A program made the position numbers and the translations under genes. This document shows, in pieces, positions 1 through 43,880 of a DNA stretch of 43,880 bases. Below the pieces are notes generated by a model. The model worked only from the letters and a program-made list of their open reading frames with translations. It was not told the DNA's origin and did not search any database. Each line of letters opens with the position of its first letter. Position 1 is the first letter of the stretch. Source of the stretch: an uncultured Mycoplasmatota bacterium (GTDB taxonomy: Bacteria; Bacillota_I; Bacilli_A; RF39; UBA660); contig CAMLTY010000005.1 in assembly GCA_946486465.1 (NCBI GenBank), forward strand, positions 1 through 43,880, in the 5' to 3' direction.

Positions 1-486
1 CGTGGACTTATTGGTTTTTCTACAGACTTTATGACTATGACTAAAGGATATGGAATAATGAATCATACTTTTAGTGAATATAAGCCATATGAAAATGTTG
101 ACATTGGAGAGCGTAAGTTAGGTGTTTTAGTTTCAGTTGAAAATGGAAACTCTACTGCTTATGCAATTGGTAATCTTGAAGATAGGGGTACTATGTTTAT
201 TGAACCTGGTACTGAAGTATATGAAGGTATGATAATAGGTGAATGTAATCGCGATAATGATCTTGCAGTTAATGTTGTTAAAGGTAAACAACTAACAAAT
301 ATGCGTGCTGCAGGAAGTGATCATACTGTTGTCTTAAAAAGACCTCGTCCTATTACTTTAGAGTATGCACTTGACTATATAAACTCAGATGAGTTAGTTG
401 AAGTTACTCCTAACTTTATTAGACTTAGAAAACGTATTTTAAATACAGAAGAAAGAAAAAAGGCAGATGCTAAAAAAAATAAGTAG
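1..486 (+). CDS. typA: TypA/BipA ribosome-associated GTPase, C-terminal part (5' end outside window)
   Basis: The open frame runs in from base 1, so only the last 161 residues are present and the GTPase domain lies upstream of the window. The visible part reads RGLIGFSTDF near its start and later GYGIMNHTF, then a block with NMRAAGSDHTVVLKRPRPI and a basic tail. This is the characteristic end of TypA/BipA, a translational GTPase of the EF-G family that binds ribosomes and helps assembly and stress adaptation. The family is identified from the conserved C-terminal domain. ATG at 31 is an internal Met, not the start. A bidirectional terminator follows directly. Confidence 0.93.
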   Translation, partial: RGLIGFSTDFMTMTKGYGIMNHTFSEYKPYENVDIGERKLGVLVSVENGNSTAYAIGNLEDRGTMFIEPGTEVYEGMIIGECNRDNDLAVNVVKGKQLTNMRAAGSDHTVVLKRPRPITLEYALDYINSDELVEVTPNFIRLRKRILNTEERKKADAKKNK

Positions 487-510
487 TGGTAAACATTACT
501 TATTTTTATA
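472..510. terminator. Bidirectional intrinsic terminator between convergent genes
   Basis: A 12-bp stem (477-488 with 494-505, one G-T pair) with a 5-base loop overlaps the typA stop region. It has a T run on the plus strand and a run of eight A on its left flank, which is a T run on the minus strand. It would end typA and also the minus-strand gene whose stop lies at 506. Confidence 0.8.
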
Positions 511-1327
511 TTTTATATCCCCATTTGTTAAATTCACTTTTGTAAAATTCTTGTATTTGTTCATCTTTACTTAAAATTATTATTTTTGTATTAGAGCAGT
601 CAATATTATTATCATTAAAATACCATTCAAGATCTAAAGTAGTTTCTATTATAGCAGATGTTGTTAGTTTTGCAATTTTCTTATCTATAGGTATTTCTTC
701 GGCATAAAAGTAAATGTATTGTAGTTTATTATTAACAGCTTCAATTATTAAATTTTTATATGAGTTTTTATAATTTTCTTTTTCATTTTCATTGTTTGCT
801 GTGACTATTTTATATACTTTATCATTGTTATTTATAGTTGTGTTTTGTGTTAAGGCAAAGTTTATATTTATACCTTGTTTTTTATCATTTATAGGGGTAG
901 GATTTTCTTTAATTGTTGATGTTTGGTATAAAGTAGAAAATTTATACATATTTAATGCTTGACCTGTACCGTTTTCATTTCCTATATAATCTAATTCTAA
1001 AACTTTTCCATTATTTAGTTTTATGCCAAGTGTTGTTCCTTTAAATACAAACATGACTTTATAATTTTCCTTGTAAATACCTGAAATTTCAGAATTTGGG
1101 ATGAATTTAATTAGATTTTTAATGCTTTTGGCAGTTATATCAAATGGTATAATACCGATACCATTTTCATTTTTATTTATAATATAATATTTAATTGTTA
1201 AAGCATCTAGTCCATATATATTTTCTTGTTTTGACGCCTTAGGAGATGCTGGAGTATAAAAATAAAGATTTTCATTACCCCAAAAATTTGCTTCTTTTAA
1301 ATACTTAATAACTTTTTCGTCTTTCAT
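506..1327 (-). CDS. Unrecognised 273-residue cytoplasmic protein
   Basis: I do not recognise this protein. It is Asn/Lys/Ile-rich with no signal peptide and no membrane segment. It has mixed alpha/beta character, and the C-terminal third alternates hydrophobic strands (LQYIYFYAEEI, TKIIILSKDE), so an alpha/beta domain is possible. An upstream ATG at 1336 lies only about 2 bases after the AAAGGA Shine-Dalgarno. The ATG at 1327 has the usual spacing of about 9, so it is preferred. It sits 3' of a small membrane-protein gene on the same strand with a short gap, probably in one transcript from the promoter near 1571-1599. Function is unknown. Confidence 0.8.
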   Translation of the reverse strand: MKDEKVIKYLKEANFWGNENLYFYTPASPKASKQENIYGLDALTIKYYIINKNENGIGIIPFDITAKSIKNLIKFIPNSEISGIYKENYKVMFVFKGTTLGIKLNNGKVLELDYIGNENGTGQALNMYKFSTLYQTSTIKENPTPINDKKQGININFALTQNTTINNNDKVYKIVTANNENEKENYKNSYKNLIIEAVNNKLQYIYFYAEEIPIDKKIAKLTTSAIIETTLDLEWYFNDNNIDCSNTKIIILSKDEQIQEFYKSEFNKWGYKI

Positions 1328-1348
1328 TTTTATCATATCCTTTCTTGA

Positions 1349-1531
1349 TTACTTTTTTGTTATTATTGCCATAACAACACAAAATGTAAATAATAATAAT
1401 GCTCCAGCACTGAAGTCATCTGCTAATAACATTAAAAGAAAACATATTCCTGATATAATAGCACCTACTATTCCAGTAACTCTTAATACTTTTCTTCTTG
1501 TTTCTGTTTTTTTTGCATCATTTTCAATCAT
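1349..1531 (-). CDS. Small membrane protein, 60 residues
   Basis: A short protein with a charged N-terminus (IENDAKKTETRRK) and two hydrophobic stretches at roughly residues 18-36 and 41-57, ending TKK. The ATG is preceded by AAAGGAGTG at good spacing, and a plausible promoter lies upstream, so it is likely expressed despite its size. It resembles the many small two-helix membrane proteins of Firmicutes and no family can be assigned. It is probably cotranscribed with the unknown gene that follows on the minus strand. Confidence 0.7.
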   Translation of the reverse strand: MIENDAKKTETRRKVLRVTGIVGAIISGICFLLMLLADDFSAGALLLFTFCVVMAIITKK

Positions 1532-1570
1532 AAAATCACTCCTTTCGATGTATATAACTTATACAGTTAT

Positions 1571-1599
1571 AGTGTAGTATAAATAGTGTGGTTTGTAAA
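1571..1599 (-). promoter_or_regulatory. Promoter for the two minus-strand genes ending at 506
   Basis: Read on the minus strand, there is TTTACA (1594-1599), a 17-base spacer and TACACT (1571-1576). It lies about 40 bases before the start of the 60-residue membrane protein, in the right orientation. Confidence 0.55.
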
Positions 1600-1637
1600 T
1601 AATAGGTCTATTCATTTTACATACTTTTTTACACGAT

Positions 1638-1665
1638 AAAAAAAAACTTATATCTGTTTATAAGT
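1638..1665 (-). terminator. Intrinsic terminator of the thioredoxin-like lipoprotein gene
   Basis: A 7-bp stem (1646-1652 with 1659-1665) is followed on the minus strand by a run of about nine T. It begins directly after the stop codon at 1672. Confidence 0.75.
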
Positions 1666-1671
1666 CTTTCT

Positions 1672-2082
1672 TTATTTGATATATCCAGCATCTTTTAAAT
1701 GTTCTTCTATCTTCTCATTAGATACAGCACCACTTATTTTATTACTTGTTTCTTTTCCATTTTCAAAGAATAATACTGTAGGGGTACCACTTACACTGGT
1801 TGTTAGTTCATTAAACTTTTTAGCATCTTCTTCAGTTAGATTATATAAATTAAGAGAATATGCTGTTAGGTCATTTGTTTTTAAAACAGCTTTAAATCTT
1901 GGAGAAAATTCTTCACAGTGAGAACAACCTGTTTGAACAACTTCTAGAATGAAGCTTTCCTTATTATCAATCATTTCTTCTAATTTGCTATAATCAATAT
2001 CAGTAATAACCTTGCTACTAGAGCACCCTGTTAATATTAAAGCTAGTATTCCTATTAATAAATATTTAATTTTCTTTTTCAT
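1672..2082 (-). CDS. Thioredoxin-fold lipoprotein
   Basis: The protein is 136 residues long. It has a lipoprotein signal with lipobox LTGC (Cys20), then a compact thioredoxin domain. The active-site-like motif is CSHC (residues 53-56), and a cis-proline region reads GTPTVLFFENG. It would act outside the membrane in thiol-disulfide exchange or thiol protection. Direction (oxidising or reducing) cannot be told from sequence. CSHC is not the usual CGPC of cytoplasmic thioredoxin. It has its own extended -10 promoter and its own terminator. It is divergent from the apparatus locus, which encodes a secreted protein with nearly forty cysteines. A role in folding that protein is inference. Confidence 0.88.
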   Translation of the reverse strand: MKKKIKYLLIGILALILTGCSSSKVITDIDYSKLEEMIDNKESFILEVVQTGCSHCEEFSPRFKAVLKTNDLTAYSLNLYNLTEEDAKKFNELTTSVSGTPTVLFFENGKETSNKISGAVSNEKIEEHLKDAGYIK

Positions 2083-2104
2083 TTTATCACTACTTTCCTT
2101 ATGT

Positions 2105-2133
2105 ATTATAACAAGTTAATACTATAAAAACAA
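2105..2133 (-). promoter_or_regulatory. Promoter of the thioredoxin-like lipoprotein gene
   Basis: On the minus strand: TTGTTT (2128-2133), a 17-base spacer, and TATAAT (2105-2110) preceded by TGT, giving an extended -10. It is followed by AAGGAAAG ahead of the ATG at 2082. Confidence 0.7.
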
Positions 2134-2140
2134 TAAATAC

Positions 2141-2180
2141 TTTTCAAAATGGAAAAATTAAGTTATACTATTTTTATAAT
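2141..2180 (+). promoter_or_regulatory. Candidate promoter of the apparatus locus
   Basis: Two overlapping -10-like boxes are visible: TATACT (2164-2169, with TTTTCA 17 bases upstream at 2141-2146) and TATAAT (2175-2180, no good -35). This lies back to back with the minus-strand promoter at 2105-2133. Which box is used is not decidable by eye. Confidence 0.4.
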
Positions 2181-2197
2181 AAAGGGGTGCATAAATC

Positions 2198-3733
2198 ATG
2201 ATTTTAAGAAAGCCATATGCTCTTTTAATTCAATATTTTCAACGAATACATTTATTGTTAATAATAATCTGTGCTTATATTTTTTATAAGTTTATTGCTT
2301 TACGGACATTTGTTGCTGAATTTCTGCAGACAGAAAGTTATAATGCATATTATGAACCTATAAGTGATTATATAAGTATTGGTCTGATACTTGCCTTGCT
2401 TGTTGTAGTTGCTATTAGCATTGTTTTAATTGTTTTGTTGCGTTATAAAAAGAAACCTTGGAAAGTTTATCTTGTGCCGATATTTGAATATGTTTTTATG
2501 ATCGCTCTTTTCATTTATATAAAAAGTTACTTTGATTCATATGATGAGTTGTCTTCTATTCAGTTAATAATGGCAGGAAGGGATTTTTTAAATATTGTTT
2601 ATCTTCCTCAATTTGCAGTATTTATTATTTTTGGTATTAGGTTTCTTGGTATAGATTTAAAAAAGTTTGGTTTTAAAGAAGATGAAGAATACTTAGATAT
2701 CAAAGAAGAAGATAGAGAAGAATTTGAAGTTAATATAGAGTTTGATAAAGATAAAATAACAAGAAATATAAAAAGATTTTTTAGAAATGTTAGATATGTC
2801 TATTTTGAACATAAACGAGTTTGTAACGCTATTATAATAATTATTTTTGTTTCTATTACAGGCTATACATATTATTATTTTGGAATTTTACATAAAACTT
2901 ATCAAGAAGGTACGACCTTTTCTGCCAATTATTATGATATTACTGTTAATAATAGTTATTTAACAACACGAGATAGTAGAGGAGATATTATTACTAATTC
3001 TTCTAGTGCATATCTTATTTTGAATGTAACTGTTAAAAATAATGCTAGTAAAAGAAAGATTAATTTAGATAGATTTAGGGTTATGAATAAGAGTGATCAG
3101 TTTAAATATACAAGTCGTGAGTATGATGAATTTAAAGATTTAGGAAATAGTTATAGTCCTGATAGAAAGATTGATTCAGGTAAAGAGGTAACGTTTATTT
3201 TAGTTTATAGAGTGGATGCTTCTCTTGATCCTAGTAAATATGTTCTTTATTATAGCGATGTTTCCATGGATAATATTTTAAAGAAGACAAAACTTAACGT
3301 TAAAGATGTTAGAGATATTGAAGTAGTATCAACAGTTAATTTAAATGAGAAAATGACTTTTGAAGATAAAACTACTTTGACTATTACAGGAGTTAAAATT
3401 GGTAATGAGACAACTTATAGTAGGTATGGTTGTAGTGATACTGGTTGTGCAATTATGGAGTTACCTTTGCAATCAAGTAATAAAATTTTAGAAATTTCTT
3501 TTGTAAGTAATAATTTTACTGGAAAAAGTTTTGTTGACTTTTCAAATATATATGCTAAAATTAAGTATGAAGATAAAAATGGAAAGAGTAAGAGTATAAC
3601 ACCTAGTTCTTTGGTTTCTAACTATAATGGTAATTATGCTTATTATAGTGTACCTAACGATGCAGATACAGATAAAACTATATCTTTAGTTTTTACCTTT
3701 AGAAATCGACAATATGTTTATCAATTAAATTAA
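2198..3733 (+). CDS. Five-TM membrane protein with extracellular beta-rich domain
   Basis: First gene of the apparatus locus, with AAAGGGGTG before the ATG. Hydrophobic helices lie at about residues 16-35, 58-84, 93-110, 130-150 and 208-230. A charged acidic/basic cytoplasmic segment (about 155-205) separates helix 4 from helix 5. The remaining 280 residues look like an external beta-sandwich. It contains SAYLILNVTVKNNASKR and later a partner-like strand pattern, reminiscent of DUF4352-type immunoglobulin-like domains, plus one Cys pair (YGCSDTGCAI). I do not recognise a named family. The position suggests an assembly platform or accessory membrane part of the pilus/secretion machine. That function is inference. 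Confidence 0.8.
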   Translation: MILRKPYALLIQYFQRIHLLLIIICAYIFYKFIALRTFVAEFLQTESYNAYYEPISDYISIGLILALLVVVAISIVLIVLLRYKKKPWKVYLVPIFEYVFMIALFIYIKSYFDSYDELSSIQLIMAGRDFLNIVYLPQFAVFIIFGIRFLGIDLKKFGFKEDEEYLDIKEEDREEFEVNIEFDKDKITRNIKRFFRNVRYVYFEHKRVCNAIIIIIFVSITGYTYYYFGILHKTYQEGTTFSANYYDITVNNSYLTTRDSRGDIITNSSSAYLILNVTVKNNASKRKINLDRFRVMNKSDQFKYTSREYDEFKDLGNSYSPDRKIDSGKEVTFILVYRVDASLDPSKYVLYYSDVSMDNILKKTKLNVKDVRDIEVVSTVNLNEKMTFEDKTTLTITGVKIGNETTYSRYGCSDTGCAIMELPLQSSNKILEISFVSNNFTGKSFVDFSNIYAKIKYEDKNGKSKSITPSSLVSNYNGNYAYYSVPNDADTDKTISLVFTFRNRQYVYQLN

Positions 3734-3746
3734 AGGAGAGTTTTTT

Positions 3747-5585
3747 ATGGATAAAAAGAGGAAAAAGTTTGATAAGAAGAAGATAATTTTAATTATTTCT
3801 TTTGTTGTTATTATAGTTGTTATTCTTTTGTTGATTTGGTTTTTATACTTATATCCTCGAAAGGTTTTTAGAGACAATGAAAAATTATTAGAAGAAGCTG
3901 GTATAAGATATTATGAGATTAATAAAGCTCGACTTCCTAAGGATGAAGGACGGGTGATTTCTGTTTCTTTAAATACTTTAGTTAAACAGAAATATTTAGA
4001 AGGACTTTATGAAGCTTACGGAGATAATTTGTGTGATTTGAATAATTCTAATGTTAAGGCAGTTAATAGAAATGGAGAGTATGTTTACTATACATATTTG
4101 AAATGTGGAAATTATGAATCTGATGTTGATCATGATGGTCCTGTTATTACTCTTAATGGTTCTTCTGATATGACTATTAGTAGAGGCGATACTTATAAAG
4201 AACCTGGTGTTAAAAGCGTTGTTGATAATGTAGATGGAAATATAGATGTATCTAAGGTTATTATTAAAGGCGATGTTGATACATCGACTGTAGGAACATA
4301 TGAAGTTACTTATACTATTACTGATAGCCTTGAAAATAAAACTACTGTTACTAGAAAGGTAAATGTTTTACAAAGTTTATCTTCTACAGTTAAAGAAAAT
4401 ACTCCTGATGGTTATTATATAGGCGACGTTTCCAATAATTATATATATTTTAATAATATGTTATTTAGAATTGTAAGGGTTAATGATGATGATAGTGTTG
4501 TTATTGTAAGTAATGATGCTCTTGCTAATGTTGACTATACTAACAATGGAAAATTTGAAGATAGTGCTTTAGATAAATGGCTAAATAATTATTTTTATAA
4601 TTTGTTGGAACCTGAATATCAAGATTTAGTAAAATCGAGTTCATGGTGTGATGATGCACTTAGCAGTGATAATGTTACCACAAAAGAATGTAGTAGAGAA
4701 ACTGCAAAAAGAAAAGTTGGTATTTTATCTTTACAAGATTACAATTTAAGCTTTGATGGTTCAAGAAGTTATCTTGATAAAAGTAATTTTACTTGGTATG
4801 CAAATTTTGCTGATAATAATAAAGCTTGGGCAATTACAAGCACTGATAGTTATCCTAATACAATTATTGCTTCAGAAAATACAAATTTATTAAATGTTGT
4901 TCCGGCATTGACTTTAAAATCTTCAACAACTATTTTAGATGGAGATGGAACTTTTGGTGATCCTTATGTTATATTAAATTTGGCGACAGCGAAAAGAAGC
5001 AGTGATTTAAATAAAAGACAAGTAGGCGAATATATTAGCTATTCTGGATATTTATTTAGGATAAGTAATATCTTAGATGATGGCACAACTGAAGTTATTA
5101 TGGATTCAGTCTTAAAATCAAGTGGTCAACAAGTAGATGTAGGTTATACAAACGGAAATAAAAAGAAAGTTTATAATCCTAATCAAGAAGGTAATATTGG
5201 TTATAAAATAAAAAATGATATGACAAGATATATAGATACGTCTTTATTTGTTAAAAAGAAGATATCTGTTCCAATCTATAGTGGTAATATTACTTATGAA
5301 GGAAAGAAAGATACTAAAAATTATGATTTGTTAATAACTATTCCATCAACATTTGATATATTTAGTGCTAGAAATAGTATAGCTAGTGATTCTGGGTATT
5401 GGTTGAGAGATTCTTCTAAACGTGATTATACAAAGGTAATTGTTAGATCTTTAGGAACTGTAACTTATTCAACTGCTTCAGATAATTTACAAGCTGGTGT
5501 AAAAGTTATGGCATATTTTGATAAAGATGTTATAATAGAATCAGGGAAGGGAACTTATTCTGAACCATATATACTTATAGATTAA
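3747..5585 (+). CDS. Membrane-anchored surface protein with Ig-like (DUF5011-type) domain and a duplicated C-terminal module
   Basis: The protein is 612 residues with a basic N-terminus and one TM (about 12-34), so it is probably anchored with its bulk outside. After a linker domain comes an Ig-like domain at about 128-208. Its pattern (GPVITLNGSS ... VDGNIDVSKV ... GTYEVTYTITDS) is typical of DUF5011. Two related modules follow, at about 212-412 and 420-610. Each opens with a strand such as LFRIVRVNDDDS or LFRISNILDDGT, and each ends with a GxGT(F/Y)xxPY motif. They resemble DUF6273-like repeats of Firmicute adhesins. The gene lies 13 bases after the previous one and 11 before the sortase, with AAAGGAGAG before its ATG. 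A surface or adhesive subunit is the likely role. Confidence 0.8.
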   Translation: MDKKRKKFDKKKIILIISFVVIIVVILLLIWFLYLYPRKVFRDNEKLLEEAGIRYYEINKARLPKDEGRVISVSLNTLVKQKYLEGLYEAYGDNLCDLNNSNVKAVNRNGEYVYYTYLKCGNYESDVDHDGPVITLNGSSDMTISRGDTYKEPGVKSVVDNVDGNIDVSKVIIKGDVDTSTVGTYEVTYTITDSLENKTTVTRKVNVLQSLSSTVKENTPDGYYIGDVSNNYIYFNNMLFRIVRVNDDDSVVIVSNDALANVDYTNNGKFEDSALDKWLNNYFYNLLEPEYQDLVKSSSWCDDALSSDNVTTKECSRETAKRKVGILSLQDYNLSFDGSRSYLDKSNFTWYANFADNNKAWAITSTDSYPNTIIASENTNLLNVVPALTLKSSTTILDGDGTFGDPYVILNLATAKRSSDLNKRQVGEYISYSGYLFRISNILDDGTTEVIMDSVLKSSGQQVDVGYTNGNKKKVYNPNQEGNIGYKIKNDMTRYIDTSLFVKKKISVPIYSGNITYEGKKDTKNYDLLITIPSTFDIFSARNSIASDSGYWLRDSSKRDYTKVIVRSLGTVTYSTASDNLQAGVKVMAYFDKDVIIESGKGTYSEPYILID

Positions 5586-5596
5586 GGGAGTGTTTT

Positions 5597-6382
5597 ATGA
5601 AGGTTAAAAAGAGAGTATTACTTATTTTAGGAATTATTGTTATTTTTGTTGTAGCTTGTTTACTTTTGCTTTATCAAAATTTTAGTAATAGAAGCGATTT
5701 TAAAATAATTGATGAGACCGCTAAAATAAATGAAGCGAAAAAAACAGACTATGATATAGTAGGATGGCTTAGAGTAGAAGGGACTAATATAGATTTACCT
5801 TTAGTAGCTAGAAATAATACAGCAGATGTATCGGTTAGTGATTTTAATTTTGCTTGGACTAATTCATTTCCAGATGAAAATAGCAATCATTTTACCTATA
5901 TTTCGCATAATATTAGAAATGTTTCTAAAAATCCTATAGTTGGTGATGATACAATGACTTATTTTGAACAACTTATGTCATTTATCTATCCTGATTTCAT
6001 TAAAGATAATCAGTTTATTGAGTTTACTGATCCTAGTGGTGAAACATCTATTTATAGAATATATGGCGTATCTTTAGTTGATGAGACACAGTCTATGTCT
6101 TATTATGATACTTTTACTAAGAAAGAACTTGAAGATTATATTAAAAAAGTAAACAAAGAGAGTATGTATACTATGGATGTTGATGTTAGTTCTGATGATA
6201 TGCTGTTAACTCTGTATACGTGTACTAGACTTTATGGAGCTGGCGGTACTTATTCGTTCAGAGTAGATGCTAGAAAATTAAGGGAGGGAGAAAATATGAA
6301 GTATTCTACGGTTGAAATTAATGACAATTACAAGGTAATTGAAGAAAAGATGAAAGAAGGTGAGAATGATGAAGAAGTTTAA
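5597..6382 (+). CDS. Class B-like sortase
   Basis: An N-terminal TM (about 7-27) is followed by a sortase fold. YDIVGWLRVEGTNIDLPLV is the family's opening signature. The catalytic residues can be placed: His104 in YISHN, Cys209 in LYTCTR, and Arg222 in YSFRVDARKL. Sortases cleave a sorting motif in secreted proteins and join them to peptidoglycan or to a pilin lysine. The architecture is closest to class B. Family membership is clear, the class is less sure. It is cotranscribed with its neighbours. No LPxTG-type sorting signal was found in any protein of the window, so its substrate is unknown. The C-terminal extension of about 35 residues (after the Arg) is longer than usual and overlaps the next gene. 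Confidence 0.92.
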   Translation: MKVKKRVLLILGIIVIFVVACLLLLYQNFSNRSDFKIIDETAKINEAKKTDYDIVGWLRVEGTNIDLPLVARNNTADVSVSDFNFAWTNSFPDENSNHFTYISHNIRNVSKNPIVGDDTMTYFEQLMSFIYPDFIKDNQFIEFTDPSGETSIYRIYGVSLVDETQSMSYYDTFTKKELEDYIKKVNKESMYTMDVDVSSDDMLLTLYTCTRLYGAGGTYSFRVDARKLREGENMKYSTVEINDNYKVIEEKMKEGENDEEV

Positions 6383-9170
6383 ATTATTATTAGTTCCATT
6401 AGTTATTGCTACAGCAGGTTTTGGTGTATGGTTATCTAATGTTAATGATGTTAATGCTGAGAATAATCCTGTATGTTCAGCAGAAGATTTTAGAGATGAA
6501 TACTTAACAAAAATAAGTGTTGAATATAATGGTGATACAACGACTCTTACAAATAATTCTGGTTTAAATTTAGATTATAAGTTTCTAAAAGATGCTGATA
6601 CTACAAATGAAGTTACTGGTAGTTTAGAAAATGGTGGTAATGTTAGTTTTACAGTATCTGATGGTGGTTTAATTTACTTTTATTTACAAGATGAGATGAG
6701 TGATCCTTGTTTAGCTAATGCTGGTGAAGAGATTGGTAAAATTGAATTTAATAATGAGGGACTTATAGATAATCCACTATATTATGATTCAATTTGTGTT
6801 AATTATCGTAATAAATGGGGTAATAATACTACGATGCAAAATGCTGTTCCTTATTGTTATTCTACTCAAACTTATAGTTCTTACTCTAGGGAAGAAGTAC
6901 AAGGATGGATTGATACTGCTGAATCTTTATATAATAGTATAAATTCTGGTAGTAATACTGATATTACAATAGATGATTCTTATAAAGAAGTTTCAGATGT
7001 TAAAAATACAGAAAAACTTGTTTGTGATGCTTTTAGTAATAATAATTATGAAACTATGCATAAGTATTATCATATTGGTACAGATGATGATGGGGCTGGA
7101 TGTAAAGTCACTTGTAAAGAAGAGATAGAAGTTAATTTTAGTGATCCTGTAGCGACACAAGCTGGTATGTGCTTTCAATATTTAATTGAAATTAAATCTA
7201 AAGTAACTTGTGATTCTAGTTATACAGCTGCTCCACCTACAAGAAAGCAAGTATGTTATCCTGCACCTGTATGTGTTTCTGGTAGTTCTTCTTATGATGC
7301 AGGTGGTCCTAATGAAGAATTTGATAGTTGTGTAAAGTCATGTGATGGTGGTAAATATACCCAAAAATGTATAGATAGTTGTTACTATAAGGTATATAAA
7401 AATAGTGGTTCTACTAAAACAGCAAATGATGGTACTTTTACAAAAGATGAAATAAAGGCTCTTAGTCCATTATATGTACCAACTGATACTTTTTATGAAG
7501 CTAGAAAGATGGCTAATAACTGTAGTTGGTCTAATGCACAACAGTTATATGAATTAAGACAGAAATATCCTGGAGGCTATTATAGCAATGGTAGTTGGAT
7601 TCAGTCTGGTACTTGTCCTAGTGCTCTTGGTCCTTATTACTTTAGAAGTCTTGCTCAAACACAAAAGACTATTAATATGATGAATGGTACTTACTCTTAT
7701 AGTGGTGGTGCTAATGGATATGATCCTGATGGTAATGGTATTTTAAGAGAGAACTATGGTGGATATTATTGTAGTGATTCATGTTATTGGTCAGGAAGTT
7801 GCGGTTCTGATACTGTCTTGACGGAAACACTTGCTCAAGAACAATATGAGAAAGAGGTTCAGGAATATATGTCTAAAAAGCAAGCTTGTGAACAAAAGGC
7901 TGCTACTTGTACAAATGAAACGACAAGTTATGAGATTGTTGTTGATAATGTTGATAATGATAATAACACTGACGACGATGAAGAAAAATTTTCTTCTTCA
8001 CAAAAATTAAATAGTACTAATGTCACTGGTGATTTTCCTGATATGGTTATTCTTACAGATGGTTCATGTGAGGATGGAAAAGATGATCCATGGCATTATC
8101 ATAATATAATTACTTTCCCTGGTACATGGCTTAATAATAAGACTGGTATGCCTGTTCATTCTATGGATCCTGGTCGTGAAGATTTCTATACTTATGTTGG
8201 TAATCAATATTGTACTAAATTAAATTCGGTTCCAGTTAATACAGCTTGGTATGATTGGAAAGTAAATCAAAACGGAAATCCTAATGCTCTTACAGATAGT
8301 CAAAAACAAGCGATAGAAGATGTTACTGAGATGAATATTAATGGTCATATAGATAATTATGGTTACTTTGGTTGGAATTTTGATGTTAGCTGTTTCTATG
8401 CTTTAGATAATCCTACTTCATGTGATCCTAAAGAAGAAGAGTGTATTCCAAATCCTAATGATGAAATCGTAAATCCTGGATGTCCTCCAACTGATCCTAA
8501 TTGGCCAGATTGTGATCCAGACGGAGATAGTGAGGAAGAACCGCCAATAAATAATTACGATTATAGACCTATTTCTCTTGATAATTTATTCCCAGATAGG
8601 GTTACACAAACTAGTTCTACTGATGCTAGTAAAGATATAGTAGCTTCTAACTTAATAAATGAGGTTGAGAGTTTAAAAAACAATGACTTTGTTAAAGTTG
8701 CTGATACTGATAGTAGAGCGATAGGCTTTAACTGGACTTGTGCAGCGACTAACTTAGAAAATCCTGATTATTTGGTACAACCAGTTACTTTAATAAATCA
8801 AATTCAGGCTTTAGGTGATAGTATTTATGATGATGATAGATATCTTGATTATCATATTGTTCTTACACCAGAAACTATGAATAAAGTTAGAAAATATAAT
8901 TCTGATTATGATAGCTATGTTCAACCTTCAGGTATTGCGGCTGAGGAGAAAGGTATAATTTTAAATGCTGGTAGTAATAAAACTTCAGGTATTACGGTTT
9001 ATAAGAGCTATTTACTTCATAAAGTTCTTAATAGTAATGAATTGTTAAAGAGTGGTTTAATTGGATGTAATAATGAAGACGATGGTACTTGCGTTAATGT
9101 AGTTGATACTACAACTAGTTGTTACAATGAATATATGGCAGAATCCACTATCTTGAAAGGAGCTGAATAA
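6366..9170 (+). CDS. Giant cysteine-rich secreted protein
   Basis: About 934 residues. GTG at 6360 and ATGs at 6366 and 6369 are possible starts. The AGAAGG Shine-Dalgarno favours an ATG, and the gene overlaps the sortase end. A signal peptide is clear (KKFKLLLVPLVIATAGFGVW) with likely cleavage after VNA. The mature part contains nearly forty cysteines by eye, often in close pairs (CSDSCYWSGSC, CKVTC, CIDSC). It also has Asp/Asn/Gly/Tyr-rich sequence, a DDEE acidic patch and a Pro/Cys/Asp segment near residues 700-725. No C-terminal TM or LPxTG motif is present, so it is probably released or held by partners. I recognise no family. Its place between sortase and pilus genes suggests a tip, shaft or extracellular part of the machine. 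Confidence 0.82.
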   Translation: MMKKFKLLLVPLVIATAGFGVWLSNVNDVNAENNPVCSAEDFRDEYLTKISVEYNGDTTTLTNNSGLNLDYKFLKDADTTNEVTGSLENGGNVSFTVSDGGLIYFYLQDEMSDPCLANAGEEIGKIEFNNEGLIDNPLYYDSICVNYRNKWGNNTTMQNAVPYCYSTQTYSSYSREEVQGWIDTAESLYNSINSGSNTDITIDDSYKEVSDVKNTEKLVCDAFSNNNYETMHKYYHIGTDDDGAGCKVTCKEEIEVNFSDPVATQAGMCFQYLIEIKSKVTCDSSYTAAPPTRKQVCYPAPVCVSGSSSYDAGGPNEEFDSCVKSCDGGKYTQKCIDSCYYKVYKNSGSTKTANDGTFTKDEIKALSPLYVPTDTFYEARKMANNCSWSNAQQLYELRQKYPGGYYSNGSWIQSGTCPSALGPYYFRSLAQTQKTINMMNGTYSYSGGANGYDPDGNGILRENYGGYYCSDSCYWSGSCGSDTVLTETLAQEQYEKEVQEYMSKKQACEQKAATCTNETTSYEIVVDNVDNDNNTDDDEEKFSSSQKLNSTNVTGDFPDMVILTDGSCEDGKDDPWHYHNIITFPGTWLNNKTGMPVHSMDPGREDFYTYVGNQYCTKLNSVPVNTAWYDWKVNQNGNPNALTDSQKQAIEDVTEMNINGHIDNYGYFGWNFDVSCFYALDNPTSCDPKEEECIPNPNDEIVNPGCPPTDPNWPDCDPDGDSEEEPPINNYDYRPISLDNLFPDRVTQTSSTDASKDIVASNLINEVESLKNNDFVKVADTDSRAIGFNWTCAATNLENPDYLVQPVTLINQIQALGDSIYDDDRYLDYHIVLTPETMNKVRKYNSDYDSYVQPSGIAAEEKGIILNAGSNKTSGITVYKSYLLHKVLNSNELLKSGLIGCNNEDDGTCVNVVDTTTSCYNEYMAESTILKGAE

Positions 9171-9171
9171 T

Positions 9172-9633
9172 ATGAATAAAGCAATGTTAGTTCTTGGTAT
9201 TATTCTTTTAGCTGTTATTACTTTTGGAGTTGTTAATATTGTTCAGAACTATCAGACAGGTAATGAGCTTGATTATTACTTGCTAAGAGAAACAGCAGAA
9301 GCGGCAATGACTGATGCAGTTGATGTTGGTTATTACCGCTTAAGCGGTTTGCTTAGAATTGATAAAGAAAAGTTTGTTGAAAGTTTTATTAGACGTTTTG
9401 CTCAAAATGTATCTAATAATAGAACTTATGATATTGGTTTTTATGATATAAATGAAACACCACCTAAAGTTAGTATTTTGGTTAAGTCTGATACTGCTGC
9501 TAGTATAAATGGGGAGTCTGTTGAACTTACTAATAGAGTAAATGTAATATTAGAATCTAGATATTATGAGAATAAGTATGTAACAGATATGACTAGAGCA
9601 GGTAAACTTGATTATAGTGATGTTGATGAGTAA
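9172..9633 (+). CDS. Pseudopilin-like membrane-anchored protein (DUF5411-like)
   Basis: 153 residues, starting one base after the previous stop and preceded by AAAGGAG. An N-terminal hydrophobic helix (about 4-25) is followed by an amphipathic stretch and a small alpha/beta domain. This is the layout of TadE-like or other minor pilins. The sequence also recalls a family listed as DUF5411, but that assignment is from memory and weak. The next gene is CpaB-like, so a role as minor pilin or assembly factor is reasonable. Confidence 0.7.
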   Translation: MNKAMLVLGIILLAVITFGVVNIVQNYQTGNELDYYLLRETAEAAMTDAVDVGYYRLSGLLRIDKEKFVESFIRRFAQNVSNNRTYDIGFYDINETPPKVSILVKSDTAASINGESVELTNRVNVILESRYYENKYVTDMTRAGKLDYSDVDE

Positions 9634-9650
9634 GAATAAGGAGGGATTTT

Positions 9651-10475
9651 ATGAATAATTTACTTGTTGGAATAAAGAAATTCTTAACTAATAAAAATAC
9701 AGTTACTGTTGTTGGTGTAATAATTGCTATTATAGTACTCTATGTTGGTTATAATATGCGTATTAATCAAGCGATTACACCTGTCAGTGTACCTTATGCA
9801 ATTGAAGAGATTAATCCTCGAACACAAATTACAGAAGATATGGTTAGTACTATGGAAATTCCTCAGTCTATGGTTAATGATAATATAATAACTAATAGTG
9901 CGGATGTTATTGATATGTATTCTAATGGTGATAGCGTTATTCCTGAAGGTAGCTTGTTCTATAAAAGAAGTGTTGTATCTCGTGAACAATTACCTGATAG
10001 TATAATTTTAGATTATCCTAAAGGATATGTACTATATAACTTAGATGTTGATATGGCTAGTACTTATAGTAATTCTATTTATCCTGGTAATTATATTGAT
10101 ATTTATCTAAAAGTTCAAAATGCACAAAATGCTGATGGTACGATTGTTACTGATGATAGAATTATGGTTGGTAAATTATTGTCTAATGTTAAAGTTCTTG
10201 CTGTATTTGATAGTAGTGGTAATAATGTTTTTGCTAACTTAGATGATAAGACAGTACCGGCTCAGATTATCTTTGCTATTCCTGAAGAATATCATATATT
10301 GCTTCGTAAAGCTAGTTTCTTAAGAGCTTATGAGTCTGAGATTATACCTGTTCCTACAGCAGAATCATTAGCAGATGAGCCAGGAGATGTTACTTTATCT
10401 AGTGAAGATTTAAGAAACTTTATTAATAATGTTACAGCGATGACTGAAGAAGATTTAGCCTATACGCAACAATAA
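9651..10475 (+). CDS. cpaB: CpaB/RcpC-like pilus assembly protein (SAF domain)
   Basis: 274 residues with a TM at about 19-38. Next comes a SAF-type beta-clip region (PVSVPYAIEEINPRTQITED ... EGSLFYKRSV), then the CpaB/RcpC C-terminal part with YPGNYIDIYLKV and a VPAQIIFAIPEEYH segment. In Tad pili, CpaB/RcpC is an envelope protein of the secretion apparatus, and in monoderms it probably sits at the outer face of the membrane. AGGAGG precedes the ATG. It lies directly upstream of the CpaF-like ATPase, as is common in tad loci. Confidence 0.85.
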   Translation: MNNLLVGIKKFLTNKNTVTVVGVIIAIIVLYVGYNMRINQAITPVSVPYAIEEINPRTQITEDMVSTMEIPQSMVNDNIITNSADVIDMYSNGDSVIPEGSLFYKRSVVSREQLPDSIILDYPKGYVLYNLDVDMASTYSNSIYPGNYIDIYLKVQNAQNADGTIVTDDRIMVGKLLSNVKVLAVFDSSGNNVFANLDDKTVPAQIIFAIPEEYHILLRKASFLRAYESEIIPVPTAESLADEPGDVTLSSEDLRNFINNVTAMTEEDLAYTQQ

Positions 10476-10491
10476 GGGAGTGATTTAGATT

Positions 10492-11706
10492 ATGAACGAT
10501 TCCATATTTGATAAACTGGATTTTGGACTTTTTGAACCTTTAATTAAAGATGATGATATAACGGATATTTCTTATTGCAATCATGGACAGATATGGGTTC
10601 GTTCTTTATCTCAAGGTTCTAAGAGAGTTGAAATAGAAGGAATAAGTGATTCTTTTGTAGAAAAATTAGCTTTTCAGTGTTCTAATGTTATGGGAACTAC
10701 ATTTAATGGGGCTAATCCATTTCTTGATGCTGAATCTACAGAACTTCGTCTTAACTTTGTTCATGATTCTATTGCAACTAATGGAATAGCAGTTGTTATT
10801 CGTAAGACTCCTGCTAAGATTAGATTATCAAGAGAAAAATTACTTAGCGAAGATTATTTTACTGCCAATATTCATGATATCCTAATGAAATGTGTTGAAG
10901 GACATTGTAATATTATGGTAAGTGGAGAGACTGGTTCAGGTAAGACAGAATTTGTTAAATATCTTGCTAGCCATACTAAAGAGGACGAGAAGATTATTAC
11001 AATTGAAGATACTTTGGAACTTCATTTGGATAAGATATTTCCACATCGTGATATTGTTGCTATGAAAACTAATAATGTAGCTAGTTATTCCGAGGTCCTT
11101 GTTACTTGTATGAGACAAAACCCTAAGTGGATTTTGTTATCAGAGGTTCGTAGTGCTGAAGCGGTTACAGCTGTTCGTAACTCTATATCATCAGGACATA
11201 ATATTTTATCTACAATTCATGCTGATAAAGCTAGTGCTATCCCTTATCGTATGTATTCACTTTTGGAAAGTGATATAGATGTAGATCAATTTTTAACAAC
11301 AATTTACCGTTATATTCAATTGGGTGTTCATATTAAAGCATATTATAGTAAAGAATATGGTAAATTCCATCGTGAAGTTGATGAAGTTGTAGAGTTTTAT
11401 GTTGATGATGATAATAAACCTCAGACTCATGTTCTTTATCAAAAGACTTTTGGTAAAGCACCAGTACAAAATATGCCTACTGAACATTTGAAAGAATATC
11501 TTGAAAATCAAAATATTTTTATTGATAATTTATTTACTAAAGGTGATTCAATGAGTAATATTGATGATGCTGTTAATGCTGTTGATAATTCTGTTAATTT
11601 TAATCAACAATCTGTTAATGTAGTGGAGTCTCCTAACTTTAATAATGTTAATCAAGTTAATAATACTACTCAAGTATCATTTGCTAATGATACTGAGATA
11701 GTTTAA
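10492..11706 (+). CDS. cpaF: CpaF/TadA secretion ATPase (VirB11/PulE superfamily)
   Basis: 404 residues, cytoplasmic. Walker A is GETGSGKT at 145-152. The Asp/His boxes are represented by ILLSEVRSAEA (Walker B region) and STIHADKAS (His243). The N-terminal domain before residue 120 is the usual sensor-like part. This hexameric ATPase powers Tad pilus assembly and is homologous to VirB11 of T4SS. The last 70 or so residues are an Asn/Val-rich low-complexity tail (SVNFNQQSVNVV) that ordinary CpaF lacks. AAGGGAG precedes the ATG. TadB- and TadC-like genes follow immediately, the standard order. Confidence 0.95.
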   Translation: MNDSIFDKLDFGLFEPLIKDDDITDISYCNHGQIWVRSLSQGSKRVEIEGISDSFVEKLAFQCSNVMGTTFNGANPFLDAESTELRLNFVHDSIATNGIAVVIRKTPAKIRLSREKLLSEDYFTANIHDILMKCVEGHCNIMVSGETGSGKTEFVKYLASHTKEDEKIITIEDTLELHLDKIFPHRDIVAMKTNNVASYSEVLVTCMRQNPKWILLSEVRSAEAVTAVRNSISSGHNILSTIHADKASAIPYRMYSLLESDIDVDQFLTTIYRYIQLGVHIKAYYSKEYGKFHREVDEVVEFYVDDDNKPQTHVLYQKTFGKAPVQNMPTEHLKEYLENQNIFIDNLFTKGDSMSNIDDAVNAVDNSVNFNQQSVNVVESPNFNNVNQVNNTTQVSFANDTEIV

Positions 11707-11722
11707 AGAAAGGAGGGGTTTT

Positions 11723-12616
11723 ATGGTACTATTTTTACTGTTAGTAATTGCACTTATTGTTTTATTATATAGAAATTATAAGGGTCAAAATGTTTCTAAA
11801 TATATTACTGATCAAGTACAGGCAATATATGATAAATTCGCACCTTACTCTTATAAAGTAGTAAGGGAAAAGACTAAACAGTTAGGACAAGAATATACAG
11901 CAAGGCAATATCTTATTCAAATTTTAATTATGGGTGGTTTTGCTTTAGTTGTTACTTATTTATATTTCTATAATATAGTAGTATCATTGATTTATGTAGT
12001 TATTACAATATCATTTGTGCCTTATTTATCTTTTTTAAGATGTAAAAGAATTTATAGTGAGTTTATATTTGAACAAGTTCAAATATATACAACTAATGTT
12101 ATTATGGAATTTGCAACTACACAAAGTTTTGTTAAATCGCTTGAAGGGGTTAGAGATTCGGGAGTTTTAGAAGATCCTGTTCTAACTGACGTTAATCATA
12201 TGATTGATATGGCATATGAAGATGGAGCGATTGATGGAGCTTTAAAGTTTTTTAGTGATAAGTATCCATATTATATCGTTAAAAATATGCATCAGTTATT
12301 TTTACAAATAACTAAAGAAGGAGCTAGGGATACTGGAGAGAGTTTGGAAAATATGCAACTTGATATCGATACTCTTGTTGAGAGTGTATATAGAGATAGA
12401 ATGGATAGAGCGACCTTTCATAGAAAATTTTTACAATATGGAGTTATGCTGTTTCTTTTAGTTATGCTTATTCAATATATGCTTGGAAGCGATAGTTATG
12501 TTGAACTAATTAAAAGTATTTGGGTTCAAATCGTGCTTCACTTTATTATTATATTTAATTGTTATTTCCTTTTAAAAGGGGAAAGATATTATAATGAGAA
12601 TGTGGGGGTTGAATAA
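11723..12616 (+). CDS. tadB: TadB-like inner-membrane platform protein (GspF domain)
   Basis: 297 residues with hydrophobic helices near residues 1-15, 75-115, 240-260 and 265-285, framing a cytoplasmic GspF/T2SSF-type helical domain (SFVKSLEGVRDSG, LQITKEGARDTGESLENM). TadB and TadC form the membrane platform on which the CpaF ATPase acts. AAAGGAGGGG before the ATG is a very strong ribosome binding site. The following TadC-like gene starts two bases after this stop, which suggests translational coupling. Confidence 0.87.
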   Translation: MVLFLLLVIALIVLLYRNYKGQNVSKYITDQVQAIYDKFAPYSYKVVREKTKQLGQEYTARQYLIQILIMGGFALVVTYLYFYNIVVSLIYVVITISFVPYLSFLRCKRIYSEFIFEQVQIYTTNVIMEFATTQSFVKSLEGVRDSGVLEDPVLTDVNHMIDMAYEDGAIDGALKFFSDKYPYYIVKNMHQLFLQITKEGARDTGESLENMQLDIDTLVESVYRDRMDRATFHRKFLQYGVMLFLLVMLIQYMLGSDSYVELIKSIWVQIVLHFIIIFNCYFLLKGERYYNENVGVE

Positions 12617-12618
12617 GT

Positions 12619-13398
12619 ATGGAAATAGTATTTGTTGCAGTAATAATTTTATTTATTTTAGTTTATAATAAAACAATAGATAAAAATCAATTTATTAATG
12701 ATAATAAAAAGTATTTTGAAATATTAAGAGAGTCTGATTATGATTTTCTTGTTTATGCTAAGTATGGTGACAGTGCTACTCCTAATGTATTATTCCAAAA
12801 GAGAGTGATTTGGGCTATTGGTGTTTTCTTTGTATTTATGTTTATATTTATTGATAATGTTACGGCTTTAAATGTTATTCTTGCTATTTTAGTAGCTGCT
12901 CTTGTCTTTAAAATGCCTTATATGCAGTTAAAAAAATATTATAAAGCTCATTTGCATCAAATTGATATAATGTTGCCATACTATTTAAAGAGTTTAGAAA
13001 TATTGATACAACATTATACTGTGCCTGTGGCGATTGGTAAAAGTATAAATGATGCTCCTGATATTTTTAAACCTGGGCTTCGAGAATTAATTGAAAAGAT
13101 TAATTCTGGTGATTCTAGTATAAATCCATATATGGATTTTGCTAACACATATCCAGTTAGGGATTCTATGAGAATGATGCGTCTTTTATATCGTTTAGGT
13201 CTTGGTGGGCAAGAGAAGAAGCAAGAGAGACTTTTAATGTTTTCTAGAACGGTTTCTAATCTTCAACAAAAGGCAAGAGAAACTAAATATAAAGAGCGTC
13301 TTGATCATATGGGAAATCAGACAATGATTATGCTTGTTGTAACTGGTGTTAGTGTTATGATTGTAATATTGGCGTCAATGTTAACAATGATTGCATAA
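12619..13398 (+). CDS. tadC: TadC-like inner-membrane platform protein
   Basis: 259 residues with a TM at the N-terminus (about 2-17), two close helices (about 62-105), a helical GspF-like cytoplasmic region (HQIDIMLPYYLKSLEILIQH ... RMMRLLYRLGLGG) and a C-terminal TM (about 233-256). Order and topology match TadC next to TadB. An extended -10 promoter lies just after the stop, so this marks the end of a sub-block before the pilin gene. Confidence 0.85.
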   Translation: MEIVFVAVIILFILVYNKTIDKNQFINDNKKYFEILRESDYDFLVYAKYGDSATPNVLFQKRVIWAIGVFFVFMFIFIDNVTALNVILAILVAALVFKMPYMQLKKYYKAHLHQIDIMLPYYLKSLEILIQHYTVPVAIGKSINDAPDIFKPGLRELIEKINSGDSSINPYMDFANTYPVRDSMRMMRLLYRLGLGGQEKKQERLLMFSRTVSNLQQKARETKYKERLDHMGNQTMIMLVVTGVSVMIVILASMLTMIA

Positions 13399-13404
13399 AA
13401 AGTA

Positions 13405-13433
13405 GTTACAAAATTAAAATTATTTGTTATAAT
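13405..13433 (+). promoter_or_regulatory. Extended -10 promoter before the Flp-like pilin gene
   Basis: GTTACA (13405-13410), a 17-base spacer, then TATAAT (13428-13433) preceded by TGT. This would give the pilin gene transcription beyond that from the operon start. Confidence 0.65.
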
Positions 13434-13466
13434 TATATTTGTAAGATATGAAAGGAGAGATGTTTA

Positions 13467-13628
13467 ATGAAGGAAGCAACTGGAGAGTTAAACATGACTG
13501 TAGTAACTATCGTATTAATTGGTGTTATTGCTGCATTTTTTGCAATATTCTGGCCTAATGTTATTCAACCAGCAATCCAAAATAGTTGGAATGATAATGT
13601 TAATTCTCAAATTAACACTGTTAAATAG
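13467..13628 (+). CDS. Flp-like major pilin candidate, 53 residues
   Basis: This short gene is easy to miss. ATG at 13467 follows AAAGGAGAG at good spacing. The product starts KEATGELNMTVVTIVLIGV, has one hydrophobic helix (about 9-30) and a short polar tail ending NVNSQINTVK. That layout, and its place after cpaF-tadB-tadC and before a TadE-like gene, match Flp/Tad major pilins. The Gly6-Glu7 pair before the helix could be a processing region, but the canonical prepilin-peptidase site is not clear, and no prepilin peptidase (TadV) gene is seen in the window. It has its own promoter, as expected for an abundant subunit. Confidence 0.75.
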   Translation: MKEATGELNMTVVTIVLIGVIAAFFAIFWPNVIQPAIQNSWNDNVNSQINTVK

Positions 13629-13661
13629 TTAGATAAGAAATATGTTAGGATGTGATAATTA

Positions 13662-14108
13662 ATGAGAGATGCAATAGGACAAGTTTTTACTTTACAAATT
13701 ATATTAGCTTTTGTTCTTTTAATTAATGGATATATGGCTTATTCTGTCAATTATACTAGAGCATTTCGAGTTAAGAATCAAATCGTTAATATTATTGAAC
13801 AATATGAAGGCCCTTATAATGATGAAGCACTTGAGAAAATAAATAGTTATATTAATCAAATAACTTATAATGTAAATAATCAACAACTATTAAATTTTCA
13901 AAATGATAATCCTGATGCTGAGTGTCCTAACTATAATGGATGGTGTTATGTTCCACATAATGTAACTACTAATGATGGTGATGGAGAAAGACAGGGTACT
14001 TATTATACAGTTGTTACATTTGTTAATATTGATATTCCTGTAATTAATAATATCTTAGGATTAGGGAATTTTTTAAGAGTTGTAGGTGAAACTAGGACAA
14101 TCTATTGA
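13662..14108 (+). CDS. TadE-like pseudopilin
   Basis: 148 residues. MRDAIGQVF is followed by a hydrophobic helix (about 9-29) and an external domain with one Cys pair (AECPNYNGWCYV). This fits TadE/TadF-type minor pilins that follow the major pilin gene. No strong Shine-Dalgarno is evident (TTAGGATGTG lies upstream), which suggests lower expression than the preceding pilin. The stop is TGA. Confidence 0.7.
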   Translation: MRDAIGQVFTLQIILAFVLLINGYMAYSVNYTRAFRVKNQIVNIIEQYEGPYNDEALEKINSYINQITYNVNNQQLLNFQNDNPDAECPNYNGWCYVPHNVTTNDGDGERQGTYYTVVTFVNIDIPVINNILGLGNFLRVVGETRTIY

Positions 14109-14128
14109 TAGGAAAAGGAGTGATATAA

Positions 14129-15109
14129 TTGAACGTTATAATTGCTAATGAAGCGAAAGGAATGCTATCTACTTTAGATATTGATGTTATTAAGAGTGTT
14201 GATGGTGTTCATACAGCTGATGAAATTGTTGAAATGTTCAAGAACTTCTTTTATGCAAGAATGATTTTAGATATTACGGCAATTAAAGATTATGAGGATA
14301 TAACTAATATCCAAAAAATATCTATTGGTCTCGATGCTGATAAAATCATTCTTTTGCTTCCTAATACAGAAGCTTCAACTTCTAGTGCTTACCTATCTAA
14401 AATAATTTCAATGGGGATTTATAATTTTACTACAACTGTTGATGGAATTAAATATTTTTTAGATCATCCCAATACATATAAAGATGTAGCTCATATTCAG
14501 CAACTTAATGATTTATCTACAACTATTAATGAAAAAGTAGTTTCTGGTTCTAGAATTATTGGAATTAAAAATATTACTGATCATGCAGGAAGTACTACAC
14601 TTATTTATATGTTAAAAAAAGAGTTGGAACAGTCTTATGGTATGAGTGTAATTGCTATTGAAGTTAATAGGCATGATTTTCTATATTTTAATAGTAGTAA
14701 TATGATTTCTGTTGATGATGAACATTTAATGACTGAGATTGTTAAGCATAATGATGTCTTAATAATATTGATAGATTTGAATGATTCTAGTAATGAAGGG
14801 GCTTGTAATGATGTTTTATATTTAATAGAGCCTTCTAGTATTAGACTTAATAAATTAATGAAAAGAGATAGGCGAATATTTGATGAGTTAAAAGGTAAAA
14901 AGATAGTTTTAAATATGAGTTTACTTTCTAATAGTGATATTATGGATTTCGAATATGAAGGTAAGACTAAAGTCTTTTATAATATTCCACCATTAAATGA
15001 TAGAGTTAAGAATCCTGTGCTTGGAGATTTTCTATCTAAGATAGGACTTATTAATAAAACTAAGGAAAAAGAGAGTGGGGGTAAAATATTTGGCTTATTT
15101 AAGCGGTAA
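14129..15109 (+). CDS. TadZ/CpaE-like protein with degenerate P-loop
   Basis: 326 residues, starting at TTG (14129) after GGAAAAGGAG. Residues 1-110 form a receiver-like alpha/beta domain and residues 140-310 a MinD/ParA-like domain, the two-part layout of TadZ/CpaE pilus-localisation proteins. The expected Walker A (KGGxGKT) is reduced to TDHAGSTTL, with no lysine between Gly and Ser/Thr. ATP hydrolysis is therefore doubtful. The likely role is polar or septal positioning of the CpaF-driven machine. Confidence in the family comes as much from context as from sequence. Confidence 0.7.
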   Translation: MNVIIANEAKGMLSTLDIDVIKSVDGVHTADEIVEMFKNFFYARMILDITAIKDYEDITNIQKISIGLDADKIILLLPNTEASTSSAYLSKIISMGIYNFTTTVDGIKYFLDHPNTYKDVAHIQQLNDLSTTINEKVVSGSRIIGIKNITDHAGSTTLIYMLKKELEQSYGMSVIAIEVNRHDFLYFNSSNMISVDDEHLMTEIVKHNDVLIILIDLNDSSNEGACNDVLYLIEPSSIRLNKLMKRDRRIFDELKGKKIVLNMSLLSNSDIMDFEYEGKTKVFYNIPPLNDRVKNPVLGDFLSKIGLINKTKEKESGGKIFGLFKR

Positions 15110-15112
15110 TAA

Positions 15113-15141
15113 TTGACAAATTGGAATAATTTGTATATTAT
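15113..15141 (+). promoter_or_regulatory. Strong promoter before the first VirB2-like gene
   Basis: TTGACA (15113-15118, exact consensus), a 17-base spacer and TATTAT (15136-15141). The TTG of this -35 box is in frame with the downstream gene but is not a credible start codon. Confidence 0.7.
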
Positions 15142-15163
15142 TATTGTAAGTGGAGGAGATTTT

Positions 15164-15520
15164 ATGAATATGATGCAAGTTTTAACTAATATAACAGCTG
15201 ATCCTGAAAGTAATTGTCGTGGATTTGATTTTTTAATTAGAATTATTAAGAATGGTTTATTCCCTATTTTACAAATAGGTATACCTATTATTTTGATAGT
15301 TTTAGGTACATTAGATTTAGGAAAAGCAGTTATATCTAGTGATGATAAAGCAGTTAAAGAGGCTCAATCTAAATTAATTAAGAGATGTATTTATGCAATA
15401 TTAGTATTCTTTATTGTAACACTTCTTAATTTATTGTTCTCTATGATAGGACAAATTACTGGTAATGAGGCTTTAACCCAGTGGAGTAACTGTTGGAATA
15501 ATCCTGCTGAAATAAGTTAA
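15164..15520 (+). CDS. VirB2/TrbC-like small membrane protein, copy 1
   Basis: 118 residues. The start is the ATG at 15164, six bases after GGAGGAG. A longer frame from TTG at 15113 begins inside the promoter. Two TM helices (about 33-53 and 72-95) flank a short loop with LDLGKAVISSDDKAVKEAQSK. This hairpin layout is typical of VirB2/TrbC-type T4SS pilin or inner-membrane subunits in Gram-positive systems. It is paralogous to the next gene and to the C-terminal part of the one after. The ectodomain is short, with Cys near both ends (SNCRGF, SNCWNN). A terminator follows immediately. Confidence 0.75.
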   Translation: MNMMQVLTNITADPESNCRGFDFLIRIIKNGLFPILQIGIPIILIVLGTLDLGKAVISSDDKAVKEAQSKLIKRCIYAILVFFIVTLLNLLFSMIGQITGNEALTQWSNCWNNPAEIS

Positions 15521-15545
15521 TAGCAATTAAGTTGCTATTTTTTTC
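15520..15545 (+). terminator. Intrinsic terminator after VirB2-like copy 1
   Basis: A 7-bp stem (15520-15526 with 15532-15538), 5-base loop and a T run to 15544. It would make an abundant short transcript of copy 1, with partial read-through to copy 2. Confidence 0.8.
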
Positions 15546-15569
15546 TATATGAAAAAGGTGTGTGTTAAT

Positions 15570-15917
15570 ATGATAAGTATATTAGATACAGTTGTTGTAA
15601 ATATAGATAGTAATTGTTATGGTTTTGATGCTATCGTTAGAGTTATTAAAGAGGGAGTATTTCCTATTATTCAGATTGCTATACCTATTATATTAATAGT
15701 ACTTTGTACTTTTGATTTAGGGAAAGCAGTTATTAGTAGTGATGATAAAAAAAATAAAGATTTATTAAAGAGGATTGTTAAGAGATTAGTTTATGCTTTA
15801 TTAATATTTTTCTTTGTAACTGTTGTTAATTTAGTATTTTCAATGGTAGGAAGTATTACTGAAAATGAAACTTTAATTAAATGGAGTGAGTGTTGGAATA
15901 ATCCAATGGAAATGTAA
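15570..15917 (+). CDS. VirB2/TrbC-like small membrane protein, copy 2
   Basis: 115 residues from ATG 15570, which has AAAAAGGTGTG upstream. An in-frame ATG at 15549 lies in the terminator tail without a ribosome binding site. It is clearly paralogous to copy 1 over the whole length: the same SNCYGFDAIVRVIKEGVFPI opening, the same loop (FDLGKAVISSDDK) and the same SECWNNP ending. Two TM helices are present. Retention of two diverged copies suggests two subunits of one structure rather than simple redundancy. Confidence 0.75.
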   Translation: MISILDTVVVNIDSNCYGFDAIVRVIKEGVFPIIQIAIPIILIVLCTFDLGKAVISSDDKKNKDLLKRIVKRLVYALLIFFFVTVVNLVFSMVGSITENETLIKWSECWNNPMEM

Positions 15918-15928
15918 AATGTTTTTAG

Positions 15929-15956
15929 AATAGCATGTATTAATTGCTATTTTTTT
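15929..15956 (+). terminator. Intrinsic terminator after VirB2-like copy 2
   Basis: A 7-bp stem (15929-15935 with 15945-15951) followed by a T run. The stem resembles the terminator after copy 1 (shared ATAGCA/TGCTAT core), consistent with duplication of the whole gene plus terminator unit. Confidence 0.75.
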
Positions 15957-15972
15957 CATCTAATGATATACT
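15944..15972 (+). promoter_or_regulatory. Promoter before the long VirB2-like gene
   Basis: TTGCTA (15944-15949), a 17-base spacer and TATACT (15967-15972) preceded by TGA, an extended -10. The -35 lies inside the right arm of the preceding terminator. Confidence 0.55.
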
Positions 15973-15998
15973 AATATCATGATTGAGGTGGACCTTTT

Positions 15999-16919
15999 AT
16001 GAAGAAGAAAATATTTGGTATTGTACTAGTTATAAGTGTTTTAGCTTTTAATATAATTACTGTTAATGCGGATGAGGCATCTTCTAATGAAACTCATTTA
16101 TCAGGATCTTCTGTTAATTGTGTTTATGCTGATGGTAGTGTTTTTACTAATGAAGATGGCGAACTAAGTGGTTCTTTTACTAGAAATGGACTTAGTTGTA
16201 GAAAGACAGTTTCTTATGATGCTGGTGAATGTCCTGCTTTTGTTTTAGTTCAAACTCCACATGGGGGTACTTGTAGTATTACTTTTTCAGAGACAAAAAA
16301 AACGAAAAGATATGCAAAATTAGAAAAGAAAGAAGAAGGTTGTTTTTACTATATGCAACAGGTACGTTATACTTTTACAAGAAATAATGATAAATGGAAT
16401 GTAATAATGAACCCTGACAGTGGTAAAAGTGTTGATATTGCTGACAGTCTTAATGCAGTAGATACATGTCCTGCAACTATTTATATTAGTTTTCCAACCG
16501 GTAATGTTGTTCATTTTGATTTAAGGTCTGGAACTGGTAATAATGGTAGTAATAGAAATGAAGATCCTGATGAAGCTAGAGATGAAGATTGGGAATACCT
16601 TGAAGAGGGATTAAATAGGGAAGATTTTGATGATCCTGGATTAGAATGTAATGATATTATTGATATAAATGATCCTGGTTCTGTAGGTTGGATACTTTAT
16701 ACAATATTAAATTATATAAAAATAATAGGACCTATTTTAGTAGTTTTACTTAGTGCAATAGATTTTATAAAAGCTGTAGTAGGATTTGATGAGAAAGCAA
16801 TGAAAGAAGCTCAGTCTAAATTAGTTATTAGATTAGTTGTTGCTATATGTTTATTTTTAGTACCTACTTTAGTACAGTTATTATTATCATTTATTAATGC
16901 TACTACTTGTACTATATAG
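15999..16919 (+). CDS. Secreted ectodomain fused to a VirB2/TrbC-like TM hairpin
   Basis: 306 residues with a signal peptide (KKKIFGIVLVISVLAFNII, cleavage probably after VNA). A cysteine-containing extracellular domain (about 28-200) is followed by an acidic linker. The C-terminal hairpin (about 228-303) reads SAIDFIKAVVGFDEKAMKEA, closely like the loop of the two preceding small genes. It therefore looks like a VirB2-like membrane unit carrying an external domain. The gene has its own extended -10 promoter and a GAGGTGG ribosome binding site. A structural or adaptor subunit of the T4SS-like channel is inferred. Confidence 0.75.
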   Translation: MKKKIFGIVLVISVLAFNIITVNADEASSNETHLSGSSVNCVYADGSVFTNEDGELSGSFTRNGLSCRKTVSYDAGECPAFVLVQTPHGGTCSITFSETKKTKRYAKLEKKEEGCFYYMQQVRYTFTRNNDKWNVIMNPDSGKSVDIADSLNAVDTCPATIYISFPTGNVVHFDLRSGTGNNGSNRNEDPDEARDEDWEYLEEGLNREDFDDPGLECNDIIDINDPGSVGWILYTILNYIKIIGPILVVLLSAIDFIKAVVGFDEKAMKEAQSKLVIRLVVAICLFLVPTLVQLLLSFINATTCTI

Positions 16920-16952
16920 TTAAAATTGTTATATATTTGTTCTTAATTGCTA

Positions 16953-16981
16953 TTTATCTTTGATTTTATCTCTGATATAAT
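16953..16981 (+). promoter_or_regulatory. Extended -10 promoter before the VirB6-like gene
   Basis: TTTATC (16953-16958, weak), a 17-base spacer and TATAAT (16976-16981) preceded by TGA. It may drive the VirB6-to-lipoprotein block (17021-26543). Confidence 0.55.
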
Positions 16982-17020
16982 AGTAAATGATAGATATTTA
17001 ATGAAAGAGAAGTGAAAGAA

Positions 17021-19012
17021 ATGTTTTGGAGTGACCCAGGTTTTCTTGCAAATTTTTGTAGAGGTTTTCTTGCTATATTAGATAGTATAGGATATTTCTT
17101 TTTGAATGGTATTTTTAATATATTTTTTACTATTGCAAATGCTAGTTTTTTTCAAGGTGATGTTATAGATACCTTTTATTCGAGAATACAAATGATATTA
17201 GGTATTTTTATGATTTTTAGATTAACTATTACCTTCTTACAGATTATTGTAAATCCCGATTTATTCAAAGATAAACAAAAAGGTGCTGCTTCTCTTGTTA
17301 AAAGAATTGCAATTATGTTAATCTTATTATCTGTTATTGTACCTATTGATATTCCAAATACAAATGGTAATCCTTTAAATGAACAAATTAAGAACAATGG
17401 TATATTATTTGGACTTTTATATCAATTTCAAAATAGTGTTGTTGAAGATAATATTTTAGGTAAATTAATTCTTGGATCGGGAACTGCGAGTACAGCTTCA
17501 AATTCTGGAGGACTTCAACTAAATGGTATGCAAAATGTTGGTGATGTTATTACTTCAGATATTGCTAAAGCCTTTATTACACCAACTTTAAATGATGGCT
17601 ATGATGATATAACAGCTGCTAATTATGAAGAGGCTGCAGCTTGTCCTGATATTGTAGGACCTTATTTTAATCCTTTAGTTACTTCTGGAGCATTATTAGA
17701 CCATATAAATGATACTTGTAATGCAAATGGAGAAACATATGCTTTTAGTTATACGGGATTTGGTGGCGTGGTTGTTGCTATTGTAATGACTATTATAATA
17801 ATAGGATTTACTTTAGATGTTGCTGTTAGGGCTATTAAACTTGCATTATTAAGATTAATTGCCCCTGTTCCTATTATTTCTTATATTAGTCCAGGCCAAG
17901 AAAAAGATGGGGCTTTTGGTAATTGGGTTAAGACATTAACTTCTACTTATTTAAGCTTATTTATTAGATTAATAATCATATATTTTGGTATATATTTGAT
18001 AATCTTATTAAGAGATGGAGATTTAGTTACTTGGGTACATACATCAAATGCCTTAACTACTGGTCTTGCTAATATATTTATTATAATTGGTATTTTAGTA
18101 TTTATGAAAGAAGCTCCTAAGTTTTTTCAAGATATGCTTGGTATAAAAGGCGATGGAAAGTTATTTAGTGGTATTGGTACTATGTTAGGTGCTGCGGCTT
18201 TAACAGGAGGTTTAGCTGGATCTGTTGTTACTGGTGTTAGGGCTGGTTGGCAGGAAGGACAGGAGTTTAGAGATAAGGCTCAAAGTACACCTGGAAAAAT
18301 TGGTAGAGGTGCGTTATCTGTTTTAAGAGCTGGTGCTTCTGGAGTTGCTGGTGGCATAGGAGGAGCTGTTGTTGGTGGTAGAACTTTAGCTACTACTGAT
18401 AAAAAGGTTCCAGGTGCTGTCTATTCGGCTATGCAAAGAAATATGACGAGACGTGCTGCACATTCTACTCTATTTGGTAGAGGATTAGATAAATTTTCAA
18501 GTGCTATGACAGGAATGTCTCCTGTTGATAAAATGGATAATCAAGTTGAAGGATATAACGAAGCTTCTAGCCTTGTTAAAAGTATTTTTGCTAAATCTGA
18601 TGCTGATAGTGTGTGGAAAAATGCTTCTGGTCAAACTGTTAAGGATTTGAAAGAAAGATATGAACTTTTACAAAATGCTGATGGTGTTAGCGAAGCCGAG
18701 TTAACTATGGCAAGAAATGCGTATAAGGATGCTCAGGAACAATTAATAGGTGATGTTATTTCTGGTAGATATACAGATGGACCTTTTGCATCACAAATGC
18801 AAATTGATTTGAAGAACCTTCGTGGTATTGATAGAAGTCGTAATTTAAAATTATTTGGAGATGTTGATGAAAACTTAGATGCAGGTGAGGTTGCTAAAGC
18901 AGTTAAATCATTCAAGGCTGTTCAGTTTACTGCTGCAGATGCAGCACGTAATATTAAAAATACAACTAAATATAGTGCACGAAAAGCTAATCAACAATAT
19001 TCTAAACAATAA
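17021..19012 (+). CDS. VirB6/TrbL-like polytopic T4SS channel protein
   Basis: About 663 residues. ATG 17021 has the better spacing to AGAGAAGTG. A GTG at 17012 is an alternative start. Several TM helices occupy about 15-125 and 245-370, with RLIAPVPIISYISPGQEKDG followed by a long Ser/Thr and hydrophobic stretch typical of VirB6/TrbL and of Gram-positive PrgH/TraL-type proteins. The last 270 residues are soluble and Ala/Gly/Lys-rich (VAGGIGGAVVGG). VirB6 forms the inner-membrane pore of T4SS. The next genes are PrgI/VirB3 and VirB4, the expected order for Gram-positive T4SS. Confidence 0.85.
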   Translation: MFWSDPGFLANFCRGFLAILDSIGYFFLNGIFNIFFTIANASFFQGDVIDTFYSRIQMILGIFMIFRLTITFLQIIVNPDLFKDKQKGAASLVKRIAIMLILLSVIVPIDIPNTNGNPLNEQIKNNGILFGLLYQFQNSVVEDNILGKLILGSGTASTASNSGGLQLNGMQNVGDVITSDIAKAFITPTLNDGYDDITAANYEEAAACPDIVGPYFNPLVTSGALLDHINDTCNANGETYAFSYTGFGGVVVAIVMTIIIIGFTLDVAVRAIKLALLRLIAPVPIISYISPGQEKDGAFGNWVKTLTSTYLSLFIRLIIIYFGIYLIILLRDGDLVTWVHTSNALTTGLANIFIIIGILVFMKEAPKFFQDMLGIKGDGKLFSGIGTMLGAAALTGGLAGSVVTGVRAGWQEGQEFRDKAQSTPGKIGRGALSVLRAGASGVAGGIGGAVVGGRTLATTDKKVPGAVYSAMQRNMTRRAAHSTLFGRGLDKFSSAMTGMSPVDKMDNQVEGYNEASSLVKSIFAKSDADSVWKNASGQTVKDLKERYELLQNADGVSEAELTMARNAYKDAQEQLIGDVISGRYTDGPFASQMQIDLKNLRGIDRSRNLKLFGDVDENLDAGEVAKAVKSFKAVQFTAADAARNIKNTTKYSARKANQQYSKQ

Positions 19013-19030
19013 AAAGGAGTGTGATACATA

Positions 19031-19354
19031 GTGAATAATTATTTAATCCCTGCTAATACAAAGAGTGGTAAACTTATTCTTGGTTACTTTAAACCTTTCG
19101 ATTTGATATTGTTAGGAACTGGGGTCTTGATTTCTCTTGTCTTGTTGATGACTTTTCCAATGTCTTCTAATTGGCAAGTTATTCTTGTGGTTATGCCTGG
19201 TTTAATTTCTGCTTTTCTTGTTATTCCTATTCCTAATTATCATAATATTTTAACAATTATTATAGAAGCTTATACTTTCTTAACTAATAGAAGGAATTAT
19301 GTATGGAAAGGTTGGTGTGTTAAAGATGTCAAAGATGTCCAAAGTAGCAAGTAG
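19031..19354 (+). CDS. prgI: PrgI/VirB3-like T4SS membrane protein
   Basis: 107 residues from GTG 19031 behind AAAAAGGAGTG. Two TM helices (about 23-43 and 48-66) are followed by TNRRNYVWKGW, close to the R-x-Y-x-W-K-G-W signature of the PrgI family, the Gram-positive counterpart of VirB3. It lies next to VirB4 as in conjugation systems. The end overlaps the next gene by 29 bases. Confidence 0.85.
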   Translation: MNNYLIPANTKSGKLILGYFKPFDLILLGTGVLISLVLLMTFPMSSNWQVILVVMPGLISAFLVIPIPNYHNILTIIIEAYTFLTNRRNYVWKGWCVKDVKDVQSSK

Positions 19355-19883
19355 TCAGTATACTGAAGATTGGTTGCCTATTACTGGTATACAAAATGGT
19401 TATATAATTTGTGAAGGTAAACAGAAAGTTACTGGAGTTAAAATTACTCCTCGTAATATATTTATCCTTGATCAACAAGATCAAGATAATGTAATGATTA
19501 GTCTTAAAAACTTTTATAATATGATAGATTTTGAGTTTTGGTTAGTTGTTGCAGATAGACCTGTTGATATTTCTGTTTATATGTCACAGTTACAACTATT
19601 ATATAACGATGCAACATCTCCTGCTATTCGTAAACTTATTTTACAAGATATAGATAAAGGTAATATGTTTACTAATAATAATATTGTTGATACTGAGTAC
19701 TTTATTTTATTTAAAGATACTAGTGAAGATGTATTACAGAAACGTGTTAGAATGCTTATTAATGGTCTTGCAAGCTGTGGTTTAAATGCTTCACAAGTTA
19801 GTAATGATGACTTAAGAATAGTTTTAGAAAACTTCTTGAATGGAGGAGTTAATACTGAGTTTGGGACGGTGATGCCTGTATGA
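19326..19883 (+). CDS. Separate VirB4/TraC N-terminal-domain protein
   Basis: About 185 residues from ATG 19326. ATG 19335 is also possible, and both overlap prgI. The sequence (DWLPITGIQNGYIICEGKQK ... FWLVVADRPVDI) matches the non-catalytic N-terminal domain seen ahead of VirB4/TraE ATPases in Gram-positive T4SS. Here it is a separate gene that overlaps virB4 by four bases (ATGA), which implies coupled translation and a tight complex. No membrane segment is present. Confidence 0.75.
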   Translation: MSKMSKVASSQYTEDWLPITGIQNGYIICEGKQKVTGVKITPRNIFILDQQDQDNVMISLKNFYNMIDFEFWLVVADRPVDISVYMSQLQLLYNDATSPAIRKLILQDIDKGNMFTNNNIVDTEYFILFKDTSEDVLQKRVRMLINGLASCGLNASQVSNDDLRIVLENFLNGGVNTEFGTVMPV

Positions 19884-21670
19884 GTATAAGTATAAAAAGT
19901 CAATTAGCACCTAAAGGATTACAATTTAATCCAAGTGATTTCTTTATAAGTGATAAGTATGCAACTATTTTGTCTGTTATATCATATCCTCGTTTTATTT
20001 CACCTGGATACTTATCGACTTTAACATCTATGAGTGGTATTAAAATAGTTATTAAACATATTCCTGTTCCATTTAGTACTATGTCTAAGATGATTAATAG
20101 ACAAGTTGCTGATTTACGTGAGAAATATCGTCAAGAACATGATCAAACTGCTAAAGAGAGAATTAGACAAGATGCTGAGAGCCTTGAATCATTTGTTTCA
20201 ATGCTTGCTTCTAGTCAGTCTCGTATCTTTGATTTTCAAATGCATATTATGATAAATGCTGATACTAAAGAAGATTTAGAACTTAAAAAAGTTAATGTTA
20301 AAAATTATTTGGATGCTATGGAACTTAGAGCAGTGTCTCTTCGTTTTGAACAAGAGAAAGTTTTGAAGAGTATATTACCAATTTTTCCTAACCAAGATAT
20401 AGAAGAAAGAATTGGTACTCCTATTCCTTCTCCTACAATCGCTGCGATGTATCCTTTTATCTTTGATAGTATTAAAGATCCAGGACTTTCTGTTTTACTT
20501 GGAGTTGACTTTTCTGGAGGGGTAATCCTATTTAATCAATTTCTTTATCAAATAAGAAAAGAAAATAATAGAAATAATGCTAATATGATTATTCTTGGTA
20601 CTTCTGGTTCAGGTAAAAGTACGGCTGCTAAGCTACTACTTAGAACTCATATTAGAAATGGTTGTCAGATAGTTGCTATTGACCCAGAGAATGAGCTTGA
20701 AGAGATGACTAAGGCTTTTGGAGGAGATACTATTGATATCGGTAAAGGTGGAGAATATGGTCTCATTAATCCATTAGAAGTTATTATTGATGCTGATGAT
20801 GATGAGATGAGTCAAGGTCTTGGTTATACTGTTTTAACTCGTACCTTACAGTCTCTTAGAGCTTTTATGAAATATTATGATCCATCTATTGAAGAAGATG
20901 TCTTAAATATGTTTAGTGAGATTGTTCAAGATACATATAAAAGATTTGGAATAGATTTTAATACTGACTTTAGTAACTTTACTTCAGCTGATTATCCAAC
21001 TTTTTCTGATGTTTATGCTACTATTAGAGGTAGACTTATGTCTTTAACAGAACAGACTAGGGAAAAAGATATTATTCAAACTTTGGAACTTAAGATTAGA
21101 CCTTTAATTAAAGAATTAAAATTCTATTTTGATGGTAAGACAACTATAACTGCGGATAGTGATTTTATGGTCTTTAATATTAAAGAGTTTATGAATTCTG
21201 ATACTAATATTAGAAATGCTTTATTCTTTAATATCTTAAAATATGCTTGGGGTCTATGCCTAGATTCTTCTGTTAATACAATATTAATGGTAGATGAAGC
21301 ACATGTTTTACTTGGTACTAATAATGAACAGGGAGCTGATTTCCTTGCTCAAGTACAAAGACGTGCTCGTAAATATAATACTGGTACAATAATTATTACA
21401 CAACAACCTAGTGATTTTTCTAGTCCTGCTATTATTACTCAGGGTAAGGCAATATTTGATAACTCATCATATTATCTTGTTATGGGACTTAGAAAACAGG
21501 CAGTTGAAGATTTATCATTACTGATAGATTTAAATGAAAATGAGAAAGATAGTATTAAACGTTATTCTCAAGGTGAAGCACTCTTTGTTTGCGGTAATAG
21601 ACGTATGAGAATAAATGTTGTTGTTACCCAAGAAGAATTAGAGTCATTTGGAACGGCTGGAGGATTTTAA
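19880..21670 (+). CDS. virB4: VirB4/TraE-family T4SS ATPase
   Basis: 596 residues. An N-terminal region (about 1-200) precedes the ATPase. Walker A is GTSGSGKST at 240-248, and Walker B is ILMVDEAH with Asp472. ITQQPSDF and GLRKQAVEDL fit the C-terminal VirB4 motifs. VirB4 is the core energiser of T4SS and is present in every conjugation-type system. It starts within the end of the previous gene. Confidence 0.95.
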   Translation: MSISIKSQLAPKGLQFNPSDFFISDKYATILSVISYPRFISPGYLSTLTSMSGIKIVIKHIPVPFSTMSKMINRQVADLREKYRQEHDQTAKERIRQDAESLESFVSMLASSQSRIFDFQMHIMINADTKEDLELKKVNVKNYLDAMELRAVSLRFEQEKVLKSILPIFPNQDIEERIGTPIPSPTIAAMYPFIFDSIKDPGLSVLLGVDFSGGVILFNQFLYQIRKENNRNNANMIILGTSGSGKSTAAKLLLRTHIRNGCQIVAIDPENELEEMTKAFGGDTIDIGKGGEYGLINPLEVIIDADDDEMSQGLGYTVLTRTLQSLRAFMKYYDPSIEEDVLNMFSEIVQDTYKRFGIDFNTDFSNFTSADYPTFSDVYATIRGRLMSLTEQTREKDIIQTLELKIRPLIKELKFYFDGKTTITADSDFMVFNIKEFMNSDTNIRNALFFNILKYAWGLCLDSSVNTILMVDEAHVLLGTNNEQGADFLAQVQRRARKYNTGTIIITQQPSDFSSPAIITQGKAIFDNSSYYLVMGLRKQAVEDLSLLIDLNENEKDSIKRYSQGEALFVCGNRRMRINVVVTQEELESFGTAGGF

Positions 21671-21700
21671 TAGTAATTGATGTAGAAAGGTAGTGATTTT

Positions 21701-23491
21701 GTGAAAGGAGATAGAAATAATGGTAAAAGAAGTAAGAAGTATAGTATAACTAGATTTCTATCTTCTTTTAAATTATCATTTTTTAATTATGGGAAACTAG
21801 TAGTAATAGGACTTGTTTTCTCTCTTTTTCTTATTGGGGTAACGTCTTTATATAGAGAATTTAATATAAAAAATACTACTTTAGTAGCTTATGGAGATGC
21901 TCAAACAGAATATTTTTCTAGATTAAAAGAAGTACGTGATGAGTATAGAGCTTCTGAGAAGGATTTTTCGGAATTAATTATTACTTCTGCTTTTACAGTA
22001 ATGCAATCTAATATAGAAGGCTTCTCTTATGATGATATGTCAAGTGCGAGGATGAGGGAAGTTGCTGATTTAATGCTTGATGAGGTTAGTCATGAAGATG
22101 GTAGTTTTACTTATACTCCTAAGAGTGAAGAGGCTGTTAAAGAGAGCCTAACTAGTTATTTTAAAGGTGTTGATGGTAGTTTAGATGATGTTACTTGTGC
22201 AAGAATGGCTGAAGATGTCTATGATTATGTTGATGATTATTTAGAGTTTATTGGTGCTGAAGAAGAAGAGGGTACTTCTACATCATCTTGTGATGGTAAT
22301 TCTTATTGGTGGCCTATTGGTAGTGCTGAGACAACAACTGAAAATGGTGTTACTTTTGCAAGTGGAGAACCTGTAGCTTCGACGCTTACTGCTTATTTCG
22401 GTGGAGATGATAGCGTTCATAATGGTAATCATGGAGCGATTGATATTTCTAATAGTTTAGGAGTTGGTGGAACTAATATTATCGCTGCTAAAGATGGGGT
22501 AGTAATTTATCCTACAAGTGATTCACAGACAGGATATGCTGATAATGGTAATTCTAGTGATGGTGGCGGTTATGGTAATTATGTTATTATAGAACATTCT
22601 GATGGTAATTATACTTATTATGCTCATATGGCTCAAAATAGTATTACTGTTAGAGCAGGGGACTCTGTTAAACAAGGTCAAGTAATTGGTAAAATGGGAC
22701 ATTCTGGTGATTCTACTGGTACACATCTACATTTTGAAGTTAGATCTGGTGGTAATACTATTTCTAATAGAGTTGATCCATTAGATTATGTAAGTATTGA
22801 TAATCCACGTCCTGGATGTGTTGATTTTTCTTTAACCTCAACATCATTATCAAAACAGGAATTTATTTCTAAGATGGAAGCATATTGTACTAATAGTGGT
22901 AATAGTGCATTTTGTACTAACTTTGCTGATCATGCTGCAGAAGTTTATGATGTTTCATTAGATGCAGGGGTTAATCCTGAACTTGTTGTTGTTACTGCTG
23001 GAACGGAACAAGCTTGGCAAAAATGTGGTGGCCTTTATAATTTTTGGGGAATTGGAATACCAAATGGTGCAAGTTGTAGTGCCGGACCTCAGTTAACATC
23101 TTTAAGTGCAGGAATAAGAGAATATGCTAGTACTTTGGCAGAATATCAACCAGGTGGTAGATATGCTTCATCTATTGAAAGTAGAAATAGTGAAAGAGAG
23201 GCAGCTGGTTGTGATGCAGCGGGACATGGTGTAGCGGGTACTTTAGCAGGTATGCAATCTGTTTATTCTTGGGTTGGAGATTATCGCTATAGTCCTGGTA
23301 GTTGGGGGCGAGGAGGATGTGTCTATTTAAATATTATTTATGGAGAAGGTTATTGTTCTTCTGTACCGGTTTGTACTAGTTATTCTAGTTGTCCTAGTAG
23401 TAGTGCTACTACAGTTTGTGAACAAAATGATTATACAGCATGGCAATTAAAAGAAAAGTTAGAACTTAGAAGTGCAATATTTGGATTGTAG
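21701..23491 (+). CDS. T4SS-associated bifunctional wall hydrolase (M23 peptidase plus lysozyme/glucosaminidase-like domain)
   Basis: 596 residues from GTG 21701 after AGAAAGGTAGTG. A TM/signal anchor lies at about 30-50. The M23 metallopeptidase domain (about 215-365) has its zinc ligands at His244 and Asp248 (HGAID) and a THLHFEV block with His342 and His344. The C-terminal part (about 390-560) resembles glucosaminidase or soluble lytic enzyme folds (AGVNPELVVVTAGTEQAW ... YNFWGIG). Gram-positive T4SS use VirB1-like or CwlT-type hydrolases to open the wall, and this protein combines two activities. Neighbours on both sides are T4SS genes. Confidence 0.9.
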   Translation: MKGDRNNGKRSKKYSITRFLSSFKLSFFNYGKLVVIGLVFSLFLIGVTSLYREFNIKNTTLVAYGDAQTEYFSRLKEVRDEYRASEKDFSELIITSAFTVMQSNIEGFSYDDMSSARMREVADLMLDEVSHEDGSFTYTPKSEEAVKESLTSYFKGVDGSLDDVTCARMAEDVYDYVDDYLEFIGAEEEEGTSTSSCDGNSYWWPIGSAETTTENGVTFASGEPVASTLTAYFGGDDSVHNGNHGAIDISNSLGVGGTNIIAAKDGVVIYPTSDSQTGYADNGNSSDGGGYGNYVIIEHSDGNYTYYAHMAQNSITVRAGDSVKQGQVIGKMGHSGDSTGTHLHFEVRSGGNTISNRVDPLDYVSIDNPRPGCVDFSLTSTSLSKQEFISKMEAYCTNSGNSAFCTNFADHAAEVYDVSLDAGVNPELVVVTAGTEQAWQKCGGLYNFWGIGIPNGASCSAGPQLTSLSAGIREYASTLAEYQPGGRYASSIESRNSEREAAGCDAAGHGVAGTLAGMQSVYSWVGDYRYSPGSWGRGGCVYLNIIYGEGYCSSVPVCTSYSSCPSSSATTVCEQNDYTAWQLKEKLELRSAIFGL

Positions 23492-23500
23492 GAGGAAGCT

Positions 23501-24025
23501 ATGAAAAAAGTAGAAAAAATAGAATTGTCTATAGTTGTTATTTTTATTATTATTCTTGTTAGTACATTTATATATACGAAAATGATAGAAAAGAAAACTG
23601 AGGATCAACAAATAAATACATCTGTTACAGCTCTTGCTGATGTTAATCGCTTTTTTACTATAGATTCTGCTATTTCTAAGTACTTCTCTTATGTTACATC
23701 TAAAAATAGTGAGTCTATTTTAAAAATATTATCTGCAGATTACGTTTCTAGAAATAATATTACTAATGATAATATTTATAACTTTGTTGGTAATTATGAT
23801 ACTAATATAAGTAGTAGTTTGGAGGAAGCTTATCAGTTTAGTTCATATAATAATATTTATAAATATTATGTTAAAGTAGTGCTTAGATTAGAGACTTTAT
23901 ATGATTCAACTTTTCAAGAATATGTTTATTATATAGTTACAATTAATGAGAATGAATTAACTTTTGCAATAGAACCTATTTCAGAGACTATGTATTTAAA
24001 TAAAATAGGGGAGGTTGATTCTTAA
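23501..24025 (+). CDS. VirB8-like protein, first of two
   Basis: 174 residues with an N-terminal TM (about 9-26) and an external domain with a helical then beta pattern (FFTIDSAISKYFSYVTSKN ... YYVKVVLRLETLY) suggestive of the NTF2-like fold of VirB8/TcpC proteins. Overall similarity is low, so the fold call rests on topology and context. It has a good ribosome binding site (AGGAGG) and overlaps the next, similarly built gene by one base (TAATG). Confidence 0.62.
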   Translation: MKKVEKIELSIVVIFIIILVSTFIYTKMIEKKTEDQQINTSVTALADVNRFFTIDSAISKYFSYVTSKNSESILKILSADYVSRNNITNDNIYNFVGNYDTNISSSLEEAYQFSSYNNIYKYYVKVVLRLETLYDSTFQEYVYYIVTINENELTFAIEPISETMYLNKIGEVDS

Positions 24026-24483
24026 TGGGAAAAAATGTTAAAATTATTGTATTTATAATATTTATCTCCTTGATTATTTTTTTAATTTTCTATAATATAA
24101 GAGGTATAGAAGAAGCGGAAAGAAATCTTCCTAATAATGATGAATTAAGAGAGTTTAGTAATGTTCAGTCAAAGAGCGAAGTGAATAGTTATGAAGTAAA
24201 AGATATTCCTGATAAGGAGCTTGCAACTATATATTATAATCATTTTAAAAATTTAGTAGTTAATGATAGTGCAGAGGCTTATAAACGAATTAGAAATAAG
24301 GATGAGGTAAGTGAGGATGCTTTTAATACTTTTAGAAATGATTTAATAAATAATTACTATACTAATAAAGTTGTTGATTATAGAATTACAGATTCTTTAT
24401 ATAGAATTACAAATAGTAATAATCAAGTGATTAATTTTTATGTTGATGCTGTATTTAAATATGAAGTAGAGTTATTACTTTAA
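24025..24483 (+). CDS. VirB8-like protein, second of two
   Basis: 152 residues with one TM (about 6-23) and an external alpha/beta domain (ELATIYYNHFKNLVVN ... VIKFYVDAVFKY-like strands). It has the same size class and layout as its neighbour, with which it is translationally coupled. It probably forms a second VirB8-like partner, or a homologous subunit with different partners. The family assignment is inferred. Confidence 0.58.
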   Translation: MGKNVKIIVFIIFISLIIFLIFYNIRGIEEAERNLPNNDELREFSNVQSKSEVNSYEVKDIPDKELATIYYNHFKNLVVNDSAEAYKRIRNKDEVSEDAFNTFRNDLINNYYTNKVVDYRITDSLYRITNSNNQVINFYVDAVFKYEVELLL

Positions 24484-24518
24484 TAATCTATTAGATTTAG
24501 TAGAGAGTGGGTGATATA

Positions 24519-25841
24519 ATGCCAGAGGAAAATGAATATTTAGAAGATACTAATAAAAAAAATAATGATGTAAAGAATAAGGATTCTTCTCGTAATTCTT
24601 CTTCAAAATCATCTCATAGGGGATCTGCTAGTAATATTATAGATTTTAATAAATATAAAAGTAGAAAAAAGAACTCTGCTAATTTTAATAATGATAGTCC
24701 TAAGGGAGAAGTTCCTCATAGACAAAATAGGGTTGTTAATAACTTAAAAAATCAAGTTGCTAATAGAGCTTTATCTAATGTTCCTGCTTTAAGAACATTA
24801 AATAATCTTAATAATATTAGAAAAAGTGTTATGGCTAGAAGAAATTCTACTACTGGGGGTATTGTTGGTAATAATAGAAAAGAAAGTAGTAGAGATGATG
24901 GTATTACTAGTAGTGTAACTGGTAATGATAATACTAATGATGATAGTGTTGTTTCTAATGAAGAAAGTGAATCTAGTTCTTTAAATCCTTTAAGTTCTAT
25001 TTTTGGTGGTAGAAAAAAAATTAGTGGTAGATTTAGCTTTTTTGGCAAATTATCAACTCCTGTTAAATTATTGATTGGAATATTTGGACCTCTAGTTACT
25101 TTTATGCTTGTTTTTTTCATTCCTATAGTTGTAATTGGCCTTTTTAGTGGTCTTTTTGCTACTGATGAAGTGTTTGCTAATAATAATATTGGTACTGGTG
25201 GAGGTAGTATAGATTATGGAGATTATGTTTTATCTTCGGATGGTGATCAAATATTACATGAGAGGTTAGATACCTTTTTACAAAGTAATGGTACAAGTTT
25301 AGAAGAATTTAATAACCTTATTGCAAGTAATGTACAGGAAGCAGGATATGGAACAAGAGCAGGTGTTGTTGCTGCTGCTGTTACTTTAATTGCAGAACTT
25401 GGCAATAACTATAATGTGAAAGTTCCTTATTTTTGGGGGGGAGGCCATGGAAGTATTTCTGTAGGTGCTGAAGCTAGTTGGGGAAGTAATACCTGTTATA
25501 CTTCTGCTAATGGACAAATTTATAACTATTGTGGGCTTGATTGCTCTGGTTTTGTTACTTGGGCTATTAATAATGGGGGATTTTCTATTCCTGTTCAATC
25601 ATCTGGTACTTTTGTATATTTAGCTGGGGCAAAGAGGGTTTCATTAAGTAGCAGTGCAGTTTTACAGGCTGGGGATTTACTAGCGACAAGTGGACATATT
25701 ATTTTAATTGTTGGTGTTGATGATAGTGGTTATATCTGCGCGGAGGCAGCTGGTAATGAAACAGGAGTTATGTTTTCTAGAAAATCTTTTGATGCTTCTA
25801 GTTACTATGGAATTGATATGAGTGGTTTCTATGGAGGATAG
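24519..25841 (+). CDS. NlpC/P60-domain wall peptidase with long cytoplasmic disordered arm
   Basis: About 440 residues from ATG 24519, preferred over GTG 24507. Residues 1-180 are Ser/Asn/Arg-rich and disordered. A TM at about 187-215 is followed by an external linker. A C-terminal NlpC/P60 domain has catalytic Cys342 (LDCSGFV) and His393 (GHIILIVG). P60 enzymes cut peptidoglycan stem peptides. Paired with the M23/lysozyme-like protein it gives the locus three hydrolytic domains. The basic, Asn-rich N-terminal arm may face the ATPases, but that is inference. GGTGATATA lies before the ATG. Confidence 0.85.
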   Translation: MPEENEYLEDTNKKNNDVKNKDSSRNSSSKSSHRGSASNIIDFNKYKSRKKNSANFNNDSPKGEVPHRQNRVVNNLKNQVANRALSNVPALRTLNNLNNIRKSVMARRNSTTGGIVGNNRKESSRDDGITSSVTGNDNTNDDSVVSNEESESSSLNPLSSIFGGRKKISGRFSFFGKLSTPVKLLIGIFGPLVTFMLVFFIPIVVIGLFSGLFATDEVFANNNIGTGGGSIDYGDYVLSSDGDQILHERLDTFLQSNGTSLEEFNNLIASNVQEAGYGTRAGVVAAAVTLIAELGNNYNVKVPYFWGGGHGSISVGAEASWGSNTCYTSANGQIYNYCGLDCSGFVTWAINNGGFSIPVQSSGTFVYLAGAKRVSLSSSAVLQAGDLLATSGHIILIVGVDDSGYICAEAAGNETGVMFSRKSFDASSYYGIDMSGFYGG

Positions 25842-25844
25842 GAT

Positions 25845-26543
25845 ATGAAAAAGAAAATCTTAATCTTAATATTATTAATATTTATGATTAGTGGTTGTAG
25901 TGTAGAAGTTAATGTTGATATTAGTGATAATAAAATAAAAGAGAGTAATGATATTACTATTTATCAGAATGCTATTTATACTAAAGATATTTTAAGAACG
26001 TCATTTAGAAATTATATTCCTATATATGCATCTGATTTAATAGTAGATACAGTTCCTGATCAGCCTTTTTCTGATGTTTTGTATTATAATAAAAATACTA
26101 CTGATTTAGGAAATGGTTATAGATTTAATTATAGTTATGATTTTGATATAGATAAATATGGATCTGCTAGAACTATTAAAGAAGGTTTTAGAGATTATAG
26201 TTATTCTTATAGAAATGATATTATATCATTGTTAACTGATAATGAAGGATTAATTTATTTTGATGAGTATCCTCTTTTAGAAGAAGTAACTATTAATATA
26301 AAAACAGACTATTTAGTAGAAGAAAATAATGCTGATAAAGTTAATGGTAATACTTATACTTGGGTCTTTAATAAAGAGAGTAAGAAAAGTATTAAAATAG
26401 TAGTGGATACTAGTAAAAGTGGGGCTAGAGTTTTAGGTATAGTAGATACTAGTACAGTAATTACTTTAGGTGTTGTGATTTTAATAATACTTATTATTTT
26501 AGTTTTATTACTTATTAGAAATAGAAAGAATAATAAAATATAA
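25845..26543 (+). CDS. Lipoprotein with C-terminal TM tail
   Basis: 232 residues with an N-terminal lipobox MISGC (Cys18), an external beta-rich domain (about 20-195), and a C-terminal hydrophobic helix (about 204-224) followed by RNRKNNKI. It would therefore be held at both ends: by a lipid at the N-terminus and by a TM at the C-terminus. The C-terminal layout resembles a sortase signal, but no LPxTG-like motif precedes the TM. It starts three bases after the NlpC/P60 gene. I do not recognise a family. A surface accessory of the machine is likely. Confidence 0.75.
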   Translation: MKKKILILILLIFMISGCSVEVNVDISDNKIKESNDITIYQNAIYTKDILRTSFRNYIPIYASDLIVDTVPDQPFSDVLYYNKNTTDLGNGYRFNYSYDFDIDKYGSARTIKEGFRDYSYSYRNDIISLLTDNEGLIYFDEYPLLEEVTINIKTDYLVEENNADKVNGNTYTWVFNKESKKSIKIVVDTSKSGARVLGIVDTSTVITLGVVILIILIILVLLLIRNRKNNKI

Positions 26544-26554
26544 TTAAAATTTTG

Positions 26555-26583
26555 TTTGCAAATTAATAAAATACTGGTATAAT
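26555..26583 (+). promoter_or_regulatory. Extended -10 promoter before virD4
   Basis: TTTGCA (26555-26560), a 17-base spacer and TATAAT (26578-26583) preceded by TGG. It indicates that virD4 can be expressed apart from the upstream block. Confidence 0.65.
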
Positions 26584-26623
26584 AAGCGTAGATTTAAATT
26601 GAGATTAAACAGAGGTGGATATT

Positions 26624-28867
26624 ATGAAGTTAAAGTTTAGAGCTGATAAAGATGATGTAATGATATTTGCTGTCTTTGCAATCTTTTTACTTTATATAGT
26701 TGCAATAGGTGTTGTTAATTTGCATTCTTTTGCTACAGAAGGATATTTTAGTGGACTTAATCCATTTCCTGCTTTTACACCTAGATTTTTATGGATTACT
26801 TTAATCATTTATTTTGTAGCATTAATTGGCATGCTTATTAGTGTTAAATCATATTTCTTTGAGATGGAAAAGGGTTTTGGTTTTACTAGTGAGAAAAAAG
26901 ATAAAGGTTACTCTAGATGGGCTAAAGATAAAGAGATGAAAGCAGAACTTACAATGGTTAGTCCTCAACAAGAGACTAGTGATGCAGCTGGTGTTCCTTT
27001 ACTTCTTAGTGAAAAAGAAGCTTGGGTTGATAATGGAGAATATCATACTTTAGTTATTGGTTCTACTGGTTCTGGTAAGACTCAGACTGTTATTAAGCCT
27101 ACTGTTAAATTACTTGCTAAAGCAGGGGAGTCTATGATTATTACGGACCCTAAGGGTGAGATTTATGAGGCTACTGCTAATATGTTAAGAGATAAAGGAT
27201 ATGACGTACAGATACTTAACTTCCGTGATCCCCAAAATGGTAGTAGTTGGAATCCATTATCACTTCCTTATAGAATGTATAAAAGTGGTAATCAAGATAA
27301 AGCGATTGAGTTACTTGATGACCTTGCTTTAAATATTCTTTATGATGAATCTAGTAATAATAGTGATCCTTTCTGGGAAAAGACTTCAGCTGATTACTTC
27401 TCTGGTGTTGCTTTAGGACTTTTTGAAGATGCTAAAGAAGATGAGATTAATATTAATAGTATTAGTTTAATGACTACGGTTGGAGAAGAGAAGTTTGGGG
27501 GTAGTACTTATATTAAAGAATACTTCTCATTTAAAGATCCTGCTAGTGCATCTGTTATTAATGCTTCTAGTACTATTAATGCTCCAACTGATACTAAGGG
27601 GTCAATTTTATCAGTATTTAGACAAAAGATTAAGTTATTTGCATCTCGTGAGAACTTATCAGAAATGCTTAGTCATAGTGATATAGAACTTGCTGATATT
27701 GGTAGAAAGAAAACGGCTTTATTTATAGTTGTACAAGATGAAAAGAAAACATATCATTCTCTTGTTACAATCCTTTTGAAACAGTGTTATGAAACATTAA
27801 TCGCTGTAGCACAAGAAAATGGGGGAGAACTTCCTGTTAGAACTAACTTCTTACTAGATGAGTTTGCAAATATGCCGCCTTTAAAAGATGTTACAACTAT
27901 GATTACGGCAGCACGTTCAAGACATATAAGATTTACAATGATTATTCAAAACTATGCCCAGTTAAATCAAGTTTATGGTAAAGAAAATGCTGAGACTATT
28001 CGTGGTAACTGTGGTAATATTATTTACTTAATTTCAGCAGAGCTTGCTGCCCTTGAAGAAATATCTAAGATGTGTGGGGAAGTTAAGTCTAAAGATGATG
28101 ATAAGACGGCTTCAACACCTTTAGTTACTGTATCTGATTTGCAGAGAATGAAACAGTTTGAAGTTATTATTTTAAGAATGAGGATGCAACCGTTTAAGAC
28201 TAAGTTTACTCCTGATTTTAAACTTGATTGGGGTAAGACTTATCCTAAAGCTACTTATCCAGAAAGAGAAAAACAACAAGTTCATACATTCGATATAAAG
28301 ACTTTTGTTAAAGAGAAGAAAAAGGAAAAGTTACTTGAGATGATGAATAGTAATAATGCAAATCCTAATGGAGGAAGTACACCTCCTGGATTTGTACCAC
28401 CAAATCTTTTTGGGATTGGTGCAGGTAGTAATAGTAATGCTAATGGTAATCCTATGGGTGGGCCAATGCCTACTCCTAATGGTATGGGTATGCCAAGACC
28501 AAATCATCAAATGAATACTAATCCAATGCCATCTTTTATGAATCCTAGTATGGGAAATGAAAGTAATAATGCACCTAAGAAGCCTTCATTTGATGTGGAT
28601 GAATTAGTTAAGAAAATAGATGCTAAGATTGCAGAACTTGAAAAAGAAGAAGCTATGAATAAACAGAAACAACAACAGAAGTTAGAGGCTATGAAAGCTA
28701 AGGAGCCTAAACCTTTTAAGGATGTTTCTCCTGTTAAAGAAGTTGTTAATAGTCCTATTCCTGAAGTTAGTGAAATGCCAAAGGTTGAACAACCTAAAAA
28801 GGAAGTTAACTTAAGTTTAGATGATGACGATGATGATGACTTCTTTGATGATTTCTTTGATGAATAA
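26624..28867 (+). CDS. virD4: VirD4/TraG-family coupling protein
   Basis: 747 residues from ATG 26624 (GTG 26615 is less likely) behind AGAGGTGG. Two TM helices lie at about 11-30 and 56-80. Walker A is GSTGSGKT (about 146-153). Walker B is FLLDEFANMPP (Asp412). VirD4 proteins dock substrates on T4SS and couple them to the channel. The C-terminal 170 residues are unusual: an Asn/Pro/Gly/Met-rich segment (about 590-650), a Lys/Glu/Gln helix, and a final run of Asp and Phe. The tail could contact substrates or partners. With cpaF and virB4 it completes the three T4SS ATPase types. Confidence 0.95.
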   Translation: MKLKFRADKDDVMIFAVFAIFLLYIVAIGVVNLHSFATEGYFSGLNPFPAFTPRFLWITLIIYFVALIGMLISVKSYFFEMEKGFGFTSEKKDKGYSRWAKDKEMKAELTMVSPQQETSDAAGVPLLLSEKEAWVDNGEYHTLVIGSTGSGKTQTVIKPTVKLLAKAGESMIITDPKGEIYEATANMLRDKGYDVQILNFRDPQNGSSWNPLSLPYRMYKSGNQDKAIELLDDLALNILYDESSNNSDPFWEKTSADYFSGVALGLFEDAKEDEININSISLMTTVGEEKFGGSTYIKEYFSFKDPASASVINASSTINAPTDTKGSILSVFRQKIKLFASRENLSEMLSHSDIELADIGRKKTALFIVVQDEKKTYHSLVTILLKQCYETLIAVAQENGGELPVRTNFLLDEFANMPPLKDVTTMITAARSRHIRFTMIIQNYAQLNQVYGKENAETIRGNCGNIIYLISAELAALEEISKMCGEVKSKDDDKTASTPLVTVSDLQRMKQFEVIILRMRMQPFKTKFTPDFKLDWGKTYPKATYPEREKQQVHTFDIKTFVKEKKKEKLLEMMNSNNANPNGGSTPPGFVPPNLFGIGAGSNSNANGNPMGGPMPTPNGMGMPRPNHQMNTNPMPSFMNPSMGNESNNAPKKPSFDVDELVKKIDAKIAELEKEEAMNKQKQQQKLEAMKAKEPKPFKDVSPVKEVVNSPIPEVSEMPKVEQPKKEVNLSLDDDDDDDFFDDFFDE

Positions 28868-28887
28868 AAATTTTATTTAAAAACATT

Positions 28888-28922
28888 AGTAGGCAATTTT
28901 TAAATTTTGTCTACTTTTTTTA
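28888..28922 (+). terminator. Intrinsic terminator ending the apparatus locus
   Basis: A stem of about 9 bp (28888-28896 with 28907-28915, one G-T pair) and a long T run. It closes the locus before the NAD operon promoter. Confidence 0.8.
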
Positions 28923-28940
28923 AAAATTTTCAATTTTTAG

Positions 28941-28969
28941 TTGACAAATTATTCTCTTATTAATATAAT
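28941..28969 (+). promoter_or_regulatory. Near-perfect promoter of the NAD salvage operon
   Basis: TTGACA (28941-28946), a 17-base spacer and TATAAT (28964-28969): both boxes match consensus. An 80-base leader follows. Confidence 0.85.
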
Positions 28970-28978
28970 GTTAATAAC

Positions 28979-28994
28979 AAGTTTAATTACTTGC
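28979..28994 (+). promoter_or_regulatory. Dyad in the leader of the NAD operon, candidate operator
   Basis: CAAGT-N6-ACTTG is a perfect inverted repeat a few bases after the predicted transcription start, a typical place for a repressor. No regulator gene adjoins it, and I cannot match it to a known NAD regulator. Confidence 0.4.
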
Positions 28995-29001
28995 TTATTT
29001 C

Positions 29002-29029
29002 TTAACTTTTGATATTAATAAAAAGTTAA
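29002..29029 (+). promoter_or_regulatory. Leader hairpin just upstream of the pncA ribosome binding site
   Basis: A 9-bp perfect stem (29002-29010 with 29021-29029) with a 10-base loop ends a few bases before GAGGAGGG. It is AT-rich and of modest stability, and could affect translation or mRNA stability. It does not match known NAD riboswitches. Confidence 0.35.
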
Positions 29030-29046
29030 TAAGAGGAGGGATAATT

Positions 29047-29640
29047 ATGAAGGTTAAGAATTTTAAAGTCTATAAGAAAGCTTTAATTGTTGTTGATATG
29101 GTTAATGGCTTTGTTAAGGAGGGAATATTGCATGATAAATCTATCGCTAGAGTTATACCTAGACAGATAGAACTTATTAAAGAGTATGAGCGGGCTGGAG
29201 AGTTAGTTATCTATATTCAAGATACTCATACTAAAAAGTCTACGGAACATAAGAGATTTAATGGTTATCATTGTCTTGAAGGTAGTGGAGAAGAAGAGGT
29301 TATTGATGAGTTAAAACCTTTTACTACTTTAGATAATACTATATGTATACCTAAAAATAATACAAGTTTTATGGAGGCTCCTATGTTTAGATATGTGGTA
29401 GAGGAAGCCGAGAATGTAGAAGAGTATAATATAGTAGGTTGTTGTACTGATATTTGTATATGTAATGGTCCTATGGGGCTTTCTTGTTATCTTGATCAAC
29501 ATAATAGGGATTGTATTGTAAGAGTACATCAAGATGCTGTGGCAACCTTTGCAGAAGATAATAGACAAAATTATGTAGATGCTGCTTACTTACTTATGGA
29601 ACAACAAGGAATTCAGTTGGTTAAAAAATTTAGAAGTTGA
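29047..29640 (+). CDS. pncA: Nicotinamidase (isochorismatase-fold cysteine hydrolase)
   Basis: 197 residues, cytoplasmic. The catalytic triad is Asp17 (ALIVVDMVNGF), Lys103 (CIPKNNTSF) and Cys137 (CCTDICI). The enzyme deaminates nicotinamide to nicotinate, the first step of NAD salvage. It is followed by pncB, a Nudix gene and nadE in the same direction, which supports the assignment within this broad superfamily. GAGGAGGG before the ATG is very strong. The stop is TGA. Confidence 0.93.
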   Translation: MKVKNFKVYKKALIVVDMVNGFVKEGILHDKSIARVIPRQIELIKEYERAGELVIYIQDTHTKKSTEHKRFNGYHCLEGSGEEEVIDELKPFTTLDNTICIPKNNTSFMEAPMFRYVVEEAENVEEYNIVGCCTDICICNGPMGLSCYLDQHNRDCIVRVHQDAVATFAEDNRQNYVDAAYLLMEQQGIQLVKKFRS

Positions 29641-29676
29641 TATTAATATTTTAATAAAAAGAAAGGAATGGTTTAA

Positions 29677-31152
29677 ATGAATGAAAGAAATTTAACTTTA
29701 TTAACTGATTTATATGAACTTACAATGATGAATGGATATTTTGATATGAAAAGAGATGAAAGAGTAGTTTTTGATGTCTTTTATCGTAATAATCCATATG
29801 ATGGGGGATATGCGATTGTGGCAGGGCTTGAACAAGTAATAGATTATATTAAAAATTTACACTTTGATAGGGAAGATATAGAGTACTTAAGAGAATTAGA
29901 ACTTTTCGATGATAAGTTTTTAAAATATTTAGAAAACTTTAAATTTACAGGTAATATTTATGCAATTAAAGAAGGAACTGTGGTCTTTCCAATGGAACCT
30001 TTGTTGAAAGTAGAAGCTCCTATAATAGAGGCACAACTTGTAGAAACTGCTATTTTAAATATTATTAATCATCAAAGTTTAATTGCTACTAAGGCTTCTC
30101 GTGTATGTGAAGCGACTAAAGGGGATGCTGTTATGGAGTTTGGTCTTAGAAGAGCACAAGGTCCTGATGCTGGTATATATGGAGCAAGGGCTGCTGTTAT
30201 TGGAGGGTGTTCATCTACTAGTAATGTACTAGCAGGACAAAAATTTGATATACCAGTTGCAGGTACTCATGCTCACAGCTTTATTATGAGTTTTGATAAT
30301 GAATACGAGGCTTTTAAGAAATATGCAGAACTATTTCCTAATAATGCAACTTTATTAGTAGATACTTATGATACTTTAAACTCAGGTGTTCCTAATGCCA
30401 TAAGGGTATTTAAAGAATTAAAAGATGAAGGTAGGATGCCTAAAAAATATGGAATAAGACTTGATAGTGGAGATTTAGCATATCTATCTAAAAAGGCACG
30501 AATTATGTTAGATGAAGCAGGATTTCCTGATGCCACAATCTGTGCTTCTAATGACTTAGATGAATATCTAATAGAATCTTTGAAAGAACAAGGTGCTAAA
30601 ATAAATCTTTGGGGAGTAGGTACTAGTTTGATTACTTCTAAAAATTGGTCTAGTTTTGGAGGAGTTTATAAACTTGCTGCCATTAAAAAAGGTGGAGAAG
30701 TTATTCCTAAGATTAAACTTAGTGAAGATACTGTAAAGGTTACTAATCCAGGAGATAAACAAGTGTTTAGATTCTATGATAAAGAAACAGGTAAGATTAG
30801 AGGAGATATTATTGGCAATACATACGAAAAATATGATGAAGATAAGACAACTACAATGTTTGATCCTGTTAATACTTGGAAGAGGAAAGAGTTAGAGAAA
30901 GGTACTTATATTGTTAGAGAGTTGTTAGAGCCTATATTTATAAATGGTGAATGTGTCTATAAAAGTGATAGTGTTATGAATATTAGAGATTATTGTAGTA
31001 AAGAAAAATCAACTTTGAGTGATGAGAATAAAAGATTTGTTAATCCTCATCCTGTCCATGTGGATTTAAGTTATGACTTATGGAATTTAAAAAATAAAAT
31101 GATTGATGAAGAAAAGAAATTAGTTAAAAAGTTGGGAGTAGATAATGCGTAA
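29677..31152 (+). CDS. pncB: Nicotinate phosphoribosyltransferase
   Basis: 491 residues, the usual size for the long Gram-positive form. Conserved blocks include LYELTMMNGYF near the N-terminus, MEFGLRRAQGPDAG, GTHAHSFIM with the His region used in ATP-driven phosphorylation, and IRLDSGDLAYLS. It makes nicotinate mononucleotide from nicotinate and PRPP. Its 3' end overlaps the Nudix gene by 8 bases. AAGAAAGGAA lies upstream. Confidence 0.95.
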   Translation: MNERNLTLLTDLYELTMMNGYFDMKRDERVVFDVFYRNNPYDGGYAIVAGLEQVIDYIKNLHFDREDIEYLRELELFDDKFLKYLENFKFTGNIYAIKEGTVVFPMEPLLKVEAPIIEAQLVETAILNIINHQSLIATKASRVCEATKGDAVMEFGLRRAQGPDAGIYGARAAVIGGCSSTSNVLAGQKFDIPVAGTHAHSFIMSFDNEYEAFKKYAELFPNNATLLVDTYDTLNSGVPNAIRVFKELKDEGRMPKKYGIRLDSGDLAYLSKKARIMLDEAGFPDATICASNDLDEYLIESLKEQGAKINLWGVGTSLITSKNWSSFGGVYKLAAIKKGGEVIPKIKLSEDTVKVTNPGDKQVFRFYDKETGKIRGDIIGNTYEKYDEDKTTTMFDPVNTWKRKELEKGTYIVRELLEPIFINGECVYKSDSVMNIRDYCSKEKSTLSDENKRFVNPHPVHVDLSYDLWNLKNKMIDEEKKLVKKLGVDNA

Positions 31153-31789
31153 AGAGAAATTAGAAGAGTTAAATGATTATATAAAGGAATTAAAGACAAT
31201 AAAAAGGACTTTAGTAGATAGTGAATATATTTATGATGAAAATAATAATCCTATTAAGCGAAAAGGTTTTCTAAATGTAGAAAAATATATGGTTGAACTT
31301 GCTAATGGGATGGTTGTTCCAAGAGAGAAGCTTGTTAAAGGCGGTAAAGATAAAAGTGCTGCGATTGTTATGCCAGTAACTAGAGATAATAATACAGTTT
31401 TAGTAGTACAATCTAGAAGTAGTACCAAAGAATCTGTTTGTGTGGAATTTCCTGCAGGTTATATTGAAGAGGGAGAGAGTCCTGAATATGGTGCAGAAAG
31501 AGCGGTTGTAGAAGAGACAGGATATGTTCCCAAAGAAATGATTTACTTAGATAAATTTTATCAGGACCAATCTTGTGGTGTATGTGCATATAATTATAGT
31601 TATTTGGCATTAGACTGTGAAAAAGTACAAGAACAAAATTTAGATGATAATGAAGCGATTAAATATTTTGAATGTAGTGTAGATGAAGTTTTAGAATTAA
31701 TGGAAAGAGGATATATTACAGATATTCAAACTAAATATACTTTTAATTTAGCAAGGACTTATGTATATAGTTTAAAAAAGGCGAAATAA
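31145..31789 (+). CDS. Nudix protein of the ADP-ribose pyrophosphatase type with altered Nudix box
   Basis: 214 residues. The domain looks like ADP-ribose pyrophosphatases (VCVEFPAGYIEEGESPEYG). The Nudix box spans GYIEEGE to VVEETGY, but the glutamate that follows Arg in the canonical RE-U-x-EE is Ala here (RAVVEE), while the two later Glu are kept. This position matters for catalysis in MutT. The protein could be a slow hydrolase, use a different base, or act as a sensor of NAD metabolites. Translation is coupled to pncB. Confidence 0.85.
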   Translation: MRKEKLEELNDYIKELKTIKRTLVDSEYIYDENNNPIKRKGFLNVEKYMVELANGMVVPREKLVKGGKDKSAAIVMPVTRDNNTVLVVQSRSSTKESVCVEFPAGYIEEGESPEYGAERAVVEETGYVPKEMIYLDKFYQDQSCGVCAYNYSYLALDCEKVQEQNLDDNEAIKYFECSVDEVLELMERGYITDIQTKYTFNLARTYVYSLKKAK

Positions 31790-31812
31790 TAAAAAAGAAA
31801 GGGAGATTTAAA

Positions 31813-33735
31813 ATGAAAGAATATGGGTTTGTTAGAGTAGGGGCAATTGTTAATAAGTTAGTACTTGCAAGTCCCGTGGATAATGCTAAAGAGATAGTTA
31901 GGATGATTAGGGAAGCTTATAAGAATAATATTTCTATTGTTACTACTCCTGAACTTGCTCTTACTGGTTATACTTGTGGGGATTTGTTCTTACAAGATGA
32001 ATTGATTGAGAAGAGTGAAGATGCTTTAAGAGTTATTCTTGATGAGACTAAAGATTTAGATATTATTTCTATAATAGGGATGCCTATAAGATGTAATAAT
32101 CAGTTGTTAAACTGTGCAGTTGTTATAGAAAAAGGTAATATTTTGGGGATTGTTCCTAAGACTTATATACCTAATTATAGTGAGTTTTATGAGAAGAGAT
32201 GGTTTACTTCTAGTGTTGATTTAAAGAATAGTGAAGTTAATCTATTAGATAGATTAGTACCTATTTCTACTAAGTTAATATTTAAAGATAAAAAATATAA
32301 GGAAGTATCTTTTGCAATTGAGATATGTGAAGATTTGTGGGCTGTATTTCCTCCTAGTAATAATCATGCTTTAAATGGTGCTTCTATTATCTTTAATTTA
32401 TCTAGTAGTAATGAGATAGTTGGTAAAGATAGTTATAGAAGAAATTTGGTTTCTATAGAGTCTGCTAAAACAATATCAGGCTATATTTATGCAAGTAGTG
32501 GTATTATGGAATCTACTTCTGATTTAGTATTTGGAGGGGCTTCTTTAATCTATGAGAATGGTAAATTATTAAAGTCTAATAAACGCTTTGAAATAGAAAG
32601 TAATTTAATATATGCTGATATTGATGTTAAAAGATTAATTAATGAAAGATGTCGTAATAGTAGTTTTGCAGGAAGCCTTTATGATGGCGATTATAAAGTG
32701 ATAGATGTTAATGTTAGTGATAGGATAAAGAATCTTGATAGGACTTATAAGATGTATTCTTTTATACCTACAACTGATAAAGAGAAAAGGTTTGAAGAGA
32801 TATTAGAAATACAAAGTAGTGCCCTTGCAAGACGTATAATTCACTTAAATAATACTAAATGTGTTATAGCTATGTCTGGAGGACTTGATTCTACTCTTGC
32901 TTTCTTAGTTATAGTTAGGTCTTTTCGTAAACTTGGACTTGATAATAAAAATATTATAGGAGTTACGATGCCAGGATTTGGTACTACAGATAGGACTTAT
33001 TTAAATGCTATTAATTTAGTTAAAGAATATGGGGCGACTTTAAAAGAAGTTAGTATTAAAGAGGCAAGTTTACTTCATATGAAGGATATTGGACTTGATG
33101 AATCTGATAGAAGTGTTACTTATGAGAATATCCAGGCAAGAGAAAGGACCCAAATACTTATGGATATTGCTAATATGGTAGGAGGTATTGTTATTGGAAC
33201 AGGTGATTTATCAGAACTTGCCCTTGGATGGTGTACTTATAATGGAGACCATATGAGTATGTATTCAGTTAATTCATCTATTCCTAAGACTTTAGTAAGA
33301 CATTTAGTAGGTTATGTTAAAGATAATAGCAGTGATGAGAGAAAGAAAATATTAACAGACATCTTAGATACTCCTATATCTCCAGAGTTATTACCTCCTG
33401 ACGAAGCGGGTAATATCTTACAGAAGACAGAGTCTAGTATTGGTCCTTATGTCTTACATGATTTCTTCTTATATCATCTGTTAAGATATGGAGCATCTTT
33501 TAAGAAAATATATTTTCTTGCCAAAATAACTTTTAAAGATAGTTTTGGAAGTTATGAGATTAAAAAGTGGTTAAAAGTTTTTGTAAAGCGTTTTTATACA
33601 CAACAATTTAAAAGAAATGCTGTTCCTGATGGTGTTAAAGTTGGTACTATTAGTTTATCTCCTCGAGGAGATTTAAGGATGCCTAGTGAAGCTAGTTATG
33701 AGAGGATATTAGAAGAGTTAGATAAAATTTCTTAA
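31813..33735 (+). CDS. nadE: Glutamine-dependent NAD synthetase
   Basis: 640 residues in two domains. The N-terminal nitrilase-type glutaminase has the Glu47 (PELALTGY), Lys116 (VPKTYIP), Cys172 (EICEDLW) triad. The C-terminal synthetase has the P-loop SGGLDS (355-360) and TGDLSELALGW. It converts nicotinate adenine dinucleotide to NAD using ammonia made from glutamine. GAAAGGGAG precedes the ATG. No nicotinate-mononucleotide adenylyltransferase (nadD) is in the operon, so that step must be encoded elsewhere. A dispersed repeat abuts the stop codon. Confidence 0.95.
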   Translation: MKEYGFVRVGAIVNKLVLASPVDNAKEIVRMIREAYKNNISIVTTPELALTGYTCGDLFLQDELIEKSEDALRVILDETKDLDIISIIGMPIRCNNQLLNCAVVIEKGNILGIVPKTYIPNYSEFYEKRWFTSSVDLKNSEVNLLDRLVPISTKLIFKDKKYKEVSFAIEICEDLWAVFPPSNNHALNGASIIFNLSSSNEIVGKDSYRRNLVSIESAKTISGYIYASSGIMESTSDLVFGGASLIYENGKLLKSNKRFEIESNLIYADIDVKRLINERCRNSSFAGSLYDGDYKVIDVNVSDRIKNLDRTYKMYSFIPTTDKEKRFEEILEIQSSALARRIIHLNNTKCVIAMSGGLDSTLAFLVIVRSFRKLGLDNKNIIGVTMPGFGTTDRTYLNAINLVKEYGATLKEVSIKEASLLHMKDIGLDESDRSVTYENIQARERTQILMDIANMVGGIVIGTGDLSELALGWCTYNGDHMSMYSVNSSIPKTLVRHLVGYVKDNSSDERKKILTDILDTPISPELLPPDEAGNILQKTESSIGPYVLHDFFLYHLLRYGASFKKIYFLAKITFKDSFGSYEIKKWLKVFVKRFYTQQFKRNAVPDGVKVGTISLSPRGDLRMPSEASYERILEELDKIS

Positions 33736-33752
33736 AAAAGTATGAATTTTGT

Positions 33753-33781
33753 AAATTGACCTCCATTTTAGGGGTCAATTT
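33753..33781 (+). terminator. Hairpin in repeat copy A, likely nadE terminator part 1
   Basis: A 9-bp perfect stem (33753-33761 with 33773-33781) extended by two G-C pairs. The following T run is short. This hairpin is missing from copy B. Confidence 0.5.
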
Positions 33782-33793
33782 TGCATTTTCCCT

Positions 33794-33825
33794 AGGCGAA
33801 TTTAATAAATTCAGCCTCTTTTTTT
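33794..33825 (+). terminator. Second hairpin in repeat copy A with T run
   Basis: AGGC/GCCT clamp (33794-33797 with 33814-33817), one bulged A, then a 6-bp AT stem and a run of seven T. It probably ends the NAD operon. Confidence 0.65.
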
Positions 33826-33926
33826 ATTGAATTTTCAAAATCATCTTTTTGCATTAATTTCTTCCATATGTTAGTGTACTTACCACATACATGTATGAAA
33901 CCAATTTTAGAAAGTGAGGTAAATTA

Positions 33927-34772
33927 ATGGAAAATAATGAAAATGATAACTTTGTAAGCCTTTTAGCAGACAGTACCTTTAAGTATATGTTTAAAGATTA
34001 TAGAGATTTTTTTAAAAAGGTAATTAAATCAACAACTAATGTCGATATAAGTGAATATGAACTTTATAATAATGAGATAAATAGTGGAAATATTGCAAGA
34101 GATTATAGACTAGATATACTACTAAAGAAAGATAATGATTTTATTATAATAGAAATGAATAAAAATGCTGATAAAAGGACTTTATTAAAAGCTAGGAAGT
34201 ATCTATATGCTAAAGCACAGGACGGAGGACTAGTAGAAGGAGAAGAATTTAAAAAGATGAGAACTATTCTTATTAACTTTAATAATTCTAAATATAAGAA
34301 CGATAAAGAAACGATTAGTGTTGGATATGATTTAATAAATGAAAAATATAATGATGTTATAGATGAAATAAAAATTTATGACATATATCTTGCAAGTCTT
34401 AAAAATGTTCGTTATAATGGTAGTAACGAGAAAGAAACATATTTAGCAATGTTTAGAGCAGAGTCATTTGAAGAGATGAGAGATATTGCTAATGGTAATG
34501 AGGAGGCTTTGAAAGTAGTGGAAGAACTAGAAAGATTAAGTGAAAATGATGAGTTTAGAGTCCTTTATGATGCTGAGAAAATGAGAAGAAAAGAAATAAA
34601 CTCTGCAAGACTTGATGGCTATGATGATGGTTTTGAAAATGGAATTATTAAAGGAAAAGAAGAAGAAAAAATAGAAATTGCTAAGAATCTCATTAAAAAG
34701 GGAGTATCTTTCGAAATAGTATCCGAAAGTACCGGATTAAGTATTGGAGAACTAGAAGAACTAAATAAATAA
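33927..34772 (+). CDS. Rpn-like PD-(D/E)XK nuclease / putative transposase
   Basis: 281 residues. The N-terminal part has DSTFKYMFKDYRDFF, and the core is DYRLDILLKKDNDF followed by IIIEMNKN, the Asp ... Glu-x-Asn/Gln pattern of the Rpn/YhgA-type PD-(D/E)XK family. Members promote recombination or act as anti-phage or mobile nucleases, and the exact role here is unknown. The C-terminal third is helical and charged, ending with a GLSIGELEELNK tail that may be a small HTH-like module. A near-identical copy of the C-terminal part lies downstream. A 12-bp palindrome (33886-33897) is in its upstream region. GTGAGG lies before the ATG. Confidence 0.82.
   Translation: MENNENDNFVSLLADSTFKYMFKDYRDFFKKVIKSTTNVDISEYELYNNEINSGNIARDYRLDILLKKDNDFIIIEMNKNADKRTLLKARKYLYAKAQDGGLVEGEEFKKMRTILINFNNSKYKNDKETISVGYDLINEKYNDVIDEIKIYDIYLASLKNVRYNGSNEKETYLAMFRAESFEEMRDIANGNEEALKVVEELERLSENDEFRVLYDAEKMRRKEINSARLDGYDDGFENGIIKGKEEEKIEIAKNLIKKGVSFEIVSESTGLSIGELEELNK
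34386..34663 (+). repeat. Direct repeat unit 1 (inside the Rpn-like gene)
   Basis: 278 bases nearly identical to 34854-35131, offset 468, with about three mismatches by eye. It covers the coding region for residues about 154-246. Confidence 0.9.
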
Positions 34773-34797
34773 GCAAAAATAATAACTACTTATAACT

Positions 34798-34830
34798 AAA
34801 GAAAGAAATGTGATTATTTCTTTCTTTTTA
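34798..34830 (+). terminator. Intrinsic terminator after the Rpn-like gene
   Basis: A 12-bp AT-rich stem (34798-34809 with 34816-34827) and T run. It lies between the complete gene and its truncated copy. Confidence 0.75.
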
Positions 34831-34850
34831 TGATTATAGTAAATTAAAAG

Positions 34851-35252
34851 ATGTATCTTGCAAGTCTTAAAAATGTTCGTTATAATGGTAGTAACGAAAA
34901 AGAAACATATTTAGCAATGTTTAGAGCAGAGTCATTTGAAGAGATGAGAGATATTGCTAATGGTAATGAGGAGGCTTTGAAAGTAGTGGAAGAACTAGAA
35001 AGATTAAGTGAAAATGATGAGTTTAGAGTCCTTTATGATGCTGAGAAAATGAGAAGAAAAGAGATAAACTCTGCAAGACTTGATGGCTATGATGATGGTT
35101 TTGAAAATGGAATTACTAAAGGAAAAGAAGAGGTTGCTAAGGCAAAAGAAATAGAAATTGCAAACAATCTTCTTAATATAGGTACACCTAAAGAAGATAT
35201 AATAAAAGTTACTGGTTTAAGTGTAGAAGCACTAGAGAACTTAACTGACTAA
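34851..35252 (+). pseudogene. Truncated Rpn-like gene copy with alternative C-terminal tail
   Basis: An open frame of 133 residues that begins inside the repeat region, without the nuclease core and without a Shine-Dalgarno before ATG 34851. Residues 2-94 are almost identical to the C-terminal part of the preceding gene. The tail then diverges (VAKAKEIEIANNLLNIGTPK ... GLSVEALENLTD versus KIEIAKNLIKKGVSFEIVSE ... GLSIGELEELNK). The upstream terminator and the missing ribosome binding site suggest it is not expressed. The tail stays open, so it could act as a reservoir for tail exchange by recombination. An alternative is simple decay after tandem duplication. Confidence 0.7.
34854..35131 (+). 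repeat. Direct repeat unit 2 (inside the truncated copy)
   Basis: Partner of 34386-34663. Identity stops abruptly on both sides, which suggests a recent duplication. Confidence 0.9.
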
Positions 35253-35259
35253 ATATTAC

Positions 35260-35290
35260 AAAACTGATAGATACATTTTATCAGTTTTTT
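35260..35290 (+). terminator. Intrinsic terminator after the truncated copy
   Basis: A 10-bp stem (35260-35269 with 35279-35288) with a T run. A TATAAT box at 35315-35320, downstream, is probably the -10 of the rlmN operon, although no good -35 is placed at 17 bases. Confidence 0.75.
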
Positions 35291-35357
35291 GATGTATTTC
35301 TTTAACTTTTACTGTATAATATATGTAGTAACAAAGGAGTATAACCGGAGGTGAGTT

Positions 35358-36377
35358 ATGAGTATATATGATTTAACTATAGATGAATTAACAGAATACT
35401 TTCTAAAAATAGGTGAGAAAAAATATTATGCTAAAGAACTTTTCTCTTGGCTTTATAATAAGAGAATTACTTCTTTTAGTGATGCAACTAATATAAAGAA
35501 AGAGACAAGAGAAAGACTAAGTAAAGACTTTACTATTTCTAATATAGAGATAGTTACAGTAGAAAAAGCTAAAGACGTTAGAAAGTACTTATTTAAACTT
35601 AGAGATGGTGAACATATTGAAGCCGTACTTATGAACCATGATTATGGCAATAGTCTTTGTATATCTAGTCAAGTAGGATGTAATATGGGCTGTAAGTTTT
35701 GTGAATCAGGTAGACGTAAGAAAGTCCGTAATTTAGCTACTGGAGAGATGGTAGAACAAATACTTAAAGTAGAAAATGAGTCTGACCTTAGAATTAGTCA
35801 TGTTGTTATTATGGGAATAGGAGAGCCTTTTGATAATTATGATAACATTTGTAACTTTATAAGAATTATAAATCATCTTAAAGGACTTAATATAGGAGCA
35901 AGACATATAACTGTATCAACTTGTGGACTTGTTCCTAAAATACTAGAATTTAGTGAGTTTCCTTATCAAGTAAATCTTGCGATTAGTCTACATGCTCCTA
36001 ATGATAAACTAAGAGGTGAAATAATGCCTATCGCTAAAGCTTATCCTTTAAAAGATTTGATAAATGCTATTAAAATATATTTAGAGAAGACTAATAGAAG
36101 AGTAACCTTTGAATATATAATGTTAGCTGGAGTTAACGATAGTGTTGATAATGCTTTAGAACTTGTTCATTTACTTAAAGGAATAAACTGCTATGTTAAT
36201 TTAATACCATATAATGAAACAGAAGCTTTACAGTATAAACGAAGTAACCCTTTAACAATTGCCAAGTTTTATGATATACTAAAGAAAAACAATATTACAG
36301 TTACAATTAGGCGAGAATTTGGTGGTACTATTAGTGCTGCTTGTGGACAGCTTAGAAGTAAGAAGGAGGAAATATGA
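35358..36377 (+). CDS. rlmN: Dual-specificity 23S rRNA/tRNA adenine-C2 methyltransferase RlmN
   Basis: 339 residues. The radical-SAM cluster motif is CNMGCKFC (Cys108, Cys112, Cys115), and the C-terminal methyl-carrier Cys329 lies in SAACGQL. GARHITVSTCGLVPKI and NLAISLHAPND are typical of RlmN rather than Cfr. It methylates A2503 of 23S rRNA, and in some bacteria also A37 of tRNA. First gene of the conserved rlmN-prpC-prkC-rsgA-rpe operon. GGAGGTGA lies before the ATG. It overlaps prpC by four bases. Confidence 0.95.
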   Translation: MSIYDLTIDELTEYFLKIGEKKYYAKELFSWLYNKRITSFSDATNIKKETRERLSKDFTISNIEIVTVEKAKDVRKYLFKLRDGEHIEAVLMNHDYGNSLCISSQVGCNMGCKFCESGRRKKVRNLATGEMVEQILKVENESDLRISHVVIMGIGEPFDNYDNICNFIRIINHLKGLNIGARHITVSTCGLVPKILEFSEFPYQVNLAISLHAPNDKLRGEIMPIAKAYPLKDLINAIKIYLEKTNRRVTFEYIMLAGVNDSVDNALELVHLLKGINCYVNLIPYNETEALQYKRSNPLTIAKFYDILKKNNITVTIRREFGGTISAACGQLRSKKEEI

Positions 36378-37114
36378 AATCGTTTTATTTAACTGATGCT
36401 GGAAAGGTTAGAGATCATAACGAAGACAGTGTCTTAATAGTACATAATAGTGATAATGATACACTTATGGCAATCGCTGATGGTATGGGGGGACATTCTG
36501 CAGGAGAAGTCGCATCCTCTATCGCTATAACTCATCTTGCTAAAGACTTTAATGAAAACTTTCACAATATGAGTAAGATGGATGCTGTTAACTTTTTAAG
36601 AGATAGTGTTAATGAAATTAATGATGGTATTTTTAGACATGAAAAAACTCATCCTGAAAGTAAAGGTATGGGAACAACCCTTGTTACCGCTATCATTACT
36701 AAAGATTATATATTATTTGGTAATATTGGTGATTCTTCTGGCTTTGTTATTAAAGATAATAAACTTCATAAAGTAACATATGACCATACATTAGTTAATT
36801 TGTTAGTGTCAGCAGGAGAATTAACAGAAGAAGAAGCTAAGGACCATCCTAAGAAAAATGTTTTGATGAAAGCATTAGGGGCAAATGACCCAATAGATAT
36901 AGATATCTTTGATTGTGATATGGAAATAGATGCTATACTTTTATCTAGTGATGGACTTACTAATATGTTAGATGAAGAGTCTATTGAAAAAGTCTTAACT
37001 GGAGAAGGAGATATTGAAGATAAAGTTATAAAATTAATTAGGAAAGCAAATAATCGAGGTGGTACTGATAATATATCAGTAGCATACTTAATTTTAGGAG
37101 AAGGTGAAGAATAA
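36374..37114 (+). CDS. prpC: PP2C-type Ser/Thr phosphatase PrpC
   Basis: 246 residues with the metal-binding motifs of bacterial PP2C: DHNEDS near the N-terminus, ADGMGGHSAGEVAS, GDSSGF and GGTDNIS near the end. It reverses phosphorylation by the next gene's kinase, PrkC, with which it shares a one-base overlap. The pair regulates cell wall growth and stationary-phase physiology in Firmicutes. AAGGAGG lies before the ATG. Confidence 0.95.
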   Translation: MKSFYLTDAGKVRDHNEDSVLIVHNSDNDTLMAIADGMGGHSAGEVASSIAITHLAKDFNENFHNMSKMDAVNFLRDSVNEINDGIFRHEKTHPESKGMGTTLVTAIITKDYILFGNIGDSSGFVIKDNKLHKVTYDHTLVNLLVSAGELTEEEAKDHPKKNVLMKALGANDPIDIDIFDCDMEIDAILLSSDGLTNMLDEESIEKVLTGEGDIEDKVIKLIRKANNRGGTDNISVAYLILGEGEE

Positions 37115-38898
37115 TGGTTACAAAGGGGCAAAAAATTAATGATCGTTATGAGATAATTAAATCAATAGGCGAAGGTGGTATGGCTAATGTCTATCTTGCA
37201 TATGATACTATACTTGATAGAAATGTAGCGATAAAAGTATTAAGGGGTGACCTTGCAAATGATGAGAAGTTTGTAAGACGTTTTCAACGTGAAGCTTTAT
37301 CAGCTTCTAGTCTTTCTCATCCTAATATCGTTGCCATGTATGATGTGGGAGAAGATAATGGACTTTATTATATTGTTATGGAGTACGTGGAAGGAAAGAC
37401 TTTAAAACAATTGCTTAAAAAACGTGGTAGTCTAACATTATCAGAAGCGATAGATATCATGTTACAATTAACAGATGGTATGGCTCATGCTCATGACTCA
37501 TATATCGTTCATAGGGATTTAAAACCACAAAATATAATGATACAAGATGATGGACAAATTAAAATAACAGACTTTGGTATTGCTATGGCTCTTAACTCTA
37601 CCCAATTAACGCAAACTAATTCAGTAATGGGTTCAGTTCACTATTTACCTCCTGAACAAGCAGCTGGTAAAGGGGCAACTATTAAAAGTGATATTTATTC
37701 GATGGGAATTATTTTCTATGAATTATTAACGGGAGAATTACCTTTCAAAGGAGATAGTGCTGTTGAAATTGCCCTAAAACAAATGAAAGAACCTCTACCT
37801 GATGTTCATAAATTAAATAATGATATTCCCCAAAGTATCGAAAATATTATTTTGAAAGCCACTGCTAAGAACCCTAAAAATAGATATGATGATGCTAAGA
37901 GTATGCATAATGACTTATTAACCGCTTTAAATGATGATAGAATAAATGAACCACCTTATGTTTATCCATATCCTGAAAATGAAGTGGATGAGACAACAAA
38001 AATAATGAAACCAATTAGTGATGAAAATGAAGGTATCGCGACACCTATTACTGATGAAAAGGTAAAAAAATCCAATAAATTAATTATCGCTTTATCAATA
38101 ATCGCTGGCGTTATCGTGGTAGCATTAATATCAGTGTTCTTTATTATCCCTGCCTTAACAGCCGAAAAAGATGTTAAAGTACCAGATGTTAGTGGTATGA
38201 CAGTTAGTAAAGCGGAAGATACCCTTGAAGATGCCGGACTTACTGTTAATAGTAAAATAGAAGAAGTAAGTAGTGAAGATGTTAAGAAAAATAGAATTAT
38301 TAGAACTGACCCCAAAAGTGGTAGTACTGTTAAGGAGGGTACAAGAGTAACTCTTTATAAATCAACAGGTGTTAAGACATATGAACTTGAAAACTATGTT
38401 AATATGGATGTTAATGAAGTAAGAAAGACTCTAGAAGATATGGGACTAGAAGTTAAAATCCAACAGATAGAACCTGATTCTACAACTTGTTCTGTAATAG
38501 GACAAAACCTTGTTATTTCTCAATCACTTGATGAAGGCAGTGAAGTTAAATCAGGAGATGATATAACATTAACAGTTCTAAAAGCTATTACTTTCCCAGA
38601 CTGGTATTTACAAACAGCAGATGCAGTAACAAGTTGGGCAAATAATGCCTGTGTAACTGTAACAACAGAATATCAAGATGTAACAGATAAAAACATGGAT
38701 GGTAAGATTATTACTCAATCACGTCCTAATGGTTCTACAGTTAGAAATAATGATAGTGTAACTATTACAATTGGTAGATTAGTAGAGTCTAAGGATGATG
38801 ATACTACTACAACAGAACAAGAAGGAAATAATGGCAATAATAACAATAACAATAATTCCAATTCTTCATCAAATCCAAGTTCTCAAAGTAATGATTAG
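37114..38898 (+). CDS. prkC: PASTA-domain Ser/Thr protein kinase
   Basis: 594 residues. The kinase domain (about 8-270) has GEGGMANVYLA, Lys41, HRDLKPQN (Asp135) and DFG (Asp153). A TM lies at about 325-345. Three PASTA-type repeats follow (VPDVSGMTVSKAEDTLEDAG; VNMDVNEVRKTLEDMG; FPDWYLQTADAVTSWA), then an Asn/Ser-rich tail. PASTA kinases sense muropeptides or lipid II and control wall synthesis. The third repeat is more diverged. Order prpC-prkC-rsgA-rpe is the usual Firmicute arrangement. Confidence 0.96.
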   Translation: MVTKGQKINDRYEIIKSIGEGGMANVYLAYDTILDRNVAIKVLRGDLANDEKFVRRFQREALSASSLSHPNIVAMYDVGEDNGLYYIVMEYVEGKTLKQLLKKRGSLTLSEAIDIMLQLTDGMAHAHDSYIVHRDLKPQNIMIQDDGQIKITDFGIAMALNSTQLTQTNSVMGSVHYLPPEQAAGKGATIKSDIYSMGIIFYELLTGELPFKGDSAVEIALKQMKEPLPDVHKLNNDIPQSIENIILKATAKNPKNRYDDAKSMHNDLLTALNDDRINEPPYVYPYPENEVDETTKIMKPISDENEGIATPITDEKVKKSNKLIIALSIIAGVIVVALISVFFIIPALTAEKDVKVPDVSGMTVSKAEDTLEDAGLTVNSKIEEVSSEDVKKNRIIRTDPKSGSTVKEGTRVTLYKSTGVKTYELENYVNMDVNEVRKTLEDMGLEVKIQQIEPDSTTCSVIGQNLVISQSLDEGSEVKSGDDITLTVLKAITFPDWYLQTADAVTSWANNACVTVTTEYQDVTDKNMDGKIITQSRPNGSTVRNNDSVTITIGRLVESKDDDTTTTEQEGNNGNNNNNNNSNSSSNPSSQSND

Positions 38899-38906
38899 GA
38901 GAAAAA

Positions 38907-39740
38907 ATGCAAGGACAAATTATTAAAATAAGTAGTAATAGACATATAGTATCTAGTAATAATAAAACTTATAATACAATACCTAGAGGTAAATTTAGAA
39001 AAGATAAACTAATACCTAAAGTTGGGGATTATGTTAGATTTAATGAGAAAAGTTTAGTAATAGAAGAAATATTACCTAGGAAAAATACCTTTAATAGACC
39101 TATGGTTAGTAATATTGATAGAGCTTTCATTATAACAAGTCTTATTAATCCAGATTTTTCTTTAGGCTTATTAGATAAATTTATCGCTCATATGAAACTT
39201 AATAAGGTAGATGTTGTTATCTGCTTAACTAAGACTGATTTAGTTAGTAGGGAAACTTATGATAAAATAAAAGAGATAATGGTATATTATACTAATATAG
39301 GCTACACTGTTCTTACTAATTTAGAACTTGATAAAATAAAAGAATTAATTAAAGATAAGACAGTTGTCTTTATAGGACAAACAGGAGCAGGGAAGAGTAC
39401 TCTTTTAAATAAGTTAAATCCTAATTGGAATTTAAAGACAGGAGAAGTCTCTCTTGCTCTTGGTAGAGGAAGACATACAACAAGAAATGTAGAATTATAT
39501 GACTTTTTAGATGGGAAAGTCTTAGATACCCCAGGCTTTTCAGCTTTAGACCTTTCTATTTATAAAAAAGAAGATATCAAATATGCTTTTAGAGAGTTTT
39601 CTAATTACTCCTGTCCTTTTAGAGATTGTTCCCATACTAAAGAAAAAGAATGTGTGATAAAGAAAGCAGTGGAAGATGGAGAAATTCTTAAGAGTAGATA
39701 TGATAGTTATTTAAAGTTCTATGAGGAGGCGATTAAATGA
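38907..39740 (+). CDS. rsgA: Ribosome small-subunit-dependent GTPase RsgA
   Basis: 277 residues with the circularly permuted GTPase layout: G4 (LTKTD) precedes G1 (GQTGAGKS, 157-164), which precedes G3 (DTPG). A C-terminal zinc-binding cluster CPFRDCSH ... C follows. It aids 30S maturation. Starts nine bases after prkC behind AGGAGAA, and overlaps rpe by four bases. Confidence 0.95.
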   Translation: MQGQIIKISSNRHIVSSNNKTYNTIPRGKFRKDKLIPKVGDYVRFNEKSLVIEEILPRKNTFNRPMVSNIDRAFIITSLINPDFSLGLLDKFIAHMKLNKVDVVICLTKTDLVSRETYDKIKEIMVYYTNIGYTVLTNLELDKIKELIKDKTVVFIGQTGAGKSTLLNKLNPNWNLKTGEVSLALGRGRHTTRNVELYDFLDGKVLDTPGFSALDLSIYKKEDIKYAFREFSNYSCPFRDCSHTKEKECVIKKAVEDGEILKSRYDSYLKFYEEAIK

Positions 39741-40369
39741 TTAGTGCATCTTTTTTAACTAGTAAAGATATACCAAATACTTTAACAAAGTTAAACGATA
39801 CAGATGTAGACTTTATTCATGTAGATGTTATGGATGGTAAGTATGTAGAGACTAAATCATTACCATTTAAAGAGATGAGACATATCTATAAATTTACTGA
39901 TAAAAGATTAGATGTTCATTTAATGGTTGCATCCCCAAGTATTTATATTAGTGACTATGCTAGTCTAAATACAGAGTATATCACTATACATTTAGATACT
40001 TTAGAAGATACTCTAAGTAATTTAAAATTAATAAAAAGTTATGGAATAAAAACAGGCATTGCCCTTAACCCAACTGATAAAGTAGAAAAATTAATACCTT
40101 ATTTACCATATATAGATTTGATATTAGTAATGGGAGTTATACCAGGTAAAGGTGGACAAAAGTTTATTGATAAAACAATAGACAAATTAAAAGAATTAAA
40201 AGTCCTAAAAAAAGAATATAAAGACTTTAATTTTAAAATAAGTATAGATGGGGGAGTTAATGATATAGTTGCCAAAAAAATCCATAATTTAACTGATATT
40301 ATAGTAAGTGGTAATTATATAACAAGTAGTGATGATTATCAAAAGCAAATAAATAGTTTACGTTTTTAA
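39737..40369 (+). CDS. rpe: Ribulose-phosphate 3-epimerase
   Basis: 210 residues, TIM-barrel. Conserved active-site blocks are FIHVDVMDGKYV, LDVHLMV, MGVIPGKGGQKFI and ISIDGGVND. It interconverts ribulose-5-phosphate and xylulose-5-phosphate in the pentose phosphate pathway. The usual G-F-x-G-Q phosphate loop reads IPGKGGQ, a small variation. GAGGAG lies upstream and its start is inside rsgA's end. No terminator is obvious before the next promoter. Confidence 0.95.
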   Translation: MISASFLTSKDIPNTLTKLNDTDVDFIHVDVMDGKYVETKSLPFKEMRHIYKFTDKRLDVHLMVASPSIYISDYASLNTEYITIHLDTLEDTLSNLKLIKSYGIKTGIALNPTDKVEKLIPYLPYIDLILVMGVIPGKGGQKFIDKTIDKLKELKVLKKEYKDFNFKISIDGGVNDIVAKKIHNLTDIIVSGNYITSSDDYQKQINSLRF

Positions 40370-40385
40370 AGTAAAATGTTATAAT
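40357..40385 (+). promoter_or_regulatory. Extended -10 promoter before the 260-residue membrane protein
   Basis: TTTACG (40357-40362) overlapping the end of rpe, a 17-base spacer and TATAAT (40380-40385) preceded by TGT. Confidence 0.6.
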
Positions 40386-40426
40386 TTATTTAGATTAAAT
40401 AAAGAATAAATGAAAGGGTGTAGTCT

Positions 40427-41209
40427 ATGGATAATAAAAATGATAATAATAAAACTAATGAAGAAACTCCTAAAGTAATAACACCAGAAACTGATAATAC
40501 TGTAAATTCTACTCCAGTTAATAATGAACCTAAAGTAGTAGAAGCTTCTAATACTACTGAGGTAAGTCAAGAGAAAAGCGCAGATAATAATCAAGATAAT
40601 GCAGTTCCAACTTCTGCTAAAATAGAAGAAAATACTACTGGTAAAAAGAAAAAAGGGCATCCTGTATTTCTAGTATTACTATTAATATTTTTATTTGCAT
40701 TTGTTTATTTTCTACCTGATATTACGGAATATGTAACTGATTATATGAATGAAAAAAATGGTGTTAACGAATTAAAAAGTGGAACTATGAGTTGTACTTT
40801 TAGGAACTCTACTGATAATTTAGATTATACCTATGATTTGAGTTTTAAATATGAGAAGAATCGACTAAAGAGTAGTAGAATGACTACAACTAATAGATTA
40901 GCAGATACAGCGACTGATAATAGTATTTTAACAGAAAGAGAAAATTCATGTGAATTTCTTAAGACAGTATTAGATGAGAATGATATTGGTATGACAGCAG
41001 ATTGTAGTGTAAGTGCAGCGGTACAAATAACTACTCAAAATATAGATTATGAGAAACTTGATATGGATTTTATAACAAATAATATTACAGAGTTTGAAGG
41101 ATTTTATCCAGAGTATGAATTAAATCAAAGTGTAACTACTATTGAGCAAGAATTAGAGAATGGTGGTTATACATGTGAGAGAAATGAATACAATGACACG
41201 AGTGAATAA
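40427..41209 (+). CDS. Membrane-anchored surface protein with disordered cytoplasmic arm
   Basis: 260 residues. Residues 1-75 are Asn/Thr/Glu-rich and disordered, followed by KKKKGHP. A TM lies at about 79-100. The external domain (about 115-250) has four Cys (MSCTF, SCEFL, ADCSV, YTCERN) and alternating strands and helices. It resembles small YehR/DUF1307-like lipoprotein domains in general pattern only; I do not recognise the family. It is preceded by GAAAGGGTG. Confidence 0.72.
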   Translation: MDNKNDNNKTNEETPKVITPETDNTVNSTPVNNEPKVVEASNTTEVSQEKSADNNQDNAVPTSAKIEENTTGKKKKGHPVFLVLLLIFLFAFVYFLPDITEYVTDYMNEKNGVNELKSGTMSCTFRNSTDNLDYTYDLSFKYEKNRLKSSRMTTTNRLADTATDNSILTERENSCEFLKTVLDENDIGMTADCSVSAAVQITTQNIDYEKLDMDFITNNITEFEGFYPEYELNQSVTTIEQELENGGYTCERNEYNDTSE

Positions 41210-41228
41210 GATGAGAGAAGGTAATTAA

Positions 41229-41291
41229 ATGAAAGAGATAATTTGCACTAGCGTTTGTTTACAATATGTTACCTGGGGGGGGGCAGTTTAA
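41229..41291 (+). CDS. Tiny ORF containing a G9 tract
   Basis: ATG 41229 follows AGAAGG at 8-base spacing. The product is 20 residues (MKEIICTSVCLQYVTWGGAV) and stops just past the G tract. Two more, or one fewer, G would extend the frame to TAA 41353-41355 as a 40-odd residue product. It may be a real small peptide, a decayed gene or a leader. I can assign no function. Confidence 0.3.
   Translation: MKEIICTSVCLQYVTWGGAV
41275..41283 (+). repeat. Run of nine G
   Basis: A homopolymer of nine G in an otherwise strongly AT-rich window, inside a tiny ORF with a ribosome binding site and upstream of a surface-protein gene. Such tracts are classical sites of slipped-strand length change. Confidence 0.95.
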
Positions 41292-41342
41292 ATACCAGAA
41301 TGGTAGTTTAAGTAATAAATTTACTTTCTTTCATAGTGTAAG

Positions 41343-41377
41343 AAGAATAGAGTAAGAGAATTATTCTATTCTTTTTT
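41343..41377 (+). terminator. Intrinsic terminator upstream of the surface-protein gene
   Basis: A 9-bp stem (41343-41351 with 41365-41373) and T run. It ends 30 bases before the next ATG, so the gene needs a promoter within or just after the hairpin (a weak TAATAA at 41383-41388 is visible), or read-through. Confidence 0.65.
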
Positions 41378-41407
41378 GAGTGTAATAATGAAGGGAGTAA
41401 GAGATTT

Positions 41408-43183
41408 ATGGAAAAGAAAAATAAGAAAGCAACAGTAATAATTATAAGTATATTTATAGTATTAATACTTGCAATACTAATAAGTTATGCTTATTTTACT
41501 ACAGAATTAAATGGAAGTGAGGAAGTAGTAAAAGTAGGAACACTTGATTTAGTATTGGATGAAACGAGCGAAGGGATAAGTTTAGATAATGTAGTAGGTA
41601 TAAGTGATAGTGAGGGACTATCGTTAGATGGTTCAACTTTTAAATTAATAAATAATGGAAGTAAAACGGTAGATTATACAATTTATTTAGATAATAATAC
41701 TATAGGAGAAACTGATACTAGAATAGATGATAAGTACTTAAAGTATAATTTAACTAAAAATGGTGTAAGTAATGGAGCATCTTTACTTACTAGTATTAAA
41801 ACTAATTCTAATAGAGTATTAGATAGTGGAACCATAGAAGGAAAGAGTACAAATGAATATAATTTAAATTTATGGATAACTAGTGATGTAGACGGAAATT
41901 ATTCAGGACAAGTATTTAGTGGAAAGTTAAGAGTAGAGGTTTCACAAGAGAGAGTAAAACCTAATGAACCAGAATTAGATGATAATATGATTGCTGTTAC
42001 TTATAATGGAACTAACTGGGTAAAAGCAGATAAAGATAGTAATTGGTATAATTATGATGAATTAAAATGGGCTAATGCTGTAACAGTAAGTAGTAGTACA
42101 AGAGATAATTATTTAAGTGCAGAAGTAGGTACAGTAGTATCTATGGATGATATAGAGACAATGTGGGTATGGGTACCAAGATATAGTTATACAATAGGTA
42201 GTGCTGATGGAATAAAATATTATGGTAAACAAGGAAACTATTTAGATAGCACACCAACACAAGCTTTACCAGGAGAAATAGATGTAAAGTTTATTGATAA
42301 AGATACAAAAGAAAAAGGAACTGCAAGATATGTAGTAAGTGAAGGAATAAAAGATGATAGTTGGTATACACCGGATGCTTTTACTTTTGGAGATGAGGAG
42401 CTTTCTGGAATATGGGTAGGAAAGTTTGAAACAAGTAGCAGTAATCCTTCTCTTAGTAATGGAGGAGGAAATACAACTAGCTTAGATCTAATGTTAAAAC
42501 CAAATGTAACGAGTTGGCGAAGTATAAGTGTAAGTAATGCTTTCAATGTATCTTTAAAAATGAATGATGAAGGTAATAGATATGGATTTAGTAGTAATGT
42601 AGATACACATATGATGAAGAATAGTGAGTGGGCAGTAGTTAGTTACCTTAGTCAATCTAAATATGGAAAGTTAGGAAATACTAATTTTGGTGGCACAAAT
42701 AAAGAAGTATATTCAAATAGATCTAATCAATATATAACAGGGTGTAGTAGTGGTCAACCTAGTGCACCAGGAGATTATGGGTGTCAATATACATATGATG
42801 TAAATATAAATGGCACAGGAGCTTCTACTACAGGGAATATTTATGGAGTCTATGATATGAATGGTGGTGCATATGATTATGTAATGGGGAATTACAACGA
42901 TGATGTAGGAAATAGTGGCTTTGAAATTATGCCGGAATCAAAGTATTATGATAAATATACAAGTAAAATTATTTCAGAAGCTTGTAATGGTAAAATTTGC
43001 TTTTCTCATGCTTTATCAGAAACATCTTACTGGTATAATGATTTATTTACTACCTTTATAGAAACAGGCATGTGGATGTTACGTGGTGTTAATTCTAGCT
43101 ATGGATTATTTGCCTCTAATGTAAATAATGGTCAAGGTTATAGTAATGATTCTTTCCGCCTTGTTCTAAGTATAAATAATTAA
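41408..43183 (+). CDS. Surface protein with camelysin/TasA-like N-domain and FGE/C-type-lectin-like C-domain
   Basis: 591 residues. A TM/signal at about 9-30 leads into SYAYFTTELNGSEEVVKVGT, typical of CalY/TasA-type N-termini. A beta-sandwich follows to about residue 180. A central domain carries repeated Trp (NWYNYDELKW, MWVWVPRYSY). The C-terminal 200 residues contain GNIYGVYDMNGGAYDYVMGN and end MWMLRGVN ... DSFRLVLS, which recalls the formylglycine-generating-enzyme/C-type-lectin fold used by many gut bacterial surface proteins. No LPxTG. The C-terminal fold is inferred from pattern. GAAGGGAG lies upstream. It may be a variable adhesin. Confidence 0.75.
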   Translation: MEKKNKKATVIIISIFIVLILAILISYAYFTTELNGSEEVVKVGTLDLVLDETSEGISLDNVVGISDSEGLSLDGSTFKLINNGSKTVDYTIYLDNNTIGETDTRIDDKYLKYNLTKNGVSNGASLLTSIKTNSNRVLDSGTIEGKSTNEYNLNLWITSDVDGNYSGQVFSGKLRVEVSQERVKPNEPELDDNMIAVTYNGTNWVKADKDSNWYNYDELKWANAVTVSSSTRDNYLSAEVGTVVSMDDIETMWVWVPRYSYTIGSADGIKYYGKQGNYLDSTPTQALPGEIDVKFIDKDTKEKGTARYVVSEGIKDDSWYTPDAFTFGDEELSGIWVGKFETSSSNPSLSNGGGNTTSLDLMLKPNVTSWRSISVSNAFNVSLKMNDEGNRYGFSSNVDTHMMKNSEWAVVSYLSQSKYGKLGNTNFGGTNKEVYSNRSNQYITGCSSGQPSAPGDYGCQYTYDVNINGTGASTTGNIYGVYDMNGGAYDYVMGNYNDDVGNSGFEIMPESKYYDKYTSKIISEACNGKICFSHALSETSYWYNDLFTTFIETGMWMLRGVNSSYGLFASNVNNGQGYSNDSFRLVLSINN

Positions 43184-43254
43184 ATATTCTTATGGTAAAA
43201 TTTGAAATAAAAAGTATAAATTTTTGTTAATATTTTTTCAAGATGTTTTCAAAA

Positions 43255-43294
43255 GTTAGCACCATGACATTATCATGTTTGCTTCTTTTTTTTC
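43255..43294 (+). terminator. Intrinsic terminator downstream of the surface-protein gene
   Basis: An imperfect stem (AGCA-CATGA arms around CATTA, 43258-43283) followed by TTC and a run of eight T. The 357-base gap 43184-43540 otherwise holds a promoter, a mini-ORF and repeat copy B. Confidence 0.6.
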
Positions 43295-43323
43295 TTGACA
43301 TAATTTATCTACTATGATACATT
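43295..43323 (+). promoter_or_regulatory. Promoter upstream of repeat copy B
   Basis: TTGACA (43295-43300), a 17-base spacer and TACATT (43318-43323) preceded by TGA. It points at the mini-ORF at 43368 and the Rpn-like gene at 43541. Confidence 0.65.
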
Positions 43324-43367
43324 ATAGATATAAGAGGCGATGCATAAAAGATGGGGAAAGGAGAAAA

Positions 43368-43406
43368 ATGAAAATTTTTGAAAAAAGTATGAATTTTGTA
43401 AATTGA
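43368..43406 (+). CDS. 12-codon mini-ORF ending in the dispersed repeat
   Basis: ATG 43368 has GAAAGGAG at ideal spacing and follows a good promoter. It reads MKIFEKSMNFVN and stops at TGA 43404-43406. Its last seven codons and stop belong to the repeat's first 26 bases. It may be a leader peptide, or the remnant of a gene cut by the repeat. Confidence 0.35.
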   Translation: MKIFEKSMNFVN

Positions 43407-43505
43407 GCGATTTTTTGAAATGAAAATTTAAAATTCCCCTAGAGAAAATATTAAATTGAGAGTCTATTTTTCTTGAATTTTAAAAATTGCCTTTTTGCAA
43501 TCATT
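43381..43505 (+). repeat. Dispersed intergenic repeat, copy B
   Basis: Homologous to 33734-33858: 26 identical bases, then diverged sequence with the same blocks at the same offsets. It lies just upstream of the Rpn-like gene at the right edge. The strong hairpins of copy A are not preserved. Confidence 0.7.
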
Positions 43506-43540
43506 TATAGACTATGCTATAACACTTGCAAGGAGGTATT

Positions 43541-43880
43541 ATGATTAAAAAACGAATAAAAAATATTCCTAAAGGTGTTAGTAATGAAAAGATTAGAGAA
43601 TATATGATATCTAATAACTTTGTCTATGAAGGAACACTTGACTCTGTCTTTAAATCTATTATGGGGAAATGTCTTTTATATTTAGGTGATATGATATCTA
43701 AATTAACTAGTCTTGATAAAGATTTTATTATAAAAAACTTTAAGGAACAAAATGTAGAATATAAAATAGAGAATGCTTTAGAAAGAAAAAAAGTCTCTGA
43801 TTTTATTTTTAAATTACCAGGATATATTAGAGTTGTTCGGAAATTAAAAATGTGGTACAATTTAAGTGCTAGATATGAAA
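43541..43880 (+). CDS. Rpn-like PD-(D/E)XK family protein, 5' part (3' end outside window)
   Basis: ATG 43541 follows AAGGAGGT at good spacing. 113 residues are visible. GTLDSVFKSIMGKCLLYLGD and RKKVSDFIFKL resemble the N-terminal half of Rpn-like putative transposases, including the DSxFK opening shared with the gene at 33927. After VSDFIFKL the sequence (PGYIRVVRKLKMWYNLS) does not show the expected Glu-x-Asn/Gln strand, so the gene may be frameshifted or degenerate. The window ends before this can be settled. Confidence 0.6.
   Translation, partial: MIKKRIKNIPKGVSNEKIREYMISNNFVYEGTLDSVFKSIMGKCLLYLGDMISKLTSLDKDFIIKNFKEQNVEYKIENALERKKVSDFIFKLPGYIRVVRKLKMWYNLSARYE

Follow-up and report, generated by a model that had tools for sequence, protein, structure and literature searches.

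The window analysed here is the whole stretch of 43,880 nucleotides of one contig from a gut bacterium, whose genome assembly is fragmented (109 contigs) and 86.9% complete. It contains a full-length gene of the Rpn nucleases, which are toxic, virus-fighting proteins, and directly behind it a second, separate copy of the C-terminal part of that gene. Both lie between two genes that we take to be a nadE-like NAD synthetase gene and an rlmN-like radical SAM gene. The features of the locus, all on the forward strand, are as follows.

31813-33735, forward: upstream neighbour, presumably an NAD synthetase (nadE)-like gene
33736-33926, forward: leader of the rpn unit with a stem-loop at 33753-33781, common to rpn units elsewhere
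33927-34772, forward: rpnL, full-length Rpn nuclease gene of 281 aa (TIGR01784), with D63, E76 and N78 at the expected active-site places
34386-34663, forward: first copy of the repeat, the constant stretch of the C-terminal domain (repeat comparison)
34390-34418, forward: intragenic promoter-like site TTGCAA-N17-TATAAT in the full gene (sequence motif, weakly supported)
34500-34520, forward: Shine-Dalgarno sequence GAGGAGG (34500-34506) and GTG start (34518) of a putative nested RpnS of 84 aa, ending at 34772
34689-34730, forward: variable tail module of the full gene, LIKKGVSFEIVSES (codon-window comparison)
34798-34827, forward: terminator-like hairpin after the full gene, poor in G+C (z -4.87)
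34851-35252, forward: stand-alone rpnS ORF, 133 aa from ATG and 88 aa from the likely start GTG 34986
34854-35131, forward: second copy of the repeat, again the constant stretch of the C-terminal domain (repeat comparison)
34858-34886, forward: promoter-like site TTGCAA-N17-TATAAT of the stand-alone copy (sequence motif, weakly supported)
34968-34988, forward: Shine-Dalgarno sequence GAGGAGG (34968-34974) and GTG start (34986) of the putative stand-alone RpnS
35169-35210, forward: variable tail module of the stand-alone copy, LLNIGTPKEDIIKV (module comparison)
35255-35293, forward: terminator-like hairpin after the stand-alone copy, kept beside rlmN in relatives (z -4.85)
35358-36377, forward: downstream neighbour, presumably an rlmN-like radical SAM gene, used as synteny anchor

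The 281-aa ORF matched the Rpn family model TIGR01784 with an E-value of 3.9e-18 (66.2 bits against a cut-off of 52.1). Its D63 and E76 were invariant in 21 aligned relatives, and the third active-site residue was Asn78. In the available part of the report on E. coli RpnA, the PD-(D/E)XK active-site residues are D63, E82 and Q84 (PMC5350276), and the third residue is therefore Asn in the window protein whereas it is Gln in E. coli. A Pfam search gave no match for either the full gene or the stand-alone copy, and a PADLOC search offered no useful family for either. The full-length protein had no phmmer match among PDB sequences, although a profile of the tail did (see below). The tail at 34656-34760 (residues 244-278) also matched the Wolbachia Wmk family model NF047948 in its helix-turn-helix region, with an E-value of 3e-7 and far under the cut-off of that model.

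The two copies form a direct repeat (34368-34663 and 34836-35131, spacing 468), of which the stretches 34386-34663 and 34854-35131 comprise 278 nt with three mismatches, at 34430, 34595 and 34648; the longest exact run between mismatches is 164 nt. An earlier note on this DNA had described a near-identical 278-base direct repeat carrying an alternative Rpn tail and a truncated copy that preserves an open frame, and both descriptions were confirmed. The separate C-domain ORF begins 78 nt past the stop of the full gene and stays open for 133 aa, and beyond 34663 and 35131 the copies diverge into different tails, so that the last ~40 codons differ. The spacing between the motifs INSAR and IEIA is 20 residues in the full gene versus 24 in the stand-alone copy, i.e. 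one extra unit of four residues, and tail length varies by units of four residues in alignments of relatives as well. Because related genes of other species also match the constant part of the window gene at 95-98% identity, the near-identity of the repeat does not by itself date the duplication, and a very recent duplication read from it was dropped.

The stand-alone ORF matched TIGR01784 at model positions 176-272. A tail profile built from 33 RpnS regions and headed by the stand-alone copy of the window hit the crystal structure of E. coli RpnA-S (7TH0) with an E-value of 1.5e-5, the entry 8vd6 ('CAP repeat') scoring better in the same search. For a predicted model of the tail, 7TH0 was the top fold match (probability 1.00, TM 0.85 by target length, Foldseek E 0.061), in agreement with the three-helix fold of RpnS, with a pLDDT of only 65.7 for the model itself. 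Since profile and predicted fold both match RpnA-S, the stand-alone tail is an RpnS. DUF4351 (PF14261) had no match in the stand-alone copy at E-values up to 1; this annotation of stand-alone rpnS is reported for some species and is no requirement in the available part of the published description (PMC10327210).

According to that part of the work of Zhong et al. (2023, PMC10327210), on which the following statements about E. coli rest, Rpn proteins are toxic nucleases; translation from an internal start additionally yields their variable C-terminal region, RpnS, which inhibits the full-length protein. Inhibition is specific, each RpnS acting against its own RpnL, with the tail serving as both antitoxin and dimerisation/oligomerisation domain, and one added four-residue repeat destroys the pairing. 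Separate rpnS genes are known downstream of full ones, ypaA after rpnE and, in some strains, another after rpnC; RpnE_S is produced from ypaA, and separate copies have been lost by deletion or by fusion with the N-terminal part of rpn (PMC10327210). Thus stand-alone rpnS copies and fusions are already published for E. coli. The pairs rpnE-ypaA and rpnC-rpnC_S have the layout of the window, in which a C-domain gene of its own stands behind a full rpn gene that contains a nested RpnS. They also resemble this genus in the fusion or loss of the separate gene and in the four-residue tail repeats; in the strains compared below, the two tails of K-12 differ and those of fused strains are of the ypaA kind. 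The window copy is longer than the E. coli stand-alone rpnS, as it includes the promoter-like site and ends in its own hairpin, and another hairpin separates it from the full gene.

We examined the internal start signals in 56 of the 60 full-length genes of the genus, leaving aside one core-deleted gene and three of a distant subfamily. The Shine-Dalgarno codons (AAGGAG or GAGGAG) were found in 54 of 56 genes, compared with 18 of 550 other Lys/Glu-Glu pairs of the same genes. The start position was GTG in 49 genes, ATG in five, TTG in one and TAT in one, while GTG occupied 41 of 588 other valine codons. These genes are related, so that the counts are not independent trials; after an 80% identity cut, ten lineages were left, nine of which kept the Shine-Dalgarno codons, and the contrast with control codons is very large despite kinship. 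Judged from these codons, the full gene carries the signature of an internal translation start for RpnS, which would then be expressed from within rpnL. In other genomes, short stand-alone tails have their beginning a little upstream of this Shine-Dalgarno sequence, and in some of them ATG replaces GTG. The leucine codon that forms the -35 element was CTT in 50 of 55 genes versus 342 of 1435 elsewhere; gene by gene, the promoter-like site lay within synonymous shuffles (P from 0.04 to 0.99), and the intragenic promoter was set aside as main evidence.

The stand-alone copy of the window starts directly before the promoter-like site and ends in a strong hairpin, and thus it appears to have what a small gene requires. 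The earlier note had held that it lacks a ribosome binding site, which is wrong, as GAGGAGG and GTG 34986 lie within the repeat, and that it lacks transcription after the terminator, which found no support given the promoter-like site and the hairpin. We therefore read 33927-34772 as an Rpn toxin-antitoxin gene and 34851-35252 as a displaced stand-alone rpnS that could be made as an 88-aa RpnS, and give this reading a probability of roughly 0.7. The view of the earlier note, that the copy is a silent cassette kept for donating tails and makes no product, seems unlikely to us. The reassortment of tail modules and a fusion with a downstream tail, both described below, agree with it. On the other hand, the start signals are conserved on the copy and recur, some with ATG, on other stand-alone tails, which a silent donor would not need; dN/dS values are below 1, and the E. 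coli counterpart RpnE_S is produced (PMC10327210, available part).

For stand-alone tails that occupy corresponding places in different species, five pairs gave dN/dS values of 0.34, 0.55, 0.18 and 0.19, with one pair unchanged (pooled 0.36), and the window copy compared with the C-domain of G008:C6 gave 0.22. These ratios suggest that stand-alone tails are under purifying selection, which gene conversion from full genes could mimic. They bear on another unlikely reading, namely that the copy is a functionless 3' end of a displaced gene on its way to being lost. Scars and damaged tails do occur in the genus, such as a locus that keeps only the last tail bases (G010:C17), a tail with a frameshift (G010:C60) and a tail that has lost its module (G021:C63), but the open frame and the ratios of 0.22 and 0.36 speak against decay of the window copy, with the same caution about gene conversion. 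A tail-only ORF lay within 200 nt of 16 of 55 full genes (55 of 59 had at least 350 nt of downstream sequence), which implies that a stand-alone tail is not essential.

The proposed displacement of the stand-alone rpnS can be followed at the rlmN locus. A genus-wide search of 35 genomes, whose records include Candidatus Onthousia excrementipullorum (Bacilli), found a match to Rpn in 31 and rlmN in 33. The rlmN locus was compared in 31 of the 32 other rlmN-bearing genomes (G031 excluded). The rpn tail match ended 95-101 nt before rlmN in eight of the 31 loci and, by the same measure, 109 nt before it in the window; the remaining loci had tails slightly further off, other contents or none. In G022:C16 the order is nadE, one rpn, rlmN. 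The DNA of G008:C6, with one rpn and rlmN, corresponds to 33705-34696 of the window at 83% and then runs unbroken into 34851-35400 at 89%; its rpn is a chimera within the core and so gives just an approximate picture of the former resident. G010:C17 has the nadE end fused to what is position 35224 in the window (L078 3588-3764 against window 33601-33725 and 35224-35291), the scar of an rpn gene lost from between nadE and rlmN. The full gene and its leader resemble rpn units at other loci, the common part beginning right after the preceding gene; in the window the leader starts directly after the nadE stop and is 98% identical to G029:C29 and 94-96% to three others. From these comparisons, the stand-alone copy is probably the displaced 3' end of an rpn gene that once stood beside rlmN, and the full gene arrived before it. 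We also observed the ~190-nt leader with its stem-loop as a common part of rpn units at different loci (window 33736-33926; L050, L051, L052 and L080), and it may mark the rpn unit that moves.

It is very improbable that the arrangement is an artefact in which a short-read assembler joined an rpn gene from elsewhere to the rlmN-side tail. Many contigs of these genomes do end in rpn tails, and the exact run of 164 nt is of a kind to favour such a join; against it, a full gene with a stand-alone tail is present at other loci of other genomes, the order nadE-rpn-rlmN recurs in G022, and the same layout is found in E. coli, where the rpnE/ypaA layouts were observed in complete genomes.

A second locus has alike flanks in eight genomes. 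At this locus G007, G014 and G028 lack a stand-alone tail, whereas G022, G021 and G033 have a single one and G030 has two; the full gene of G033 holds stops, and the locus of G034 is cut by the contig end. Over 250 nt the G007 gene agrees at 100% with the full gene of G022; from the Shine-Dalgarno region into the flank it then follows the stand-alone tails of G022 and G030 (88-100% in 50-nt windows). In E. coli K-12, rpnE carries one tail and ypaA another. The rpnE locus was a single place in 25 of 60 records taken evenly from 5371 matching records. Four single-place strains have one rpnE each, with a tail of the ypaA type (identical over aligned bases in QML220614 152/153, PI6 151/153, W 151/153 and 19AR0646 131/139), and in both two-copy strains compared, BHUCD02 and MS1494, the full gene keeps the rpnE tail. 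The product that the earlier note had predicted from recombination between the repeats, a core joined to the downstream tail with the intervening segment lost, is thus seen between species at the second locus and between E. coli strains at rpnE, i.e. at another locus and in another organism than the window.

Tail exchange was studied in 54 full-length genes (1431 pairs); from the set of 60, one core-deleted gene, three of the distant subfamily, one cut by a contig end and one without a proper tail were excluded. The pairs are not independent, and the genes are a subset of the matches listed. In 14-codon windows over codons 6-229 (those comparable in numbers), the rank correlation with core identity was 0.55-0.93, and 0-7% of close pairs (cores at least 90% identical) fell under 75% identity. 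For the module at codons 250-263, the correlation with the core was 0.28 and 71% of 154 close pairs were under 75%, whereas 3.1% of 905 distant pairs (cores below 55%) were at least 92% identical, versus 0-0.6% in other windows. By this comparison, the tail module of 14 codons varies independently of the remaining gene across the 54 genes. An earlier pair comparison had given 116 of 184 close-core pairs with diverged tails, a count that includes pairs with L150, the ORF without a proper tail that was excluded from the 54-gene test.

Single cases agree with the uncoupling. The DNA of the 42-nt module in the stand-alone copy recurs unchanged in a G001 gene with a core 44% identical to the window core, and also in a stand-alone tail of G029; window-type cores with the tail type of the stand-alone copy occur at another locus in G029 and G008. 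No pair of genes with cores below 75% had whole tails at least 93% identical in DNA, so that the exchange units are short or were reshuffled later. The claim that tails are modules exchanged by recombination is therefore supported by the uncoupling and by a module common to unrelated cores, and the comparison of homologues suggested in the earlier note yielded neither a uniform arrangement nor tails without module-like variation. In these related bacteria, the sequences support swapping of tails between rpn genes by recombination. Tail modules common to unrelated cores are not described for E. coli rpn in the available part of PMC10327210, and searches of the open-licence literature yielded no account of a tail module with sharp boundaries that is reassorted among unrelated Rpn cores of a genus.

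Furuta and Kobayashi reportedly described mobile recognition domains of restriction enzymes in 2012. Rpn tails are like them in that a specificity module is exchanged between otherwise unrelated genes; the restriction-enzyme module reads DNA, whereas the Rpn module most likely sets toxin-antitoxin pairing. If the likeness went further, the tail would set the DNA target preference of the nuclease and a swap would change what is cut, a reading that we regard as quite improbable. Such a preference was suggested for the variable tail by Kingston et al. (PMC5350276, available part), and the tail of the window resembles helix-turn-helix domains. Yet the tail is published, in the part of Zhong et al. 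available, as an antitoxin and dimerisation domain with RpnS specific to its own RpnL (PMC10327210). Despite the suggestion of Kingston et al., the proposal of the earlier note that the C-terminus decides nuclease target specificity is thus probably wrong. From its idea of a tail-exchange cassette, the exchange itself and the fused tails hold.

Another evolutionary parallel is found in rhs genes. In the accessible parts of the reports, the rhs core and its variable C-terminus are uncoupled and displaced tails lie behind the main gene (Jackson et al., 2009, PMC2935791), and an orphan tail becomes fused to the main gene when the two recombine (Koskiniemi et al., 2014, PMC3967940), as in rpn. By sequence comparison, the rpn pattern, with an uncoupled C-terminus and displaced tips downstream, appears to work like that of Rhs/CdiA. 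In Rhs, the tails act as toxins that are deployed, and immunity comes from a gene of its own, whereas the Rpn tail is an intracellular antitoxin nested in the toxin gene; membership of the window gene in the Rhs/CdiA polymorphic toxins, which have a large deployed core protein with a C-terminal toxin, was rejected, as the 281-aa protein has the Rpn family model.

For a toxin-antitoxin gene followed by a displaced rpnS, we propose the following mechanism. RpnL nuclease would be made from 33927-34772 and its antitoxin RpnS from the internal start at 34518; since both have one common tail, they should always match. The C-domain of a former rpn gene between nadE and rlmN would have stayed when another rpn unit, with leader, core, other tail and hairpin, came in before it. 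Because this remaining copy has kept a promoter-like site, Shine-Dalgarno sequence, start and hairpin, it could yield an 88-aa RpnS with a different tail identity. With one extra four-residue unit and other final helices it would be non-cognate to its neighbour, which it should silence poorly if the extra repeat unit acts as in the published experiment (PMC10327210, available part). It should rather pair with and silence RpnL proteins of its own tail type, and would be both an orphan antitoxin and a source of tails for exchange. The active gene could gain the spare tail if the two constant parts recombine, and toxin and antitoxin would then change together, as RpnS is nested in rpnL. In this simple model, an overlapping toxin-antitoxin pair would change its specificity in one step and the match would never be lost. 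Displacement history, expression, binding and non-cognate pairing of the stand-alone copy are what we infer from the comparisons above.

A broader and speculative idea, which we think rather doubtful, is that the Rpn tails of the whole genus make up one pool of identity modules that can replace each other, in which a displaced RpnS retains the previous identity and so protects the cell against RpnL of the old type or from outside, during and after a switch. As a single stretch of DNA encodes both the toxin tail and the antitoxin, one recombination event would change the pairing identity of both at once, and the nuclease could switch identity quickly, for instance to escape RpnS mimics made by phages. 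None was found: no relatives of the stand-alone tail were detected among 17 candidate stretches in viral_contigs, nor any phage-carried tail in 50,697 phage records, searches in which a distant phage RpnS would be missed since single-sequence queries were used.

Several minor observations concern rearrangement around rpn genes. In G008, the rpn gene beside rlmN is preceded by a sigma-factor-like gene and not by nadE (flanks of L050, L065 and L080 against 31813-33735), and in G029 and G001 a window-type rpn gene stands behind the same sigma-factor-like gene; rpn repeats may be breakpoints of rearrangements. The first 1020 of the 2800 bases of the sigma-factor flank that precedes window-type rpn in G029 and G001 were found in G000, near a contig end, so that a further rpn copy there is possible. 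In many genomes of the genus, contigs break off within rpn genes or their tails (L050, L058, L065, L066, L074, L077, L084, L087, L093 and L094), and therefore the counts of rpn arrays are probably too low and the arrays contribute to the fragmentation of the assemblies. Near rlmN in G027:C29 (L091), an rpn gene has its nuclease core deleted, with the gene start joined to the C-domain. In four rpn copies of G030, G021 and G013 (L086 4706-5102, L141 1976-2390, L142 1969-2383 and L143 2004-2406), one and the same frame change separates a nuclease ORF from a C-domain ORF; it lies at codon ~156, which is where the stand-alone copy of the window begins.
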